Position numbers and translations under genes: made by a program. From assembly GCF_036237275.1 (NCBI RefSeq), contig NZ_CP108352.1:558001-622000 (forward strand): a DNA stretch of 64,000 bases, in the 5' to 3' direction. This document shows, piece after piece, positions 1-64,000 of the stretch (its first letter is position 1; every line of letters begins with the position of its first letter). The notes under the pieces are model-generated. The model made no database searches. It was not told the origin of the DNA and saw only the letters and a program-made list of their open reading frames with translations. Source of the DNA: Streptomyces sp. NBC_01353 (GTDB lineage: Bacteria > Actinomycetota > Actinomycetes > Streptomycetales > Streptomycetaceae).

Positions 1-1
1 T

Positions 2-106
2 CTGACCGGGCTGATCGGCCGGGTGCGCCGGGAGTCGCCGGCGAGTCGTGTCGTCGTCCCCGACTACAGGACCGTCTACGGCGGTGACATGAGGCCACGC
101 CCCTGA
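2..106 (+). CDS. 3' end of an unidentified gene (partial)
   Basis: The first 34 codons of the window are open and end at a TGA at 104-106. The C-terminal peptide contains VVVPDYRTVYGGDMRPRP, which I cannot assign to a family. It has typical high-GC third positions, and a strong hairpin follows it 41 bases downstream, so a real gene end is likely. The rest of the gene lies outside the window. No function is claimed. Confidence 0.45.
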   Translation: MTGLIGRVRRESPASRVVVPDYRTVYGGDMRPRP

Positions 107-147
107 CGAGTCAGGCACGACCGCCCAGTCCTCGACGGAGCGGGAAC

Positions 148-182
148 GCCGTCGCCCCCGGCGGGTGGCCGGGAGCGACGGC
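148..182. terminator. bidirectional terminator-like hairpin
   Basis: GCCGTCGC at 148-155 pairs with GCGACGGC at 175-182. After one mismatch, CCCGG at 157-161 pairs with CCGGG at 169-173. This stem sits between two convergent genes, the partial gene ending at 106 and the P450 gene ending at 213. No clear U-tract follows, which is common in high-GC actinomycetes. Confidence 0.65.
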
Positions 183-212
183 GGTCGGCGTGCGGAGCGG
201 GTCAGGCGACGG

Positions 213-1397
213 TCACCAGGCGACCGGAAGGCGCTCGGGGATGCGCTTCATGAAGCGGGTGCGCCAGACGAGTTGGTCGACCGGAACCGCGAGGTGCAGG
301 TCGGGCATCCTGTCGAGGAGTACCTCCAGGGCGATCTCGGTGTGCCGCTTGCCGAGGGCCGTGGCCGGGCAGTAGTGACCGCCACCCCCGAACGACAGGT
401 GCGCCGCGGCGTTGGGTCGGGTGATGTCGACGGTGTGCGGGTCGGGGAAGACGGCCGGGTCGGTGTTGGCCGCCTCGACCAGGACGAGGAGCAGCTCGCC
501 CTTGCGGACCTCGACGTCGCCGAGGGTGACGTCCTCGAGGGCGAGGCGCGGCAGCCCGTCGGCGATGGAGAGGTTGACGCGCAGCAACTCGTCCACGGCG
601 GCGGGGATCCGCTCCGGTTCCTTGCGCAGCCGCTCCCAGACGTCGGGGTTCTGGAGCAGCGAGAAGATGGCCATGGTGAGGAAACCCATGGTGGAGATGA
701 CGCCCGCGCCGAAGAAGGTGACGCCCACCGTGGCGAGCATCTCGTCGGTCAGATGGGCGTAGTCGGGATTCCCGCGCAGGGCGGCGAGTTCGGCCATCAG
801 TCCCGTGGTCGCCGGGTCGTCCAGGCGCTCGACCATATAGGCGATGTCGCGGTCCCAGTTGAGCCGGGCGCCGGTGACGGGGCAGGCCGAGTTCATGAAC
901 GCGATGTCCAGGCTGGCGGCGAGGCGCGGCGCGTCGGCCTCGGGTATGCCGAGGATGCGGCAGTGGAGGTTCTCCGCGTACGGGTTGGTGAACCGGCCGC
1001 GGAGGTCGACGGGCGGGCCGTACGCGACGAGTTCGTCGACGAGCTCGGAGGCGTGGCGGCGCATCCACTCGGTGAGGCCGTCGGTCTTGGGGTTGATCGC
1101 CTTGAGGACGGCCTTGCGGAGCCCCGCCCCGGTGATGTTGCCCATGTTGTTGACCACCTCGGGCGGGATGGTCAGCGCGTACTGCCGGGGGACGCCGGGA
1201 GCCGAGGTGTCCTTGAGCGAGAAGCGGGGGTCTTCGAGAACCTGCTTGCACAGCTCGTAGGAGGACACCAGCCAGGCCGGGTCGCCGGCGATGGTGCGGA
1301 CTCGTTTGACCGGCTCGGCGCGCAGGGACTCGATCTCGGTCGGAAGACGGTCGCCGCGGGCGGAGAACGGGAAGTCGGTGAGCGTGTCAGTGGTCAT
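213..1397 (-). CDS. CYP121-like cytochrome P450 paired with a cyclodipeptide synthase
   Basis: A 394-residue cytosolic P450 that probably oxidises the diketopiperazine made by the upstream synthase. The heme-ligand segment is [10 protein letters not shown] with Cys343, and the I-helix carries [10 protein letters not shown]. From memory it matches Mycobacterium tuberculosis CYP121 (mycocyclosin synthase, 396 aa) almost throughout: [11 protein letters not shown], the NWDRDI segment and the C-terminal [10 protein letters not shown] and RIPERLP segments are shared. The CYP121 residue pair Gln385-Arg386 is here Met383-Lys384, so the substrate or the coupling outcome may differ. The ATG at 1397 has GGAG about 6 bases upstream and overlaps the synthase end by 11 bases, indicating translational coupling. 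The larger open frame to 1799 is a shadow of the synthase gene. Redox partners are not in the window. Confidence 0.93.
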
Positions 1398-2166
1398 CGT
1401 GGTCTCCGAGGATCGCGCTGACGATGGCGTGGCCCTGGTTGCGGGAGGCGCGCAGTCCGGAGCCCCTGGAGTAGAGGAGTTCGGCCATCGGCAGGAGCTG
1501 GTGGTAGCAGTTGAGGGAGGAGGGGACACCGAGGATCGCGGGGGTGTCCAGGAAGAGCGGTGCCTCGGCGCAGATGTACTGGAGGCAGACCTCGCGCTGG
1601 CGGGCGGTGGGGGTCTGGCCTTCGAGGACCTTGGAGGAGAGGAACGCCGCGACGAGTTTGTCGCAGGTGGCGAGAAACTCCGGGTCGGTGGCGAGCAGGT
1701 CGTCCAGGTGCTTGCGCAGGTGCCGGTAGGCGGGTATGTCGAGGAGCGCGGACATGGGGCGCCCTCGGAGCCGTTCGCCGCCGGGGTCGGTGGCGGCAAC
1801 GGCGTTGTTGACCTTGGCGCGCACGCCGCGGAGGTTCTTGACCGTCTTGCGGCGGGCCTCGTCCGGCGGGTAGCCGAGGGCCTCGTACATGTCTGCGACG
1901 TGCAGGTCGGTGTAGATGAGGTCGACCTGCTCGAAGTTGCGCAGTCCCCAGGTGGCGAGGTCGGCCACGCGCTGGGCGGAGAAGTAGCCGTTTCCGGGGG
2001 AGATGCCGATGACCGCGTGGGCGCCTTCGGTGTGGATCACTTGGCAGTGCTGCGTATACGGCTGGACCTTGAAGCTGTCGGTCGCTGTCGTCGACAAGTG
2101 AAGAGATGTCCTTCGGGCCGCTAGTCCCGTCGGGGCCGTGTGCCCCTGGTGTGGCGGCGACGGCAT
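1387..2166 (-). CDS. cyclodipeptide synthase (NYH/AlbC-type)
   Basis: Makes a cyclo-dipeptide from two aminoacyl-tRNAs. The diagnostic motifs are present: [10 protein letters not shown], where Ser56 is the candidate acyl-carrying nucleophile and Asn59 the subfamily Asn; YICAEAP with Tyr197 and Glu201; and NCYH with Tyr221-His222. Asn, Tyr and His at these places mark the NYH subfamily of AlbC (Ser37, Asn40, Tyr178, Glu182, Tyr202, His203). The ATG at 2166 gives 259 residues. A TTG at 2097 with AAGGA upstream would give 236, closer to AlbC (239), so the start is uncertain. It forms a two-gene operon with the P450. The two amino acids used cannot be read from the sequence; Tyr-Tyr is plausible by analogy with Rv2275/CYP121. 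Confidence 0.93.
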
Positions 2167-2244
2167 GAAGTTACCGGCGATCTCCACAGAGTGACGATTC
2201 TGATTGCGAGGTGGCTGGTAATCGTCTGTACACGACCGAAATTG

Positions 2245-2274
2245 ATATGCCGCCCCTGATTTGGAGCGGCATAT
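2245..2274 (-). terminator. hairpin downstream of the LacI-family gene
   Basis: ATATGCCGC at 2245-2253 is perfectly complementary to GCGGCATAT at 2266-2274, with two further inner pairs. It follows the LacI gene (ends 2303) and precedes the synthase gene on the same strand, so it probably separates the galactan genes from the diketopiperazine operon. The sequence beyond it on the minus strand is moderately T-rich. Confidence 0.6.
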
Positions 2275-2302
2275 TCCGGCCATTGTCTCGGGTGTTGGAC
2301 GC

Positions 2303-3328
2303 TCAGCTCGACTCGCGGCGCACCAGCTCCGTGGGGAGGATGACCGCGGACGGTTCCTCGCCACCTATGCGGGCGAGCAGCATCCGGACCATTTCGGTGC
2401 TGATGCGGTCCCACGGCTGACGGATCGTGGTGAGCGGCGGGCGGGAGGACACAGCGGCCTGGGAGTCGTCGAAGCCGCCCACAGCGACGTCCTCGGGGAC
2501 CCGGCGGCCGGCGCGGTCGAGGGCGTCGAGCACGCCCTGGGCCATCAGGTCCGAGGCCACGAACACGGCGTCGATGTCCGGGGCGCGCTCGAGGAGCTGG
2601 GCGGCGGAGCTCTCGCCGCTCGCCCGGCTGTAGTCGCCGGTGGCGATCAGCGCGTCGTCGGCGGGCAGGCCGTACTCGGCCAGCGTTTCGCGGTATCCCG
2701 CGAGGCGTTCGACGCCGCCCGGGGTGTCCAGGGGGCCGGTGACCGTGGCGATGCGGCGTCGCCCCGTCTCGTACAGATGGCGGACCATGTCCCGTGCGCC
2801 GTCCCGGTCGTCCGCAGCGACATAGCCGATCTTGGCGGTCTGGCCGAGCGGCTTGCCGCACGCGACGACCGGGACGCCCGCTGCGTGCAGATGGGCGACG
2901 ACGGGGTCGCCGGAGTGGCTGGAGACCAGCAGGACGCCGTCGACGTGGCCGGCCTCGATGTAGCGCAGGTTGCGCCGCCGTTCGTCCTCGTTGCCCGCGA
3001 TCATCAGCAGCAGCGGGATGTCCTGGGCGGCGAGCGCCTGCGTACAGGCCCGCAGCAGCACGTTGAAGTTCGGGTCCTCGAAGAACCGCTCCTGAGGCTC
3101 GGTCAGCAGGAACGCCACCGAGCCGGACTTGCCGGTGATCAGCGAGCGCGCGTGCCGGTTCACGACGTAGCCCGTTCTGCGGATGGCGGCGTCGACGGCG
3201 GCCTTGGAGGTGGGGCTGACGTAGTGCCCGCCGTTGAGGACGCGCGAGACCGTGCCGCGTGAGACGCCTGCCTCCCGCGCCACGTCGTGGATCGTGGCCG
3301 GGCGGCGCCTGCCCGCTGGAATGCTCAT
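2303..3328 (-). CDS. LacI-family transcriptional regulator of the galactan cassette
   Basis: A 341-residue repressor. The N-terminal helix-turn-helix and hinge read ATIHDVAREAGVSRGTVSRV followed by LNGGHYVSP (about residues 11-40), and a periplasmic-binding-protein-like effector domain starts near residue 65. The ATG at 3328 has GGGGAA 8 bases upstream; the frame runs further upstream but that part is antisense to the permease. It is the last gene of a minus-strand run after an importer (26-base gap). The likely target is the palindrome at 6636-6649 in the importer/GH42 divergent region, and the inducer is probably a galacto-oligosaccharide, by context only. Confidence 0.9.
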   Translation of the reverse strand: MSIPAGRRRPATIHDVAREAGVSRGTVSRVLNGGHYVSPTSKAAVDAAIRRTGYVVNRHARSLITGKSGSVAFLLTEPQERFFEDPNFNVLLRACTQALAAQDIPLLLMIAGNEDERRRNLRYIEAGHVDGVLLVSSHSGDPVVAHLHAAGVPVVACGKPLGQTAKIGYVAADDRDGARDMVRHLYETGRRRIATVTGPLDTPGGVERLAGYRETLAEYGLPADDALIATGDYSRASGESSAAQLLERAPDIDAVFVASDLMAQGVLDALDRAGRRVPEDVAVGGFDDSQAAVSSRPPLTTIRQPWDRISTEMVRMLLARIGGEEPSAVILPTELVRRESS

Positions 3329-3354
3329 GCTCGTTTCCCCTTGTTCCCCGGTGC

Positions 3355-4296
3355 TCAGGACTTTACGGCGCCGGACAGCAGATCGAGGCTCCAGAACCGC
3401 TGGATGACCAGGAACAGTGCGATGAGCGGGACGATCGCGAGCAGCGCGCCGGTGATGACCAGCGTGTAGAGGGCGGGTTGTCCGGCCCCCTGCTTCAGCA
3501 GGGTGAACAGACCGACGGTCATGGGGAACTTCTCGTCGTCGCCGAGCATGATGAACGGCAGCAGGAAGTTGTTCCAGATGGCGACGAACTGGAAGAGGAA
3601 GATGGTCACCAGGCCCGGGGACATCATGGGCAGGGCGATCCGCAGGAAGATGCGCCACTCCCCCGCGCCGTCCATCCGGCCGGCCTCCACGAGCTCCATG
3701 GGGATCGCGGCCTCGGCGTAGATCCGGCCGAGGTAGACGCCGTACGGCGAGAGGATCAGCGGCAGCAGGACGGAGAGGTACGTGTCCGTCAGATCGGCCT
3801 CGGCCATGAGCAGGTACTGCGGGATGGCGAGGATGACCGGGGGCATGAGCACGCCGGTGAGGATCAGGTTGAAGAACGTCTCGCGGCCGCGGAAGCGGTA
3901 GACGGCGAGGGCGTAGCCGGCGAGCGCCGACACGATCGTGGAGAGCACGGCGCCGAGGCCCGCGTAGAACACGGAGTTGGCCATCCACCGCCAGTAGAGA
4001 CCGTCGCGGTACGCGGCGAGGTCGGCGAGGTTGTCGCCGAAGCCGTTCCCGGGCAGGAAGGTGAAGGTGGAGAAGAGGTCGGCGCCCGACTTGGTGGAGG
4101 CCACCAGGACCCAGGCGATGGGCAGCAGGCAGTAGAGCGCGCCGAGGAGCAGTGCGGCGGTCGGCAGGAGGGCGACACGGCCGGGGCTGGGGGTCCCCCC
4201 GCCGGAGGCAGGGGGAGGCCCCTGGGACGTTCCGGGGGTGCTGCCGGCCGCCGGGGCGGCCTTGCGCACGTGCGGCGGGGAGGCGAGCCCGCTCAT
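3355..4296 (-). CDS. sugar ABC transporter permease, MalG-like (galactan importer)
   Basis: A 313-residue CUT1 inner-membrane permease with about six helices and an EAA loop near EAGRMDGAGEWRIFLRIALP. It pairs with the MalF-like permease just upstream, and its ATG overlaps that gene's stop by four bases (ATGA). The N-terminal tail of about 40 residues before the first helix is low-complexity (PPPASGGGTPSPG). That stretch is encoded by a repeat element also found at 57052-57084, so the tail looks like an in-frame repeat insertion. No ATPase gene is nearby; a shared MsiK-type ATPase is expected. Confidence 0.92.
   Translation of the reverse strand: MSGLASPPHVRKAAPAAGSTPGTSQGPPPASGGGTPSPGRVALLPTAALLLGALYCLLPIAWVLVASTKSGADLFSTFTFLPGNGFGDNLADLAAYRDGLYWRWMANSVFYAGLGAVLSTIVSALAGYALAVYRFRGRETFFNLILTGVLMPPVILAIPQYLLMAEADLTDTYLSVLLPLILSPYGVYLGRIYAEAAIPMELVEAGRMDGAGEWRIFLRIALPMMSPGLVTIFLFQFVAIWNNFLLPFIMLGDDEKFPMTVGLFTLLKQGAGQPALYTLVITGALLAIVPLIALFLVIQRFWSLDLLSGAVKS
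4187..4225. repeat. interspersed repeat copy inside a coding sequence
   Basis: The plus strand reads CTGGGGGTCCCCCC at 4187-4200, followed by a CGGAG-type core and GGGGGAGG. The same arrangement recurs at 57052-57084 in non-coding DNA, and its first 16 bases recur inverted at 57155-57170. Here it lies in frame within the permease gene and encodes residues of about 24-37. Confidence 0.7.
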
Positions 4297-5273
4297 CGGG
4301 TGGCTCCTTGCTTCGTACGACGGTTGGAGGCCCTGAGCAGGCCGAAGGAGAGCAGGAAGGTGGCGGCGGCGAGGACCACGGCGGTGGCCGACGCGGCGTG
4401 GATGTTCCCGCCGGTGAAGGCGTCGTTGTAGACCTTCATCAGGGGGCTCCAGGTGGTGGGGATGCCGTTGGTGAGCGGCCGGAGCGTGGTGGGCTCGTTG
4501 AAGACCTGGAGGGTGGCGATGATCGAGAAGAAGAACGTCAGGACCAGGGAGGGCGCCACCATCGGGATCTTGATCCGCAGGGCGATCTGCAGCTCCGAGC
4601 AGCCGTCGAGCTTGGCGGCCTCGAAGACCTCGGTGGGCAGCGAGCGCAGCGAGGTGTAGATCACGATCATGTTGAAGCCGGTGCCGCCCCAGACGGCGAT
4701 GTTGGCCATCGCCAGGTACAGCGGGCCGCCGTCCATCAGGTCCGGCTCCGGCATCCCGAGGGCGTCGAGGAGGTAGTAGAAGGGGCTGACGTCCGGCAGG
4801 TAGAGGAAGCCCCACATGAGGGCCGCGATGACTCCCGGGACCGCGTACGGCAGGAAGATCACGAGGCGGGAGAAGGAACGGGCCCGTACGCGCTCGGAGT
4901 CGAGCAGCAGCGCGAACAGCAGGGCGAGACCGAGCATGACGGGGACGACGATCGCGCCGTAGCCGAGGATCCGCAGGGCGCTGTGGCCGAGTTCGGAGTC
5001 GGTGAGGGCGGCGGTGTAGTTCTCCAGGCCCGCCCAGACCTCGCTCCTGGCTCCCTTGCCCAGACCGAGGCCCTTGACCTCGATCTTGTGCAGGCTGAGC
5101 CAGAGCGCGTAGCCGATGGGCAGCGCGAAGAAGAGGACGAAGAGGACGGCGGCCGGGAGGAGGAAGAAGTAGGGGGCGCTTCGCGCTCGTTCGAGGGTGG
5201 TGGGCGACGGGTGGTCGTACGGGGCCGACTGGGCCCCGTACGACCGGCGCACGCCCTTGATGGGCTGCGTCAC
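4293..5273 (-). CDS. sugar ABC transporter permease, MalF-like (galactan importer)
   Basis: A 326-residue CUT1 permease with six or so transmembrane segments, the first at about residues 33-55. The EAA motif is EAAKLDGCSELQIALRIKIP near residue 220. It starts at a GTG at 5273 whose last bases overlap the binding-protein stop (GTGA), and its own stop overlaps the next permease start, so the three importer genes are translationally coupled. The substrate is inferred from the adjacent GH42 and GH53 genes to be beta-1,4-galacto-oligosaccharides. Confidence 0.92.
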   Translation of the reverse strand: MTQPIKGVRRSYGAQSAPYDHPSPTTLERARSAPYFFLLPAAVLFVLFFALPIGYALWLSLHKIEVKGLGLGKGARSEVWAGLENYTAALTDSELGHSALRILGYGAIVVPVMLGLALLFALLLDSERVRARSFSRLVIFLPYAVPGVIAALMWGFLYLPDVSPFYYLLDALGMPEPDLMDGGPLYLAMANIAVWGGTGFNMIVIYTSLRSLPTEVFEAAKLDGCSELQIALRIKIPMVAPSLVLTFFFSIIATLQVFNEPTTLRPLTNGIPTTWSPLMKVYNDAFTGGNIHAASATAVVLAAATFLLSFGLLRASNRRTKQGATR

Positions 5274-6580
5274 TGGGCGACCTCGAAGCCCTGCTTCTTC
5301 AGGTCGGCGACGGTGGCGCCCTGCATCGCGGTCAGGGCGGCGCCGAAGTCGGACTTGGCCTTGGCTGCCTTGCCGAACTCGTCCTTGAAGGAGGTGTAGG
5401 CCACGTTCACGTTCGGCCCCCAGGCGGCGGGGGCGGTGGTCTTCGCGATCTCGGCCGCCTTCGTGTAGAAGTCGGCCTGGTTGGCGAAGAAGTCCGGGGA
5501 CTTGGCCAGCGCGCCGCCGGTCTGGGCGGCGGTGGCGGCCGGGTAGACACCTGCTTCCTTCACCAGGGCGGCGAGCGCCTCGGGGTCGGTGTTCAGCCAG
5601 GTGGCGAACTTCGCGGCGGCCGCCTTGTGCTTCGAGTCGGTGGTGACGGCGGTGGTGGATCCGCCCCAGCTACCGGTGGCGGGCTTCGACGCGTCCCACT
5701 GCGGCAGCGGGGCCATGGCCCACTTGCCCTTGGTGTCGGGCGCGGCGGTCGTCAGGACGCCCGGCGCCCAGACGGCGCTGACCCAGGCGAGCTGCTGTCC
5801 GGTGTTGAGGGCCTTGTTCCATGCGGGGGTGTACATCGGCTGGTTGTCGATGGCGCCCTCCTTGACGAGGCCGCCCCAGAAGTCGGCGACCTTCTGGGTG
5901 CCGGGGTCGTCGATGCCGACCTTCCACTTCTGGTCCTGGGTGGTCCACCACTGGGCGCCGGCCTGCTGGGCGAGGCCGGCGAAGAGACCGGAGTCGTTGG
6001 AGGAGAAGGTCGTGAGCGCCTTGTCGGGTGCCTTGGTCTTGAGGGCCTTGGCGGTGGCGGCGAACTCGTCCCAGGTGGTGGGGACCGTGAGGCCGTACTG
6101 CTGGAACAGGTCGGTCCGGTAGAAGAACATCAGCGGGCCGGAGTCCTGGGGCACCGCGTAGACGGCGTCGGAGCCGAGCGTGGTCTGCTGCCACAGGCCG
6201 GGGGCGAAGGCGTCCTTGACGCCGCCGACCTCCTTGGAGATGTCGGCGAGGGCGTCGTTGCTGACCAGCGTCGGCAGCGCCTGGAACTCGGCCTGGACGA
6301 GATCGGGGGCCTGGTGGGCCTTGGAGGCCGTGATGATCTTGGTGACCAGGTCGTCGCCGGAGGCCTGCTTCTGGACGGTGACCTTGATGTCCGGGTTCTT
6401 CTTGTTCCAGATCGCGGCCACCTTGTCCATGTTGGGCGCCCAGGCCCAGTAGGTGAGCGATACGGGACCGGATTCGGCCTGCTCGCCACTGTCGGACGAG
6501 CCGCAGGCGGTGAGCACGGCCGCGCCGAGAGCGACGGCGGTGACAGTGGCGACAACACGGTGGCGCAAAACGATGGGCAT
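5270..6580 (-). CDS. extracellular sugar-binding lipoprotein (galactan importer)
   Basis: A 436-residue family 1 solute-binding protein. The signal peptide ends in a lipobox AVLTAC with Cys26 as the lipidation site, followed by a short Ser/Gly linker and the binding domain starting at SLTYWAWAPNMDKVAAIW. It captures the sugar and delivers it to the two permeases downstream. The ATG at 6580 has GGGGAGAGG about 5 bases upstream; the frame extends 30 codons further but crosses the operator and promoter. It is divergent from the GH42 gene. Confidence 0.93.
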   Translation of the reverse strand: MPIVLRHRVVATVTAVALGAAVLTACGSSDSGEQAESGPVSLTYWAWAPNMDKVAAIWNKKNPDIKVTVQKQASGDDLVTKIITASKAHQAPDLVQAEFQALPTLVSNDALADISKEVGGVKDAFAPGLWQQTTLGSDAVYAVPQDSGPLMFFYRTDLFQQYGLTVPTTWDEFAATAKALKTKAPDKALTTFSSNDSGLFAGLAQQAGAQWWTTQDQKWKVGIDDPGTQKVADFWGGLVKEGAIDNQPMYTPAWNKALNTGQQLAWVSAVWAPGVLTTAAPDTKGKWAMAPLPQWDASKPATGSWGGSTTAVTTDSKHKAAAAKFATWLNTDPEALAALVKEAGVYPAATAAQTGGALAKSPDFFANQADFYTKAAEIAKTTAPAAWGPNVNVAYTSFKDEFGKAAKAKSDFGAALTAMQGATVADLKKQGFEVAQ

Positions 6581-6635
6581 GGAGCCTCTCCCCTGACGAG
6601 CGGCCCTCCCGTCGCGGAAGGACCTGCCATGCATC

Positions 6636-6649
6636 TGTGAGCGTTCACA
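6636..6649. promoter_or_regulatory. LacI-family operator, primary site
   Basis: TGTGAGCGTTCACA is flanked by C and G, giving CTGTGA and TCACAG as perfect 6-bp arms with a four-base centre. It overlaps the proposed -10 of the importer promoter and lies 56 bases before the binding-protein start. The LacI-family gene of the same cluster is the obvious candidate binder. Confidence 0.7.
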
Positions 6650-6701
6650 GTAGAGAAACGCTCCGGACACTTGTCAATGGTGGATCGTGTGCGGTTATGT
6701 T
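6647..6701. promoter_or_regulatory. overlapping divergent promoters for importer and GH42
   Basis: Minus strand: TTGACA (6677-6672) and TACTGT (6652-6647), spacer 19. Plus strand: TTGTCA (6671-6676) and TATGTT (6696-6701), spacer 19. The two -35 elements share the TTGTCAA heptamer, so the promoters would face away from one common -35 block. The spacers are longer than the optimum, so this is a prediction only. Confidence 0.45.
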
Positions 6702-6725
6702 GCGTTGCCACATCGAGATCTGATG

Positions 6726-6739
6726 TGTGTACGTTCCCA
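6726..6739. promoter_or_regulatory. LacI-family operator, second degenerate site
   Basis: TGTGTACGTTCCCA matches the 6636-6649 site TGTGAGCGTTCACA at 11 of 14 positions. It lies between the plus-strand promoter and the GH42 start (6772), where a bound repressor would block transcription. Confidence 0.5.
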
Positions 6740-6771
6740 GATGTTCGAGTTCGACGTTCAGGAGACAACTC

Positions 6772-8793
6772 ATGCCGGACACCGGCCCCCGAGGCCTGCA
6801 CCGCCTCGCCTTCGGCGGGGACTACAACCCCGAGCAGTGGCCGGAAAGCATCTGGCAGGAGGACGTCCGACTGATGCGCGAGGCCGGCGTCACCATGGTG
6901 AGCGTCGGAATCTTCTCCTGGGCGCTGCTCGAACCAGAGCCGGAAACATACGATTTCGGCTGGCTCGACCGGGTCCTGGACCTGCTGCACGAGCACGGCA
7001 TCCGCGTCGACCTGGGTACGCCGACGGTGGTGCCGCCCGCGTGGTTCTACCGCGCCCACCCCGAGGCGCTGCCGGTCAGCCGCGAGGGCGTGCGGTACGC
7101 GTTCGGCTCGCGCGGCGCGATCTGCCACAGCTCACCGGCGTACCGCGAGGCGGCGGCCGGAATCACCACGAAGCTGGCCGAGCGGTACGCGGGACACCCC
7201 GCGCTTGCGATGTGGCACGTGCACAACGAGTACGGCGTCCCGGTCAGCGCCTGCTACTGCGACACCTGCGCGGCCCACTTCCGCCGGTGGCTGGACGAGC
7301 GGTACGGATCGGTCGAGGCCGTCAATGCAGCGTGGGGCACCGCTTTCTGGGGCCAGCGCTACACCTCGTACGAGCAGATCGACCCGCCGCGCCTGACCCC
7401 CACCGTGGGCAACCCGGCCCAGCAGCTCGACCACCGCCGCTTCGCCGACGCCACCATGCGCGAGAACTTCCGCATGGAACGGGACATTCTGCACCGACTC
7501 TCCCCCGGCGTCCCCGTCACCACCAACTTCATGACCGCGCTCAGCCAGTGCGACTCGGTCGACTACTGGGCCTGGGGCCGCGAGGTCGACCTCGTCACCA
7601 ACGACCACTATCTGATCACCGACGGGCGCCGCACCCATGTCAACCTCGCCATGGCCGCCGATCTGACCCGCTCCGTCGCGGGCGGCGCGCCCTGGCTGCT
7701 TCTCGAACACGCCACCTCCGGGGTCAACTGGCAGCCCCGCAACCCCGCCAAGCGCCCCGGGGAGATGGCTCGCAACTCCCTCGCCCATGTCGCGCGCGGA
7801 TCCGAGGGCGCGATGTTCTTCCAGTGGCGCCAGTCCCGGAGCGGCGCGGAGAAGTTCCACTCGGCGATGCTGCCGCACGCCGGAACCGACTCGCGCGTCT
7901 GGCGCGAGGTGGTCGGGCTCGGCGCCGATCTCGACTCGCTGGCCACGCTGCGCGGCACGCGTACCGTCCCGGACGTCGCCATGGTGTGGGACTGGCAGTC
8001 GTGGTGGGCACAGAGCCTGGAGTGGCGCCCCTCCGAGGACCATGATGCCCGCGAGCGCGCCGACAGCTTCTACGAGACCCTCTACGACCGGCATCTGACC
8101 GTGGACTTCGCCCACCCGGAGGCCGATCTGTCGGCGTATCCGCTGGTCGTGGTGCCCGCGCTGTACCTCACCGCGGAGGCCGCCGGCCGCAACCTGCGGG
8201 AGTACGTGGAGAACGGCGGCACGCTCGTCGTCTCGTACTTCTCCGGGATCGTCGACGAGCACGACGCCGTCCACCCGGGCGCGTACCCGGGCGTCCTGCG
8301 CGACGTGCTCGGGCTGACGGTGGAGGAGTGGTCGCCGCTGGGCGAGGGCGAGTCGGTGCGGATCGCGGGACCGGGCGGGGCGACGCTGCCCGCGGACGTC
8401 TGGACCGAGATCCTGGTCGAGCGCGGGGCCCAGCCCGTGTGGACGTACGCGGACGGGCCGGCCGCCGGGCGCCCGGCCGTCACCCGCCACCGCCTGGGCA
8501 AGGGCACCGCCTGGTACGTCTCCACCCGGCTCGACGCGGCCTCACTGGACACCATCCTCGGCGCGGCCTGCGAGGACGCCGGCATCGCTCCCCGCGGCGA
8601 CCTCGCGCATGACGTCGAGGTCGTCCGCCGCTCCGGCGACGGTGGTGACTACCTCTTCGCCCTCAACCACACGGAGCACGACGCGAAGGTGCCACTGGAC
8701 TCCCCCGGCACCGAACTCCTCGGCGGCGAACGCGCCGTCGGCCACCTCGCCCTCCCGGCGGGTTCGGTCCGCGTCGTACGCCTCGACGTCTGA
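6772..8793 (+). CDS. GH42 beta-galactosidase
   Basis: A 673-residue cytosolic enzyme without signal peptide that releases galactose from imported galacto-oligosaccharides. The TIM barrel begins at GGDYNPEQWP. The acid/base is Glu153 in HVHNEYG and the nucleophile Glu312 in LLLEHATSG. A Cys in AICHSS plus CYCDTC form the family's metal-binding cluster. The trimerisation and C-terminal beta domains follow from about residue 385. The ATG at 6772 has AGGAG with a 7-base spacer; the frame open from 6727 runs through the operator. It is transcribed divergently from the importer and followed by the secreted galactanase, giving a complete type-I galactan pathway. Confidence 0.95.
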   Translation: MPDTGPRGLHRLAFGGDYNPEQWPESIWQEDVRLMREAGVTMVSVGIFSWALLEPEPETYDFGWLDRVLDLLHEHGIRVDLGTPTVVPPAWFYRAHPEALPVSREGVRYAFGSRGAICHSSPAYREAAAGITTKLAERYAGHPALAMWHVHNEYGVPVSACYCDTCAAHFRRWLDERYGSVEAVNAAWGTAFWGQRYTSYEQIDPPRLTPTVGNPAQQLDHRRFADATMRENFRMERDILHRLSPGVPVTTNFMTALSQCDSVDYWAWGREVDLVTNDHYLITDGRRTHVNLAMAADLTRSVAGGAPWLLLEHATSGVNWQPRNPAKRPGEMARNSLAHVARGSEGAMFFQWRQSRSGAEKFHSAMLPHAGTDSRVWREVVGLGADLDSLATLRGTRTVPDVAMVWDWQSWWAQSLEWRPSEDHDARERADSFYETLYDRHLTVDFAHPEADLSAYPLVVVPALYLTAEAAGRNLREYVENGGTLVVSYFSGIVDEHDAVHPGAYPGVLRDVLGLTVEEWSPLGEGESVRIAGPGGATLPADVWTEILVERGAQPVWTYADGPAAGRPAVTRHRLGKGTAWYVSTRLDAASLDTILGAACEDAGIAPRGDLAHDVEVVRRSGDGGDYLFALNHTEHDAKVPLDSPGTELLGGERAVGHLALPAGSVRVVRLDV

Positions 8794-8819
8794 CCGCCCC
8801 CATGACTCCCCGGGGGCGG
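8794..8819 (+). terminator. GC hairpin after the GH42 gene
   Basis: CCGCCCCC at 8794-8801 pairs with GGGGGCGG at 8812-8819 around a 10-base loop, starting at the base after the GH42 stop codon. It may attenuate read-through into the galactanase gene 81 bases downstream. Confidence 0.5.
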
Positions 8820-8900
8820 GCGTCCCGCACGCGCGCCCCCGGGTGAACGGCACCACCGCACCACCTTCCTTTTCCCTCCACCGTCGAAGGGACATCGACG

Positions 8901-10499
8901 ATGTACGCCGTTCCCCGCACCCTGCGGTCACTCATGTCAGGTACACGCCTACGAGTCGTCGCGGCCTCCGCGCTCGGCGCCCTGCTCCTGGCCGCACTGC
9001 CCGCGGCACCCGCCCAGGCGGCGACCACGCTCGCCAACACCGGTTTCGAGGCCGACGGCACCGGAACCGCCACACCCTCCGGCTGGTCCACCTACTCCGC
9101 GACCGGTCAGAACGCGGCCTCGTTCACGGAGGCCGGCGGCCATGCCGGGAGTCACCGGCTGAGCCACTGGGCCTCGACCGCCTACCAGGTGGAGACGTAC
9201 CAGTACCTGTCCGGGCTGACCGACGGCAACTACACGCTGAGCGCCTGGGTGCGCTCCGGCGGCGGCCAGAGCTCCGCCTATCTCGCACTGCGCGACTGCG
9301 GCTCCGCCGAGCAGCGCACCGACCTGCCGCCCACCCCGAACGGCGCCTGGATACGCCTCGTGACCTCGGTGAAGGTGACCGGCGGCCAGTGCACGGTCAG
9401 CGTCAACTCCCACGCGTCGGCGGGCCAGTGGCTCAACGTCGACGACCTCACCTTCACCTCCGGCTCGACGGGCCTGTCCGTCAAGGGCGTCGACATCTCC
9501 TCGCTGAAGAAGAGCGAGGACCTCGGCGGTACGTACCGCACCGGCGCGGGGGCGACCGGGGATCCCGTGGCGATCCTGAAGTCCGCGGGCGCCACCTACG
9601 GCCGGCTCAAGGTGTGGGTGAATCCGGCCGACGGCTACAACAACAAGGCGCGCGTCCTGGCGACGGCCCAGCGCATCAAGGCGCAGGGCATGAAGCTGCT
9701 CGTCGACTTCCACTACTCCGACACCTGGGCCGACCCCGGCGCCCAGGCCAAGCCCGCCGCCTGGGCCGGTCACTCGTACGGTCAGCTCACGACCGACGTG
9801 TACAACCACACCTACGACGTCCTGAACGCGCTGAAGTCGCAGGGCACGACGGCCGACATGGTGCAGATCGGCAACGAGATCAACACCGGGATGCTGTGGC
9901 CCGAGGGCTCGACGGACAACTGGTCGCAGCTGGCGGGGCTCCTGAAGGCGGGCATCTCCGCCACCAAGGCCGTCTCCTCCTCCACGCAGGTCGCGCTCCA
10001 TCTCGCGCACGGCGGCGACAACGCCCTGTACCGCTGGTGGTTCGACAACGCGACCGCTCAGGGTGTCTCGTACGACGTCATCGCGCTGTCCTTCTACGGA
10101 TACTGGCACGGATCCCTGTCCGCGCTGCAGGCCAACCTCGACGACATCTCCGCCCGGTACGGGAAGAAGGTCATGGTCGCCGAGACGGCGTACCCGTTCC
10201 GGCTGGACAGCGAGGACGGCCACGAGAACATCATCGACGCGTCGGCGGAGCTGGTCCCGGGTTACCCGGCGAGCACTGCCGGCCAGTCGGCCTGGCTGCG
10301 GGACGTGATGAACGTCGTGGAGGCCGTGCCGAACGGTCGCGGCCTGGGTGTCGTCTACTGGGAGCCCACCTGGACCGCCGTCGCCGGCAACGGCTGGAAC
10401 CCGGCGGACCCCGCGTCGGGCAACGGCTGGGAGAACCAGGCCCTGTTCGACTACGACAGCAGGCTGCTGCCGGCGGCCTCCTGGCTCGCCCATCGCTGA
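8901..10499 (+). CDS. secreted GH53 endo-beta-1,4-galactanase with N-terminal carbohydrate-binding domain
   Basis: A 532-residue secreted enzyme that cuts the galactan side chains of rhamnogalacturonan I. A signal peptide ends near PAAPAQAA (residue ~46). Next comes a beta-sandwich module of about 145 residues starting TTLANTGFEADGTG, resembling family 61 galactan-binding modules. The GH53 barrel starts at LSVKGVDISSL. Acid/base Glu326 lies in QIGNEIN and nucleophile Glu428 in VAETAYPF. The ATG at 8901 has GAAGGG with a 9-base spacer. Its oligosaccharide products are the likely substrate of the neighbouring importer and GH42 enzyme. Confidence 0.94.
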   Translation: MYAVPRTLRSLMSGTRLRVVAASALGALLLAALPAAPAQAATTLANTGFEADGTGTATPSGWSTYSATGQNAASFTEAGGHAGSHRLSHWASTAYQVETYQYLSGLTDGNYTLSAWVRSGGGQSSAYLALRDCGSAEQRTDLPPTPNGAWIRLVTSVKVTGGQCTVSVNSHASAGQWLNVDDLTFTSGSTGLSVKGVDISSLKKSEDLGGTYRTGAGATGDPVAILKSAGATYGRLKVWVNPADGYNNKARVLATAQRIKAQGMKLLVDFHYSDTWADPGAQAKPAAWAGHSYGQLTTDVYNHTYDVLNALKSQGTTADMVQIGNEINTGMLWPEGSTDNWSQLAGLLKAGISATKAVSSSTQVALHLAHGGDNALYRWWFDNATAQGVSYDVIALSFYGYWHGSLSALQANLDDISARYGKKVMVAETAYPFRLDSEDGHENIIDASAELVPGYPASTAGQSAWLRDVMNVVEAVPNGRGLGVVYWEPTWTAVAGNGWNPADPASGNGWENQALFDYDSRLLPAASWLAHR

Positions 10500-10562
10500 C
10501 CGGACACCACGGCGACCGGCCTCGCCTGGGGAGACGCCGAGGGTGTCAGCCCCCTCTTCGGA

Positions 10563-11339
10563 TCACCGCGCGATCTCGGCGGCGGGACCCATGACGATCA
10601 CCGGTTCCTTGGCCGGGTCCAGTTGGCGCAGCAGCTGTCGCATGACGTCGGTCGTCAGGGAGATGCACCCCTGTGTGGGGCCGCCGTGGTCGACATGGAT
10701 CCAGACGCCTCCGCCACGCTCCTCGCCGAGCGGGCGTTCCTTGTCCAACGGGGTCGTTCCGGAGACGCGGTTGTAGTCGATGGCGACCACGTAGTCGAAC
10801 GACCCTTCCAGGGGTTCGCCGAGGAATCCGGTGCCCGGGGAGACGAACTGCTCGTCCTGGTCGTAGGGCAGCAGGGCTCCGGGGTCCGGCATCAGACCGC
10901 CGGCGTCGCCGAGCGTGAAGACTCCGATGGGGGTGCGCAGATCGCCGACCGTGTGGTCGGTCGTCCAGCCGCGCAGCGCGTTGTGCGCAGTCCAGGGACC
11001 GGCGGCGCGCTGCCACCTCCCGGCCGCGTCCCGCTCGTAGAGCACTGCCTTGGCCACGTTGGTGTTGCGGGTCTTCCCCGTGACCACGAACACCTGGCGT
11101 GTGCCGTCCGGAATTCTCGTACGGGTGGCGGGACCGAGGCCGGGAGGTGCGGCGGGCCGGGCCGCGGGCGCGGCGGGCCGGGGCGCGGCGGCCCCGGAGC
11201 CCGCGTTCTTGGCCGCGGCGCGGGGCGGGGCGGGTGGCGTGGATTTCTCGGGTGACACCGTCATGTAGCCGACTACGGCGAGTGTCGCGCACAGGGCGGC
11301 GGTCAGCCCACGGCCGGGGCGTACCTTCCTGACAGGCAT
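10563..11339 (-). CDS. L,D-transpeptidase (YkuD domain)
   Basis: A 258-residue exported protein with an N-terminal membrane anchor or signal (about residues 10-28), an Ala/Pro-rich linker to residue ~72, then a YkuD catalytic domain. The active site is IHVDHGG followed by PTQGCISL, with Cys225 as nucleophile. Such enzymes form 3-3 peptidoglycan cross-links or anchor proteins to the wall. The ATG at 11339 has GGAGG upstream. It converges with the galactanase gene and shows no functional link to it. Confidence 0.9.
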   Translation of the reverse strand: MPVRKVRPGRGLTAALCATLAVVGYMTVSPEKSTPPAPPRAAAKNAGSGAAAPRPAAPAARPAAPPGLGPATRTRIPDGTRQVFVVTGKTRNTNVAKAVLYERDAAGRWQRAAGPWTAHNALRGWTTDHTVGDLRTPIGVFTLGDAGGLMPDPGALLPYDQDEQFVSPGTGFLGEPLEGSFDYVVAIDYNRVSGTTPLDKERPLGEERGGGVWIHVDHGGPTQGCISLTTDVMRQLLRQLDPAKEPVIVMGPAAEIAR

Positions 11340-11547
11340 GGGGCGGCATCCTCCGACGCTCGGAAACGGCAGTGCGGCGATGTGTACCCGGTCCGCGTAT
11401 GTCTCTGTCGGAAGAGCGGCTTACTCACCCGACCGGGGCAGAACCGACGGATCACCGAGGGTCGTTTCTGAATAGCTGTCAGGGAGAGGTGCGCTCTCGG
11501 GAAGAGTTGCCGCGCCATCAGGAAGGAGCGGCGCCCTGGCTGTCCCA

Positions 11548-11748
11548 CTACCGGGGAGCCTGTTCGTCGGGGTGGGAAACGCCCAGCAGCTTCGCGGCCT
11601 GCCCTGCGAGGGCCGCCGGGTCGAGGGGTTCCGTCGGACCGGGCCGCAGGCCGAGTTCCCGGTAGCGCTCGATCACCACATCGAGCGCCTCGTACGGGCC
11701 TGGCCTGGATACTTCCGGAAAGCTCTCCCGGAGCTCCGCGACCTCCAT
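11548..11748 (-). CDS. small hypothetical protein, 66 aa
   Basis: A soluble acidic 66-residue protein beginning MEVAELRESFPEVS, with codon use like real genes in this genome. There are no membrane segments or recognised motif. The ATG at 11748 lacks a convincing ribosome site, and the open frame continues upstream, so the start is uncertain. It lies 62 bases after the 114-residue gene on the same strand and may be co-transcribed with it. No function is assigned. Confidence 0.5.
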   Translation of the reverse strand: MEVAELRESFPEVSRPGPYEALDVVIERYRELGLRPGPTEPLDPAALAGQAAKLLGVSHPDEQAPR

Positions 11749-11810
11749 GATGCGGCGGGACGTGCCTCGGCCGGGAGTGCGGCCCAGATCTCCGAGTTCA
11801 TGATCCGGTG

Positions 11811-12155
11811 TCAGGCGGTGGCGGCGGGGGTCTCGTCGAGCTCCCAGGCGTGGCGCTTGAACTCGCGGACGAAGTCGGGGTGGTCCTCCCAGTTGCGGGC
11901 GACGCCGCGCAGGACGTCCCAGTTGTGCTCCAGGGCCTGGTCGATGATGTTGCGCATCGCCGGGTCGGCGGCCGCCCGCTGCTCGGCGAGGCCCTTGACC
12001 GCCGCGGCGGCCTTCACGGTGCCGAGGAGGGCCCGCAGGGCACGGGAGGTGTCGTCCATCCCGAATCCGTGGTCGCTGCCGTTCTCGGGGTCGAACAGCG
12101 GCCGGAGACGGTCCTCGATGAACGCGGTGATCCGCTCGAAGTGCTGGACGTCCAT
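11811..12155 (-). CDS. small conserved hypothetical protein, 114 aa
   Basis: A soluble, alpha-helical 114-residue protein starting MDVQHFERITAFIEDRL. The C-terminal WEDHPDFVREFKRHAWEL is reminiscent of small Streptomyces proteins of the DUF6221 type, an impression from memory only. The ATG at 12155 has a GAGAGGGAG ribosome site. It appears to head a two-gene unit with the 66-residue gene. No catalytic motif is visible. Confidence 0.65.
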   Translation of the reverse strand: MDVQHFERITAFIEDRLRPLFDPENGSDHGFGMDDTSRALRALLGTVKAAAAVKGLAEQRAAADPAMRNIIDQALEHNWDVLRGVARNWEDHPDFVREFKRHAWELDETPAATA

Positions 12156-12254
12156 CGGGGTCTCCCTCTCGCCGCTCCACCACGGGCCGGCCTGTCGCGT
12201 GCTTCTGTCGTCCGCGCGGTGCTTCGGCCGCGCCCCGTGATTATCCCGTGTCCC

Positions 12255-13781
12255 CTACGGGAGCGACGGCGGGGCCATCCGTATGTCGTGCCACAGGGCG
12301 TGCGCGGCGCTCGCGCCCTCGGTGCGGTCGTCGGGCACGTCCCAGACGTGGACGGCGGGTGCGGCGGGTTCTGCGAGGGCGGCGTCGGTGAGCGGGGCCC
12401 ACCCCGGGTCTCCGGTGGCCGCGAAGGCGGCCCAGGCGTCGACCATCCGCCGGGACAGCGCGTGGTCGTCGGCGTCGGCGGGGCCGCCGGTCAGGAAGTC
12501 GACGCCCGTGGCCTCCAGGGTGCCGAGGGCGAAGGGCACGTCGGCCGCGTGCCAGGCACGCACCGGACTTCCGTCGGGTCGGGTACGGCGCCGGTCGAAG
12601 CGCGACAGGAACGTGCGGCCGCCGGCGAGGGCGTGGGCCTCGGCGAGGCGGACGGTGGGGACGGCGAAGACCGCGTCGCCCGCGAGGGCGAGGTAGACGT
12701 CGCGTACCGGCGCGCCCGGCATGAGGGCGCGGTAGGCGGCGACGAGGTCCGGGGGAAGGCCGTAGTCGGCGGCGAACCGGTCGAGGCCGTCGTCCGTGGT
12801 GACCGGCGGCATGCTGCCCACCTGGTGCATCAGCCAGTACTCCTCGGTGGTGTGGCAGACGAGGAGGTCGACGGGGCAGGCCGCGCCGCCGACGGCCGGG
12901 GCCTCGACCGGGTCCCGGCTCAGCAGCCCGCCGTCGAGGACGGGGCCGTAGAGGACGGTGTCGTAGTGGAGGAAACCTGAGTCGGGATCGCCGGCGTACC
13001 GTGCCACCACCCGGTCCGACGCCTCGACGAGAGCGCCGGGGGGCGCGGAGAGCAGGCCTTCGGCGGTGGGGGCGACACCTGCGGCCGCGGCCACCTCGCG
13101 GGCCAGGCGCTCGGCGAGCTCCGGCGGGAAGAACGCGTCGGGGACGCTGTGGGCGATGGCTCGGTGGAAGAGTCCGTCGGCCCGCGCGCTGCTCATCAGG
13201 CAGGCGATCGAGCCGCCGCCGGCGGACTGGCCGGCCACCGTGACGTTGTCGGGGTCGCCGCCGAAGGCGGAGATGTTGTCGCGCACCCACTCCAGCGCGG
13301 CGATCTGGTCGAGCAGTCCCCGGTTGCCGGGAAAGCCGGGGACATGGCCGAACCCCTCGAAACCGAGGCGGTAGTTGCACGTCACCACGGTGAGTCCGGC
13401 GCGCGCCAGGGCTGTCCCGTCGTAGTCGGGCTGGGCTGACGAGCCGAAGGTGTAGGCGCCGCCGTGGATCCAGAAGAGCACGGGCTGCGGCTGTGAGGTG
13501 TCCGCCGTGGACCAGATGTTGAGGGTGAGGACGTCCTCCTGGTCAGCGCGCCAGACGGGGGCGCCGGGCAGCTCCGCCGACTGCGGTGCCACCGGCCCGA
13601 AGAGGGTGCAGTCCCGTACCCCGTCCCAGGGCTCGGCCGGCATCGGCGCCCGGAAGCGGCCGCCGTCGAACGGCGGTGCGGCGTACGGGATGCCCAGGGT
13701 GACACGCAGCCCGTCGACGACCGTGCCTCGCACCGGTCCCTGCTTCGTCACCACGATGTCCTCGGCGGCACGCGCACGCAC
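12255..13781 (-). CDS. type B carboxylesterase
   Basis: A 508-residue alpha/beta hydrolase. It shows the oxyanion segment FWIHGGAYTFGSS, the nucleophile elbow GQSAGGGS with Ser186, and the early marker EDVLTLNIWS. The acid and His of the triad lie in the C-terminal half (the GTLEATGVDF region and WHAADVPF). No signal peptide is seen, so it is probably cytosolic. A GTG at 13781 with GGGGGAG 9 bases upstream is preferred to the longer arginine-rich frame. The substrate is unknown; a link to plant-cell-wall esters is possible but unsupported. Confidence 0.9.
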   Translation of the reverse strand: MRARAAEDIVVTKQGPVRGTVVDGLRVTLGIPYAAPPFDGGRFRAPMPAEPWDGVRDCTLFGPVAPQSAELPGAPVWRADQEDVLTLNIWSTADTSQPQPVLFWIHGGAYTFGSSAQPDYDGTALARAGLTVVTCNYRLGFEGFGHVPGFPGNRGLLDQIAALEWVRDNISAFGGDPDNVTVAGQSAGGGSIACLMSSARADGLFHRAIAHSVPDAFFPPELAERLAREVAAAAGVAPTAEGLLSAPPGALVEASDRVVARYAGDPDSGFLHYDTVLYGPVLDGGLLSRDPVEAPAVGGAACPVDLLVCHTTEEYWLMHQVGSMPPVTTDDGLDRFAADYGLPPDLVAAYRALMPGAPVRDVYLALAGDAVFAVPTVRLAEAHALAGGRTFLSRFDRRRTRPDGSPVRAWHAADVPFALGTLEATGVDFLTGGPADADDHALSRRMVDAWAAFAATGDPGWAPLTDAALAEPAAPAVHVWDVPDDRTEGASAAHALWHDIRMAPPSLP

Positions 13782-13874
13782 AGGCGGAACTCCCCCTCTT
13801 GTTCGTCGCGGCCGGTGTCTCCGTGCGACAGGACACCCTCGCACGGGGCCAGTGGCCGGACAATCGAATAAAGA

Positions 13875-16532
13875 TCATTCCAGGGCTGCGGCGTCCGGCG
13901 CGGCAGGATCGGGGTCCAGGGGCTGTTCGGCCCAGATCACCTTGCCCTCCGCCGTGTAGCGGGTGCCCCAGCGCCGGGTGAACTGGGAGATCAGGAAGAG
14001 GCCGCGGCCGCCCTCGTCGGTGGTGCGCGCGTGGCGCAGATGGGGGGAGGTGCTGCTGGCGTCGAAGACCTCACAGATCAGGGTGCGCTCGAGGATGAGG
14101 CGCAGCCGAATCGGCCCCGAGGCATGCCGGATGGCGTTGGTGACCAGTTCACTGACGACGAGTTCGGTGGTGAAGGCGAGCTCCTCCAGCCCCCATGAGG
14201 CCAGTTGGCGTGCGGCCATCACCCGGGCGCGGGCCACGACCGCCGGGTCGGCGGGCAACTCCCACACGGCGACCTGTCCGGCCGCCAGGCTGCGGGTCCT
14301 GACCAGCAGGAGGGCCGCGTCGTCGGTGTAGGGCCGGCTGGGGGCCAGTTCGTCGACGACGCTGCGGCAGAGTTCGTCGAGCGGCAGGTCCCGCGATCGC
14401 AGGACACGGGAGAGTCCTTCCTTGCCCGCGCCGGGCGCGGCGATCAGGCCCTTGGTGTAGAAGGCCAGCACGGTGCCCTCTTCCAGGGGCAGTTCGACGG
14501 ATTCGAACGGCAGGCCTCCGATGCCCAGGGCCGGGCCGGGCGGCAGTTCGGGAAAGTCGACGGTTCCGTCGGGGGCGACGACGGCGGGCGCGAGGTGGCC
14601 GGCGCTCGCGAGGTCGCAGCGCAGGCTGACCGGGTCGTAGACCGCGTACAGGCAACTGGAGCCGACGGCCCCGGGGTTGGTGGTGCCGCCGATGCCGGGC
14701 TCCCTACCCTCCCGTGTCGCCTGCAGGACCAGGTCGTCCAGGTGGGCGAGGAGTTCCTCCGTCGACAGGTCGAGGTCCGCCAAGGTCCGCACGGCCGTAC
14801 GGAGCTGGCCCATGGTCGCGGCGGCCTCGATGCCGTGTCCGAGCACCTCGCCGACGACGAGGGCGACGCGGGCTCCCGAGAGGGGGATGACGTCGAACCA
14901 GTCGCCGCCGAGGCCGGAGAGTTCGTCGGCCGGACGGTAGAAGGAGGCCGCGTCGACGGCTTCCTGCTGCGGCACGCCGTGCGGAAGGAGGCTGCGCTGG
15001 AGGACGAGCGCGGCGGCGCGCTCACGGGCGTATCGGCGGGCGTTGTCCAGGCAGACGGCGGCGCGGGCGACGAGCTCCTCCGCGAGCCGCAGGTCGTCCT
15101 CGTCGAACGCCTCGTCCCGCCGCGAGCGGAAGAACGTGGCCACGCCGAGGGTGACGCCCCGGGCGAGGATCGGCACGACCATGGCCGTGTGCGCCAGGGG
15201 GTCGGTGGACGGCCGTGGGGCGGTGTCGGCGGATGGTGGCTGTACTGGCTCCGCCGACGTGGACGGTACGGGCTCGGCGGATGGGGGCTCCGCAGGCTTG
15301 GCGGGTGCTGAGCGTACGGGTGCGCCGGAAGTGGGCTCCGCAGGCGCGGCCGTCGTGTCCTGCCCGGGGCCCGCGGTCGTGACCGGTCCCGTACTGTCGC
15401 GGAGTTCCGGCCCCTTGGCCGGGAGTGCCGACTCCCTGGCGGCGGCGTCCAGTCGGGCGGCGCGCCAGGACCGGCCGTGGGCCAGGCAGCCGATTTGAGG
15501 GGACGACGGCAGGTAGGCGGCCTCCTCCCCCGGCTCTGCCACCGCCTCGGACGCGCCCGCGCGCGCCATCTGGACGCCCGCGCGCACCAGTTGTACGGCG
15601 GCCGCGGCGGTCGGCCCCGGGGACGGCTCGGCGCCCCGGATCACGGAGTCCAGCAGGTCGACGGCGACGAGGTCGGCGAGGCCGGGCACCGCCACATCCG
15701 CGAGGTCCTGGGCGGTCCCCATGATGTCCAGGCTGCGGCCGATCCGTTCGCTCGCCAGCGCCATCAGGGCGAGCCGGAGGCGCGCGCGGTAGCGGTCGGT
15801 GATGTCGACGACCGCGTAGCAGACCCCGAGGGGGCGGCCGTCGTCGTCCTCGAGCCGGATGAACGACATGGCATGGGCGTGGTCCCGGCCGGGAACGGCC
15901 CGGGTCCGGCCCACGTGTTCGTACCCCGTGACCGGGTCGCCGGTGTCGAGGACCTGGCGCATCTTCGACTCGAGGAGCTCCGCGTTCAGGCCGGGCTGGA
16001 TCTCCGCGAGACGTCGGCCCCGGCGCTCGTCGGCGCGGCCTCCGCCGAAGTGCTCCAGCGCGGTGTTGGACCATACGCAGCGCAGTTCGGTGTCGACCAG
16101 CGCGAGCCCGACGGGGGCCTCGACGACCATCCGTTCCAGCAGGGCGGGCCCCATGGTCCACTGGCGGGAGGGTGCCGCGCGGGCGGCCACGGCCAGCCAG
16201 CGTGCCGGTGTCGCCTCCCCGGGCAGGGGCAGGAGCGTGACGTCGACCGCGATGTCACGGCCGTCACGATGACGCGCCAGGAGGACACCCGACCAGCCGC
16301 CGTCCGTCGTGCAGCTCTCCACGATGGCGGGCAGACGCGCGACCTCGTTCGGCGCGAGCAGGGACTCGACGTGCCGGCCGCGCAACTCCTCGGGCGAGTG
16401 GCCGAGGAGCCGCTCGGTGGCGTGTGGGCGACCGATGACGACCCCGCCCTCGTCGAAGAGGAGGACGACGGAGTCCGCGACGCCGAACGCCGGCGCCTGC
16501 CCGGCGGTGTCTGTGTCCTCGGGTCTCCCCAC
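13875..16532 (-). CDS. PAS-PAS-GAF-SpoIIE-HATPase signalling protein with degenerate phosphatase motifs
   Basis: An 885-residue cytosolic regulator of the Streptomyces RsbU/anti-sigma class. It has two PAS domains (about 15-115 and 130-245), a GAF domain (about 255-500), a PP2C/SpoIIE domain (about 530-745) and an anti-sigma-type HATPase domain (755-870; N-box ELVVSELVTNAIRHAS, G-box DEGGRGLFL). The phosphatase domain keeps GGDWFDV and a terminal Asp737-Asp738 pair. The usual GDV-x-GHG is GEVLGHG (Glu562) and the usual TDG is TKG (Lys694), so activity is doubtful. A Pro/Ala/Ser/Glu-rich stretch at residues ~385-447 interrupts the GAF domain. It starts with GTG and is divergent from ndh. Confidence 0.88.
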   Translation of the reverse strand: MGRPEDTDTAGQAPAFGVADSVVLLFDEGGVVIGRPHATERLLGHSPEELRGRHVESLLAPNEVARLPAIVESCTTDGGWSGVLLARHRDGRDIAVDVTLLPLPGEATPARWLAVAARAAPSRQWTMGPALLERMVVEAPVGLALVDTELRCVWSNTALEHFGGGRADERRGRRLAEIQPGLNAELLESKMRQVLDTGDPVTGYEHVGRTRAVPGRDHAHAMSFIRLEDDDGRPLGVCYAVVDITDRYRARLRLALMALASERIGRSLDIMGTAQDLADVAVPGLADLVAVDLLDSVIRGAEPSPGPTAAAAVQLVRAGVQMARAGASEAVAEPGEEAAYLPSSPQIGCLAHGRSWRAARLDAAARESALPAKGPELRDSTGPVTTAGPGQDTTAAPAEPTSGAPVRSAPAKPAEPPSAEPVPSTSAEPVQPPSADTAPRPSTDPLAHTAMVVPILARGVTLGVATFFRSRRDEAFDEDDLRLAEELVARAAVCLDNARRYARERAAALVLQRSLLPHGVPQQEAVDAASFYRPADELSGLGGDWFDVIPLSGARVALVVGEVLGHGIEAAATMGQLRTAVRTLADLDLSTEELLAHLDDLVLQATREGREPGIGGTTNPGAVGSSCLYAVYDPVSLRCDLASAGHLAPAVVAPDGTVDFPELPPGPALGIGGLPFESVELPLEEGTVLAFYTKGLIAAPGAGKEGLSRVLRSRDLPLDELCRSVVDELAPSRPYTDDAALLLVRTRSLAAGQVAVWELPADPAVVARARVMAARQLASWGLEELAFTTELVVSELVTNAIRHASGPIRLRLILERTLICEVFDASSTSPHLRHARTTDEGGRGLFLISQFTRRWGTRYTAEGKVIWAEQPLDPDPAAPDAAALE

Positions 16533-16701
16533 GGCCGTCGGCTCCGTTCTCGGCTCCCACCCTGTTTTTCCCTTTTATCACACTGCGCACTCTTCCTTCC
16601 GGGTGCTGCGCGGGCGTCACCCCTTCGGCGGACGGGCCGGGTTCCCGAGCCGCCGGAGAGGTTAGTCAGCACTCAAGGACCGACGACCGGGAGGCGGGCA
16701 C

Positions 16702-18066
16702 GTGACTCGACCGAAGATCCTCGTGGTGGGCGCCGGCTTCGCCGGGGTCGCCTGCGTGCGTCGACTCGAGCGGCGGCTGACCGCGAGGGAGGCGCAGATC
16801 TCGCTGCTCACGCCGTTCTCGTACCAGCTGTATCTGCCCCTGCTCCCCCAGGTGGCGGCCGGGGTGCTGACACCGCAGTCGGTCGCGCTGTCACTGCGGC
16901 GGAGCGAGCGGCACCGGACGCGGATCATTCCGGGCGGCGCCGTCGGTGTGGACACGGCGGCGAAGGTCTGTGTCGTCCGGACGATCACGGGTGAGCTCGT
17001 GAACGAGACGTACGACCATCTGGTGCTGACGCCCGGCAGTGTGACGCGCACCTTCGACATCCCCGGTCTGAGCGAGCACGCGCGGGGGATGAAGACGCTC
17101 GCCGAGGCGGTGTACATCCGCGACCACGTGATCGCCCAGCTCGATCTCGCCGACGCGGGCCAGGACGAGGCCGAGCGGGCGGCGCGGCTGCGGTTCGTGG
17201 TGGTGGGCGGCGGATACGCGGGGACGGAGACGGCCGCCTGTCTGCAGCGGCTCACGCACAACGCGGTCAAGCGGTACCCGCGCCTCGATCCGAAGCTGAT
17301 CAAGTGGCATCTGGTGGACCTGGCCCCCAAGCTCATGCCCGAGCTCGGCGACAGGCTCGGCGGCGCGGCGCTGGAGATCCTGCGCCGGCGCGGGATCGAG
17401 GTCTCGCTCGGTGTCTCGGTCGCCTCTGTGGACAACGACGCGGTGACGCTCACCGATGGCCGGGTGCTGCCGAGCCGGACACTGATCTGGACGGCCGGGG
17501 TGGCCGCCAGCCCGCTGATCGGCACGCTGGGCGCGGAGACGCTGCGGGGTCGCCTCGTGGTGACCCCCGACATGGTCGTGCCCGGCATGGACGGGGTGCA
17601 CGCCCTGGGCGACGCCGCGGCCGTGCCGGACCTGGCCAAGAACGAGGAGGGGGCGATCTGCCCGCCGACCGCGCAGCACGCCCATCGACAGGGCAAGCAG
17701 GTGGCCGACAACATCGTGGCGACCCTGCGGGGGGAGCCGACGTATCCGTACTTCCACCGGGATCTCGGCCTGGTGGTGGATCTGGGCGGGCGGGACGCGG
17801 TCTCGAAGCCGCTCGGCGTGGAGCTGCACGGGACGCCCGCCCAGGCGGTCGCCCGCGCATATCACTGGGCGGCGCTGCGGACCCATGTGGCCAAGGCGCG
17901 TGTGATGACGAACTGGTTGCTCAACGCCGTGGCCGGCGACGACTTCGTCCGTACGGGGTTCCTGGCGTCCCGGTCCGGAACCCTGGCCGACTTCGAGTAC
18001 ACCGACGCCTACCTCACGCCTGAACAGGTCCGGGAGCACACCTCGGCTCTGCGCGCGCAGGACTGA
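16702..18066 (+). CDS. ndh: type II NADH:quinone oxidoreductase
   Basis: A 454-residue flavoprotein that passes electrons from NADH to menaquinone at the inner face of the membrane without pumping protons. The FAD-binding motif is ILVVGAGFAGVACVRRL at the N-terminus, the NADH-binding motif FVVVGGGYAGTETA lies near residue 170, and the second FAD contact is VHALGDAAAVPD near 300. AQHAHRQGKQVADNI is the family quinone-site segment. The GTG at 16702 has GGGAGG upstream. It stands alone, divergent from the SpoIIE-type regulator. Confidence 0.92.
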   Translation: MTRPKILVVGAGFAGVACVRRLERRLTAREAQISLLTPFSYQLYLPLLPQVAAGVLTPQSVALSLRRSERHRTRIIPGGAVGVDTAAKVCVVRTITGELVNETYDHLVLTPGSVTRTFDIPGLSEHARGMKTLAEAVYIRDHVIAQLDLADAGQDEAERAARLRFVVVGGGYAGTETAACLQRLTHNAVKRYPRLDPKLIKWHLVDLAPKLMPELGDRLGGAALEILRRRGIEVSLGVSVASVDNDAVTLTDGRVLPSRTLIWTAGVAASPLIGTLGAETLRGRLVVTPDMVVPGMDGVHALGDAAAVPDLAKNEEGAICPPTAQHAHRQGKQVADNIVATLRGEPTYPYFHRDLGLVVDLGGRDAVSKPLGVELHGTPAQAVARAYHWAALRTHVAKARVMTNWLLNAVAGDDFVRTGFLASRSGTLADFEYTDAYLTPEQVREHTSALRAQD

Positions 18067-18115
18067 GGCCCCGCGCACGGTCCAGTCGGTCCAGGCCGGC
18101 CCCGGCGCCGGTGGG

Positions 18116-19204
18116 TCAGAGCCAGCCGTTGCGGCGGAAGCTGCGGTGGAGGAGGACGCAGGCGGTGGCCATCGCGGCGACGACGATCGGGTAGCCGTAG
18201 GTCCAGCGGAGTTCCGGCATGTGCTCGAAGTTCATCCCGTACACACCACAGACCATCGTGGGGACGGCGATGATCGCCGCCCATGCCGTGATCTTGCGCA
18301 TGTCCTCGTTCTGGGCGACGGTCACCTGCGCCAGATGCGCCTGGAGGATCGAGTCGAGCAGGGCGTCGAAGGACGCGATCTGTTCCGTGACCCGGGAGAG
18401 GTGGTCGGCGACGTCACGGAAGTACGGCTGTATGTCCGGGCCGACGAGCGCCAGCGGCTGCGCGGCGAGGGCCTGCAGCGGGCGGTCGAGAGGCGTCACC
18501 GCCCGCTTGAGTTCGAGCAGTTCCCGCTTCAGCTGGTAGACGCGACCGGCGTCGCCGCGGGACGACTGCTCGCTGAAGACGGCAGTCTCGACGGCGTCGA
18601 TGTCGTTCTGCACGGCGTCGGCGACGGCGAGGTAGTCGTCCACCACATGGTCCGCGATGGCGTGCAGGATAGCCGCGGGCCCCTTGGCCAGCTGTTCGGG
18701 CTCCGCCTCCAGGGCTTCCCGCAACGGACCGAGCGAGCCGTGCCTGCCGTGCCGGACCGTGATGACGAAGTCGGAGCCGGTGAAGACCATGAGCTCGCCC
18801 GTGTCGACGACCTCGCTGGTGGCGGTCAGCTCCTCGTGCTCGACGTAGCGGACCGTCTTGAAGACGGCGAAGAGCGTCTGGTCGTACCGCTCCACCTTCG
18901 GCCGCTGATGGGCGTGTACGGCGTCCTCGACGGCCAGCGGATGCAGCCCGAAGAGCTCGGCGAGTCCGGCGAACTCCTCGACGGACGGCTCGTGCAGCCC
19001 GATCCAGACGAACCCGTCGCCCGACTTGCGTACCCGTCGGACCGCCTCTTCCGCGGGGCAGGGCCCCCGCTGCCGCGCCCCGTCCTCGTACACCACACAG
19101 TTCACGACCGCGGTCCCCAACGGCGAGCGCGCCGGGTGGCTGAGGTCGACGGTGCGGCGGTAGGCGCGACGGACGGTGCGCCGGAGGTTGCGGATGATGG
19201 GCAC
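18116..19204 (-). CDS. corA: CorA-family magnesium/divalent cation transporter
   Basis: A 362-residue protein with a large cytosolic N-terminal domain, a long coiled helix and two C-terminal membrane helices. The signature is YGMNFEHMPE (the GMN selectivity loop) after the first helix. A GTG start at 19204 has GAGGAG 6 bases upstream; the longer open frame has no ribosome site. It converges with ndh, and the upstream region is divergent to the secreted serine hydrolase. No operon partner is seen. Confidence 0.93.
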   Translation of the reverse strand: MPIIRNLRRTVRRAYRRTVDLSHPARSPLGTAVVNCVVYEDGARQRGPCPAEEAVRRVRKSGDGFVWIGLHEPSVEEFAGLAELFGLHPLAVEDAVHAHQRPKVERYDQTLFAVFKTVRYVEHEELTATSEVVDTGELMVFTGSDFVITVRHGRHGSLGPLREALEAEPEQLAKGPAAILHAIADHVVDDYLAVADAVQNDIDAVETAVFSEQSSRGDAGRVYQLKRELLELKRAVTPLDRPLQALAAQPLALVGPDIQPYFRDVADHLSRVTEQIASFDALLDSILQAHLAQVTVAQNEDMRKITAWAAIIAVPTMVCGVYGMNFEHMPELRWTYGYPIVVAAMATACVLLHRSFRRNGWL

Positions 19205-19379
19205 GTGGGGCTCCTCAGGACGATCAGCGGTCAGTGTGCCATCCACTGACCGTGAGCGGGACTCCTGACAAATGTCACAGGGTTCCTGTGCACAAGATCC
19301 TCCCGAGGGTGGAGGGCGGGCCGGGCGGCCGAGACGAGGATGAATCCACCGCATTCAACGAGGGAAGCAGGATCCACCC

Positions 19380-20744
19380 ATGTCTTCGTCCCACAGGGCC
19401 CGACTTTCGTCCGTCGCCGCGGCCACCCTGATAGCACTCTCCGCCTCGGCGTTACCGGCACAGGCCGTCGCCGCCGAGCCCGGCTCCGCCACGGCCGCGT
19501 CCCCCGCCGCGGCAGCCCTCCCCGGCCACGGTCTCGACCGCGCGGCGCTGCGCGGCTCGCTCGACGCCTTCCACAAGGCGGGGATGTACGGCGCCTATTC
19601 GGCGGTCCGCGACGGTTCCGCGCAGTGGCGGGGAGCCACCGGCTTCGCCGACGTCGACACCCGTCGGCCCGCGCGGCCGGACCTCGAGCACCGGGTCGGC
19701 AGCATCACCAAGACCTTCACGGCCGTCGCCGTCCTCCAGCAGGTCGGTGCCGGACGCATCGACCTGGACGCTCCCGTCGGCCGCTACCTTCCCGACGTCG
19801 TGCCCGGCGAGCGAGGCCGGCAGGTGACCGTGCGGATGCTGCTCAACCACACCAGCGGCATCGCCGACTACGTCCTGCCCGCCTTCCCCGGCATCCTCGA
19901 GAACCCCGGCAAGACCCTCGACGAGAACCGGCTGCGACACATCGCCCCCGAGGAACTCGCCCGCCTGGGACTCGCGGCCCCGCCCGTCGTGCAGCCCGGG
20001 AAGCACTCGTACTCCAACACCAACTACATCCTGGCCGGGATGATCCTGGAGCGGGTCACCGGTCAGAAGGCCGAGGCGTACATCACCCGGAACGTCATCC
20101 GCAAGGCCGGCCTGCGCCACACCTATTTCCCGCGCACCGCGTCCATCCAGGGACCGCACGCCAGGATGTACGAGTCGTTCTTCGGTCTGATCGACCCGCC
20201 CCGCGACTACAGCGACTACGACATGTCGTGGGCCGGGACGGCCGGCGCCCTGGTCTCGACGACGGGCGACCTCAACGACTTCTACCGCGCGCTGCTGAAG
20301 GGGCGGCTGCTCGGTGCGGCCGAGCTGCGCGCGATGAAGACCACCGTCCCGGCGTACGAGACGGAGCCGGGCGAGGAGCCGAACATGCGCTACGGCCTGG
20401 GGATCTACACCCTGAAGGTGCCCAGCGGCGGCTGGTACTGGGGGCATGACGGAGGCGTCTTCGGCGCCGGAACATGGGCTCTGTCCACCGAGGACGGCCG
20501 TCGCCAGGTCGCCATCGGCTACAACCTCATGAAGTACCAGCGCTTCGACGACCAGGGCCGCCCGCTGCCGGACCCCGTCACCGGCGCGCTGTACGCCCAC
20601 GTCGACGGGGCCCTGTCCGGTGCGCCCGCGTCGGCAAGCGGTGGCGCTCCCGCGTCCGCCCGCGGTGTGGCGCCGCAGAGTGCCGAGGCGCTGCCCGGCC
20701 TGCCGATCGGCCCGGACGCGATGCACCAGGCGTCCCTCCGGTAG
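19380..20744 (+). CDS. secreted beta-lactamase-fold serine hydrolase (D-Ala-D-Ala carboxypeptidase/esterase type)
   Basis: A 454-residue exported protein. The signal peptide ends near ALPAQAVAA. The penicillin-binding triad motifs are SITK, with Ser as nucleophile, YSN in HSYSNTNYI, and HDG in WGHDGGVFG. This matches class C-like DD-peptidases such as the Streptomyces R61 enzyme, but homologues also include esterases, so the substrate is not certain. The C-terminus has an Ala/Ser/Gly-rich tail (SGAPASASGGAPASARG). It is monocistronic and ends at a strong hairpin. Confidence 0.9.
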   Translation: MSSSHRARLSSVAAATLIALSASALPAQAVAAEPGSATAASPAAAALPGHGLDRAALRGSLDAFHKAGMYGAYSAVRDGSAQWRGATGFADVDTRRPARPDLEHRVGSITKTFTAVAVLQQVGAGRIDLDAPVGRYLPDVVPGERGRQVTVRMLLNHTSGIADYVLPAFPGILENPGKTLDENRLRHIAPEELARLGLAAPPVVQPGKHSYSNTNYILAGMILERVTGQKAEAYITRNVIRKAGLRHTYFPRTASIQGPHARMYESFFGLIDPPRDYSDYDMSWAGTAGALVSTTGDLNDFYRALLKGRLLGAAELRAMKTTVPAYETEPGEEPNMRYGLGIYTLKVPSGGWYWGHDGGVFGAGTWALSTEDGRRQVAIGYNLMKYQRFDDQGRPLPDPVTGALYAHVDGALSGAPASASGGAPASARGVAPQSAEALPGLPIGPDAMHQASLR

Positions 20745-20767
20745 GCGCGCGCTCCTTCCGAGAGTTC

Positions 20768-20803
20768 CCGGTTCCCGGCCGCCCCCCGGCGGCCGGGAAC
20801 CGG
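20768..20803. terminator. strong bidirectional terminator hairpin
   Basis: CCGGTTCCCGGCCGCC at 20768-20783 is perfectly complementary to 20788-20803 across a CCCC loop: 16 uninterrupted pairs. It lies in the 61-base gap between two convergent genes. Confidence 0.85.
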
Positions 20804-20805
20804 CG

Positions 20806-21432
20806 TCAGCGGGACTGCAGGGCGTCCAGGGCCACGGCCTGCGCTATCGCCAGGCGGCGATCGAGGTGCGCGTCGCCGATCTCCAGGACGTAGCGGTCCC
20901 GCAGGCCGAACTGCTTGTTCACCGACATCACCGGACGGCCGTCGGCGGCGAAGTCGAAGTGGTACGGCCAGGCGAACGGCAGCACGTCGACGAACGGGAT
21001 CAGGTCCCAGACCCTGCGGACGACGGCCACGGTCATGTTGCGCTCCACACCGGTGGTCTCGGCACCGGCGCCCTCCTGGTTCATGTGCCAGGTGCTGCGC
21101 AGCAGGGAGGCGGCGAAGTTCTTGCGGAGCGTGCCGACGGGGCTGCCCGAGGCCGCGCGTATGTCGTAGGTCGCGCCGAGATCCACGATCTGCCGGGCCT
21201 GGAAGGTGAAGAGGACCTGCCGCTGGGACTCGTCCGTGTAGAAGGTGATCTGCTCCTTCAGGGCCATCCTCTTCTGGTGGGCGAACGCGACGACCTCCCC
21301 GTCGGCGCCGTCCGGTCCTGCCGTGTGAACCACATACCGATTGGCCATCGGCGTGAGCTTCTGGCGGATGTGGAAGCGGTGCTGCGACTGCTCGAGACCC
21401 ACGGTGCACTCCACGTTCGTCGTTGACTCCAC
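20806..21432 (-). CDS. LURP-one/scramblase-like tubby-fold protein
   Basis: A 208-residue soluble protein. The pattern FHIRQKLTPMANRYVV followed by KEQITFYTDESQRQVLFTFQ and VGTLRKNFAASLLRSTW fits the LURP-one-related (tubby-like beta-barrel) family; proteins of this fold bind lipids, but the bacterial role is unknown. The GTG at 21432 is chosen because the conserved FHIRQKL lies before the internal ATG at 21348. No strong ribosome site is visible. It converges on the serine-hydrolase gene. Confidence 0.75.
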   Translation of the reverse strand: MESTTNVECTVGLEQSQHRFHIRQKLTPMANRYVVHTAGPDGADGEVVAFAHQKRMALKEQITFYTDESQRQVLFTFQARQIVDLGATYDIRAASGSPVGTLRKNFAASLLRSTWHMNQEGAGAETTGVERNMTVAVVRRVWDLIPFVDVLPFAWPYHFDFAADGRPVMSVNKQFGLRDRYVLEIGDAHLDRRLAIAQAVALDALQSR

Positions 21433-21561
21433 GCCGATGATCGCGCCCGGTCCGAGGCCGCCGCAGTCATCGAAAGTCGTTTCCCACGACGACGAACGGA
21501 TGGCGTGATTCCGGTGGACGGGACGGGCGCGGGGCCCACGTCCCGTCCACCGGGCGGGGCG

Positions 21562-22473
21562 TCAGCCCCGGGAGGCCGCCAGGAGGGCGTCCGAGGTGAT
21601 GAGGGCGGTCGAGCCCGGGGCCGTACAGGCGTAGGCACCGGCCACCGCGCCGAGGCGGGCGCAGTCCAGAACGTCCCGGCCGGCGAGCCTGCCGTAGAGG
21701 AAGCCGCTGACGAACGCGTCACCCGCGCCGTTGGAGTCGACGACGGGCGTGGGCGGGGCGACGGCCGGGACGTGGCGCGGGGTGGGGTCGCCGTCCCGGG
21801 TGAGGACGTACGAGCCGTTGGCGCCCGCTGTGGCGACCACGGTCTGCGCGCGGCCCTCGCGCAGGATCTCCCGCATCAGGTCCGGGGTTCGCTCGCCCGG
21901 CCCCTCTGCGCTGAAGAAGACGAGGTCGGAGCGGAGGGCGAACTCCCGGTGGTGCTCGGCGAGCCCGTCCCAGTCGTGGACATCGGTGGAGACCGGTACG
22001 CCCAGGGCCTCGATGTCGTCGTAGAGGAAGCGCGTGAAGTTCATGATGGACAGGTGTGCGTGGCGCGCACGCCGCAGCCGGGGCAGGTAGAACTCCCGGG
22101 GCATCCGCAGGTCGGCGGGGTCCCTGGCGTCGTAGAACGACATCCGGCGCCCTGTCGCGTCCACGAAATTGACCGCGCGGCGCGTGCCGGCGGGCGAGAT
22201 CACCGGGGCGAACTCGACGTCCCCCTCGGCCATACGCTCACGGACGAGTGCCCCGATCCCGTCGTCGCCGATGCAGTCGAGCAGGGCGACCTTGAGGCCG
22301 AGGGCGCGGGTGCCGAGGGCCACGTTTCCCCCGGTGTGCCCGGCCCACTCCTCGATCGGACCGACCTGGACCGAGTCGGCGAGCGGGACGGGCAGGGCGT
22401 CGACCCGGATCACGGTGTCCACGCCGCTGCCACCGAACACCAAGACGTCGTACTGCGCCTGTTGTTGACTCAT
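21562..22473 (-). CDS. PfkB-family carbohydrate or nucleoside kinase
   Basis: A 303-residue cytosolic ribokinase-fold enzyme that phosphorylates a sugar or nucleoside with ATP. It has the N-terminal GGN signature (HTGGNVALGTRALG) and the C-terminal DSNGAGDAFVSGF, where Asp of GAGD is the catalytic base. Length and motif spacing are normal. The ATG at 22473 has GAGAGG upstream. It stands alone, and the substrate cannot be read from context. Confidence 0.9.
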   Translation of the reverse strand: MSQQQAQYDVLVFGGSGVDTVIRVDALPVPLADSVQVGPIEEWAGHTGGNVALGTRALGLKVALLDCIGDDGIGALVRERMAEGDVEFAPVISPAGTRRAVNFVDATGRRMSFYDARDPADLRMPREFYLPRLRRARHAHLSIMNFTRFLYDDIEALGVPVSTDVHDWDGLAEHHREFALRSDLVFFSAEGPGERTPDLMREILREGRAQTVVATAGANGSYVLTRDGDPTPRHVPAVAPPTPVVDSNGAGDAFVSGFLYGRLAGRDVLDCARLGAVAGAYACTAPGSTALITSDALLAASRG

Positions 22474-22592
22474 GGTTCCGCCTCTCAGGTCCCGCCGCGG
22501 ACCAGTATGGCCGGACCTGCGGTACGGATGATCGGAGAGGGGTGACCGAGGGGACCGCGCGGGCCGTCATCAAGGCCCCGGGGCCGCGCCGC

Positions 22593-22790
22593 TCAGTCGG
22601 CGGAGTCGCCGCCCCGGCCGAGGCTCGAGTTCCGGTTCGTGCGGCTCGAGCGGCGTACCAGTTCGCCGGCCGCCAGGGTCACGGTGGCCACCGCGCGCAC
22701 CCAGCGCGGGCCGCCGCGCGCCGCCCACACGACACAGACGCACCCTCCGACGGCGAGCACGAGGACGCCGGACAGGATGAGCAGAGCCAT
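22593..22790 (-). CDS. small membrane protein, 65 aa
   Basis: One strong hydrophobic helix at residues ~2-24 (LLILSGVLVLAVGGCVCVVW), a second moderate one near 30-44, and a basic, Ser/Asn-rich tail. The ATG at 22790 has a textbook GGGGGAGGAG ribosome site, which argues for a real gene. I recall similar short proteins in other Streptomyces but know no function. Confidence 0.65.
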   Translation of the reverse strand: MALLILSGVLVLAVGGCVCVVWAARGGPRWVRAVATVTLAAGELVRRSSRTNRNSSLGRGGDSAD

Positions 22791-22870
22791 GCTCCTCCCC
22801 CTTCCTTACTGTTGTGGTCCTCGTCATCCTCTCACCGGCGAACCGGCCGCCGGAGAGCCCCTCAGCACCT

Positions 22871-23638
22871 TCAGTCCCGGTAGTCCGGGCAGGTCCGGTC
22901 CAGGAGGCGGAGCATGGCCGCCCATGCCAGTTCGTACGCGTCGTCGTCCTGGAAGTCGGCCGTGGCCTCGCCCGTGAGTTGTCGGGCCGTGTACTCGCAG
23001 ACTTCGGCGGGCGGTATCACCAGAGGGCCGCCGCCGGCCTGGGCGGTGACCTGGATCTCGCAGGCCCGCTCCAGGTAGTACATGCGCAGGAAGGCCTGGG
23101 CGGCGGTCTCGCCGACGGTCAGCAGGCCGTGGTTGCGGAGGATCAGTGCCGGGTGGGGGCCGATGTCGGCGACGAGGCGTCGCTGTTCGTCGAGGTTGAG
23201 GGCGACGCCCTCGTAGTCGTGGTAGCCCACGCGGTTGTGGAACTCCATGGACATCTGGTTGAGCGGGAGCAGCCCCTGCTCCTGCGCGGCGACGGCGCAG
23301 CCGGCCTTGGTGTGGGTGTGCAGGACGCAGTGCGCGTCGGCGCGGGCGGCGTGGATGGCGCTGTGGATGACGAAGCCGGCCGGGTTGACGGGGTACGGGG
23401 TCGGTTCGACGGGGTTTCCGGCCAGGTCGATCTTCACGAGGTTGGAGGCGGTGATCTCCTCGAAGAGCAGCCCGTAGGGGTTGATGAGGAAGTGGTGCTC
23501 GGGTCCGGGCAGCCGGAGGGAGATGTGGGTGAAGATCAGGTCGGTCATCCGGAAGTGGGCCACGAGCCGGTAGACGGCGGCGAGTTCGCGGCGCAGCCGG
23601 AGCTCCTCGGCGGTCCTCGTCGGCGTTGCGGTGGTCAT
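22871..23638 (-). CDS. class II aldolase/adducin-family protein
   Basis: A 255-residue cytosolic zinc-dependent aldolase or decarboxylase-like protein. Metal ligands are visible in HCVLHTHTKAG (two His) and LILRNHGLLTVG (third His), with the phosphate-loop-like FTHISLRLP near residue 37. The ATG at 23638 overlaps the stop of the upstream dehydrogenase gene (ATGA), so the two are co-translated. Related pairs act on 2-hydroxy or sugar acids, but the substrate here is unknown. Confidence 0.88.
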   Translation of the reverse strand: MTTATPTRTAEELRLRRELAAVYRLVAHFRMTDLIFTHISLRLPGPEHHFLINPYGLLFEEITASNLVKIDLAGNPVEPTPYPVNPAGFVIHSAIHAARADAHCVLHTHTKAGCAVAAQEQGLLPLNQMSMEFHNRVGYHDYEGVALNLDEQRRLVADIGPHPALILRNHGLLTVGETAAQAFLRMYYLERACEIQVTAQAGGGPLVIPPAEVCEYTARQLTGEATADFQDDDAYELAWAAMLRLLDRTCPDYRD

Positions 23639-24696
23639 GCGGCGGCTCCTTCGGGGGCGGGGGCGGTCGGGTCGACGACCGGGGCGGTAGCGGTCGGGTC
23701 CATGACGGGGGCGATGGCGGCGGCGGTCGGGTCCACGACGGGTGTCAGCGGGCGGCCGGTGCGGTGCCAGGCGAGGACGTTCTCGGCTGGTCCGCACACA
23801 TAGGCGCGGCGCGAGGTGTCGGACAGGAACGCGCTGTGGGGAGAGAGCTGGATGCGCGGGTGGGTGCGCAGCGGATCGTCGGCCAGGGGCGGTTCCACGG
23901 GGAAGACGTCGAGTGCGGCGCCCACCAGCCGGCCGGTGTCGAGGGCCGTCAGCAGGGCTTCCGGGTCGACGAGTTCACCGCGTGCGACGTTGACGAGGAA
24001 GCCGCCGGGGCGCAGCCGCCCGAGCAGCGCTCCGTCGACGAGGCCACGGGTCGCCGGGGTCAGGGGGACGTGCAGGGAGAGGACGTCGCTCGCCGCGGCG
24101 AGGGCGCCGAGGTCGTCGTACCGTGCGACGCCGGACGGCCAGTGGGCCGGGTCGGCGTGCGGGTCGTACGCGGCGACCCGCCCGAAGACGGGGGCGGCGA
24201 GCGCCGCGAAGGAACGGGCGATCCGGCCGAGACCGACGAGGCCCAGGGTCAGTTCGCTCGCGCGGCGCGGCAGGTGGCGCTGCCGGGCGAAGTCGGCGTT
24301 CCAGCCGCCGGAGCGGACGACGGCGTCGGCCTGCGGGAGGCGACGTACAAGCGAGAGCATGGAGGCGAGCGCATGGACGGCGACGTCCTCGGTCGCGGCG
24401 TCGGGGAGGTTGGCCACCCACAGTCCCCGGCGTCGGGCCTCGGTCGTGTCGACCATGTCGTACCCGGCGGACATGGTGGCGAGGATCCGCAGCCCGGGCA
24501 GCCGGTCGAGCAAGGCCGCGTCGATCCGCGCGTAACCGACGATCAGGGCGACGGCGTCCGCGGCGATCTCGGCGATGACGTCGGGGTCCCGCGTGCCGGC
24601 GACGCGCACCTCGAAGCCGGCCTCCTCCAGCAGACGGACGCCCGGTGCGGGGTCGAGGTCATCGGTGTCGGTGAAAACGGCGACGGGCTGGTTCAC
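23635..24696 (-). CDS. D-2-hydroxyacid dehydrogenase (NAD-dependent)
   Basis: A 353-residue enzyme of the formate/glycerate dehydrogenase family. The dinucleotide motif is LGLVGLGRIARSFA (~150-163), the catalytic Arg lies in VNVARGELVD, the Glu in LDVFPVEPPL and the His in LSPHSAFLS. The last ~30 residues are a repeat, VVDPTA/VMDPTA/VVDPTA, absent from typical members. A GTG at 24696 has AAGGGGG upstream. It is coupled to the class II aldolase and divergent from the AsnC-type regulator, which may control it. Confidence 0.9.
   Translation of the reverse strand: MNQPVAVFTDTDDLDPAPGVRLLEEAGFEVRVAGTRDPDVIAEIAADAVALIVGYARIDAALLDRLPGLRILATMSAGYDMVDTTEARRRGLWVANLPDAATEDVAVHALASMLSLVRRLPQADAVVRSGGWNADFARQRHLPRRASELTLGLVGLGRIARSFAALAAPVFGRVAAYDPHADPAHWPSGVARYDDLGALAAASDVLSLHVPLTPATRGLVDGALLGRLRPGGFLVNVARGELVDPEALLTALDTGRLVGAALDVFPVEPPLADDPLRTHPRIQLSPHSAFLSDTSRRAYVCGPAENVLAWHRTGRPLTPVVDPTAAAIAPVMDPTATAPVVDPTAPAPEGAAA
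23663..23744. repeat. three-copy repeat coding for the dehydrogenase C-terminus
   Basis: Units beginning GCGGTCGGGTC and continuing with a variant of GACGACCGGGG start at 23663, 23690 and 23723, spacings 27 and 33 bases. All are multiples of three, so repeat-number changes keep the frame and only alter the number of (V/M)DPTA units. Confidence 0.7.
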
Positions 24697-24736
24697 ACCG
24701 CCCCCTTCTCGCTAGTGCAGCTGATTCGTCGGTCAA

Positions 24737-24779
24737 CGATGGACAGAACTTACGATTCATCTGAGCTGGCTGTCCACCG
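24737..24779. promoter_or_regulatory. inverted repeat in the dehydrogenase/AsnC divergent region
   Basis: CGATGGACAG at 24737-24746 and CTGTCCACCG at 24770-24779 are inverted copies with 9 of 10 matches. It lies in the 209-base space between two divergent starts and is a candidate site for the adjacent AsnC-type regulator. Confidence 0.4.
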
Positions 24780-24905
24780 ACAGATGCACCGGATATCCGT
24801 GACGCATGTCACGAACGCGATCCAGCCGCACCTCCGTACCCGAGAATGACTGCGGACCCGGGCCCGAACGCCGCCCCCGGGCCATCGAGCCGAGGAGATC
24901 ACCGG

Positions 24906-25805
24906 GTGGATCTGGACCCCATCGACCTGGCCGTCGTCCGCGCCCTCCAGGACGACGGGCGCCTCGCCTACGAGACGCTCGCCCAGCGCGTCGGCCTGTC
25001 CCGGCCCGCGACACGCGCGCGGGTCCAGCGGCTGCTGGAGTCGGGCGCGGTCCGGGTCGTCGCCGTCGTCCACCCCTCGGTCCGCGGACTGACCGCGTCC
25101 GCCCACCTCTCGATCGACGTGGACGGGGCCGCGGAGCCGGTGGCCCGCGCGATCGCCGCCCTGCCGGAGGCACCCTTCGTCAGCCTGACGGCCGGACCGC
25201 GCGCCATCATGACCGAGCTGCGCACCGAGGGCCTCGACGCCCTGGAGCGGACCATCGAGCACGTGCGGTCGACGCCCGGCGTCGCGGTGGTCGACGCACT
25301 GATCGGCACCCGCCACCTCAAGGACCCGTACCTGCTGGCGGACGAGCCGACGGTCCCCGCCCCCGACGACACCGACCTGCGGATCCTCGACGCCCTCGAA
25401 CAGGACGGCCGCCTCCCCTTCGCCGAACTCGCCGAGCGCGTCGGCCTCTCCCCTGGCGCCACCCGCGCCCGTACGCTGCGCCTCCTGGACGGAGGCGTGG
25501 TGAAGGTCCTCGCGCTCGTCCGCCCCGAACTGCTGGGCCTCGGCTATCTGTGCGGGTTCGCCGTCCGGATCGAGGGGGCGCGGGAGCCCGTGGCGCGAGC
25601 CCTTGCCGGGTGGGAGCGCGTGACGTTCCTGTCGGCCTGCCTCGGGCGGGCCGAGCTGGTCGGCACGGTCACGGCGGAGTCCCTGGGAGCCGTGCGGGCG
25701 ACCCTCGACGCGATCCGCGCAGAGCCGGGGGTGCGCGCGGTGGAGAGCTGGATCCATCTGGAGCTGGTCAAGGAGCGCTACGACCTGGGCGCGCCGACCT
25801 CGTAG
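24906..25805 (+). CDS. Lrp/AsnC-type regulator with two tandem DNA-binding/effector units
   Basis: A 299-residue double-length regulator. The first unit starts LDPIDLAVVRALQDDGR with helix-turn-helix YETLAQRVGLSRPATRARV; the second starts DDTDLRILDALEQDGR with FAELAERVGLSPGATRART. Each is followed by an effector-type RAM-like domain. Ordinary Lrp/AsnC proteins are about 150 residues, so this is a fused tandem duplicate, a known arrangement in actinomycetes. The GTG at 24906 is chosen because GAGGAG stands 8 bases upstream; an in-frame ATG at 24846 has no ribosome site. It is divergent from the hydroxyacid dehydrogenase operon. Confidence 0.88.
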   Translation: MDLDPIDLAVVRALQDDGRLAYETLAQRVGLSRPATRARVQRLLESGAVRVVAVVHPSVRGLTASAHLSIDVDGAAEPVARAIAALPEAPFVSLTAGPRAIMTELRTEGLDALERTIEHVRSTPGVAVVDALIGTRHLKDPYLLADEPTVPAPDDTDLRILDALEQDGRLPFAELAERVGLSPGATRARTLRLLDGGVVKVLALVRPELLGLGYLCGFAVRIEGAREPVARALAGWERVTFLSACLGRAELVGTVTAESLGAVRATLDAIRAEPGVRAVESWIHLELVKERYDLGAPTS

Positions 25806-25903
25806 CGCCAGGGGGACGCCACCCGACAACCCCCGCGACATCCCGCTCGCGACCCCCGCCGCCTCCCGGCGTGGCGCCACCACCAGGTGGTAATAATTCC
25901 GTT

Positions 25904-26830
25904 ATGAGCGCAAAGTCCGTTGTTGTCGGTGTGGACGGGTCCGAGCACAGTCACCGCGCCCTGGAGTGGGCACTGAGCGCCGCACGCGAGCTCGACGCCC
26001 CGCTCGTGGTGGCACATGTGCGCTCCGACGCGCTTCAGCTCGGGGCCGCGCGCATCGCCTCGCTCGGCGAGACCGCCGAGATCCCCGACAGCGTCATGGA
26101 CGGCGTCCGTCAATGGATCGAGGAGCAAGGAACCAGCGTCCCCGTACGGTACGAGTCGCTCGACGGCTCCGTGCCGGACGCCCTGCTGACCGAGGCCCGG
26201 ACCGCGCGCCTCCTGGTGACCGGGTCCCGCGGGCGCGGTGGTTTCGCGACGCTGCTGCTGGGCTCCTCCAGCCGGGCCCTTGCCTCGCACTCCCCCTGCC
26301 CGATCGTCGTCGTGCCGCACGAGGCGCGGGACGCGTCGCTGGAGAGCGGCGCGGAGGCGGGCAGGATCCTGCTCGGGCTCCACCCGGAGGAGACCGCCGA
26401 CGAGGTCCTCGACTTCGCCTTCCACGCGGCCCGGCAGCGGGGCGTGGCTCTGGAGGCGGTGACTGCCTATCGGCTCCCGCCCTCGCCGGTGATGCTGGTC
26501 GGCCCGCCGGCTCCCGCACTTCAAATGCCGCCGCCCATCCCCGTGGACGAGACTCCCGAGCTCGTCGCGGAGACCTCGCGGAACCAGGAGGAGCGGCTAC
26601 GACCCTTCACCGAGCAGTACCCGGACGTCGAGGTCGTCCCCGTCGTCGTCCCGTCGGACGCGGCGGGCCGGCTCGTCGAGGGGTCGCGGAACGCGGGGCT
26701 CGTGGTCGTGGGCCGCCACCACAGGCACCGGGTCCAGACACTGCTCATGGGCTCGGTCGCCCACGCCGTCCTGCACCACGCCCACTGCCCGGTCGCGGTC
26801 GTCCCGCCCGCCCCTCCCGTTTCGTCCTGA
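25904..26830 (+). CDS. universal stress protein with two USP domains
   Basis: A 308-residue cytosolic protein with tandem USP domains. The first starts SVVVGVDGSEHSHRALEWA, with ATP-loop GSRGRGGFATLLLGSSS; the second starts RILLGLHPEETADEVLDFA, with GRHHRHRVQTLLMGS. The second loop departs from the usual G-x2-G-x9-G-S/T pattern, so it may bind nucleotide poorly. The ATG at 25904 is preferred; the frame continues upstream for over 1 kb but only as a shadow of the AsnC-type gene. It appears monocistronic. Confidence 0.9.
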   Translation: MSAKSVVVGVDGSEHSHRALEWALSAARELDAPLVVAHVRSDALQLGAARIASLGETAEIPDSVMDGVRQWIEEQGTSVPVRYESLDGSVPDALLTEARTARLLVTGSRGRGGFATLLLGSSSRALASHSPCPIVVVPHEARDASLESGAEAGRILLGLHPEETADEVLDFAFHAARQRGVALEAVTAYRLPPSPVMLVGPPAPALQMPPPIPVDETPELVAETSRNQEERLRPFTEQYPDVEVVPVVVPSDAAGRLVEGSRNAGLVVVGRHHRHRVQTLLMGSVAHAVLHHAHCPVAVVPPAPPVSS

Positions 26831-26892
26831 GCGACGAGGCATCGAGCCCTGAACCAGGGACCCCTGACGGCCCGGAGGTTCGACCCCGATTC

Positions 26893-26908
26893 CAGAAAGC
26901 GCTTTCTG
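26893..26908. promoter_or_regulatory. perfect LacI-type palindrome upstream of the GntR operon
   Basis: CAGAAAGCGCTTTCTG is a perfect 16-bp palindrome of the CcpA/LacI operator type, with a central GCGC. It lies 19 bases before the proposed -35 of the GntR-operon promoter. Related sequences occur at 30346-30359, 49986-49998 and 61159-61172. Confidence 0.6.
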
Positions 26909-26926
26909 AAAGTACCGCGCAAACCA

Positions 26927-26955
26927 TTGACGACACACAGCGGTAGCCCTAACTT
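26927..26955 (+). promoter_or_regulatory. promoter of the GntR/DHDPS/IlvD operon
   Basis: TTGACG at 26927-26932 and TAACTT at 26950-26955 are separated by exactly 17 bases. The spacing and sequence fit the main vegetative sigma factor of actinomycetes. The GntR start is 62 bases downstream. Confidence 0.6.
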
Positions 26956-27016
26956 CATGCGCACCGCACTTCGTACGTCATATATGAGACGCGATACACG
27001 AGATCTGAGAGCGCCC

Positions 27017-27658
27017 ATGGCCTTCGCCCCCAGCCCGATACCCTCCCGCACCCAGTACGTCCTGGAGGCGATCAAGCACGACATCCTGACCGGAGGGCTG
27101 AGACCGGGCCAGGCTTTGGTGGAGACCGAACTCGCCGCTCGGTTCGGGGTGTCGAAGACGCCGGTGCGCGAAGCGCTGAAGACCCTCGCGGGCAGCGGGC
27201 TCGTGGTGATGAGTCAGTACAAGGGCGCGACCGTCCGTATGGTCGACGCCGACATGGCGCGTGCCGTATACGACGTGCGGCTGCTTCTGGAGCCGGAGGC
27301 GGTACGGCGTACCGTCACCTCCGCGGTCCCGCTCGACACGGCACGGGAGGCCCTGCACCGAGCTTCCGTGGCCCACGATCCGGCCGAACGGTCACTGGCC
27401 AACCGGGACTTCCACCGGGCGCTCTACGTCCCGTGCGGCAATCCGCTGCTCGGCCGGATGCTCGACGAGGTCCGCGACCAGGCCGCTCTGGTCTCCACCG
27501 TGGCGTGGGCCGCCGTTCCCTCCTGGGAGCGGGAGGCCGCCGAGCACGAGGAGATCCTGCGCCTGGCCGTCGCCGGAGACGTCGACGGCGCCGGTCGGGC
27601 CGTTCATGACCACATCGCCTCGTTCGTCGAGCGCGCCTTCCCGCAGGAGAGTGAGTGA
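27017..27658 (+). CDS. GntR-family regulator, FCD (FadR) subgroup
   Basis: A 213-residue regulator. The winged helix-turn-helix contains ETELAARFGVSKTPVREALK (about residues 34-53), and an all-helical FCD effector domain follows from ~85, with FHRALY, a metal-type His near EHEEIL, and AVHDHI. FCD regulators often bind sugar acids. The ATG at 27017 is chosen by the start of homology to the family; an earlier in-frame ATG at 26927 sits on the -35 element. It is the first gene of an operon with the DHDPS-family and IlvD-family genes and probably controls it. Confidence 0.9.
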   Translation: MAFAPSPIPSRTQYVLEAIKHDILTGGLRPGQALVETELAARFGVSKTPVREALKTLAGSGLVVMSQYKGATVRMVDADMARAVYDVRLLLEPEAVRRTVTSAVPLDTAREALHRASVAHDPAERSLANRDFHRALYVPCGNPLLGRMLDEVRDQAALVSTVAWAAVPSWEREAAEHEEILRLAVAGDVDGAGRAVHDHIASFVERAFPQESE

Positions 27659-27660
27659 CC

Positions 27661-28563
27661 ATGGCCTTCGAGTCCATGAAGGCCGCGCTGGCCGATGTCG
27701 TGGCCATCCCCGTGACCCCCTTCGCCGAGGACGGTTCCCTCGACACGGCCGCGCACCGCACGCTGCTGCGCCGGCTGCTCGACGGCGGTGTACGGACGCT
27801 CACGCCGAACGGCAACACCGGCGAGTTCTATGCCCTCACCCCCGAAGAGCGGCTTCTGGTCACGAAGTTGACCGTCAAGGAGGCGGGCGACCGCGCCACG
27901 GTGCTGGTGGGCGTCGGACACGACATCCCCACCGCGATCGAGGCCGCCCGGCACGCCCGTGACGCGGGTGCCGCGATGCTGATGGTCCATCAGCCCGTGC
28001 ATCCGTACGTCTCCGAGAGCGGCTGGGTCGACTACCACCGGGCCATCGCCGAGGCCGTACCCGAGCTCGGCATCGTCCCCTACATCCGCAACGCCCAGCT
28101 GAGCGGGGAGCGTCTGGCCGAGCTCGGCGCCTCCTGCCCGAACGTCATCGGGGTGAAGTACGCCGTCCCCGACGCCTCCCGCTTCGCCGCCTTCTCCCGG
28201 GACGCGGGCCTCGACCGCTTCGTCTGGGTCGCGGGTCTCGCCGAGCCGTACGCACCGTCCTACTTCGCGAGCGGCGCGACCGGTTTCACCTCGGGCCTGG
28301 TCAATGTCGCCCCCTCTGTGTCCCTGGAGATGCTCACGGCGCTGCGGGCGGGCGACTACCCGGCCGCGATGAAGGTGTGGGAGCAGATCCGCCGCTTCGA
28401 GGAGCTGCGGGCCGCCCACTCCAGCGCCGACAACGTCACGGTCGTCAAGGAGGCGCTCGCCGTCCTCGGGCTGTGCCGACGTGATGTCCGTCCGCCCGCC
28501 CGTGAGTTGCCCGAGTCCGAGCGGGCCGAGGTCGCCTCCATAGCATCCGGGTGGCCGGCATGA
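27661..28563 (+). CDS. DHDPS/NAL-family aldolase or keto-deoxy-acid dehydratase
   Basis: A 300-residue TIM-barrel lyase. It shows the pyruvate-carboxylate loop NGNTGEFYALTPEE, the Schiff-base Lys166 in GVKYAVPD and a Tyr in VPYIRN. Members next to IlvD-type dehydratases process 2-keto-3-deoxy sugar acids, for example keto-deoxy-arabinonate or keto-deoxy-glucarate; which one applies cannot be told. The ATG at 27661 has AGGAG 10 bases upstream; a GTG at 27655 overlapping the GntR stop is too close to it. Its stop overlaps the next start (ATGA). Confidence 0.9.
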   Translation: MAFESMKAALADVVAIPVTPFAEDGSLDTAAHRTLLRRLLDGGVRTLTPNGNTGEFYALTPEERLLVTKLTVKEAGDRATVLVGVGHDIPTAIEAARHARDAGAAMLMVHQPVHPYVSESGWVDYHRAIAEAVPELGIVPYIRNAQLSGERLAELGASCPNVIGVKYAVPDASRFAAFSRDAGLDRFVWVAGLAEPYAPSYFASGATGFTSGLVNVAPSVSLEMLTALRAGDYPAAMKVWEQIRRFEELRAAHSSADNVTVVKEALAVLGLCRRDVRPPARELPESERAEVASIASGWPA

Positions 28564-30281
28564 GCCGTTCGCCCGAGGAGCTGCGCAGCCATCAGTGGTA
28601 CGGCACGGACGGTCTGCGCTCGTTCAGCCACCGCGCCCGCACCCGTCAGCTCGGCTATCTCCCCGAGGAGCACCTCGGCAAGCCGGTCATCGCGATTCTC
28701 AACACCTGGTCGGACATCAACCCCTGCCACGTCCATCTGCGCGACCGCGCGCAGGCCGTGAAGCGGGGGGTGTGGCAGGCCGGCGGCTTCCCGCTCGAGT
28801 TCCCGGTCTCCACGCTCTCGGAGACCTTCCAGAAACCGACGCCGATGCTCTACCGCAACCTTCTCGCCCTGGAGACCGAGGAGTTGCTGCGCTCCTACCC
28901 GGTGGACGGTGCCGTACTGATGGGCGGGTGCGACAAGTCGACGCCGGCGCTGCTCATGGGGGCGGCCAGTGTGGACCTGCCCACCGTCTTCCTGCCGGCC
29001 GGGCCGATGCTGCCGGGCCACTGGCGGGGTGAGACCCTCGGCTCCGGCACGGACATGTGGAAGTACTGGGACGACAAGCGGGCGGGGCTGATCGGCGACT
29101 GCGAGATGGCTGAGCTGGAGAGCGGTCTGGCCCGCTCCCCCGGTCACTGCATGACGATGGGGACCGCGTCCACGCTGACGGCCGCAGCCGAGACGCTCGG
29201 TGTGACGGTGCCGGGGGCGTCCTCGATCCCGGCGGTCGACTCGGGCCACGACCGGATGGCGGCCGCCTCCGGGATGCGGATCGTGGAACTCGTACGGCAG
29301 GACCTGCGGTTGTCGCGGATCCTGACCCGCGAGGCGTACGAGGACGCGGTCGCGGCCGTCCTGGCGCTCGGTGGTTCGACGAACGCGGTCATCCATCTGA
29401 TCGCGATGGCCGGGCGTTCGGGGGTGAAGCTCACCCTGGACGACTTCGACCGGATCGCCAGGACCGTGCCGGTGCTCGCCAACCTCCGGCCCGGCGGGCA
29501 GTACTTGATGGAGGACTTCCACTTCGCCGGCGGGATGCCCGCCTTCCTCTCCCGTCTGACGGATCTGCTCCATCTCGACCGGCCGACGGTCTCGCACGCC
29601 ACGCTGCGGGAGCAGCTCGCCGGCGCCCTCGTTCACAACGACGAGGTGATCCGGGTACGAGAACGGCCGCTCGCGACCGAGGGCGGGGTCGCGGTGCTGC
29701 GCGGCAACCTGTGCCCGGACGGCGCGGTCATCAAGCACATCGCTGCCGAGCCTCACCTGCTCAAGCACACAGGTCCGGCGGTGGTCTTCGACGACTACCG
29801 CACGATGCAGCGGACCATCGACGACCCGGCGCTCGGCATCACCGCCGACCATGTGCTGGTGCTGCGCGGCGCGGGCCCGAAGGGCGGTCCGGGGATGCCG
29901 GAGTACGGGATGCTGCCGATCCCACGCCATCTCCTCGAGCAGGGCGTACGGGACATGGTGCGGATCTCCGACGCCCGGATGAGCGGCACGAGTTACGGCA
30001 CATGCGTGCTGCATGTCGCACCCGAGTCGCATGTGGGCGGGCCGCTCGCGCTGGTGCGTACGGGGGACGTCATCACGCTCGACGTCGAGGCGAGGACGCT
30101 TCATCTGGAGGTCTCGGACGAGGAGCTGGAGCAGCGCAGGCGGGCGTGGACGCCTCCAGCCGCACGGTACGAGCGCGGCTACGGTGCGCTCTACATGGAG
30201 CAGATCTCCCAGGCCGACACGGGCTGCGACTTCGAGTTCCTGGCCAGGCCGGGGGCGACCCCGGACCCCTACGCCGGCTGA
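28560..30281 (+). CDS. IlvD/EDD-family sugar-acid dehydratase (L-arabinonate dehydratase-like)
   Basis: A 573-residue iron-sulfur dehydratase. The three cluster Cys are Cys56 (NPCHVH), Cys124 (GGCDKS) and Cys197 (GHCMTMGTAS). From memory these fall three residues before Cys59/127/200 of Rhizobium L-arabinonate dehydratase, and the opening RSHQWYGTDGLRSFSHR is typical of that subgroup. It turns an aldonic acid into a 2-keto-3-deoxy acid, the substrate type of the DHDPS-family enzyme just upstream. Arabinonate fits the arabinan-directed GH43 and GH51 enzymes of the island, but xylonate, galactonate or fuconate remain possible. The ATG at 28560 overlaps the preceding stop. Confidence 0.9.
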   Translation: MSRSPEELRSHQWYGTDGLRSFSHRARTRQLGYLPEEHLGKPVIAILNTWSDINPCHVHLRDRAQAVKRGVWQAGGFPLEFPVSTLSETFQKPTPMLYRNLLALETEELLRSYPVDGAVLMGGCDKSTPALLMGAASVDLPTVFLPAGPMLPGHWRGETLGSGTDMWKYWDDKRAGLIGDCEMAELESGLARSPGHCMTMGTASTLTAAAETLGVTVPGASSIPAVDSGHDRMAAASGMRIVELVRQDLRLSRILTREAYEDAVAAVLALGGSTNAVIHLIAMAGRSGVKLTLDDFDRIARTVPVLANLRPGGQYLMEDFHFAGGMPAFLSRLTDLLHLDRPTVSHATLREQLAGALVHNDEVIRVRERPLATEGGVAVLRGNLCPDGAVIKHIAAEPHLLKHTGPAVVFDDYRTMQRTIDDPALGITADHVLVLRGAGPKGGPGMPEYGMLPIPRHLLEQGVRDMVRISDARMSGTSYGTCVLHVAPESHVGGPLALVRTGDVITLDVEARTLHLEVSDEELEQRRRAWTPPAARYERGYGALYMEQISQADTGCDFEFLARPGATPDPYAG

Positions 30282-30322
30282 CCCCGGCGGGGGACCCCGA
30301 CCGCAACTCCCCGTCCTTGCAA

Positions 30323-30338
30323 GTTCGGTATGTCGAAC
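30323..30338. promoter_or_regulatory. IclR-type 16-bp palindrome before the pectin importer operon
   Basis: GTTCGGTATGTCGAAC has inverted GTTCG/CGAAC arms around six bases. It lies 43 bases before the permease start. Its reverse complement matches the site at 47591-47606 at 15 of 16 positions, and related sites flank iclR and precede GH51. Confidence 0.65.
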
Positions 30339-30345
30339 ACTGTCT

Positions 30346-30359
30346 GCGAAGCGCTTCAC
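30346..30359. promoter_or_regulatory. LacI-type palindrome before the pectin importer operon
   Basis: GCGAAGCGCTTCAC contains the perfect palindrome GAAGCGCTTC (30348-30357). It sits directly after the IclR-type site and 22 bases before the permease start, suggesting dual control. Confidence 0.5.
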
Positions 30360-30380
30360 GCCAAGATCGGAGCCGCCGTC

Positions 30381-31319
30381 ATGGCCTCAGCTGTGACCTC
30401 ACCACCCAAGGCCGCCAAGGCACCTGGGCGACGCCGCACGGGAGCGACGCCGCGCCGGCTGCCGTATCTCCTGATCGCCCCCGCGGGGCTGCTGATGCTG
30501 GGCTTCATCGCCTACCCGGTGCTCAGCGTCTTCTACTACAGCCTCCAGCACTACAACCCGACCAAGCCCTGGCGGAACGGTTACGCGGGCTTCGACAACT
30601 TCACGCGCATCTTCACCGACGACCCGCACTTCTGGGGGACGCTGACCTTCTCGCTGAAGTGGGTCGCCGTCGAGGTGACCCTCCAGCTGCTGTTCGGGCT
30701 GGCACTCGCCCTGATCGTCAACCAGACCTTCGTGGGACGCGCGCTGGGCCGGGCCCTGGTCTTCTCCCCGTGGGCGGTCTCCGGGGTGCTGACCTCCGCG
30801 ATCTGGGTGCTGCTCTACAACTCCCAGACGGGCATCACGCGTTACCTCGCGGACATGGGGATCGGCGAGTACGGCACGTCCTGGCTGTCGGACACCGCCA
30901 CGGTCTTCCCCGCTGTGGTCGTCGCCGACCTGTGGCGCGGCGTCCCCTTCTTCGCGATCCTCATCCTCGCCGACCTCCAGTCCATACCGCGGGACCTGTA
31001 CGAGGCGGCCGAGGTCGACGGAGCGGGCCGGCTGCGGCAGTTCCTCCACATCACGCTGCCGCACCTGAAGGACGCCATCATCCTGTCCACGCTGCTACGG
31101 GCGGTGTGGGAGTTCAACAACGTCGACCTGCTCTACACCCTGACGGGCGGCGGACCCGCCGGGGAGACGACCACCCTGCCGCTGTACATCGCCAATACCA
31201 GTGTCGACGCACACAACTTTGGATACGCCTCCGCCCTCACGACGGTGGCGTTCGTGATCCTTCTCTTCTGCTCGATGGTCTATCTGCGCCTGAGCAAGTT
31301 CGGAGGCGAGAGCAAGTGA
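30381..31319 (+). CDS. sugar ABC transporter permease, UgpA/MalF-like (pectin operon)
   Basis: A 312-residue CUT1 permease with about six helices, the first at residues ~28-50 (LLIAPAGLLMLGFIAYPVLS), and an EAA loop EAAEVDGAGRLRQFLHITLP. The ATG at 30381 has GGAG 9 bases upstream; an in-frame ATG at 30330 falls inside the IclR-type operator and is unlikely. It is the first gene of a coupled operon reaching 39241. The substrate is probably a pectin-derived oligosaccharide, by context. Confidence 0.92.
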   Translation: MASAVTSPPKAAKAPGRRRTGATPRRLPYLLIAPAGLLMLGFIAYPVLSVFYYSLQHYNPTKPWRNGYAGFDNFTRIFTDDPHFWGTLTFSLKWVAVEVTLQLLFGLALALIVNQTFVGRALGRALVFSPWAVSGVLTSAIWVLLYNSQTGITRYLADMGIGEYGTSWLSDTATVFPAVVVADLWRGVPFFAILILADLQSIPRDLYEAAEVDGAGRLRQFLHITLPHLKDAIILSTLLRAVWEFNNVDLLYTLTGGGPAGETTTLPLYIANTSVDAHNFGYASALTTVAFVILLFCSMVYLRLSKFGGESK

Positions 31320-32230
31320 TAGTCCAGGACACCACCCCCGACACGGCCGCACACCCCCCGGCCCAGACACCACCGCCGCCGTCCACTCCCCCGTCCGCGA
31401 GCCGCAGGCGGCGGCGCGCCTGGGACGAGGTCCCCCGCTGGCAGATCTATCTCCCGCTCGGCATCTACCTGCTCTTCACCCTCATCCCCTTCTACTGGGT
31501 CCTGCTCTTCGCCGTCCGCCCTGCGGGCTCCACCTCGCTCGTGCCGTGGCCGATGACGACCGAGCACTTCGAGAAGGTGTGGAACGAGCGCAGCTTCGCG
31601 ACCTTCTTCCAGAACAGCCTGCTCATCGGCCTGGCCACCCTGGTGACGACCACGGTCGTCGCGCTCGCCGGCGGCTACGCCCTGGCCCGCTTCGACTTCA
31701 AGCTCAAGAAGGGCTTCATGCTGGCCCTTCTGTGCTCCCAGTTCGTGCCGGGTGCGCTGCTGCTCGTACCGCTGTTCCAGATCTTCGCCAATCTGCGGAT
31801 GATCAACTCGCTGGGCAGCGTCATCATCGCGGAGACCGTCTTCCAGCTGCCCTTGTCGATGATCCTGATCAGCGGCTTCATCAAGAACGTGCCGTACTCG
31901 CTCGAGGAGGCGGCCTGGGTCGACGGCTGCAGCCGGTTCACGGCCTTCCGTATCGTCGTGCTTCCGCTGCTGCGGCCGGGTCTGGTGGCCGTCGGCTCGT
32001 TCGCCTTCGTCCACTCCTGGAACCACTTCCTCTTCGCGCTGATGTTCCTCAGCAGCCAGGACAAGCAGACCATCCCGGTCGGCCTCAACACGCTGATGGG
32101 CGCCGACAGCGTCGACCTCGGAGCGCTCGCCGCCGGCGGTGTGATCGCGGCCGTGCCGGTCGTCATCGTCTTCGCCTTCATCCAGAAGTGGCTGGTCACC
32201 GGCTTCAGCGCGGGGGCGGTGAAGGGATGA
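31316..32230 (+). CDS. sugar ABC transporter permease, MalG-like (pectin operon)
   Basis: A 304-residue CUT1 permease. A Pro/Thr-rich then Arg-rich cytosolic tail of about 40 residues precedes the first helix. The EAA loop is EEAAWVDGCSRFTAFRIVVL. It begins with a GTG that overlaps the preceding stop by four bases (GTGA). Its stop overlaps the oxidoreductase start. It forms a heterodimeric channel with the previous gene product and would rely on an ATPase encoded elsewhere. Confidence 0.92.
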   Translation: MIVQDTTPDTAAHPPAQTPPPPSTPPSASRRRRRAWDEVPRWQIYLPLGIYLLFTLIPFYWVLLFAVRPAGSTSLVPWPMTTEHFEKVWNERSFATFFQNSLLIGLATLVTTTVVALAGGYALARFDFKLKKGFMLALLCSQFVPGALLLVPLFQIFANLRMINSLGSVIIAETVFQLPLSMILISGFIKNVPYSLEEAAWVDGCSRFTAFRIVVLPLLRPGLVAVGSFAFVHSWNHFLFALMFLSSQDKQTIPVGLNTLMGADSVDLGALAAGGVIAAVPVVIVFAFIQKWLVTGFSAGAVKG

Positions 32231-33390
32231 GCGAGGTACGCACCCCACTGCCCGTGGTCCTCGCGGGGGCCCGCGGTCACGGCCGCTCGCACCTGGTCAA
32301 CATCAACCGGCTCGAACGGCTCGGCCTGGTGCGCCTCGCGGGCGTCTGCGAGCTGCGCCCCCTGGACGCCGAGGAGCTGGACGGCTTCGGTACGCCGGAG
32401 CAATCGTCGGACTTCGACGCGCTGCTCGCCTCCACCGGGGCACGGATCGCCGTCATCTGCACGCCGATCCAGACGCACACCGATCTGGCGCTGACCGCCG
32501 CCCGGCACGGGGCACATGTGCTCCTGGAGAAGCCGCCGGCCCCTTCGTACGCGGAGTTCCGCCGGATGGCGGACGGGGTCGCGAAGGCCGGTGTGGCCTG
32601 CCAGATCGGCTTCCAGTCGCTCGGCTCGCACGCCGTGCCCGCGATCCGCCGGCTCATCGAGGAGGGCGCCGTCGGTGAGCTCCTCGGCGTCGGCGGAGCC
32701 GGGGCGTGGGTGCGGGACGAGGCGTACTTCCGGCGCGCTCCCTGGGCGGGGCACCGGCGCCTCGACGGCGTGGACGTGGTCGACGGGGCGCTCACCAACC
32801 CGCTCGCCCATGCCGTCGCCACCGCGCTCGCACTCGCGGGCAGCACCCGGGCGGACGACGTCGACCACATCGAGACGGAGCTGCTGCGCGCGAACGCCAT
32901 CGAGTCCGACGACACCTCCAGCGTCCGGATCGTCACCGCGCAGGGCACGCAGGTCACGGTCGCGGCGACGCTCTGCGCCGAGACCAACTCCGAGCCGTAT
33001 GTGATCGTCCACGGCTCCCGGGGCCGGATCACGCTCTGGTACAAGGACGACCGGGTCCTGCTCCAGCGCGGCGGTCACGGCCCCGTGGAGACGGTGTACG
33101 GCCGCACCGACCTGCTGGAGAACCTGGTCGCCCATCTGACCGACGGCGAGGCGCTGTGTGCGCCGCCCGAGGAGACCGGGGCGTTCATGCGGGTCGTCGA
33201 GGCGATCCGTACCGCGCCCGACCCCGTGGAGCTGCCGGGCGAGTGCTGGCGCACCGAGCCGGGCGAGAACGCGTCCCGCCGGGTGGTCTCCGGTGTCGAC
33301 GGGCTCGTCGCCGCGAGCGCCGACACCCTCAGCCTCTACTCCGAGCTCGCAGCCCCTTGGTCCCTGACCCCGAAGGCGGATGCCCGATGA
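32227..33390 (+). CDS. Gfo/Idh/MocA-family oxidoreductase
   Basis: A 387-residue cytosolic NAD(P)-dependent sugar oxidoreductase. The N-terminal Rossmann fold starts VVLAGARGHGRSH, and the family signature Glu-Lys-Pro is in LLEKPPAPSYAEF (near residue 99), followed by the beta-sheet substrate domain. The ATG overlaps the permease stop (ATGA). It is placed between the importer and the DUF6807 and GH43 genes, so it likely acts on an imported sugar or on the DUF6807 protein's product. The exact substrate is unknown. Confidence 0.9.
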   Translation: MSEVRTPLPVVLAGARGHGRSHLVNINRLERLGLVRLAGVCELRPLDAEELDGFGTPEQSSDFDALLASTGARIAVICTPIQTHTDLALTAARHGAHVLLEKPPAPSYAEFRRMADGVAKAGVACQIGFQSLGSHAVPAIRRLIEEGAVGELLGVGGAGAWVRDEAYFRRAPWAGHRRLDGVDVVDGALTNPLAHAVATALALAGSTRADDVDHIETELLRANAIESDDTSSVRIVTAQGTQVTVAATLCAETNSEPYVIVHGSRGRITLWYKDDRVLLQRGGHGPVETVYGRTDLLENLVAHLTDGEALCAPPEETGAFMRVVEAIRTAPDPVELPGECWRTEPGENASRRVVSGVDGLVAASADTLSLYSELAAPWSLTPKADAR

Positions 33391-34226
33391 ACCAACCCAT
33401 GGTGCTGCGCTGCGCCGGCCGTGCGGTCGCCCGCTACGTCCTGCGCCCCGACCTGGCGGCCGACCACTCCCCCCGCCCCTATCTGCATCCCGTCTCCACC
33501 CTGGCGGGTGTCACGGTCACCGAGCAGCTGCCGGCCGACCATCCGCACCACCTGGGTGCGGGGCTCGCCGTCCCGGACGTCGCCGGGTTCAACTTCTGGG
33601 GTGGGCGCACGTTCGTCCGCGACCGGGGGTCGGTCGCGCTCGACAACCACGGCGTCCAGCGGCACGAGGGTTTCAAGCTCCGCGACCCGGACGGCTTCGT
33701 CGAGGAGCTGGCCTGGGTGGCCGGCGAGCGCACGCTGCTGCGGGAGCACCGGACCGTCTCGGCCACGGCGCTCACCGACTCCGCGTGGGCGCTCGACTTC
33801 ACCTTCTCCCTCGCCAATGTGTCGGGCGGGGAGGTGTCCATCGGCAGCCCCGCCACCAACGGGCGGCCCGGCGCCGCCTACGGCGGGTTCTTCTGGCGAG
33901 CGCCCCTGGAGGGCGCCTCCCCCGAGGTGTTCGGCGCGGACGCGGAGGGCGAGCGGTCCGTCCACGGACGGGCGGCCGACTGGGTCGCGCTCGCGGGCCA
34001 GGGCTGGACGCTGATCTTCGCCGGGGCCACGGAGGAGACCCGGCGCGACCCGTGGTTCGTGCGCGCCGCCGAATATCCGGGTGTGGGCTCCTCCCTCGCC
34101 TTCGCCGACCGGCTGACGGTCGCGGACGGTGCGGCGGTGGTACGGCGGGTGGTGACCGTCGTCGCCGACGGGCGGCTCGACCGGGACGCGGCCGCGGCCC
34201 TCGTCCGCAAGGCGGTGACGGCGTGA
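33387..34226 (+). CDS. DUF6807 (PmoA-family) protein
   Basis: A 279-residue cytosolic protein. It shows LPADHPHHLGAGLAVPD, a His-rich motif, and FNFWGGRTFVRD followed by an all-beta domain; this matches the DUF6807 family, misleadingly called PmoA in annotations. Members commonly sit beside Gfo/Idh/MocA oxidoreductases in sugar clusters, as here, but no reaction is established to my knowledge. Start and stop overlap both neighbours by four bases. The His cluster suggests a metal site (inference). Confidence 0.82.
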   Translation: MNQPMVLRCAGRAVARYVLRPDLAADHSPRPYLHPVSTLAGVTVTEQLPADHPHHLGAGLAVPDVAGFNFWGGRTFVRDRGSVALDNHGVQRHEGFKLRDPDGFVEELAWVAGERTLLREHRTVSATALTDSAWALDFTFSLANVSGGEVSIGSPATNGRPGAAYGGFFWRAPLEGASPEVFGADAEGERSVHGRAADWVALAGQGWTLIFAGATEETRRDPWFVRAAEYPGVGSSLAFADRLTVADGAAVVRRVVTVVADGRLDRDAAAALVRKAVTA

Positions 34227-35770
34227 CCACGCCCGCCCTGCCGACCGGGGACCTCGGCGACGGGACGTACCGCAATCCGATCCTGGCCGCCGACTGGTCC
34301 GACCCGGACGTGCTGCGGGTCGGCGAGGACTACTACCTCACCGCCTCCAGCTTCGGCCGGGCCCCCGGCCTTCCGCTCCTGCACTCCCGCGACCTGGTCA
34401 ACTGGACGCTCGTCGGACACGCCCTCGACCGGCTGCTGCCGGAGGCCGCGTACGCCTCGCCCCGGCACGACGGCGGTGTGTGGGCGCCCTCGCTGCGCCA
34501 CCACGACGGCCGGTTCTGGATCTTCTGGGGCGACCCGGACCACGGCATCTGGCAGACCAACTCCCCTTCCGTACGCGGCGAGTGGAGCATCCCGCAGCTC
34601 GTCAAGGCGGGTCGCGGCCTGATCGATCCGTGCCCCCTGTGGGACGAGGAGACCGGCGAGGCCTATCTCGTGCACGGCTGGGCGAAGTCACGTTCGGGCA
34701 TCAACAACCGGCTGACCGGCCACCGGATGAGTCCCGACGGCAGCAGGCTCCTCGACGAGGGCAAGACGATCGTCGACGCCGACACGATCCCCGGGTGGTT
34801 CACCCTCGAAGGGCCCAAGCTGTACCGCCACGACGGCTGGTTCTGGATCCTCGCCCCGGCCGGCGGCGTGGCGACCGGTTGGCAGGGGGCGCTGCGGTCG
34901 CGTGACTTCTTCGGCCCGTACGAGGACCGGGTCGTCCTGGAGCAGGGCGACACCGATGTCAACGGCCCGCATCAGGGCGGCTGGGTGCGCACCCCGGGTG
35001 GCGAGGACTGGTTCGTGCACTTCCAGCAGTGCGGGGCGTACGGCCGGCTCGTCCACCTCCAGCCGATGCGCTGGGACGAGGACGGCTGGCCGGTTCTCGG
35101 GGACGCGGGAGCTCCCGTCCGCGTCCACACCAAGCCGGCGCTGCCGCCTCAGCCGGTCTCCACGCCCGCGGTCGACGACGACTTCCCCGGCGGGCGCTTC
35201 GGGCGGCAGTGGCAGTGGACCGCCAACCCCCGGGACGGCTGGGCCACCCAGCACGGCGGCGACGGTCTGCGCCTGAACTGCGGTCGTACGGAGGGCATCG
35301 ACGACCTCCGGACGGTGCCGCACATCCTGACGCAGCGGCTGCCCGCCCGCCCCGGCAGCGTCGAGGTCGAGCTGCGGCTCGACAGCGAGGAGCCGGGCGC
35401 CCGGGCCGGTCTGGTGGTGCTCGGCGACGCCTACAGCTGGATCGGGCTGCGCCGCGAGGCGGACGGCACGGTCCGTTTCGTGCACCGCTTCGCCCCTCTG
35501 AACGCCGACCGTGAGCGGGACGCGGCGCCCTCCCGGCCGGTCCCAGGTGGCGGTGTGAGGCTGCGGATCGACCTGCTGTCGGGGGCCCGCTGCCGGTTCT
35601 CGTACTCCATCGACGGCGCCGAGGGCTTAGTACCGAGCGGGCAGGTCTTCGCCGCCACGCCCTGGCGCTGGGTCGGCGCCCTGCTCGGTCTGTTCGCCGC
35701 CGCCCCTTCGGGCGCGGGCGCCCCTGCGGGCACGGCCGCGTTCACCTCGTTCCGTATCACCCCCTCCTGA
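34223..35770 (+). CDS. intracellular GH43 glycosidase (beta-xylosidase/alpha-L-arabinofuranosidase type)
   Basis: A 515-residue enzyme without signal peptide. The five-bladed propeller starts at YRNPILAADWSDPDVLRVG. Catalytic residues are Asp27 (base), Asp135 in GLIDPCPLWD (pKa modulator) and Glu196 in TLEGPKLY (acid). A C-terminal beta-sandwich starts near residue 315 (DDDFPGGRFGRQWQW). It would trim imported arabino- or xylo-decorated pectic oligosaccharides. It starts at a GTG overlapping the previous stop. Linkage specificity cannot be told from sequence. Confidence 0.92.
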   Translation: MTTPALPTGDLGDGTYRNPILAADWSDPDVLRVGEDYYLTASSFGRAPGLPLLHSRDLVNWTLVGHALDRLLPEAAYASPRHDGGVWAPSLRHHDGRFWIFWGDPDHGIWQTNSPSVRGEWSIPQLVKAGRGLIDPCPLWDEETGEAYLVHGWAKSRSGINNRLTGHRMSPDGSRLLDEGKTIVDADTIPGWFTLEGPKLYRHDGWFWILAPAGGVATGWQGALRSRDFFGPYEDRVVLEQGDTDVNGPHQGGWVRTPGGEDWFVHFQQCGAYGRLVHLQPMRWDEDGWPVLGDAGAPVRVHTKPALPPQPVSTPAVDDDFPGGRFGRQWQWTANPRDGWATQHGGDGLRLNCGRTEGIDDLRTVPHILTQRLPARPGSVEVELRLDSEEPGARAGLVVLGDAYSWIGLRREADGTVRFVHRFAPLNADRERDAAPSRPVPGGGVRLRIDLLSGARCRFSYSIDGAEGLVPSGQVFAATPWRWVGALLGLFAAAPSGAGAPAGTAAFTSFRITPS

Positions 35771-35808
35771 ACCCGCAACGCACGACATCCGAGAGAAGAG
35801 AGCCGACG

Positions 35809-37149
35809 ATGACCATCTTCCGCGGCGGGCGGCGCAGAGCCGCCAGTGCCCTGGCCCTGTCGACCGTCCTCGCCCTGACCGCCACCGCCTGCGGTGACGA
35901 CGGCAGCGGCGCGGCCGGCGACAAGGGCACCGAGGGATCGGGCAAGGGAAAGATCACCTTCTGGGACAACAACGGCGGTGTCCGCACCGATGTCTGGAAG
36001 GAGATCATCGCGGACTTCGAGAAGGCGAACCCCGACATCGACGTCGAGTACGTCGGGATCGCTTCCAAGGAGGTCCAGTCGAAGTACGACACCGCGATCC
36101 AGGGCGGCGGCCTGCCGGACGTCGGTGGTGTCGGTGCGGCGATGCTCGCCGGGATCGCCGCGCAGAACGCGCTGGAGCCGCTCGACGCGCGGATCGCGTC
36201 CAGCTCGCTCAACGGCAAGCTCAACGCGGGCATGGTCGACAGCGTCAAGTCCGCGGGCGGTCGGGACAAGCTCTTCACGGTCCCGACCTCGGCGAGCAAC
36301 GGTGTCCTCTACTACCGCACCGACCTGTTCAAGGCCGCCGGCCTCGAGGAGCCCGACACCTGGTCGAAGTTCTACGCGGCGGCCGACACGCTGACCGCCA
36401 AGGACAAGAACAAGTTCGGCTACACGATCCGCGGCGGCGCCGGCTCCATCGCCCAGGCGCTGGACGCCATGTACGGCCAGAGCGGGATCACCAGCTTCTG
36501 GAACGGCGACAAGACCACCGTCAACGATCCGAAGAACGTGGCGGCCCTGGAGAAGTACGTGGGGCTGTTCAAGAAGAACACCCCGGCGGCGGACGTCAAC
36601 AACGACTTCACCAAGATGGTCGCCCAGTGGGACAGCGGCGAGATCGGGATGCTCAACCACAACCTGGGCTCCTACCAGGACCATGTGAAGGCGCTGGGCA
36701 CCGAGAAGTTCCGCGGCATCCCGAACCCGACGACCGACGACGGCGCCCGGGTCATGGTGTCCAACCCGGTCGACGGGCTGGGTCTGTTCTCGTCGAGCAA
36801 GAACAAGGCGGCGGCCTGGAAGTTCATCGAGTTCGCCGCCTCGCACGCCTCCAACAGCAAGTGGAACGAGTCGGCCGGCGCGATCCCCGCCCACACCGAG
36901 GCCGCCAAGGACGCCTGGATCCAGAAGGCCGAGCCGACGAAGCTGGCCGCCGAGGTCCTGTTCAGCGGCAAGGCGACGATCATCCAGCTGCCGTACTACC
37001 TGCCCGACTGGAACACCATCTCCAAGGCCGACAACGAGCCCGGCTTCCAGAAGGTCCTGCTCGGAAAGTCCTCCGCCAAGGAGTTCCTGGACGGTCTGGC
37101 CGAGCAGCTCAACACGGCGCAGGCCGAGTGGAAGTCACAGAACAAGTGA
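35809..37149 (+). CDS. extracellular sugar-binding lipoprotein (pectin operon)
   Basis: A 446-residue family 1 solute-binding protein. The signal peptide ends in lipobox LTATAC with Cys28. The mature domain starts near KITFWDNNGG. It serves the two permeases at 30381-32230 even though four enzyme genes lie between them. The ATG at 35809 has an AGAGAAGAGAG stretch about 10 bases upstream. Its stop overlaps the next GTG start. Confidence 0.92.
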   Translation: MTIFRGGRRRAASALALSTVLALTATACGDDGSGAAGDKGTEGSGKGKITFWDNNGGVRTDVWKEIIADFEKANPDIDVEYVGIASKEVQSKYDTAIQGGGLPDVGGVGAAMLAGIAAQNALEPLDARIASSSLNGKLNAGMVDSVKSAGGRDKLFTVPTSASNGVLYYRTDLFKAAGLEEPDTWSKFYAAADTLTAKDKNKFGYTIRGGAGSIAQALDAMYGQSGITSFWNGDKTTVNDPKNVAALEKYVGLFKKNTPAADVNNDFTKMVAQWDSGEIGMLNHNLGSYQDHVKALGTEKFRGIPNPTTDDGARVMVSNPVDGLGLFSSSKNKAAAWKFIEFAASHASNSKWNESAGAIPAHTEAAKDAWIQKAEPTKLAAEVLFSGKATIIQLPYYLPDWNTISKADNEPGFQKVLLGKSSAKEFLDGLAEQLNTAQAEWKSQNK

Positions 37150-37955
37150 CCCTCGCCCGTCGGCGGATCCTCACGGCCGGGGCGGGTCTCGCGCTCGCCC
37201 CGGTCCTGGCACCCGCCGCCCACGCCGCCCCCTCCCGAGGAAAGCCCCGTATGCGCACCCTGTTCATCGCCGGCGACTCCACCGCCGCCCAGAAGTACGC
37301 CGACGCAGCACCCGAGACCGGCTGGGGCATGGCGCTCCCCTTCTTCCTGCACAAGGACGTGACGGTCGCCAACCACGCCATCAACGGCCGCAGCACGAAG
37401 AGCTTCCTCGACGAGGGCCGGCTCGACGCGATCCTCGAGGTGATCCGGCCCGGCGACCTCCTCCTGATCCAGTTCGCCCACAACGACCAGAAGGACACCG
37501 ACCCCACCCGCTACACCGAGCCCTGGAGTACCTACCAGGACAACCTGCGCCGGTACGTCTCGGAGGCGCGGGAGCGCGGTGCACTGCCCGTGCTCGCCAC
37601 CTCCGTGGAACGGCGCAAGTTCGATGCCGACGGTAGGGCGCTGCGGACGCTCGGGGACTACCCGGCCGCGATGCGGGAGGTCGCCCGGGACGACGGTGTC
37701 GACCTCCTCGACATCCAGGAGCTGTCCCTGGCTCTGTGGCAGAAGCTCGGCCCGGAGACGACCAAGACGTACTTCAACTGGACGCCCGCCGAGCAGGACA
37801 ACACCCATTTCAACCCGCCGGGGGCCATCGCCGTGGCGCGACTGATCGCGGCCGAGCTGCTGGACACCCGGGTACTCGCACCGCGCGACACGCGCCGTAT
37901 CGACGAAGAGATCCCCACCGAGTGGATCACCTGGCCCGATTCCGAGGAGAACTGA
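37146..37955 (+). CDS. secreted SGNH/GDSL acetylesterase (rhamnogalacturonan acetylesterase type)
   Basis: A 269-residue exported esterase. A Tat-like signal (ARRRILTAGAGLALAPVLA) precedes the SGNH fold. The nucleophile Ser is in FIAGDSTAAQ, the Gly block in NHAINGRSTKSF, the Asn in QFAHNDQKD and the Asp/His pair in EQDNTHFNPPGA. This is the rhamnogalacturonan acetylesterase pattern: removal of acetyl groups so that lyases can act. The GTG start overlaps the binding-protein stop. Confidence 0.9.
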   Translation: MTLARRRILTAGAGLALAPVLAPAAHAAPSRGKPRMRTLFIAGDSTAAQKYADAAPETGWGMALPFFLHKDVTVANHAINGRSTKSFLDEGRLDAILEVIRPGDLLLIQFAHNDQKDTDPTRYTEPWSTYQDNLRRYVSEARERGALPVLATSVERRKFDADGRALRTLGDYPAAMREVARDDGVDLLDIQELSLALWQKLGPETTKTYFNWTPAEQDNTHFNPPGAIAVARLIAAELLDTRVLAPRDTRRIDEEIPTEWITWPDSEEN

Positions 37956-37957
37956 AC

Positions 37958-39241
37958 GTGAGACGAGACAAGAGCCTCTGGCTGGTGGGCGCGACCGCGC
38001 TCGTCCTGGGTGTCACAGGCCCGACGGGCGTCGCGCAGGCGGCGGGCGATCCCGCACGTCAAACCTTGCCGGCCGGCGACGGCTGGGCGTCGGAGGGGGC
38101 GGGGACGAACGGGGGCTCGGCGGCCGAGGCCTCGCGGGTCTTCACGGTCACGACCTGGGAGCAGCTCCGGGCCGCGCTCGCCGTTCCGGGGACCGCGCCG
38201 AGGATCGTGAAGATCGTCGGGACGCTGAACGCGACGGCGGCGGGATGCTCGGCCTTCGAGGCACCGGGCTACGACTTCGACCGCTATCTCGCGGACTACG
38301 ACCCGACGGTCTGGGGGTACGAGAATCCGGTGAGCGGCCCGCAGGAGGACCTGCGGGCGGCCTCCGCGACCAGCCAGGGCAAGGCGATCAAGGCGTACGT
38401 CCCCGCCAACACCACCGTCGTCGGGGTCGGCAAGAAGGCCGGGATCGTCGGCGGCAGCCTGCAGATCCAGGGCGTCGACAATGTCGTGGTCCGGAACCTG
38501 ACCATGGAGAGCCCGCTCGACTGCTTCCCGCAGTGGGACCCCACCGACGGTGCGACCGGCGCATGGAACTCCGAGTACGACAGCATGGTCGTCTACGGTT
38601 CCACGCACGTGTGGATCGACCACAACACGTTCACCGACGGCGCGCACCCGGACAGTTCGCTGCCGAGGTACTACGGCGAGGTCTACCAGCAGCACGACGG
38701 CGAGCTGGACATCGTGCGTGGCGCGGATCTGGTGACCGCGTCCTGGAACGTCTTCGCCGACCACGACAAGACTCTGATGATCGGCAACAGCGACAGCGCG
38801 GGCGCCACCGACCGCGACAAGCTGCGGGTGACGCTGCACCACAACCTCTTCAAGAACGTGATCGAGCGGGCGCCGCGGGTCCGCTTCGGCAAGGTCGACG
38901 CGTACAACAACCACTTCGTGGTGCCGGCCTCCGGTTACGCGTACAGCCTCGGCATCGGTCAGGAGTCCCAACTCGTCGCCGAGAAGAACGCGTTCACGGT
39001 GCCTGCGGGCGTCGGCGTGGGGACGATCCTGAAGAAGTGGAAGGACGCCCCGGTCACGACGGTGGGCAACCTCGTCAACGGCCGGCCCGTCGATCTGCTC
39101 GCGGTCCACAACGCGGAGTTCCCGGCCGAGATCCTGCGCGACGGAGCCGGCTGGACTCCGGTGCTGCGCGGCCGGGTCGACGCCCCGCAGGCCCTGCCGG
39201 GCCTGGTCGACCACCGCGCCGGCGCGGGCCGGATCTGCTGA
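37958..39241 (+). CDS. secreted pectate lyase, PL1
   Basis: A 427-residue exported parallel beta-helix lyase that cleaves homogalacturonan by beta-elimination. The signal peptide ends near TGVAQAAG. Family motifs are VWIDHNTFTDG, DGELDIVRGADLVTASWN (Ca-binding Asp residues) and RAPRVRFGKVDAYNNHF with the catalytic Arg. The GTG at 37958 has GAGGAG upstream. It is the last gene of the coupled operon and is followed by a long hairpin. Confidence 0.93.
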   Translation: MRRDKSLWLVGATALVLGVTGPTGVAQAAGDPARQTLPAGDGWASEGAGTNGGSAAEASRVFTVTTWEQLRAALAVPGTAPRIVKIVGTLNATAAGCSAFEAPGYDFDRYLADYDPTVWGYENPVSGPQEDLRAASATSQGKAIKAYVPANTTVVGVGKKAGIVGGSLQIQGVDNVVVRNLTMESPLDCFPQWDPTDGATGAWNSEYDSMVVYGSTHVWIDHNTFTDGAHPDSSLPRYYGEVYQQHDGELDIVRGADLVTASWNVFADHDKTLMIGNSDSAGATDRDKLRVTLHHNLFKNVIERAPRVRFGKVDAYNNHFVVPASGYAYSLGIGQESQLVAEKNAFTVPAGVGVGTILKKWKDAPVTTVGNLVNGRPVDLLAVHNAEFPAEILRDGAGWTPVLRGRVDAPQALPGLVDHRAGAGRIC

Positions 39242-39243
39242 CC

Positions 39244-39297
39244 GGAGGCGGGGCGACGCCACCGTGGCCACCCGTCCGGCCCCGTCGCCCCGCCTCC
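39244..39297 (+). terminator. terminator hairpin at the end of the pectin importer operon
   Basis: GGAGGCGGGGCGAC at 39244-39257 is perfectly complementary to GTCGCCCCGCCTCC at 39284-39297 (14 pairs, 26-base loop). It starts three bases after the PL1 stop and is followed by CCCCTCC. It probably ends the operon before the CE8 gene. Confidence 0.75.
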
Positions 39298-39348
39298 CCC
39301 CTCCGTACCCCTCTTCTTTCGCACCCCTCGATGAAGGAGCTCTTGGTC

Positions 39349-40464
39349 ATGCCTCCGCCCAGTCGCCGTGCGCTGCTGACCGCGGGCGCCGCGGCGGCAC
39401 TCTCCCTCGCCGTCGCCGCCGCCCCTACGGCCGCCGCCGCCCCTTCCGCGCGGCCGTTCGGCCGCTTCGGCTCGCCGTCGCGCCGGCTCACCGAGCGCAC
39501 CCTGTACATCCACCCCGGCGGGCTCGGCGACCACACGAGCGTCCAGTCCGCGGTGTCGGCGGCGAGCGGCTCCGGCCGGACGCTCGTCATCGCCCCCGGC
39601 ACCTACCGCGAGACGGTCGCGGTCGGCGCGGCCGCGACCGGCATGACGTGGATCGGGGCGAGCGAGGACCCCCGCGACGTGGTCGTCGTGTACGACAACG
39701 CGGCCGGCACGGTCCGCCCCGACGGCACGACGTACGGCACGTCCGGTTCGGCCACGACCACCGTCCAGGCGGAAGGCTTCGCCGCCCGATGGATCACCTT
39801 CGCCAACGACTTCCTGCGCACCGACCTCCCCGGGAACCCCGGCACCCAAGCGGTGGCGGTCAAGGTGCAGGGCGACCGGTCGTCCTTCCTCCACTGCCGG
39901 TTCCTCGGCCACCAGGACACGCTGTACGCCGACTCGATGTCCCTGGCCGCCGTCGCCCGCCAGTACTTCGCCCACTGCTATGTCGAGGGTGACGTCGACT
40001 TCGTCTTCGGCCGCGCCCGTGCGGTGTTCGAGCACTGCCAATTCCGTACACTGCTGCGCGGCGATCTGGCCTCCGCACCGCACGGTTTCGTCTTCGCCCC
40101 GTCCACCGCCGGTGCCAACCCGTACGGCTTCCTGGCTGCCCGCTGCCGGGTGACGAGCGAGGCACCTGACGGCTACTACAAGCTGGCCCGCCCGTGGGTG
40201 CCGAGCTCGGACACCACCGCCTGGCCCGCGCTCGTGGTCCGCGACAGCATCCTCGGGCCGGGCATCGACGCCGTCGCTCCGTACGCGAACATGCGCGACG
40301 CCTACCCGTGGCAGGCCCAGCGATTCGCCGAGTACCGCAACACGGGCCCCGGCGCGGCGATCACCGTCCCGGAGAACCGGCCCCAACTCACGTCACAGCA
40401 GGCCGAGTCGGCGACCCGGTCCGCGTATCTGGGCGACTGGACGCCCGCGCGGAACTACCCCTGA
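39349..40464 (+). CDS. secreted pectin methylesterase, CE8
   Basis: A 371-residue exported beta-helix enzyme that demethylates pectin and so prepares substrate for the pectate lyases. A Tat-like signal (PPSRRALLTAGAAAALSLAV) leads to the mature domain near RTLYIHPGGLGDHTSV. CE8 motifs are GHQDTLYAD (catalytic Asp), VEGDVDFVFGRARAVFEHC (second Asp) and LARPWVPSS. The ATG at 39349 has AAGGAG 9 bases upstream; an ATG at 39331 precedes that site and is rejected. Confidence 0.93.
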   Translation: MPPPSRRALLTAGAAAALSLAVAAAPTAAAAPSARPFGRFGSPSRRLTERTLYIHPGGLGDHTSVQSAVSAASGSGRTLVIAPGTYRETVAVGAAATGMTWIGASEDPRDVVVVYDNAAGTVRPDGTTYGTSGSATTTVQAEGFAARWITFANDFLRTDLPGNPGTQAVAVKVQGDRSSFLHCRFLGHQDTLYADSMSLAAVARQYFAHCYVEGDVDFVFGRARAVFEHCQFRTLLRGDLASAPHGFVFAPSTAGANPYGFLAARCRVTSEAPDGYYKLARPWVPSSDTTAWPALVVRDSILGPGIDAVAPYANMRDAYPWQAQRFAEYRNTGPGAAITVPENRPQLTSQQAESATRSAYLGDWTPARNYP

Positions 40465-40501
40465 CACACCGCTCCCCCACCGACGAGAGGACCCGCACGT
40501 C

Positions 40502-41629
40502 ATGTCTCGTACCTCACGCACCAGGGACGCCGCGGTCGCCCTGTCCGTCCTGGCCGCCGGCGCCGGCCTCGGAACGGCCCTGACCACGCCCGCACATGCG
40601 GCGACCGTCACCGTCGCCACTTCGGCCGAGCTCACCGCGGCGATCAAGAACGCCACGCCGGGCACGGTCATCCAGATCCGCGGCGGCACGTACTACCCGA
40701 CCGCCACGCTGCAGTCGACGGCCAACGGCACGTCGAGCAGTCGCATCCGGCTGCAGCCGTACGGCTCCGAGACCGTGAAGATCGACGGCTCGAGCCTGCC
40801 CTCCGGCTCCTGGATCTTCAAACTGACCGCTGACTACTGGACCGTCTCGAACCTCACCTTCCAGAACTCCCCGGACAGCGCGGTCGTCTGCACCTCCTGC
40901 GCCGGGACCGAGTGGAACAGTATCCGGACGATCAAGGGCGGCGACTCCGGCTTCACCCTCACCGGCGACGCCACGAACGACAACACCGTCCGCAACCTCG
41001 ATTCGTACGGTCACTACGACGCGGCGAACCACGGCGAGAACGCCGACGGTCTGGCGATCAAGTTCGGCTCGGGCAGCGGCAATCTGATCACCGGGGCTCG
41101 GCTGTACAACAACTCCGACGACGGCGTCGACCTGTGGTCCTGGTCGACCCCTGTGACGATCGAGCACACCTGGGCGTACGGCAACGGAAAGAACCGCTGG
41201 TCGGACTCGGCTTTCGCGGGCGACGGCAACGGCTACAAGCTCGGCGGCGACGGCGAGGTCGTCGCCCATGTCGTCAACAACTCCGCCGCCTGGGACAACG
41301 CGGGCAACGGATTCACCGAGAACAGCAACAAGGGCGCGATCGTCATCAACCGTACGACCGCGTACGCCAACGGCAAGTGGGGCTACTACTTCGCGACGGG
41401 CGCGGCCCGGCTGGGCAAGAACCTCGCCGTCGGCAACGGCTCGGGCCTGGCGAACAAGGGCTCGTCGGTCGTCTCGGCGGGCAACAACTGGGACTCGGGC
41501 ATCGCCACACCGCCGTTCGCCGGCACGGACGCGACCAGCGCATACGGTGCCCGCGAGGCGGACGGTTCGCTGCCGGCGACGACGTTCCTGACGACCGGGT
41601 CGACGACGATCGGTTCGACGATGAACTGA
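40502..41629 (+). CDS. secreted pectate lyase, PL9
   Basis: A 375-residue exported beta-helix lyase. The signal peptide ends near TTPAHAATVTV. PL9 hallmarks are NHGENADGLAIKFGSG, LYNNSDDGVDLWSW (Ca-binding Asp residues) and GDGNGYKLGGDGEV, whose Lys is the likely catalytic base by analogy with Dickeya Pel9A. It lies 37 bases after the CE8 gene on the same strand, so the esterase and lyase are probably co-transcribed. A strong convergent terminator follows. Confidence 0.93.
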   Translation: MSRTSRTRDAAVALSVLAAGAGLGTALTTPAHAATVTVATSAELTAAIKNATPGTVIQIRGGTYYPTATLQSTANGTSSSRIRLQPYGSETVKIDGSSLPSGSWIFKLTADYWTVSNLTFQNSPDSAVVCTSCAGTEWNSIRTIKGGDSGFTLTGDATNDNTVRNLDSYGHYDAANHGENADGLAIKFGSGSGNLITGARLYNNSDDGVDLWSWSTPVTIEHTWAYGNGKNRWSDSAFAGDGNGYKLGGDGEVVAHVVNNSAAWDNAGNGFTENSNKGAIVINRTTAYANGKWGYYFATGAARLGKNLAVGNGSGLANKGSSVVSAGNNWDSGIATPPFAGTDATSAYGAREADGSLPATTFLTTGSTTIGSTMN

Positions 41630-41670
41630 CCGTCGGTGAACGTACCGACCGTCGCACTCGGCACAGTGAC

Positions 41671-41706
41671 GTGGGGAGGGGCCCTCCGGCGGGTGCCCCT
41701 CCCCAC
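41671..41706. terminator. strong bidirectional terminator between PL9 and PL4
   Basis: GTGGGGAGGGGC at 41671-41682 is perfectly complementary to GCCCCTCCCCAC at 41695-41706, with a 12-base loop. It serves two convergent genes. Confidence 0.8.
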
Positions 41707-41716
41707 CTGTCGTGCC

Positions 41717-43427
41717 TCAGACCAACAGGTCGACGCAGTCGAAGGCCGTCCCCGGGCTCAGGAATCCCGTCCCGGTCGAGCCGCTGACGACGTTCAGCCG
41801 GAGCACGTTGTACTGCGTCGGGTCGGTCTTCCAGGCGGTGGCCGGGACGCTGTACGTGAAGGTGTGGTTGTTGCCCCGGTAGGAGCCGGTCGTGAGCGAG
41901 CGCGTCGACGGCTGCGTCGGGGGTGAGGGGATCGCGGAGACCCAGTCGTTGACGGTGACCCGCGTGCGACCGTTGATGTACGCGGTCGTGACCCCGATCC
42001 GTAGCATGTGCGCGGCGGCCGCCTGGGCCGCCGTCAGCCGGAAGTACACCAGAACACCGTCGTTGACGTCCTTCCACAGGTAGCAGGGGAACGCGCCCGC
42101 CACGTCACCACCGTCGATCACCACGTTCCCCGTCCAGGGCGCGGCGCGGACGTCCGAGGGATGCGCGGTGTTCATCAGGGCGGCGTTCTTGAACTCGCCG
42201 GGTGTGCCGTCCCAGTCGCCGATCCGCCAGATCGCCGGGGCGGTGCTCGGATCGCCGGTGATCGTGAGGGTGTTCAGCGCCGTGGCGCCACCCGCGGTGA
42301 CCGTCACCGAGCCGGTGTGGACGGCGAGTTCGCCCTTGTAGACGGTGAGGGTGTACGTCCCCGGCAGCATCCCGCGGCAGGAGAATGCCCCGGTCCCGGC
42401 GGCGGCCCGCGTCCAGTACTGCGCGTCGGCGTTGGCGAAGCCCACGGTGTACGGGTGGTTCGCGGCCATGCCCCTCAGGCCGACGCCGGCCACCCGGCCC
42501 CGTCCGGTGACACCGACCCAGCCGGCGATGCCGAGGCCGTCCACCCACGAGGTGTCGTGGCTGCCGGCGAAGAGCGCGGGAGCGGGTGTCCCGCCGTCGG
42601 TGAAGGCGAGGACGTAGGGGCCATGGAGGCCGTAGCGCATCGCCTCGGTCTGCGCCTGGTTGTAGTGGAGGATCTCGTAGAGGCCGACGCCTCCCTCCCT
42701 CGTTGGAGTGGCGGAGCAGCGAGCGGTAGAAGGGCCCGCCGGAGGCCTTCTCGTGATTGGAGCGGACCATCCAGAGTCCGGCCGCGCCGGTGGTGTATCC
42801 GACATAGTCGTAGTCCATGACCCGCACGCCGGAGTAGTGCTTGGAGCGGGTGTGCCCGTCGGAGCGCCGCCAGACGTCGCCGGCCTCGATGACGGTGTCC
42901 GCCGCCTCCACCCAGGCGTCGGCCCCTTCGTTGGGGAAGATGCCGGGCTTCAGTCGGGCGATGTAGCGGGTGGCGGTGAACGACGTGTCGGCCTTGTCGG
43001 TCCACAGATAGACGTTGGCGAATCCGGCGCGGGCCGCGTAGTAGTGGCGGAGCGTGCCGTGCACGACGGTGACGAGGACGGTGGAGCCGGACTGGGCGAG
43101 GGTGACGGTCGAGGCTCCGAGGCCGGACTCGACGTGGGAGTGCTTGCCGCCGTACCCCTCGTACTCCTTCCCCTTGTACACAAGCGAGGTGAGGTCGCCG
43201 GTGGACTTGGAGACCTTGAGGACGAGACCGGCGCCCGTGTCGACGACGTACTGGGTGCCGTCGTCGCTCCAGCCGAATCCGGCGGCGGACGCGGTGGACA
43301 ACAGTCCGCCGCCGACGAGCAGGGCGGCGGCTCCGGCGGCGGACGCGCCGAGGACACCGCGGCGGCTGGGGAAGGTGGTGGGGGATGTGCCGGCGGATGT
43401 GCTAGGGGTGCTCCGGTGGTGGCTCAT
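41717..43427 (-). pseudogene. rhamnogalacturonan lyase PL4, frameshifted
   Basis: A secreted lyase of about 568 residues split over two frames. The 5' part (43427 to about 42700) carries a Tat-type signal (PSRRGVLGASAAGAAALLVG) and a catalytic domain start with DDGTQYVVDTGAGLVLKVSK; the 3' part (to 41717) carries LYEILHYNQAQTEAMRYGLH, a fibronectin-like domain and a C-terminal jelly-roll. The frames join at (CCTC)3, 42690-42701. Removing one 4-base unit restores SNEGGVGLYEI. The ATG at 43427 has GGAGG upstream. Either the gene is broken or the assembly has a repeat error; both halves keep normal codon bias, so any break is recent. Confidence 0.85.
42690..42701. repeat. (CCTC)3 tetranucleotide repeat at the PL4 frameshift
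   Basis: CCTCCCTCCCTC on the plus strand (GAGG three times on the coding strand). Two units would keep the PL4 frame; three shift it. Such a repeat can change by slipped-strand mispairing. Confidence 0.75.
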
Positions 43428-43503
43428 CGAATCCTCCGGGAGTGGGGGTACGGGGCCTGTCCCCGCACTCCCCTGTCGCCGCCCGGTGGTGATCGGTTGC
43501 CGG

Positions 43504-44346
43504 TCAGCCGGCGAACGGGGTGCCGTGCAGTCCTTCACCGATGCCGGACAGGACGAGCAGCGAGCCGGCGGCCGGTTCGGGCTCCCTCAGGCCGGTGCGT
43601 GCCGTGGTGACGTACAGATCGCGCAGTCCGGGCCCGCCGAACGCGCAGGCGGTCGGTCGGGTCACGGGGAGCGGGAGGATCCGGTCGAGCGTGCCGCGCG
43701 GGGTGTAGCGGCGCAGGGCGCCACCGTCCCAGAGCGCGACCCAGACACAGCCTTCGGCGTCCACGGCGAGTCCGTCGGGGAAACCTGCGCCCTCCTCGAC
43801 GGTCGCGAACTCCCGGCGCTCGACAACGACTCCGTCCTCGACGCGCAGCACGTCCACGCGGCGGGTGGGGGTGTCGATGTAGTACGTGAGGGTGTGGTCG
43901 GGGCTCCAACCGACGCCGTTGCTGATGGTGACCTTGTCGAGGAGGGTGGTCGTGGCGCCGTCGGGGGCTGTCCGGACGAGGTTGCCGCCGCCGGTCTCCT
44001 CGTCGTAGCGCATGGTGCCCGCCCACAGGCTGCCGTCGGGGGCGACGGCGGCGTCGTTGCCGCGCCGTCCGGGTACGGGGTCGTGGCGGAGCCAGGAGAA
44101 GGAGCCGTCGGCGGTGTAGAGGCCGATGCCGTCCCGGAGGTTGGCGACGAGTCCGCCGCCGGCGCGTGGTTTCACCGCCCCGATGTGCTGGTCGACGGCC
44201 AGGACGGAGCGGCGGCCGCTCGCCGGCTCGTAGGTGTGGACGCGGCGTCCGAGGATGTCGACCCAGAGGAGCCGCTCGCCGGCGGTGTCCCACGTGGGCC
44301 CCTCGCCGAGTTCGGCGTCCTCGCGTACCGCGATCTCGGCCTTCAC
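43504..44346 (-). CDS. SMP-30/gluconolactonase-family sugar lactonase
   Basis: A 280-residue six-bladed propeller hydrolase. Metal ligands are Glu in AELGEGPTW, Asn in TISNGVGWS and Asp in FPDGLAVD; Asn in GRRGNDAAV contacts substrate in relatives. It opens aldono- or aldaro-lactones formed by a sugar dehydrogenase. The GTG overlaps the iclR stop (GTGA), so it is co-translated with the regulator and divergent from the enolase-superfamily dehydratase, which would use its product. Confidence 0.9.
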   Translation of the reverse strand: MKAEIAVREDAELGEGPTWDTAGERLLWVDILGRRVHTYEPASGRRSVLAVDQHIGAVKPRAGGGLVANLRDGIGLYTADGSFSWLRHDPVPGRRGNDAAVAPDGSLWAGTMRYDEETGGGNLVRTAPDGATTTLLDKVTISNGVGWSPDHTLTYYIDTPTRRVDVLRVEDGVVVERREFATVEEGAGFPDGLAVDAEGCVWVALWDGGALRRYTPRGTLDRILPLPVTRPTACAFGGPGLRDLYVTTARTGLREPEPAAGSLLVLSGIGEGLHGTPFAG

Positions 44347-45122
44347 CGTCCGCCCCGGTGGCCGAGGCGCAGGGAGAGGTCGGCCGCGCCCTTGGCGGCG
44401 AGTTCGGCCAGTTCGCCCTCGCGCTCCTCGCTCCAGCGGATCATGGGCGCGGAGATGGACAGGGCTGCGACGACCCGGCCGGCGCGGTCGCGCACGGGTG
44501 CGGCGACGCAGCTGACATCGGGGTTGGACTCGCGGTGCTCGCTCGCGGTCCCACGCGCGCGGATCTCGGCGAGCACGGCCCGCAGGGCGTCCGGCTCGGT
44601 GATGCTGTCGGGGGTCATGCCGACCAGTTCGCGGCCCTCGATGCGGGCGTCGAGCTCGTCCTCGGGGAGGGCGGCGAGCAACATCTTGCCGACGGCGGTG
44701 CAGTGGGCGGGCAGGCGGCGGCCCGCTGCCGAGACCATGCGGACGGCATGGGTGGAGTCGACCTTGGCGATATAGATGACGTCCGTGTCCTCCAGGATGG
44801 CGACATGGACGGTCTCGTCGCAGGTCTCGGCGACCTCGCGGGCCACGTTCTGCCCTTCGGCCGCGAGGTCGAGCTGCTCGGCGTAGCGGCTGCCGAGCTG
44901 GTAGGTGCGCACGCCGAGGCGGTAGCGGCCTGGCTGTTCCGGTATGGGCACCAGGTAGGAGCGGGCGGTGAGGGTGGAGAGCAGCTCGTGCGTGGTGGTG
45001 CGCGGGAGTTGGAGCCTGCGGGTGATCTCGGGGGCGGAGAGCGTTCCGTCGCCCTGCAGGAACAGCTCCAGAATGTCGCATGCTCTGGCCACCGCGGGAA
45101 CGATGCGTCCCATGGCCATCAC
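44343..45122 (-). CDS. IclR-family regulator of the pectin/acid-sugar genes
   Basis: A 259-residue regulator. The N-terminal winged helix contains SAPEITRRLQLPRTTTHELL (about residues 29-48), and a GAF-like effector domain follows, with RRLPAHCTAVGKMLLA and SCVAAPVRDRAGRVVAALSI. IclR proteins next to sugar-acid genes (KdgR type) respond to keto-deoxy acids. The start is GTG at 45122 or ATG at 45119. Palindromes at 45134-45168 and 45266-45281 lie before it and before the divergent dehydratase; matching sites occur at three other promoters. Confidence 0.92.
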   Translation of the reverse strand: MMAMGRIVPAVARACDILELFLQGDGTLSAPEITRRLQLPRTTTHELLSTLTARSYLVPIPEQPGRYRLGVRTYQLGSRYAEQLDLAAEGQNVAREVAETCDETVHVAILEDTDVIYIAKVDSTHAVRMVSAAGRRLPAHCTAVGKMLLAALPEDELDARIEGRELVGMTPDSITEPDALRAVLAEIRARGTASEHRESNPDVSCVAAPVRDRAGRVVAALSISAPMIRWSEEREGELAELAAKGAADLSLRLGHRGGR

Positions 45123-45133
45123 CCACCCCTCTT

Positions 45134-45168
45134 GTTCGATACTCCGACCATCGATCGGTATTGCGAAC
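45134..45168. promoter_or_regulatory. two IclR-type sites upstream of iclR
   Basis: GTTCGATACTCCGACC (45134-45149) and GATCGGTATTGCGAAC (45153-45168) match the importer-operon site GTTCGGTATGTCGAAC at 11 and 13 of 16 positions. They lie just upstream of the iclR start, consistent with autoregulation. Confidence 0.6.
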
Positions 45169-45265
45169 GCAGGCTAGCGGTGGGGCCGTTCGTCGGGCAA
45201 TGGTTGTGCGGGCCATTGACACCGTGGCGGGCCGCAACTACGGTCACGCCACCATTTCGAACGTG

Positions 45266-45281
45266 TGTCGCAATATCGAAC
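45266..45281. promoter_or_regulatory. IclR-type site upstream of the enolase-superfamily dehydratase
   Basis: TGTCGCAATATCGAAC matches the consensus GTTCGnnATAnCGAAC at 10 of the 12 fixed positions. It is 20 bases before the GTG start at 45301. A further TTTCGAAC half-site is at 45255-45262. Confidence 0.55.
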
Positions 45282-45300
45282 GAGTCCGGGAGCCAGCACC

Positions 45301-46455
45301 GTGCGCATCACGGGAATCACCACACATGTCGTCGGAACGCCCTGGCGTAATCTCACCTACGTCCAGGTGCACACCGACGAGGGTCTGACCGGGGTCGGTG
45401 AGACCCGGATGCTGGGCCATACCGACGCGCTCGTCGGGTACTTGCGCGAGGCCGAGGCCAACCACATCGCGGGCTCCGACCCGTTCGCGGTCGAGGACCT
45501 CGTCCGGCGGATGAAGTACGGCGACTTCGGGCGGGCCGGCGAGATCGTCATGTCCGGCATCGCCGTGGTGGAGATGGCCTGTTGGGACATCAAGGGCAAG
45601 GCGCTCGGGGTCCCCGTCTGGCAGCTGCTCGGCGGCAAGGTGACGGACCGGGTCAAGGCGTACGCCAACGGCTGGTACACCACCGAGCGCACCCCGGAGG
45701 CGTACCACAAGGCGGCCCAGGAGGTCGTGGCCCGCGGCTACCGGGCACTGAAGATCGACCCGTTCGGAACCGGCCACTTCGAGCTGGACGCCGAGCAGTC
45801 GCGGTACGCGGTGTCGCTGATCGAGGCCGTCCGGGACGCGATCGGGCCCGATACCGAGCTGATGCTGGAGATGCACGGGCGGTTCTCGCCCGCCACGGCG
45901 GTGCGACTGGCGCGCGAGCTGGCGCCGTTCCGGCCGGCGTGGCTGGAGGAGCCGGTGCCGCCGGAGAACCTGAAGGCACTGGAGAAGGTCGCCGCCAAGG
46001 TGGACCTGCCGATCGCGACCGGAGAGCGCATCCACGACCGGATCGAGTTCCGGGAGCTCTTCGAGTCGCAGGCTGTCGACATCATCCAGCCGGACCTGGG
46101 GCACATCGGCGGCATCCTGGAGACCCGCAAGCTCGCCGCCACCGCCGAGACCCACTACATGCTGGTGGCGCCGCACAACGTGGGCGGTTCGGTGCTCACC
46201 GCGGCTTCGCTGCAACTGGCCGCCTGCACACCGAACTTCAAGATCCTTGAGCACTTCAACGACTTCGCGGACGCCGAGATCAAGAAGGTCGTGCGCGGGG
46301 CGCCCCAGGTCGACCCGGAGACGGGCTGCTTCGAGGTGTCGCACGCGCCGGGCCTCGGAGTCGAGCTGGACGTGGACGCCGCGGCCGAATTCCCCCAGCA
46401 GCGGGCCCGGTTCGACCTGTGGGCCGAGGGCTGGGAGCGGAGGGACCCGGAGTGA
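45301..46455 (+). CDS. enolase-superfamily acid-sugar dehydratase (mandelate racemase/DgoD-like)
   Basis: A 384-residue enzyme that removes water from an aldonic or aldaric acid or opens its lactone. A capping domain precedes the barrel. Visible sites are Lys in ALKIDPFG, Glu/His in LEMHGRFSP, Glu in WLEEPVPPENL, Glu in ATGERIHDR, Asp in IIQPDLGHIGG and His in VAPHNVGG; the HGR and GER blocks recall galactonate dehydratase. Galactarolactone cycloisomerase is an alternative given the pectin setting. The GTG at 45301 has GGGAG upstream. It is coupled to the zinc dehydrogenase (GTGA overlap). Confidence 0.88.
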   Translation: MRITGITTHVVGTPWRNLTYVQVHTDEGLTGVGETRMLGHTDALVGYLREAEANHIAGSDPFAVEDLVRRMKYGDFGRAGEIVMSGIAVVEMACWDIKGKALGVPVWQLLGGKVTDRVKAYANGWYTTERTPEAYHKAAQEVVARGYRALKIDPFGTGHFELDAEQSRYAVSLIEAVRDAIGPDTELMLEMHGRFSPATAVRLARELAPFRPAWLEEPVPPENLKALEKVAAKVDLPIATGERIHDRIEFRELFESQAVDIIQPDLGHIGGILETRKLAATAETHYMLVAPHNVGGSVLTAASLQLAACTPNFKILEHFNDFADAEIKKVVRGAPQVDPETGCFEVSHAPGLGVELDVDAAAEFPQQRARFDLWAEGWERRDPE

Positions 46456-47489
46456 GCGGCCCGCACGCCCCCGGGGTCAGCCGCGCGGTCGTGGTCGCGG
46501 CGCCCGGTGAACACCGGCTCGTGGAGCGGGAGATACCCGAGCCCGGCCCCGGCGAGGTACGGGTGCGGGTCGCCGCCGCCGGGATCTGTATGAGCGACCG
46601 CGAGGTGTACGACGGGCACCGCGCGCCCGGCTACGTCCGCTACCCGGTCACCCCGGGGCACGAGTGGGCGGGCACGGTGGAGGCCGTCGGGCCAGGCGTC
46701 GATCCCGCCCTCGTGGGGCGGGGCTGCGTCGCCGAGGGCTTTCGCGCCTGCGGGACCTGCGAGCGGTGCCGGTGCGGGGAGACCAGCCTGTGCACGGCGG
46801 GGTACGCGGAGACCGGCTTCACCGAGCCGGGCGCCTTCGCGGACCATCTGGTCGTGCCCGCGCGGCTGCTGCATCTGCTGCACCCCGACGCCGACCTGCG
46901 CGCCGCCGCGCTCATCGAACCCGCGGCAGTGATCGCCGCCGCGCTACGGGTGGGGCGGCCGCGCCCCGGTGAGCGCGTCGCCGTCGTCGGCGCCGGCACG
47001 CTCGGGCTGCTCGCCGTCCAGCTGCTCGCCGCGTCGTCGCCCGCCGAGCTGGTCGTGGTCGACCCGCGTGCGGCGCGCGGCGAGCAGGCGCTGCGGCACG
47101 GGGCGAGCGAGGCCCTGAGCCCCGAGGAGGCCGGGGGCGGGGCGCTCGGCCGCTTCGACCTGGTCCTGGAGACCGCCGGGGCGCCCTCCACGGCCGCCTC
47201 CTCCTGTCTGCTGGCCCGCAGGGGCGGCCGGACCGTTCTGACCGGGATGTTCGCGGCCGGGGCGACCGGTCTCGATCCGGTGCATCTGTCGGTCAGCCAG
47301 CTGGAGATCGGCAGCGTCTTCGGGGCGCCGTCGGCCGCCTGGGCCGATGCCGTGCGCGCCTTCGGCCTGGGGCTGCTCGATCCGGCACCGCTGATCAGCC
47401 ACGAGTTCCCACTGGAGCGTTTCGCGGAGGCTGTCGCGCTGGTCGGCGGCGGCGACCCGAAGACCGGCAAGGTGCTGCTGCGCCCCTGA
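46452..47489 (+). CDS. zinc-dependent medium-chain alcohol/sugar dehydrogenase
   Basis: A 345-residue NAD(P)-dependent dehydrogenase. The catalytic-zinc Cys is in AAGICMSDRE and the His in TPGHEWAG; the structural-zinc Cys cluster is CGTCERCRCGETSLC; the Rossmann motif is VAVVGAGTLGLLAVQLL. The start overlaps the dehydratase stop by four bases. It may oxidise the sugar feeding the lactonase/dehydratase path or act on a later intermediate; this is inference from position. Confidence 0.9.
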   Translation: MSGPHAPGVSRAVVVAAPGEHRLVEREIPEPGPGEVRVRVAAAGICMSDREVYDGHRAPGYVRYPVTPGHEWAGTVEAVGPGVDPALVGRGCVAEGFRACGTCERCRCGETSLCTAGYAETGFTEPGAFADHLVVPARLLHLLHPDADLRAAALIEPAAVIAAALRVGRPRPGERVAVVGAGTLGLLAVQLLAASSPAELVVVDPRAARGEQALRHGASEALSPEEAGGGALGRFDLVLETAGAPSTAASSCLLARRGGRTVLTGMFAAGATGLDPVHLSVSQLEIGSVFGAPSAAWADAVRAFGLGLLDPAPLISHEFPLERFAEAVALVGGGDPKTGKVLLRP

Positions 47490-47590
47490 GCGTCGCGGCC
47501 CGCCCACGCCGCCGTTCGCACGCGCGCAGCCGTACGGCGGTGCGGGAGCCCTGACGCCCGTACCGCCGTACACCCACTGAACCGAACCCT

Positions 47591-47606
47591 GTCCGACATA
47601 CCGAAC
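47591..47606. promoter_or_regulatory. IclR-type site upstream of the U32-like gene
   Basis: GTCCGACATACCGAAC is 15/16 identical to the reverse complement of the importer-operon site at 30323-30338. It lies 11 bases before the GTG at 47618, overlapping the likely promoter or leader. Confidence 0.65.
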
Positions 47607-47617
47607 AAAGGACGATC

Positions 47618-48586
47618 GTGACCGCTGCCTCCCCACCCCGGCGCCCCGGCGTCGACGCGCTCGCGCGGATCGGCCATCCGGTGCCGCCGCTCGATCCCGC
47701 CGACGCCTCCCCCCACGCCTTCCCCGACGGCGGCACCTGGCGCACCGAGATCCCTTCCGTCGAGGGCCCGGAGGCGCTCGCCCTCGTCCTGAAGGAGAGC
47801 GCCCGGCTCGACCTGCCGGTGCACCGGATCAGTCAGGGCAGTGGTGTCTGGATGCTGTCCGACGCCGAGATCACCGAGATGGTGGAGGGCTGCGCAGAAC
47901 GCTCCGTCGAGCTCTGTCTGTTCACCGGACCGCGCGGCACCTGGGACATCGGCGCCGCCACCCGTACCGATTCGGGCGGCGCCGGGCTGCGGGCCCGGGG
48001 TCACGACGCGCTCGCCGGATGTGTCGAAGACGCCCTGCGTGCCGCCGAGTTGGGGGTGCGCTGCCTGCTCGTCGCCGACGAGGGCGTGCTGTGGACCCTG
48101 CACCGGATGCGGGAGTCCGGCGCCCTGCCGGCCGACACCACGTTCAAGGCCTCGGCACTCATCGGCCCCGTCAATCCCGCCTCGTACGCGGTGTACGAGC
48201 ACCTCGGTGCGGACTCCCTCAACGTCCCCTCCGATCTCACCCTCGACCACCTCACCGAGATCCGCCGGGTCAGCCGCGCGCCGATGGACCTCTATGTGGA
48301 GGCCCCCGACGACCTCGGGGGGTACGTCCGGATGTACGAGGCGGCCGAGCTGATCCGGCGGGGCGCGCCGCTCTACCTCAAGTTCGGGCTCAGCAAGTCC
48401 CCCGGCATCTACCCGTACGGCGCCCATCTGCGTGAGCACACTCTCGCCACCGCCCGGGAACGCGTGCGGCGCGGACGGCTCGTGCTCGATCTGCTGGCCA
48501 GACACGGCGCCGACGGCGGGATGTCGCCGCTCGGCTCCCGGCTGCCCGGCGACCTCCGCCGCTTCCCCGCCCCCGAAGGGAACTGA
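47618..48586 (+). CDS. peptidase U32-like TIM-barrel protein of unknown function
   Basis: A 322-residue cytosolic protein. Segments RLDLPVHRISQGSGVWML, LFTGPRGTWDIGA and FKASALIGPVNPASYAVYEH, and the regular beta/alpha spacing, suggest a TIM barrel of the kind often labelled U32 peptidase. No protease residues can be pointed to, and the setting is sugar transport and catabolism, so a carbohydrate role is more likely. The GTG at 47618 has AAAGGA upstream. It carries its own IclR-type site and is followed by the remains of a monosaccharide importer. Confidence 0.72.
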   Translation: MTAASPPRRPGVDALARIGHPVPPLDPADASPHAFPDGGTWRTEIPSVEGPEALALVLKESARLDLPVHRISQGSGVWMLSDAEITEMVEGCAERSVELCLFTGPRGTWDIGAATRTDSGGAGLRARGHDALAGCVEDALRAAELGVRCLLVADEGVLWTLHRMRESGALPADTTFKASALIGPVNPASYAVYEHLGADSLNVPSDLTLDHLTEIRRVSRAPMDLYVEAPDDLGGYVRMYEAAELIRRGAPLYLKFGLSKSPGIYPYGAHLREHTLATARERVRRGRLVLDLLARHGADGGMSPLGSRLPGDLRRFPAPEGN

Positions 48587-48589
48587 CCC

Positions 48590-48633
48590 ATGCCCACCCG
48601 CACCCTGCGCGCCGCCACGGCGGCCGGTCGAAC
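48590..48633 (+). pseudogene. fused remnant of a deleted binding-protein gene
   Basis: An ATG at 48590 with GAAGGG 8 bases upstream starts a peptide MPTRTLRAATAAG, which looks like the first residues of a secreted or lipoprotein signal. After about 13 codons the sequence changes to the permease in another frame; the remnant frame stops at 48734. Importers of this class normally run binding protein, ATPase, permease. The simplest reading is a deletion of most of the binding-protein gene, the whole ATPase gene and the first codons of the permease, with the junction near 48625-48630. Confidence 0.6.
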
Positions 48634-49767
48634 ATGCGCCAGTACGGGATGCTCGTCGCGCTCGCCTTCCTCGTCGTCCTGTTCCAGATATGGACCGACG
48701 GCACGCTGCTGCTCCCGAACAACGTCTCCAACCTGATCCAGCAGAACAGCTACATCCTCATCCTGGCCATGGGCATGATGATCGTCATCATCGCCGGCCA
48801 CATCGACCTGTCCGTCGGCTCCCTGGCCGCGTTCGTCGGCGCCCTGTCGGCGGTGATGATGGTCAAACACGACATGCCCTGGGTCCTGGCCCTGGTGCTG
48901 TCCCTGCTGGTCGGGGCGGTCGCCGGTGCGTGGCAGGGGTACTTCATCGCCTATCTCGGCATCCCGTCGTTCATCGTGACGCTCGCCGGAATGCTGCTGT
49001 TCCGCGGTCTCACCCAGATCTTCCTGGAGGGCCGGTCGCTGGCGCCGTTCCCCGACGGCTTCCAGAACATCGCCAAGGGTTTCATCCCCGAGATGGGCCC
49101 GTACACGCAGTATCACAACCCGACGCTGTTCCTCGGTCTCGTCACTGTCGTCTTCCTGCTGCTGCGCGAGTGGCGCGACCGCAAGCGCCAGCTGGCGTAC
49201 GAGCTCGATGTGCTGCCCGCCGGGCTGTGGGCGCTCAAGTGCGTCGCGATCACGGCGGCGATCGTGGCCTTCACGCTCACGCTGGCGAGCTTCCACGGCG
49301 TGCCGGTCGTCATGCTGATCATGTGCGTGCTGCTGATCGGCCTGGGGTACGTGATACGCAACGCGGTGGTCGGACGCCATGTGTACGCCCTGGGCGGCAA
49401 CAAGGCGGCGGCCAAGCTCTCGGGCGTGAAGGACGAGCGCGTCACGTTCCTGGTCTTCGTGAACATGGGCGTCCTGGCGGCGCTCGCGGGCTGTGTGTAC
49501 GCGGCCCGGCTCAACGCGGGGACCCCGCAGGCGGGTCTCAACTTCGAACTGGAGGCGATCGCGGCCGCGTTCATCGGCGGTGCGTCGATGAGCGGAGGAG
49601 TGGGCACGGTGATGGGCGCCGTGATCGGCGGCCTGGTGCTCGGTGTCCTCAACAACGGCATGTCGCTGGTGGGCATCGGCACGGACTACCAGCAGGTGAT
49701 CAAGGGCCTCGTCCTGCTCGCGGCGGTCGGCTTCGACGTCTGGAACAAGCGCCGGTCGGTGGCGTAG
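48634..49767 (+). CDS. monosaccharide ABC transporter permease, GguB/XylH-like (5'-truncated, orphan)
   Basis: A 377-residue CUT2-type permease with about ten helices. The signatures GHIDLSVGSLAAFVGALSAV, AYLGIPSFIVTLAGML and AAFIGGASMSGGVGTVMGAV are typical of the multiple-monosaccharide (ChvE-GguA-GguB) system. The first ATG in frame starts exactly at the conserved RQYGML segment with no ribosome site, so the usual ~25-residue N-terminal tail is missing. No ATPase or binding-protein gene is adjacent. It is probably non-functional unless partners exist elsewhere and translation starts here. Confidence 0.85.
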   Translation: MRQYGMLVALAFLVVLFQIWTDGTLLLPNNVSNLIQQNSYILILAMGMMIVIIAGHIDLSVGSLAAFVGALSAVMMVKHDMPWVLALVLSLLVGAVAGAWQGYFIAYLGIPSFIVTLAGMLLFRGLTQIFLEGRSLAPFPDGFQNIAKGFIPEMGPYTQYHNPTLFLGLVTVVFLLLREWRDRKRQLAYELDVLPAGLWALKCVAITAAIVAFTLTLASFHGVPVVMLIMCVLLIGLGYVIRNAVVGRHVYALGGNKAAAKLSGVKDERVTFLVFVNMGVLAALAGCVYAARLNAGTPQAGLNFELEAIAAAFIGGASMSGGVGTVMGAVIGGLVLGVLNNGMSLVGIGTDYQQVIKGLVLLAAVGFDVWNKRRSVA

Positions 49768-49815
49768 CAGGCTGCCCGCTCGTCCCCCACGACCCGATGT
49801 CGGTGGTCGGTCCTA

Positions 49816-49847
49816 CGGTGGTGATCTTCGACGGAAGATCACCACTG
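49816..49847 (+). terminator. terminator hairpin after the orphan permease
   Basis: GTGGTGATCTTC at 49818-49829 pairs perfectly with GAAGATCACCAC at 49834-49845 around a GACG loop, extended by a G-T and a C-G pair. It stands 48 bases after the permease stop. Confidence 0.75.
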
Positions 49848-49985
49848 GCCGGACGTGTTCCACGACGAGGCGGGCGCGGTGCTCCGACCTCTCTCGGTCC
49901 AACCGCGCCGACAAGAGTCCAACAGTCCGGCGGGCCGGCGGGGTTGTGGTGACCGCGACCCCAGGGTGGGATGGGACCCCGAGGG

Positions 49986-49998
49986 CAAACGCTTTCTG
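49986..49998. promoter_or_regulatory. LacI-type half-palindrome upstream of GH2
   Basis: CAAACGCTTTCTG; its reverse complement CAGAAAGCGTTTG shares CAGAAAGCG with the perfect palindrome at 26893-26908. It is 42 bases before the GH2 start, a position fit for repression. Confidence 0.45.
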
Positions 49999-50007
49999 CG
50001 TTGGTGA

Positions 50008-52944
<2,937 letters not shown>

Positions 52945-52964
52945 CCGTCACGTCCATGCGCCCC

Positions 52965-52996
52965 GCGGCCGGCCGGCTCTTCGGCCGACCGGTCGC
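52965..52996. terminator. bidirectional hairpin between GH2 and CE12
   Basis: GCGGCCGGCCGGC at 52965-52977 pairs with GCCGACCGGTCGC at 52984-52996, with one wobble and one mismatch, around a TCTTCG loop. The two flanking genes converge here. Confidence 0.65.
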
Positions 52997-53008
52997 GGAT
53001 CGGCGCGC

Positions 53009-54064
53009 TCAGCGGATCAGGCGCTTGGGGACGATTCCCTGGGCCCGCATTTCGCCGACGACGAGGGCCGCGTACGCGGTGGCCCCGTGCACCGAGGTGT
53101 GGGTGTTGTCCTTCTTCTCGGTCGTCAGGTACAGCGCCTTGGACGCCTCAGGTCCGAGCCCCTCGACCATCGCCCTGGTGAGGGCCGTGAGGTCGATCAG
53201 CGGAATGTCGAGGTCGGCCGCCAGACGGCGTACCTCGGCGGGGTGGTCCACGCCGAGGCCGTTGACGAGCAGGGCGGTCCCGTTGTTCAGGGTGCCGTCG
53301 GCGTTGAACCAGCGGCGGACGATCGGGGTCACGAGGACCGGCCGGCCGCCCCGTTCCCGTACGCCCTCGACGAGGGTGGTGAGGTTGGCGCGGTAGGTCA
53401 CCGCGTCCGTCTGCTTGTCGTTGTGGGCGAGCTGGATCAGGACCGGGTCGCCACGGCGGACGAGCGGCTGGACGGTCGGGAAGAAGGCCGGGCCGGCGAG
53501 GTAACTCACGGTGCTCTCACCGGAGTCGGCGTGGTTCGCGACCGCGACTCCGCGCTTGAGGTACTGCGGCAGCTGCTGGCCCCAGCCCGCGTACGGGTCC
53601 CCCGGCTGGTCGCAGACCGTCGAGTCCCCGATGAAGAAGATCCGTGGGGCGGCGGGTGCCGGGGTGACGACCACCCCGGCGGGGAGCGGTGCCGTACCGC
53701 CGAAGGTCAGGTCGAGGCCGGGGCTGCCCACGGGTCCTGTCGGCTCGCCCTCGGGCTCGCGCACGTCGACGGTGAACGAGCGGTGAACCCGTTCCCCGGT
53801 GTCCGTGGCCGTCTCGGCGAGCATGGTCCGCCGGGTCTCGGCGGTGACGGACGTGGAGCCCGTGGTGTCCCCGCCGAGGGTGACCTGGACGTGGTAAGTG
53901 CCGGGCGGGACGTCGAAGTGGCAGACGAACGGCGCCGTGGTGGCGCAGTGGTCGAGGCCCTTGCCGTAGGAGCTGTCGGCGTGGGCGGGGGCGACGCCTA
54001 GGGTGGCGACGGTGAGCGCGGCGACGACGGTCGCGGCGGCGGTGAGCCGGGTGCTGCGTGTCAT
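53009..54064 (-). CDS. secreted rhamnogalacturonan acetylesterase, CE12, with N-terminal beta domain
   Basis: A 351-residue exported esterase. The signal peptide ends near GVAPAHADSS. A beta domain of about 110 residues (PPGTYHVQVTLGG) precedes the SGNH fold. Catalytic Ser is in FFIGDSTVCDQPG, oxyanion Gly in NHADSGESTVSY, Asn in IQLAHNDKQ and Asp/His in KDNTHTSVHGA. It deacetylates rhamnogalacturonan I. The ATG at 54064 has AAGGAG upstream. It lies 12 bases after the exo-lyase gene and is probably co-transcribed with it. Confidence 0.92.
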   Translation of the reverse strand: MTRSTRLTAAATVVAALTVATLGVAPAHADSSYGKGLDHCATTAPFVCHFDVPPGTYHVQVTLGGDTTGSTSVTAETRRTMLAETATDTGERVHRSFTVDVREPEGEPTGPVGSPGLDLTFGGTAPLPAGVVVTPAPAAPRIFFIGDSTVCDQPGDPYAGWGQQLPQYLKRGVAVANHADSGESTVSYLAGPAFFPTVQPLVRRGDPVLIQLAHNDKQTDAVTYRANLTTLVEGVRERGGRPVLVTPIVRRWFNADGTLNNGTALLVNGLGVDHPAEVRRLAADLDIPLIDLTALTRAMVEGLGPEASKALYLTTEKKDNTHTSVHGATAYAALVVGEMRAQGIVPKRLIR

Positions 54065-54076
54065 GGCCTCTCCTTA

Positions 54077-56806
54077 CTACGCCGGAAGGCTGTCGCCGAT
54101 CAGGGCGAGGTTCTGGATGGCGGCGAGTCCGAACAGTGCGGTGGTGTTGGTGCTGATCCACAGGTGCTCGTAGCCGGGCTCCAGCGCGGCCGGGCCCCGG
54201 ACCGGAGTCTTGTCCCACACCATCGCCTTCGTGTATCCGTCGCTGCTGTGGAACTTCTGCCACGCCCTGGCCGCCAGCTGCGGGTCGTTCAACTGGGCGG
54301 CGGCGTACGCGTCCTGGCGTGAGTGGCCCTGGAAGAGGAGCAGGGTGCCGAAGTTCTTGCCGTACCGGGCGGCCTGTTCGGTCTTGGTGGCGTTGAAGTA
54401 ACGGCAGTAGTCGAGCCAGGCCGTCTTGAACGCGGGCATGTCGATGAGGTCGATGAGCTCGGCGCACATCTCGACGAGGCCGAACATGGCGGAGAGGTGG
54501 GAGACGCCGACGACGGGCTCGGTCGCGACGGCGAACCGGCCGGTGTCGAGGTCGTACAGTCCCGTGCCCTGCACGAAACCGTTGGGCTGGGCGGCGATGG
54601 TCTCCATGGTGGAGCGCAGCCGTGCCTCGGCCTTGGCGGCCTTGGGTCCGCCGCGTTCCCACTCGGTGAGCCAGGCGGCGGCGAGTCCGCTCCAGTCGGT
54701 GCCGAAGCCGATCGAGAGGGCGTGCCGGTCGGGGGTGTACGGCTCGGTCCGGATCTTGCGGATGGGGTCGAGGACGAGGAAGGTCTCGTCGGAGTCGACC
54801 AGGGCGTGCATGAGGTCGCCGACGCGTTCGTCCGCGGTGAGGAAGTAGTACGGGCGGCGGTAGACGGCCGTGGAGATGCGCTGCTGCTTGGCGCTGTCGG
54901 CGAAGTGCTGGACGCCGTGGCGGGTGCCGAGGCCGGCCCAGGTGCCGAGATGGTAGACGTCGACCTCGCCGGTGTGGCGGGTCATCGCCTCGGCGAAGCG
55001 GAAGACGTCCGCGCGGCCGGAGCGCAGATAGGCGTACCAGAGCCAGAGGTCGGGCGAGAGTTCGGAGTTGTCCCAGGCGTAGCCTCCGACGTCGTACCGC
55101 CACTGGTGCCGGTCCTCGTCGTAGGTGTGCATGATGTCGCCGTAGTCCCAGAAGCCGTACCAGCGGCGCTGTTCGGTCTGGTCCTTGTAGTACGTGAAGA
55201 GGTAGTCGAGGTGGTCCTCGATGGCCGCCTTGGCGGGGGTGGAGCGGTCGACGGGCGCGAAGAGTCCGCCGAAGACCTTGGCGCGAGTCAGGTCCTCGGG
55301 GCTCGCGGCGAGCTGGGGCGGTGTGTGGACGGCGGCGGCCTGGGCGACGAGCGTGTCGGCGGTGGGGGTGGCGGCGTTGGCCCAGAACATCAGCTCGCTG
55401 GTGCGGGCGATGCCGTACGGGGTGCCGAAGCCGGGCTCGTAGTCCTCGTAGGTGATGTTGAGGCCCTCGAGCTGCTCGGGGAACGTGTCCTGGCCCATCC
55501 CGTCGTGGTAGAAGCGCAGGTCCATGGGCTGGGCCTCGGGCGACCAGAGCCAGAGGGTGACCTCGGCGGCCTCGCCGGCGGCGCCGCGGATGTCGAGCTG
55601 GGCCGGGTGCTTCTGCCAGAAATCGCGGAGCCCGAAGGAGAGTCCACCGCTGACCCCGCCGACGTAACCGAAGCCGTTCGACCTTCCGCCGCCGCCTGCC
55701 GGGATCCAGCCGTGGCCGGACTTGGTGCGCTTGCGCAGGGTGAAGCCGTCGGAGGAGAGCTGGGCGAGGGTGTAGTCGCCCCACGTGGGGATGTACTGCA
55801 GCCGGGTGGTGACCCGCTGGTCCCAGGTGGCCGGGTCGGGCAGCTTCTCACCCTTGACCTGGGCCGAACGGACGGCGGCGCCGGGGTCGCGGCGCAGGCC
55901 GGTGATGCCTTGGACGGCCTCGGTGAGGAAGCCCTCGCCCTCACCGGCGATGCGGATGTGGCGGTCGTAGGCGGCGTCGCGCAGGGGGACGGAGAAGCGG
56001 ACGCCGAGGCCGCGGATGAAGTCCTTGTTCTGGTCCCCGTCAAAGGTGATGGTGTGCACCATCCGGAAGGACTCGCTGCCGGCGAAGAAGTAGAGCCGTA
56101 CGGAGAACGGCAGCCAACTGCGCCTGCCCTTACGGTGCTTGCCGTCGATCCGGACGACGGCGCGGACGGGGCCGGACTGCTCGACGGTCGCTCCGGCGAT
56201 CAGGCCGTCGAACCGCTCCCACTTGGCGTCGCCCTGGTCGCCGTCGTCGAGGTCGCCCTGGCGGAGCAGGACGAGCCGGCCGTCGGTGGCGATCTTGACG
56301 GCACCCCGGGTCACGGATTCGACGAGCTTCTCGCCGTCCTTGGAGATGACGGCCTTGATGGTGCCGGTGTCGACGGTGATCCGGCGGCCGGTCTCGGTGA
56401 CGGTGACCTTCGGGCCGGCGGCGGGGGTTCCGGGCGCGAGGGTGAACTTCTCCGCCCCGGCGGCCTCGGGGCCGACCGCGTGCGCGGTCCACTTGAGCGA
56501 GCCGTCGGGCCAGCGGGCGGTGGTCCAGGTCTGTACGGGGACGTTCCTGCCGTCGGCGGTGGTGAGCGCGAATGACTGGTCCGCGGGGTGGGCGCCCTTG
56601 GGCCACGGCACCCCGAAGGTGGACCCGGGGGCGGCCCCGAGGCCACCGGCCTCGAGCCAGGTGACGGTCGCGGGCCGGTCCGCCGCGGGTGCATCGGCGA
56701 GCGCGGCGGCCCGGGCGTCGCCGCGGCCGAGGGCCCAACTGAACTGCGCGGCGGCACCGGCGACGGCGGCGGCTTTGAGGAGGGACCTGCGGGGGATGGG
56801 GGACAT
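54077..56806 (-). CDS. secreted exo-rhamnogalacturonan lyase-like protein (PL26 type)
   Basis: A 909-residue exported protein with a Tat signal (PRRSLLKAAAVAGAAAQFSW). The N-terminal beta-sandwich starts VTWLEAGGLGAAPGSTFGVP and is followed by an alpha/alpha-barrel-like region with WYGFWDYGDIMHTYDEDRHQ, GGYAWDNSELSPDLWLWYA and RHTGEVDVYHLG. This layout fits PL26 exo-lyases that release unsaturated disaccharides from rhamnogalacturonan I. The ATG at 56806 has AAGGA upstream. It pairs with the CE12 gene downstream and faces the DUF624 importer operon across a repeat-rich spacer. Confidence 0.8.
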   Translation of the reverse strand: MSPIPRRSLLKAAAVAGAAAQFSWALGRGDARAAALADAPAADRPATVTWLEAGGLGAAPGSTFGVPWPKGAHPADQSFALTTADGRNVPVQTWTTARWPDGSLKWTAHAVGPEAAGAEKFTLAPGTPAAGPKVTVTETGRRITVDTGTIKAVISKDGEKLVESVTRGAVKIATDGRLVLLRQGDLDDGDQGDAKWERFDGLIAGATVEQSGPVRAVVRIDGKHRKGRRSWLPFSVRLYFFAGSESFRMVHTITFDGDQNKDFIRGLGVRFSVPLRDAAYDRHIRIAGEGEGFLTEAVQGITGLRRDPGAAVRSAQVKGEKLPDPATWDQRVTTRLQYIPTWGDYTLAQLSSDGFTLRKRTKSGHGWIPAGGGGRSNGFGYVGGVSGGLSFGLRDFWQKHPAQLDIRGAAGEAAEVTLWLWSPEAQPMDLRFYHDGMGQDTFPEQLEGLNITYEDYEPGFGTPYGIARTSELMFWANAATPTADTLVAQAAAVHTPPQLAASPEDLTRAKVFGGLFAPVDRSTPAKAAIEDHLDYLFTYYKDQTEQRRWYGFWDYGDIMHTYDEDRHQWRYDVGGYAWDNSELSPDLWLWYAYLRSGRADVFRFAEAMTRHTGEVDVYHLGTWAGLGTRHGVQHFADSAKQQRISTAVYRRPYYFLTADERVGDLMHALVDSDETFLVLDPIRKIRTEPYTPDRHALSIGFGTDWSGLAAAWLTEWERGGPKAAKAEARLRSTMETIAAQPNGFVQGTGLYDLDTGRFAVATEPVVGVSHLSAMFGLVEMCAELIDLIDMPAFKTAWLDYCRYFNATKTEQAARYGKNFGTLLLFQGHSRQDAYAAAQLNDPQLAARAWQKFHSSDGYTKAMVWDKTPVRGPAALEPGYEHLWISTNTTALFGLAAIQNLALIGDSLPA

Positions 56807-56870
56807 GGAGGTTCCTTTCATGGTCATGACATGGATGGGGTTGGGGGGACGGGGGCGGCGCCCCACAAGC

Positions 56871-57250
56871 TGTGGGCACCCGTTCCGCTGGAGCGGCCCA
56901 CCTGTCCCTCGCGTCCACGCGGGCTGTGGGCGTTACCGGGCCGGCGCCCACCCGCCCGTCACCCCCGTTGTGGGCATTCGTTCCGCTGGGCCGGTGCCCA
57001 CCCATCCCTCGCCCGCCACCCACCCCCGTTGTGGGCAACTGTTCCGCTGGGCTGGGGGTCCCCCCGGACGGAGTCTGGGGGAGGGTCGGCGCAACGGAAC
57101 GGCGCCCTTGCCGGGCCCCGGCTCCCGGTCCGTACGGTGCCCACAGGTGCGGCGCCGGGGGGACCCCCAGCCCCGCGGAACGCCTGCCCACAACCGGGTG
57201 GGACAGGGGTTCCGGGTGGACGCCGGCCTGCGGAACACCTGCCCACAACC
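56871..57250. repeat. cluster of inverted interspersed repeats in a 550-base non-coding spacer
   Basis: The spacer 56807-57356 holds no convincing gene. Forward copies of a ~24-base unit GTTGTGGGCAnnnGTTCCGC lie at 56871-56891, 56967-56990 and 57028-57051, with a decayed one at 56925-56944. Inverted copies are at 57175-57195 and 57227-57250. Next to them, CTGGGGGTCCCCCCGG (57052-57067) is exactly inverted at 57155-57170. The arms 57028-57067 and 57155-57195 match at about 36 of 40 positions, making a large imperfect palindrome. Confidence 0.75.
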
Positions 57251-57356
57251 TGGCCCGGGGGCACCGGCCCGCGGGAGGCGGTGGGGCACGGCCCGGTTGG
57301 TCGTGCGCTCGCCGCGGTGGGACAGTGCCGCTGCGCGGGCCGCCCCGCCACCGAGT

Positions 57357-57920
57357 TCAGGAAAGGCGCGCGCGGCGTTCCGCCGCGAGCGTCGCCGCGA
57401 CCACCACCCCCAGCGCAGGCGCCGCAAGCGGCGCCGCGAACCAGGCGGACGCGGCGATCACCCCGAGACCGCAGACGACGAGCAGCGAGCCCGCGGGGTC
57501 ACCGAGCGTCCGGCGGGCGGCGGCGCCCAGCAGGGCGCGCCAGGAGGCGTTCGGGCGCCAGGCCGTGCACGCCCGCAGCACGGTCACGGTCAGCCCGAGC
57601 ATCGCCAGGACCCCGACCGCGCCCACGAACCGACCACCCGGCAGCCCCGCCCGTACGATCGCGAGGTCGGCCCCCAGCAGGGCGAGGGCCGCCCAGACCG
57701 CGAGCCCCACGAGCCAGCCCCGGCGCACCGCGGAGCGCAGATCCGCCACGAACTCCCGCCACCCGCCCTCGACTTCGCCGGTCCAGCGGCGCAGATGCGC
57801 CGCCCCCGCGGCCAGCGCCGCGGGCAGGGTGACCAGCGGGAGGGAGGCGAGGGCGATCCACACCCCGACGAGCAGGCATTCGGCGAAGACCCCGAACCGT
57901 GCGAGGGCACGCGCTCTCAT
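57357..57920 (-). CDS. DUF624 (YesL-like) membrane protein
   Basis: A 187-residue protein with about five hydrophobic helices; the first is at residues ~10-38 (GVWIALASLPLVTLPAALAA). This fits DUF624, whose Bacillus member YesL sits in the rhamnogalacturonan cluster beside ABC transporter genes, as here. Its function is unknown; a helper role for the importer is plausible. The ATG at 57920 has GAGGAGG upstream and follows the permease stop by nine bases, so it is the last gene of the importer operon. Confidence 0.8.
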   Translation of the reverse strand: MRARALARFGVFAECLLVGVWIALASLPLVTLPAALAAGAAHLRRWTGEVEGGWREFVADLRSAVRRGWLVGLAVWAALALLGADLAIVRAGLPGGRFVGAVGVLAMLGLTVTVLRACTAWRPNASWRALLGAAARRTLGDPAGSLLVVCGLGVIAASAWFAAPLAAPALGVVVAATLAAERRARLS

Positions 57921-57929
57921 CCCGCCTCC

Positions 57930-58829
57930 TCAGCCCTTGAGCCCGGACGTGGCCATACCGTCGATCAGATACCGCTGGAAGGCGAGGAAGAAGAGCAGCA
58001 CCGGCAGCAGCGCCACCAGCGACATCGCGATCATTCCTCCGTAGTCGGCCACTCCCTCCTGGTCGACGAACATCTTCAACCCCAGGGCCACGGTGTACTT
58101 CTCGGGCGTGTTGACGTAGATCAGCGGGCCCATGAAGTCGTTCCAGGTGTTGATGAACGTGAAGATCGCGCTGGTGATCAGCGCCGGCCGGCACAGCGGC
58201 AGCACGATCGACCAGTAGATCCGCAGGTGGCCACAGCCGTCCAGCCGGGCCGCCTCGTCCAGCTCCTTGGGCAGGTTGCGCATGAACTGGACCATCAGGA
58301 AGACGAAGAAGGCGTCGACGGCCAGGTACTTGCCCAGGAGCAGCGGCGTATAGGTGTCGATGACGTCCATCTTCTGGAACAGCACGTACTGCGGGATCAG
58401 AAGCACGTGGTACGGCAGCAGCAGGGTGCCGATCATCAGCGCGAACATCAGATTGCGTCCCGCGAACCTGATGCGTGCGAAGGCGTACGCCGTCAGCGAC
58501 GAGGACAGCAGCACCCCGACCACGGATCCGACCGCGAGGACGGTGGAGTTGAGGAAGAAGGTGGAGATCGGGATGTCGGCGATGCCCTCGGTCAGGCGGG
58601 TGTAGTTCCTGACGACGGGATCGGTGGGAAACAGCTCCAGGCTGCCGACGATCTCGTCGCCCTCCTTGAACGAGGCGCCGAGCACCCACACCACGGGATA
58701 GAGCACCACCGCGAGGACCGCGAGCGAACCCACGTGCCAGGCGAGCGAGCCCGCGCCCCGGCGCCGGAAGCCGGCCGAGACCGCGGCCGACGAGGTGCGT
58801 GCCGGTCGTACCGTACGGGACATGCTCAT
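57930..58829 (-). CDS. sugar ABC transporter permease, MalG/YesQ-like
   Basis: A 299-residue CUT1 permease with about six helices. Its EAA loop is DEAARLDGCGHLRIYWSIVL. The ATG at 58829 overlaps the preceding permease stop (ATGA). With the next two genes it forms a third CUT1 importer in the window, again without an ATPase. Its position between the exo-lyase and GH51 suggests unsaturated rhamnogalacturonan disaccharides or arabino-oligosaccharides as substrate (inference). Confidence 0.92.
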   Translation of the reverse strand: MSMSRTVRPARTSSAAVSAGFRRRGAGSLAWHVGSLAVLAVVLYPVVWVLGASFKEGDEIVGSLELFPTDPVVRNYTRLTEGIADIPISTFFLNSTVLAVGSVVGVLLSSSLTAYAFARIRFAGRNLMFALMIGTLLLPYHVLLIPQYVLFQKMDVIDTYTPLLLGKYLAVDAFFVFLMVQFMRNLPKELDEAARLDGCGHLRIYWSIVLPLCRPALITSAIFTFINTWNDFMGPLIYVNTPEKYTVALGLKMFVDQEGVADYGGMIAMSLVALLPVLLFFLAFQRYLIDGMATSGLKG

Positions 58830-59842
58830 CGAGCCGCCTCCTCGTAGTGCACCCAGCGCTTCTGGGACCAGAACAGCACCGCCGTGACCGCCGCGACGGC
58901 GAGGAGCAGCATCCACGCCATGGCCGAGGCGAGGCCCATCCGGCTGTTCTCGAAGCCCTGGACGTAGAGATAACAGGTGTAGACGAGCGAGCCGTCCGCC
59001 GGACCGCAGGCGTTGCCGCCCGCCCCTCCGCCGACGATGTAGGCCGAGGCGAAGATCTGGAAGGAGTGGATGGTCTCCAGCAGGACGTTGAAGAACAGCA
59101 CCGGCGAGATCATCGGCAGCGTGATGCTCCAGAACCGGCGCCAAGGTCCGGCACCGTCCACCTCCGCCGCCTCGTACAGCTCGCGCGGGACCTGCTTGAG
59201 GCCGGCCAGGAAGATCACCATGGGTGCGCCGAACTGCCAGACGGTCAGCGCCACCAGGGCGTACAGGATCCATGTGGGGTCGCCGATCCAGCCGCCGACG
59301 TCCACGCCGAACACTGTGCTCTGGGCCCGGTCCACGACCGCTCCGTCGGAGAAGATCGCCTTCCAGACGATGGCCACGGACACGCTCGCTCCGATCAGCG
59401 AGGGAGCGTAGAACGCGGCGCGGTAGAAGCCCTGTCCGCGTCGGCTCTGGGCGAGCAGCAGCGCCACCCCGAGAGCGAGAAGCAGCTTGAGCGGCGTCCC
59501 GATGACGACGTACCACAGGGTCACGGAGACGGAGTGGCGCCAGCGCGGGTCGCCGAACATCTCCGTGAAGTTCGCGAAACCGATCCACCTCGGGGAGTCG
59601 AAGAGGTTGTAGTCGGTGAACGCGAAGTACAGCGAGGCGACCATCGGACCCGCCGTCAGCAGCAGGAACCCTGCTATCCACGGGGACATGAAGAGATAGC
59701 CGGCCAGGTTCTCCCTGTGGTCCCGCCGCTTTCGGACGGCAGCGGGGTCCGGTGCGGGGTCCGGTGCGTGCGGCGGCCCCGAGCCCTGGGTGGCGGGGTC
59801 GCCGACTCCCGCGGCGGGGGCATGGGTCACGGTCGTTCCCAT
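58826..59842 (-). CDS. sugar ABC transporter permease, MalF/YesP-like
   Basis: A 338-residue CUT1 permease. A Pro/Asp/Ala-rich N-terminal tail of about 45 residues precedes the first helix (FMSPWIAGFLLLTAGPMVAS). The EAA loop is YEAAEVDGAGPWRRFWSITL. The periplasmic loop before the last helices is extended with GGGAGGNACGPADGS, containing Cys residues. Its ATG shares one base with the binding-protein stop (TGATG). Confidence 0.92.
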   Translation of the reverse strand: MGTTVTHAPAAGVGDPATQGSGPPHAPDPAPDPAAVRKRRDHRENLAGYLFMSPWIAGFLLLTAGPMVASLYFAFTDYNLFDSPRWIGFANFTEMFGDPRWRHSVSVTLWYVVIGTPLKLLLALGVALLLAQSRRGQGFYRAAFYAPSLIGASVSVAIVWKAIFSDGAVVDRAQSTVFGVDVGGWIGDPTWILYALVALTVWQFGAPMVIFLAGLKQVPRELYEAAEVDGAGPWRRFWSITLPMISPVLFFNVLLETIHSFQIFASAYIVGGGAGGNACGPADGSLVYTCYLYVQGFENSRMGLASAMAWMLLLAVAAVTAVLFWSQKRWVHYEEAAR

Positions 59843-61125
59843 CAGCTGCCGAGAGCCGTCTTCGACTCGGTGAAGAACTGCTTGACCGCCTCGTCCACCG
59901 ACCGCGTGCCGAGACCCAGTTCCTCCGCGAGGCGGAGGAAGGCCGACTCGCAGACATCGGCGCCGGCCGGGTGCGGAGTGATCGGCTCGAGGACGCCCGC
60001 GTCGACCAGGGACTGCTCGTACGCGGCGATCTCCTTGGCGATCGGGTCGGTGGGCCGGAACGCCTCGTACTGCGCGACGGTCGCAGGGACGCCACGGTCG
60101 TAACCCATGATCTTGGCGACCTCGGGGTCGTGGACCATGAAGTCGATGAACTGGGCGACTTCCTTGGGGTGCTTGGTGCGCTTGGAGCCGCTGAGCATCA
60201 GGGAGCCGAGGTACTGACCGGTCTTCCTGCCGTCGGTGGTGGGGATCGGCGCGAGGCCGTACTCGCTCTTGCCCTCGGCGGTGTAGCGGTTGGTGAAGTT
60301 GTCCCAGGTGAACTCGCCGGCGGCCAGGTCGGCGGTGACCGCGGACTTGGGCTTGGCCTGGACGACCTTCTTGGTGTTCGCGACGACGCCGGACTTGCTG
60401 TCCCGCTCCGCCTTGGTCCACCAGTCGGTCAGGTCGGCCTCGGTGAAGCCCAGGCCCTTCTCGGTGAAGAAGGCCTTGCCCTGCTGGCGCAGGTACACGT
60501 CGTAGAGGTACATCACGCCGTACATGCCGCTGTCGCCCGCCCGGCCGCCGGTGTCGCGGATCTTCTTCATCGCCGCGTCGAAGTCGGCCCAGGTCCATCC
60601 CTGTCGGGGCTTGACGCCCGCCCGGGTGTAGACGTGCTTGTCGATGACGAGAGCCATCGAGTTGCTGCCCACGGGGACGCCGAGCAGCTTGCCGTCGACC
60701 TCGCCGAACTTCTCCAGACCGGCCCGGAAGCCCTCGGTGCGGAGGTTGCCGGCCTTGACCTGCTGGTTGAGGTCGAGCAGGACGTTCTTGGCGTCGTACT
60801 TGCGCAGGAAGCCGATCGCGTTCTGGAAGACGTCCGGCGGGTTGCCGCCCGAAGCCTGGGTGTTGAACTTCTTCCAGAAGTCGGTGTACGGCTGGAAGTC
60901 CGTCTTGATCTTGATCTTCGGGTACTTCTTCTCGAAGAGCGCGATCGTCTGGTTGATCCGCTTGGCGCGGTCGTCGGACCCCCACCAGGCGTACCGGATG
61001 GTGACGGTCCCGTCGCCCGAGCCGCCGCCGTTGCCACACCCCGCCGCGGTCAGGCCGAGAGCGGCCAGGGAGCCGCCCGCCACCTTGAGTAGACCGCGTC
61101 GGTCGACCGTCCCTTGAGTACGCAC
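59842..61125 (-). CDS. Tat-type extracellular sugar-binding lipoprotein
   Basis: A 427-residue family 1 solute-binding protein. The N-terminus DRRGLLKVAGGSLAALGLT combines a twin-arginine signal with a lipobox AAGC (Cys30). The binding domain begins VTIRYAWWGSDDRAKRINQT. A GTG at 61125 with GGAGG 7 bases upstream is preferred to a longer start. It is the first gene of the importer operon; LacI-type palindromes and a promoter lie immediately upstream. Confidence 0.92.
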   Translation of the reverse strand: MRTQGTVDRRGLLKVAGGSLAALGLTAAGCGNGGGSGDGTVTIRYAWWGSDDRAKRINQTIALFEKKYPKIKIKTDFQPYTDFWKKFNTQASGGNPPDVFQNAIGFLRKYDAKNVLLDLNQQVKAGNLRTEGFRAGLEKFGEVDGKLLGVPVGSNSMALVIDKHVYTRAGVKPRQGWTWADFDAAMKKIRDTGGRAGDSGMYGVMYLYDVYLRQQGKAFFTEKGLGFTEADLTDWWTKAERDSKSGVVANTKKVVQAKPKSAVTADLAAGEFTWDNFTNRYTAEGKSEYGLAPIPTTDGRKTGQYLGSLMLSGSKRTKHPKEVAQFIDFMVHDPEVAKIMGYDRGVPATVAQYEAFRPTDPIAKEIAAYEQSLVDAGVLEPITPHPAGADVCESAFLRLAEELGLGTRSVDEAVKQFFTESKTALGS

Positions 61126-61146
61126 TGTTCGTCCTCCACGCACGAT

Positions 61147-61172
61147 TGAAACGTTTTAGGAAAGCGCTTACT
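61147..61172. promoter_or_regulatory. tandem LacI-type palindromes upstream of the third importer
   Basis: TGAAACGTTTTA (61147-61158) and GGAAAGCGCTTACT (61159-61172) abut each other between the proposed promoter and the start codon. The second resembles the palindrome at 26893-26908 (AAAGCGCTT core). A repressor here would block transcription. Confidence 0.55.
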
Positions 61173-61177
61173 GGGAC

Positions 61178-61206
61178 AACGTAAGGACGGCCGCTGCGCT
61201 CGTCAA
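61178..61206 (-). promoter_or_regulatory. promoter of the third importer operon
   Basis: On the minus strand TTGACG (61206-61201) and TACGTT (61183-61178) are separated by 17 bases. The LacI-type sites lie just downstream, and the GTG start is 53 bases from the -10. Confidence 0.55.
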
Positions 61207-61302
61207 TATTTTGGACAGGATCGCTTGAAGTCGTTTGCCCTGTCCGGGCCCAGCATGACGATGCACCCGGAAAGACGCACCCGGAACAGCGGGATCCACT
61301 GG

Positions 61303-61318
61303 ACTGAAAGGATTCAGT
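61303..61318 (-). terminator. weak hairpin after GH51
   Basis: ACTGAA at 61303-61308 and TTCAGT at 61313-61318 form a six-pair stem with an AGGA loop, 20 bases beyond the GH51 stop. It is short, so termination is uncertain. Confidence 0.3.
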
Positions 61319-61337
61319 GCGCACCTTCTCCGGCGAG

Positions 61338-62846
61338 TCAGGCCAGCCGGATCACGTTCCAGGACATCGGCTCCAGGACGGCGTGCAGCCTGCCGTCCGC
61401 GAGGGCGGCGCCGTCCACGCGATGCGGGCGGACCCGCTCGGGTTCGTCGACGGTGTTGCGGGCCTCGGGGTCCGCGTCGGCGAGCGCCGAGTGCTCGACG
61501 ACACCGTTCAGCTCCAGGCCGTGCAGGGTCACGTCGAGCGGGAGGGGTTGGTTCCGGTCACGGTTGACCGCGAAGAGGGTCACTCCCCCGTCGTCGTTCC
61601 GTACGGCGGTGGCGTGCAGCAGAGGTACGGCGCCGAAGCGCGCGGTCTCGTACGTCGGCGAGTCCACCCGTACGTCGAGAACCGTGCCGCGGCCGTACCG
61701 CGACGCCTGGGCGAAGGGGTGGAAGGTGGTCTGTCGCCAGGCCGCCCCGCCGGGCTCCGTCATGATCGGCGCGATCACGTTGACGAGTTGGGCGAGACAG
61801 GCCACGGACACCCGGTCGGCGTGGCGCAGGAGAGCGATGAGGAGCGAGCCGAGGACGACGGCGTCGGTGACCGTGTAGACGTCCTCCAGGATGCGCGGGG
61901 CCTCCTGCCAGTCCTCCACGGGGTGCGGATCGGGCCGGCGTTGGTACCAGACGTTCCACTCGTCGAAGGAGAGGTTGATCTTCTTGGTCGATTTGAGCCG
62001 GGCGCCGACGTGGTCGCAGGTGGCGACGACGGCTTCGATGAAGGCCTCCATGTCGACGGCGGAGGCGAGGAAGGAGTCGCGGTCGCCGTCGATCTCCTCG
62101 TAGTAGGCGTGCAGGGAGACGTGGTCGACGGCGTCGTAGGTCTCCGCGAGGACGGTGGCCTCCCAGGCGGCGAAGGTCTCCATGCCGCGATGCGAGCTGC
62201 CGCACGCGACCAGTTCGAGGCCGGGGTCGATCCGGCGCAGGGCGCGGGCGGTCTCGGCGGCGAGCCGGCCGTACTCCTCGGCGGTCTTGTGGCCGGTCTG
62301 CCACGTCCCGTCCATCTCGTTGCCCAGGCACCACAGCCGGATACCGAAGGGGTCCTTGTCTCCGTGGGCGATGCGCCGCTCGGACAGCTCGGTGCCGGAC
62401 GGGTGGTTGGCGTACTCGAGGAGGTCCAGGGCCTCGGCGACACCGCGTGTGCCGAGGTTGACGGCCATCATGGGCTCGGCCTGCGGGCCTATCTTCCGCA
62501 CGAAGGCGATGAACTCGCCGAGGCCGAAGCGGTTGGTCTCGGTGGAGCGCCAGGCGAGGTCGAGGCGGCGGGGCCGCTCGTCGACGGGGCCGATGCCGTC
62601 CTCCCACCGGTAGCCGGAGACGAAGTTGCCGCCGGGGTAGCGGACGGCGGTGACGCCCAGTTCACGGACGAGCTCGAGGACGTCGGTGCGTAGTCCGTCG
62701 GCGTCGGCGGTGGGGTGGCCGGGCTCGTGGATGCCGGTGTAGACGCAGCGGCCGAGGTGCTCGACGAACGAGCCGAAGAGCCGGGGATCGACGGGGCCCA
62801 CGGTGAAGGCCGGGTCGAGGGTGAGTCGGGCGGCGGTACGGGACAT
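61338..62846 (-). CDS. intracellular GH51 alpha-L-arabinofuranosidase
   Basis: A 502-residue enzyme without signal peptide that releases arabinose from arabinan or arabino-oligosaccharides. The barrel begins near DPRLFGSFVEHLGRCVYTGI. Acid/base Glu177 is in LWCLGNEMDG and nucleophile Glu296 in NLSFDEWNVWY; a C-terminal beta-sandwich follows from about residue 385. The ATG at 62846 has GAAGGG 6 bases upstream. It is monocistronic, with IclR-type sites at 62889-62904 and 62908-62923. Confidence 0.95.
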   Translation of the reverse strand: MSRTAARLTLDPAFTVGPVDPRLFGSFVEHLGRCVYTGIHEPGHPTADADGLRTDVLELVRELGVTAVRYPGGNFVSGYRWEDGIGPVDERPRRLDLAWRSTETNRFGLGEFIAFVRKIGPQAEPMMAVNLGTRGVAEALDLLEYANHPSGTELSERRIAHGDKDPFGIRLWCLGNEMDGTWQTGHKTAEEYGRLAAETARALRRIDPGLELVACGSSHRGMETFAAWEATVLAETYDAVDHVSLHAYYEEIDGDRDSFLASAVDMEAFIEAVVATCDHVGARLKSTKKINLSFDEWNVWYQRRPDPHPVEDWQEAPRILEDVYTVTDAVVLGSLLIALLRHADRVSVACLAQLVNVIAPIMTEPGGAAWRQTTFHPFAQASRYGRGTVLDVRVDSPTYETARFGAVPLLHATAVRNDDGGVTLFAVNRDRNQPLPLDVTLHGLELNGVVEHSALADADPEARNTVDEPERVRPHRVDGAALADGRLHAVLEPMSWNVIRLA

Positions 62847-62888
62847 GCGGTTCCCTTCGAACGGGGGCGGACGTCCACCGTCCCCGTT

Positions 62889-62923
62889 GTTCGAAATATC
62901 GACCAACAGTCGTGACTTCGAAC
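62889..62923. promoter_or_regulatory. IclR-type sites upstream of GH51
   Basis: GTTCGAAATATCGACC (62889-62904) fits the consensus GTTCGnnATAnCGAAC with one mismatch in the outer arm. A weaker copy, AGTCGTGACTTCGAAC, is at 62908-62923. They are 43 and 62 bases before the GH51 start, between it and the divergent PL1 gene. Confidence 0.6.
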
Positions 62924-63103
62924 GGGACGGTAGGTCGGGCGACTTGGCACGTCAAGAGAACGACCTTCACGGAAGGTGGTGGTCCACCACTCGCCCCACC
63001 GGCGCCGGCAGATCGGCGAAATGGGCGGCAACTTCCGTGGCCGTCGTGGCGACTACGGGTCGGAGCACCGACAGCCGGTGCTCGACGACGTAGGGAGACC
63101 AGG

Positions 63104-64000
63104 ATGAGACGACCAGTCGCGCGGCGCCTGTCCGCGGCGATGGCCACGATGGCCGTCGCGGCCGGGACCGGGGCGGTTCTGTTGATGCCCGAGGCCTCGG
63201 CGGCCACCGGTGGTGCCACCGGGTACGCGACACAGAACGGCGGGACCACGGGTGGAGCCGGTGGGCAGACGGTGCGTGCCACCACGGGGACCGCGATCCA
63301 CGCCGCCCTGTGCGGCCGGGCCAGCAGCAGTACCCCGATCACCATCGAGGTCGAGGGGACCATCAACCACGGCAACACCAGCAAGGTCTCGGGCGCCAGT
63401 TGCAACACCGCCGACGGCGTGATCGAGCTCAAGCAGATCAGCAACGTCACCATCGTCGGGGTCGGAGGGGGAGCTCTCTTCGACCAACTGGGCATCCACA
63501 TACGCGAGTCCAGCAACATCGTCATCCAGAACGTGACCGTCAAGAACGTCAAGAAGTCCGGCTCTCCCACGTCCAACGGTGGTGACGCCATCGGCATGGA
63601 GAGCGGCGTCCGCAACGTCTGGGTCGATCACGTCACCCTGGAGGCCTCGGGCGGGGAGTCGGAGGGTTTCGACGGGCTCTTCGACATGAAGGACAACACC
63701 CAGTACGTGACCCTGTCCTACAGCACCCTGCGCAACTCCGGCCGCGGTGGCCTCGTCGGGTCCAGTGAGAGCGACCTCTCGAACAGCTTCATCACGTACC
63801 ACCACAACCTGTACGAGAACATCGACTCCCGCGCGCCCCTGCTGCGGGGCGGCACGGCCCACATGTACAACAACCACTACGTGAGCCTCAACGAGTCCGG
63901 CATCAACTCCCGCGCCGGCGCCCGCGCCAAGGTGGACAACAACTACTTCGAGGACTCCAAGGACGTCCTGGGCACCTTCTACACCGACGCGGCCGGGTAC
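63104..64000 (+). CDS. secreted pectate lyase, PL1 (3' end outside the window)
   Basis: 299 codons are visible. The signal peptide (VARRLSAAMATMAVAAGTGA) ends near PEASAATG. The mature beta-helix shows ITIEVEGTINHG, VTIVGVGGGALFDQLGIHI, VWVDHVTLEASGG, FDGLFDMKDNTQYVTLSYST with Ca-binding Asp residues, and SRAPLLRGGTAHMYNNHYV with the catalytic Arg. The glycine-rich start (GGTTGGAGGQTVRATT) resembles short actinomycete PL1 enzymes and differs from the PL1 at 37958. The ATG at 63104 has AGGGAG upstream. It is divergent from GH51. Confidence 0.92.
   Translation, partial: MRRPVARRLSAAMATMAVAAGTGAVLLMPEASAATGGATGYATQNGGTTGGAGGQTVRATTGTAIHAALCGRASSSTPITIEVEGTINHGNTSKVSGASCNTADGVIELKQISNVTIVGVGGGALFDQLGIHIRESSNIVIQNVTVKNVKKSGSPTSNGGDAIGMESGVRNVWVDHVTLEASGGESEGFDGLFDMKDNTQYVTLSYSTLRNSGRGGLVGSSESDLSNSFITYHHNLYENIDSRAPLLRGGTAHMYNNHYVSLNESGINSRAGARAKVDNNYFEDSKDVLGTFYTDAAGY

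Follow-up and report, generated by a model that had tools for sequence, protein, structure and literature searches.

The pair of overlapping genes studied here, a cyclodipeptide synthase (CDPS) gene followed by a cytochrome P450 gene, raises two questions: what the pair would make, and how its expression might be controlled. The genes lie near one end of a window of 64,000 nucleotides from Streptomyces sp. NBC_01353, which is the whole stretch of DNA that was analysed; positions are counted from its first nucleotide. A previous reading made without database searches (hereafter the sequence-only reading) had proposed a two-gene diketopiperazine operon of an NYH synthase and a CYP121-like P450. 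The explanation that we find best as a whole, with a probability of about 0.8, is that of a gym operon that would be under a structured leader RNA. The enzyme pair alone is already described, and the leader RNA is the new point. The features are as follows.

213..1397, minus strand: GymB-type cytochrome P450 gene (394 aa), with putative C-C coupling of cyclo(Tyr-Tyr) and nucleobase transfer
1387..2097, minus strand: NYH cyclodipeptide synthase gene, predicted to make cyclo(Tyr-Tyr) (236 aa, TTG start; PF16715, NF052540, pocket motifs, start set by comparison)
2098..2162, minus strand: structured RNA of 65 nt, a conserved element of the 5' leader (from 78 distinct aligned elements and counts of their pairs)
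2109..2113, minus strand: Shine-Dalgarno-like AAGGA (from the sequence; recurs across the leader alignment)
2168..2197, minus strand: promoter-like sequence, TCGTCA (2192-2197), 18 nt, TAACTT (2168-2173)
2245..2274, no strand assigned: nine-base inverted repeat ATATGCCGC / GCGGCATAT, seen by eye in the interval that separates the lacI-type gene from the gym promoter

The enzyme pair and its predicted products

The synthase matches the Pfam CDPS family PF16715 (293.8 bits) and the NCBIfam family 'cyclodityrosine synthase' NF052540 (411.7 bits, for a cut-off of 300); it is the single CDPS found in the whole genome (E <= 0.001). Over the aligned parts, its identity is 63.6% to Rv2275 and 34.9% to AlbC. 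The AlbC-type catalytic residues listed in the sequence-only reading are in place: Ser56, Asn59, Tyr197, Glu201, Tyr221 and His222 align with S37, N40, Y178, E182, Y202 and H203 of AlbC, and this set is kept in 84 of 89 gym-side loci, the remaining five having gaps or shifted residues. At the AlbC positions given in PMC5816076, the pocket motifs are VGITMLFN (P1) and LAFSQLP (P2), a pair that appears in Table 2 of that paper for a characterised cyclo(Tyr-Tyr) (cYY) producer; the cYY group is there given 145 members as of June 2017. The motif pair thus predicts a cyclo(Tyr-Tyr) producer, as had been proposed. At five related loci (L025, L030, L038, L061, L082), the synthase frame seems disrupted, shifted or incomplete while the P450 is whole, which could reflect sequencing error or decay. 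In one Streptomyces genome (G085), three synthases exceed the cyclodityrosine cut-off and there are two more CDPS genes.

The second gene encodes a protein in which the Pfam p450 domain was confirmed. It had been likened to CYP121 of Mycobacterium tuberculosis along its whole length. The alignment does run full length and the two enzymes share a clade, but the closest solved enzyme is GymB1: identity is 89.3% to GymB1 (PDB 8q6z), 67.5% to 8q6x and 60.4% to CYP121. The ranking of solved structures is the same, with 806.7 bits for GymB1, 578.6 for 8q6x, 532.5 for CYP121, 506.9 for 9o4d and 490.2 for PtmB, the first structure outside this group scoring 179.6. The P450 of Streptomyces flavidovirens DSM 40150 (L007) shows 100% identity to GymB1 (8q6z). 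PtmB couples cyclo(Trp-Trp) with guanine or hypoxanthine, and its homologue is called GutD (PMC13122648). The contrast that had been drawn with GutD-type P450s does not hold, given the 490.2 bits of PtmB against the 179.6 of the first outsider.

In a P450 tree of 122 rows, built by a quick method with a midpoint root and with distant outgroups on long branches, a clade of 93 rows with support 100 holds the window P450, GymB1, 8q6x, three Nocardia rows, CYP121 and the mycobacterial-type locus L115, among others. PtmB is outside this clade, and rows like 9o4d and like L101 are intermediate. The sequence-only reading had named a P450 outside the CYP121 clade as one ground for its own refutation, and the window P450 falls within that clade. 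CYP121 (PDB 1n40) and L115 are nested beside Nocardia inside the gym clade and are the sole carriers of Q385/R386 and M62/F280, the surrounding rows having M/K and L/I. From this topology and these residues, the mycobacterial CYP121 type looks like a derived member of the gym clade. Only one of 201 searched genomes of the family of L115 has a CYP121-type P450.

The residues of the pocket bear on whether the window P450 could be a plain CYP121 equivalent with mycocyclosin as its sole product. At 35 positions in or near the CYP121 pocket, it matches GymB1 at 34 and differs from CYP121 at eight. The exception is position 230 (CYP121 numbering), where it has F, as CYP121 does, and GymB1 has M. The set M62, F280, Q385 and R386 of CYP121 is absent from the window P450, which has L, I, M and K there. 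At positions 62, 73, 74, 78, 280, 385 and 386 its residues are those of 88 of 88 gym-group rows, and those of CYP121 are confined to two mycobacterial-type rows; M/K at 385/386 extends to the three Nocardia rows and Q/R is found in only the two mycobacterial-type ones. A mycocyclosin-only enzyme would fit the shared clade, the F at 230 and the report that gym enzymes do yield mycocyclosin (PMC10092475). The identity of 89.3% to GymB1 against 60.4% to CYP121 and the gym-group residues at all seven positions make it improbable, and we rejected it on pocket residues and clade.

A two-gene cluster called gym was found by mining Streptomyces genomes and is described as widely distributed in a review (PMC10092475), which also states that mycocyclosin and guatyromycines A and B were obtained when six gym clusters were expressed in S. 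albus. The primary report on gym and GymB (Liu et al. 2022, Angew. Chem., doi 10.1002/anie.202200377) is cited here through PMC10092475 and PMC11843346. A synthase above the cyclodityrosine cut-off is present in 32 of the 199 Streptomyces genomes that we searched; 196 stretches of the genome collection encode relatives of the window P450, and 80 of them were kept. The pair is therefore ordinary, and the idea that a mycocyclosin-type locus would be unusual in Streptomyces must be abandoned.

Compared with the published gym clusters, the window has the same two genes, a cYY-type CDPS and a P450 with the identity to GymB1 given above; it differs in its F at 230 and in being known from sequence alone. 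The Rv2275/CYP121 pair of M. tuberculosis belongs to the same enzyme families, aligns over the whole length and has the cYY motif, but is more distant in both proteins and at the eight pocket positions. The gut/ptm clusters share the CDPS-P450 order and a CYP121-like P450 with K386 (20 of 20 rows), whereas their P450 is outside the 93-row clade and 16 of 18 have a Trp-type P1 motif, LGVALFFS/A. The window operon is thus almost certainly of the gym type, as judged by these comparisons. Its synthase would join two Tyr from Tyr-tRNA into cyclo(Tyr-Tyr), and its P450 would both form mycocyclosin and couple cyclo(Tyr-Tyr) to guanine or hypoxanthine, giving guatyromycines. Mycocyclosin and nucleobase adducts as products are what the identity to GymB1 and the shared pocket lead us to infer. 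The minimal oxidised cyclodipeptide first predicted for this locus leaves out nucleobase coupling.

The layout is as first described. The two genes, both on the minus strand, overlap by 11 bases (1387-1397), a spacing that, as computed, is the same in 30 of 89 related loci. No further tailoring gene adjoins them. Beyond the P450 gene is a convergent gene for a metallo-beta-lactamase fold that ends at position 106; upstream, in the same direction, are a LacI-type regulator, two ABC permeases and a solute-binding protein, followed by a divergent GH42 beta-galactosidase. In all 80 relatives that were fetched, a CDPS match lies directly upstream of the P450; in the test of neighbour recurrence, the CDPS was found in 78 of 80 loci and the P450 in 80 of 80. 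The LacI, ABC, GH42, lactamase-fold and LysR neighbours, considered as operon genes, were rejected, for they recur just in the closest relatives L003 and L005 (one or two of 80 loci; an earlier count gave up to 3 of 81 but missed the LacI gene). The synthase-P450 pair therefore behaves as a stand-alone unit. About 20 other loci have common, different surroundings that include an aspartokinase-like gene (named by eye). The inverted repeat at 2245-2274 is possibly an operon boundary, operator or terminator; no U-run terminator was found at the repeat.

The structured element upstream of the synthase

Upstream of the synthase body, the alignment of related loci contains a strongly conserved block. 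From 107 CDPS loci, 88 fit the leader pattern and 86 were retained, L124 (a poor match in an odd place) and L030 (extracted sequence incomplete) being dropped; these gave 77 distinct elements, or 78 with the window. The claim of pairing is based on this alignment (A1); a further alignment (A2) and the wider search model R2 described below were fitted to the structure of the model R1, so pair counts made with them are biased towards that structure.

The window element has a helix P1 (2154-2158 with 2117-2121), two C-G pairs (2148-2149 with 2127-2128) and a helix P2 (2142-2146 with 2132-2136). A structure of 13 pairs was specified and scored across the 78 elements: its pairs form in 97.1% of cells, and shuffling of the partners gives 92.2%. 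Changes on both sides are seen at seven of the 13 pairs (shuffled mean 3.2). The cell counts are inflated by related rows. None of 500 shuffles equals the observed value on any pairing measure, and controls in which the partner strand was slid out of register pair in 33-49%. RNAalifold, unprompted, returned 12 of the same 13 pairs. Compared with the dinucleotide-shuffle mean, the first 50 nt fold better in all 78 elements (mean z -2.55, with 60 below -2). In the window element, the outermost pair (columns 4/48) is not formed. The window element taken alone, at 65 nt, gives a moderate z of -1.76, with 12 of 200 shuffles as good. Ten of the 14 invariant columns are in helices; among the unpaired columns of the internal loop and the P2 loop, 11 reach a conservation of 90% or more, including four without any variation. 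Two loop columns change together, being A-C in 74 and G-A in 4 of the 78 elements; mutual-information pairs that involve a mostly-gap column were treated as artefacts.

The leader would thus fold as P1, an internal loop (CACACC opposite GGGACU) and P2, and in the window the ribosome site would lie 3 nt behind P1. Palindromic operators co-vary too and the block comes after a promoter-like sequence, so a DNA operator with nested inverted repeats and no RNA structure has to be weighed. On this strand, G-U cells number 21 against 10 A-C cells, an excess that, though modest, favours an RNA over the symmetry of DNA. The distance from P2 to the GGG ranges from 2 to 4 nt, and the loops are asymmetric and conserved, which also argues against an operator. 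We thus hold the operator to be quite improbable and 2098-2162 to be, very probably, a real structured cis-acting RNA.

The position of the element revises the start of the synthase, which the sequence-only reading had placed at the ATG at 2166. That the stretch 2098-2166 encodes the N-terminus is hardly tenable and was rejected: the frame of the window is open across 2098-2162, but the 78 leaders place the element in three phases relative to the synthase frame (38/24/16) and 21 of them have an in-frame stop after the start of the element and before the synthase body. In the upstream-region alignment, the stretch earlier translated as the N-terminus is strongly conserved but contains indels whose lengths are not divisible by three. 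Of the 78 leaders, 67 have their first nearby start codon at 63-66 nt from the start of the element, and in 62 of the 78 that codon is TTG; by the same comparison, the window has AAGGA at 2109-2113 and TTG at 2095-2097. The ATG at 2166 follows the promoter-like TAACTT and is still upstream of the point where transcription is expected to start. Translation of the synthase thus most likely starts at the TTG at 2097.

Many relatives have a TTGACA-like sequence, 18 nt and TAACTT in register. A loose promoter pattern, written after the leaders had been seen, fits 50 of 78, and 45 of these are at identical spacing before the element; a strict sigma-70 scan gave no promoter in window positions 1-3500. 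Since the promoter-like sequence is directly upstream, the 5' end of the RNA would coincide with the 5' strand of the first helix: transcription would start at about 2161-2162 and P1 would form the end of the messenger. An intrinsic terminator was rejected, the scan of positions 1-3500 having found none.

Distribution of the leader

We searched for the element with two covariance models, R1, built from CDPS leaders only, and R2, a wider model fitted to the structure of R1 (from which L106, at 25 bits, was excluded). The genome of the window has one strong R1 match (76.7 bits, E 1.3e-13), the next scoring 20.8 bits. Of 80 CDPS-P450 loci that were fetched, 76 have the element by R1, the exceptions being three Nocardia loci and L082, as do 39 of 150 Streptomyces genomes. 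All 30 synthase matches that exceed the cyclodityrosine cut-off are preceded by it, as are 9 of the 10 that score 200-300 bits and none of the 30 that score below 200 bits. This comparison assumes that the 150 genomes are G000-G149 and covers 70 of 94 synthase matches, omitting 22 in genomes beyond G149 and two second fragments. Among 297 Streptomycetaceae genomes, the element is found in 80 of the 85 with the P450 and in 8 of the 212 without it, and at 82 of 88 P450 places it is present no more than 3 kb upstream. With R2, 12 of 345 class-wide genomes have it, and outside Streptomycetaceae it occurs in L048 (Actinomadura) and G652.

The element is common to Tyr-type and Trp-type CDPS-P450 operons, scoring at least 55 bits in 15 of the 19 gut-side loci. 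It is absent from the mycobacterial-type locus L115, unlike the window, and from the Nocardia relatives; the pathway as such therefore does not need it.

At some loci the setting differs. Five have the element before a P450 whose CDPS was not found or is a short remnant (L099, L100, L162, L163, L164), so that it heads a lone P450 gene; the P450 of L164 is broken and that of L099 is closest to PDB 9o4d. Six have it before operon fragments (L167, L170, L185, L188, L190, L196), and two (L187, L189) before a CDPS whose fetched surroundings contain no CYP121-type P450. By eye, the catalytic Ser/Asn region of the L187 CDPS seems altered, and both of these loci have an enoyl-CoA-hydratase-like gene nearby. 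At six further loci (L166, L168, L169, L186, L193, L197), the element precedes a protein of about 115 residues, with a start codon 62-64 nt from the element start. A LuxR/GerE domain was found in the two of these proteins that were scanned, and the other four look alike; the proteins have conserved cysteines near both ends. Three of these elements (L166, L168, L169) were found with R1 before entering any model (E 1.2e-6, 9.5e-5 and 1.1e-4), and that of L197 is weak (E 0.039). The neighbourhoods of the three LuxR-type loci examined were uninformative. Matches at L171-L173, L194 and L195 are weak and chance-like, and those at L165, L191 and L192 are ambiguous.

Small cis-regulatory RNAs in Rfam 15 resemble the leader in being short conserved 5' elements with compensated helices before a ribosome site, but none matches it. 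At gathering scores there were no matches for the window and 17 further loci; permissive scans gave E 5.2 and 8.5 at best for the window and nothing up to E 5 for two other elements. On these Rfam scans, identity with a known RNA family was rejected. The leader was also not among the matches listed in literature searches of partial coverage on CDPS with riboswitches or RNA motifs and on Streptomyces LuxR riboswitch candidates. As far as these searches reach, it is catalogued neither in Rfam 15 nor in the literature covered.

Possible functions of the leader

The leader probably controls the pathway. Binding of a ligand or protein to the conserved loops would set translation from the TTG start, and the P450 would follow by translational coupling through the 11-base overlap. 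That the control is exerted by a bound small molecule is possible, at odds well short of even, and a riboswitch in the proper sense is a tentative candidate, at about one chance in three. The leader would then represent, as tentatively, a new class of riboswitch: an aptamer of about 50 nt with two helices, at the 5' end of the messenger, in Streptomycetaceae and a few other actinomycetes, that would respond to one small signal common to cYY and cW operons and LuxR-type genes. Because Tyr-type and Trp-type operons share the element, a purine (the guanine or hypoxanthine co-substrate) or a purine alarmone fits better than an amino acid or cyclodipeptide signal. A purine or general signal is the better guess, and the CDPS and LuxR-type contexts together point to no particular ligand.

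Folding in silico was done on 72 leaders, the six of the 78 without a ribosome-site match being omitted. Melting P1 has no consistent effect on the exposure of the ribosome site (unpaired 0.31 against 0.35), the site being more free with P1 formed in 10 of 72 leaders and less so in 19. A switch of the ribosome site controlled by P1 was rejected on these grounds, and the switching step is therefore our conjecture. The pyrimidine-rich spacer tends to pair with the ribosome site, which is unpaired at 0.44 against 0.65 with random spacers and lower in 58 of 72 leaders; the composition of these controls was chosen by the analyst, so masking by the spacer is a hint only.

A fixed 5' stem-loop that protects the end of the messenger, or prevents an inhibitory fold, and binds no ligand would account for several of these results: the leader seems to start at P1, the folding search gave no switch, and the stems change yet stay paired. 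The 11 unpaired columns with at least 90% conservation and the two loop columns that change together go beyond the needs of a plain stem, and we hold this reading to be possible, though less likely than not. It is unlikely that the leader is bound by a protein, for example by the synthase itself, which binds tRNA acceptor arms and could control its own synthesis, or by another RNA-binding protein. The association with one CDPS lineage, including the two CDPS genes with no CYP121-type P450 in the fetched stretch, and the CACACC of the loop would suit such control, but the element also precedes LuxR-type genes in six genomes and P450s with no or remnant CDPS, and is common to Tyr-type and Trp-type synthases.

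The leader RNA is well supported as a structure, and its function as a riboswitch is a candidate. If our reading of a gym operon under a structured leader is true, the leader is a cis-regulatory RNA that goes almost one-to-one with a single lineage of tRNA-dependent cyclodipeptide pathways. With 65 nt and one start codon, it would offer a simple experimental entry to the signal that switches on these two-gene clusters, and its search model recovers not only these clusters but also what is left of decayed ones, together with a second group, of regulator genes, that is unexplained.
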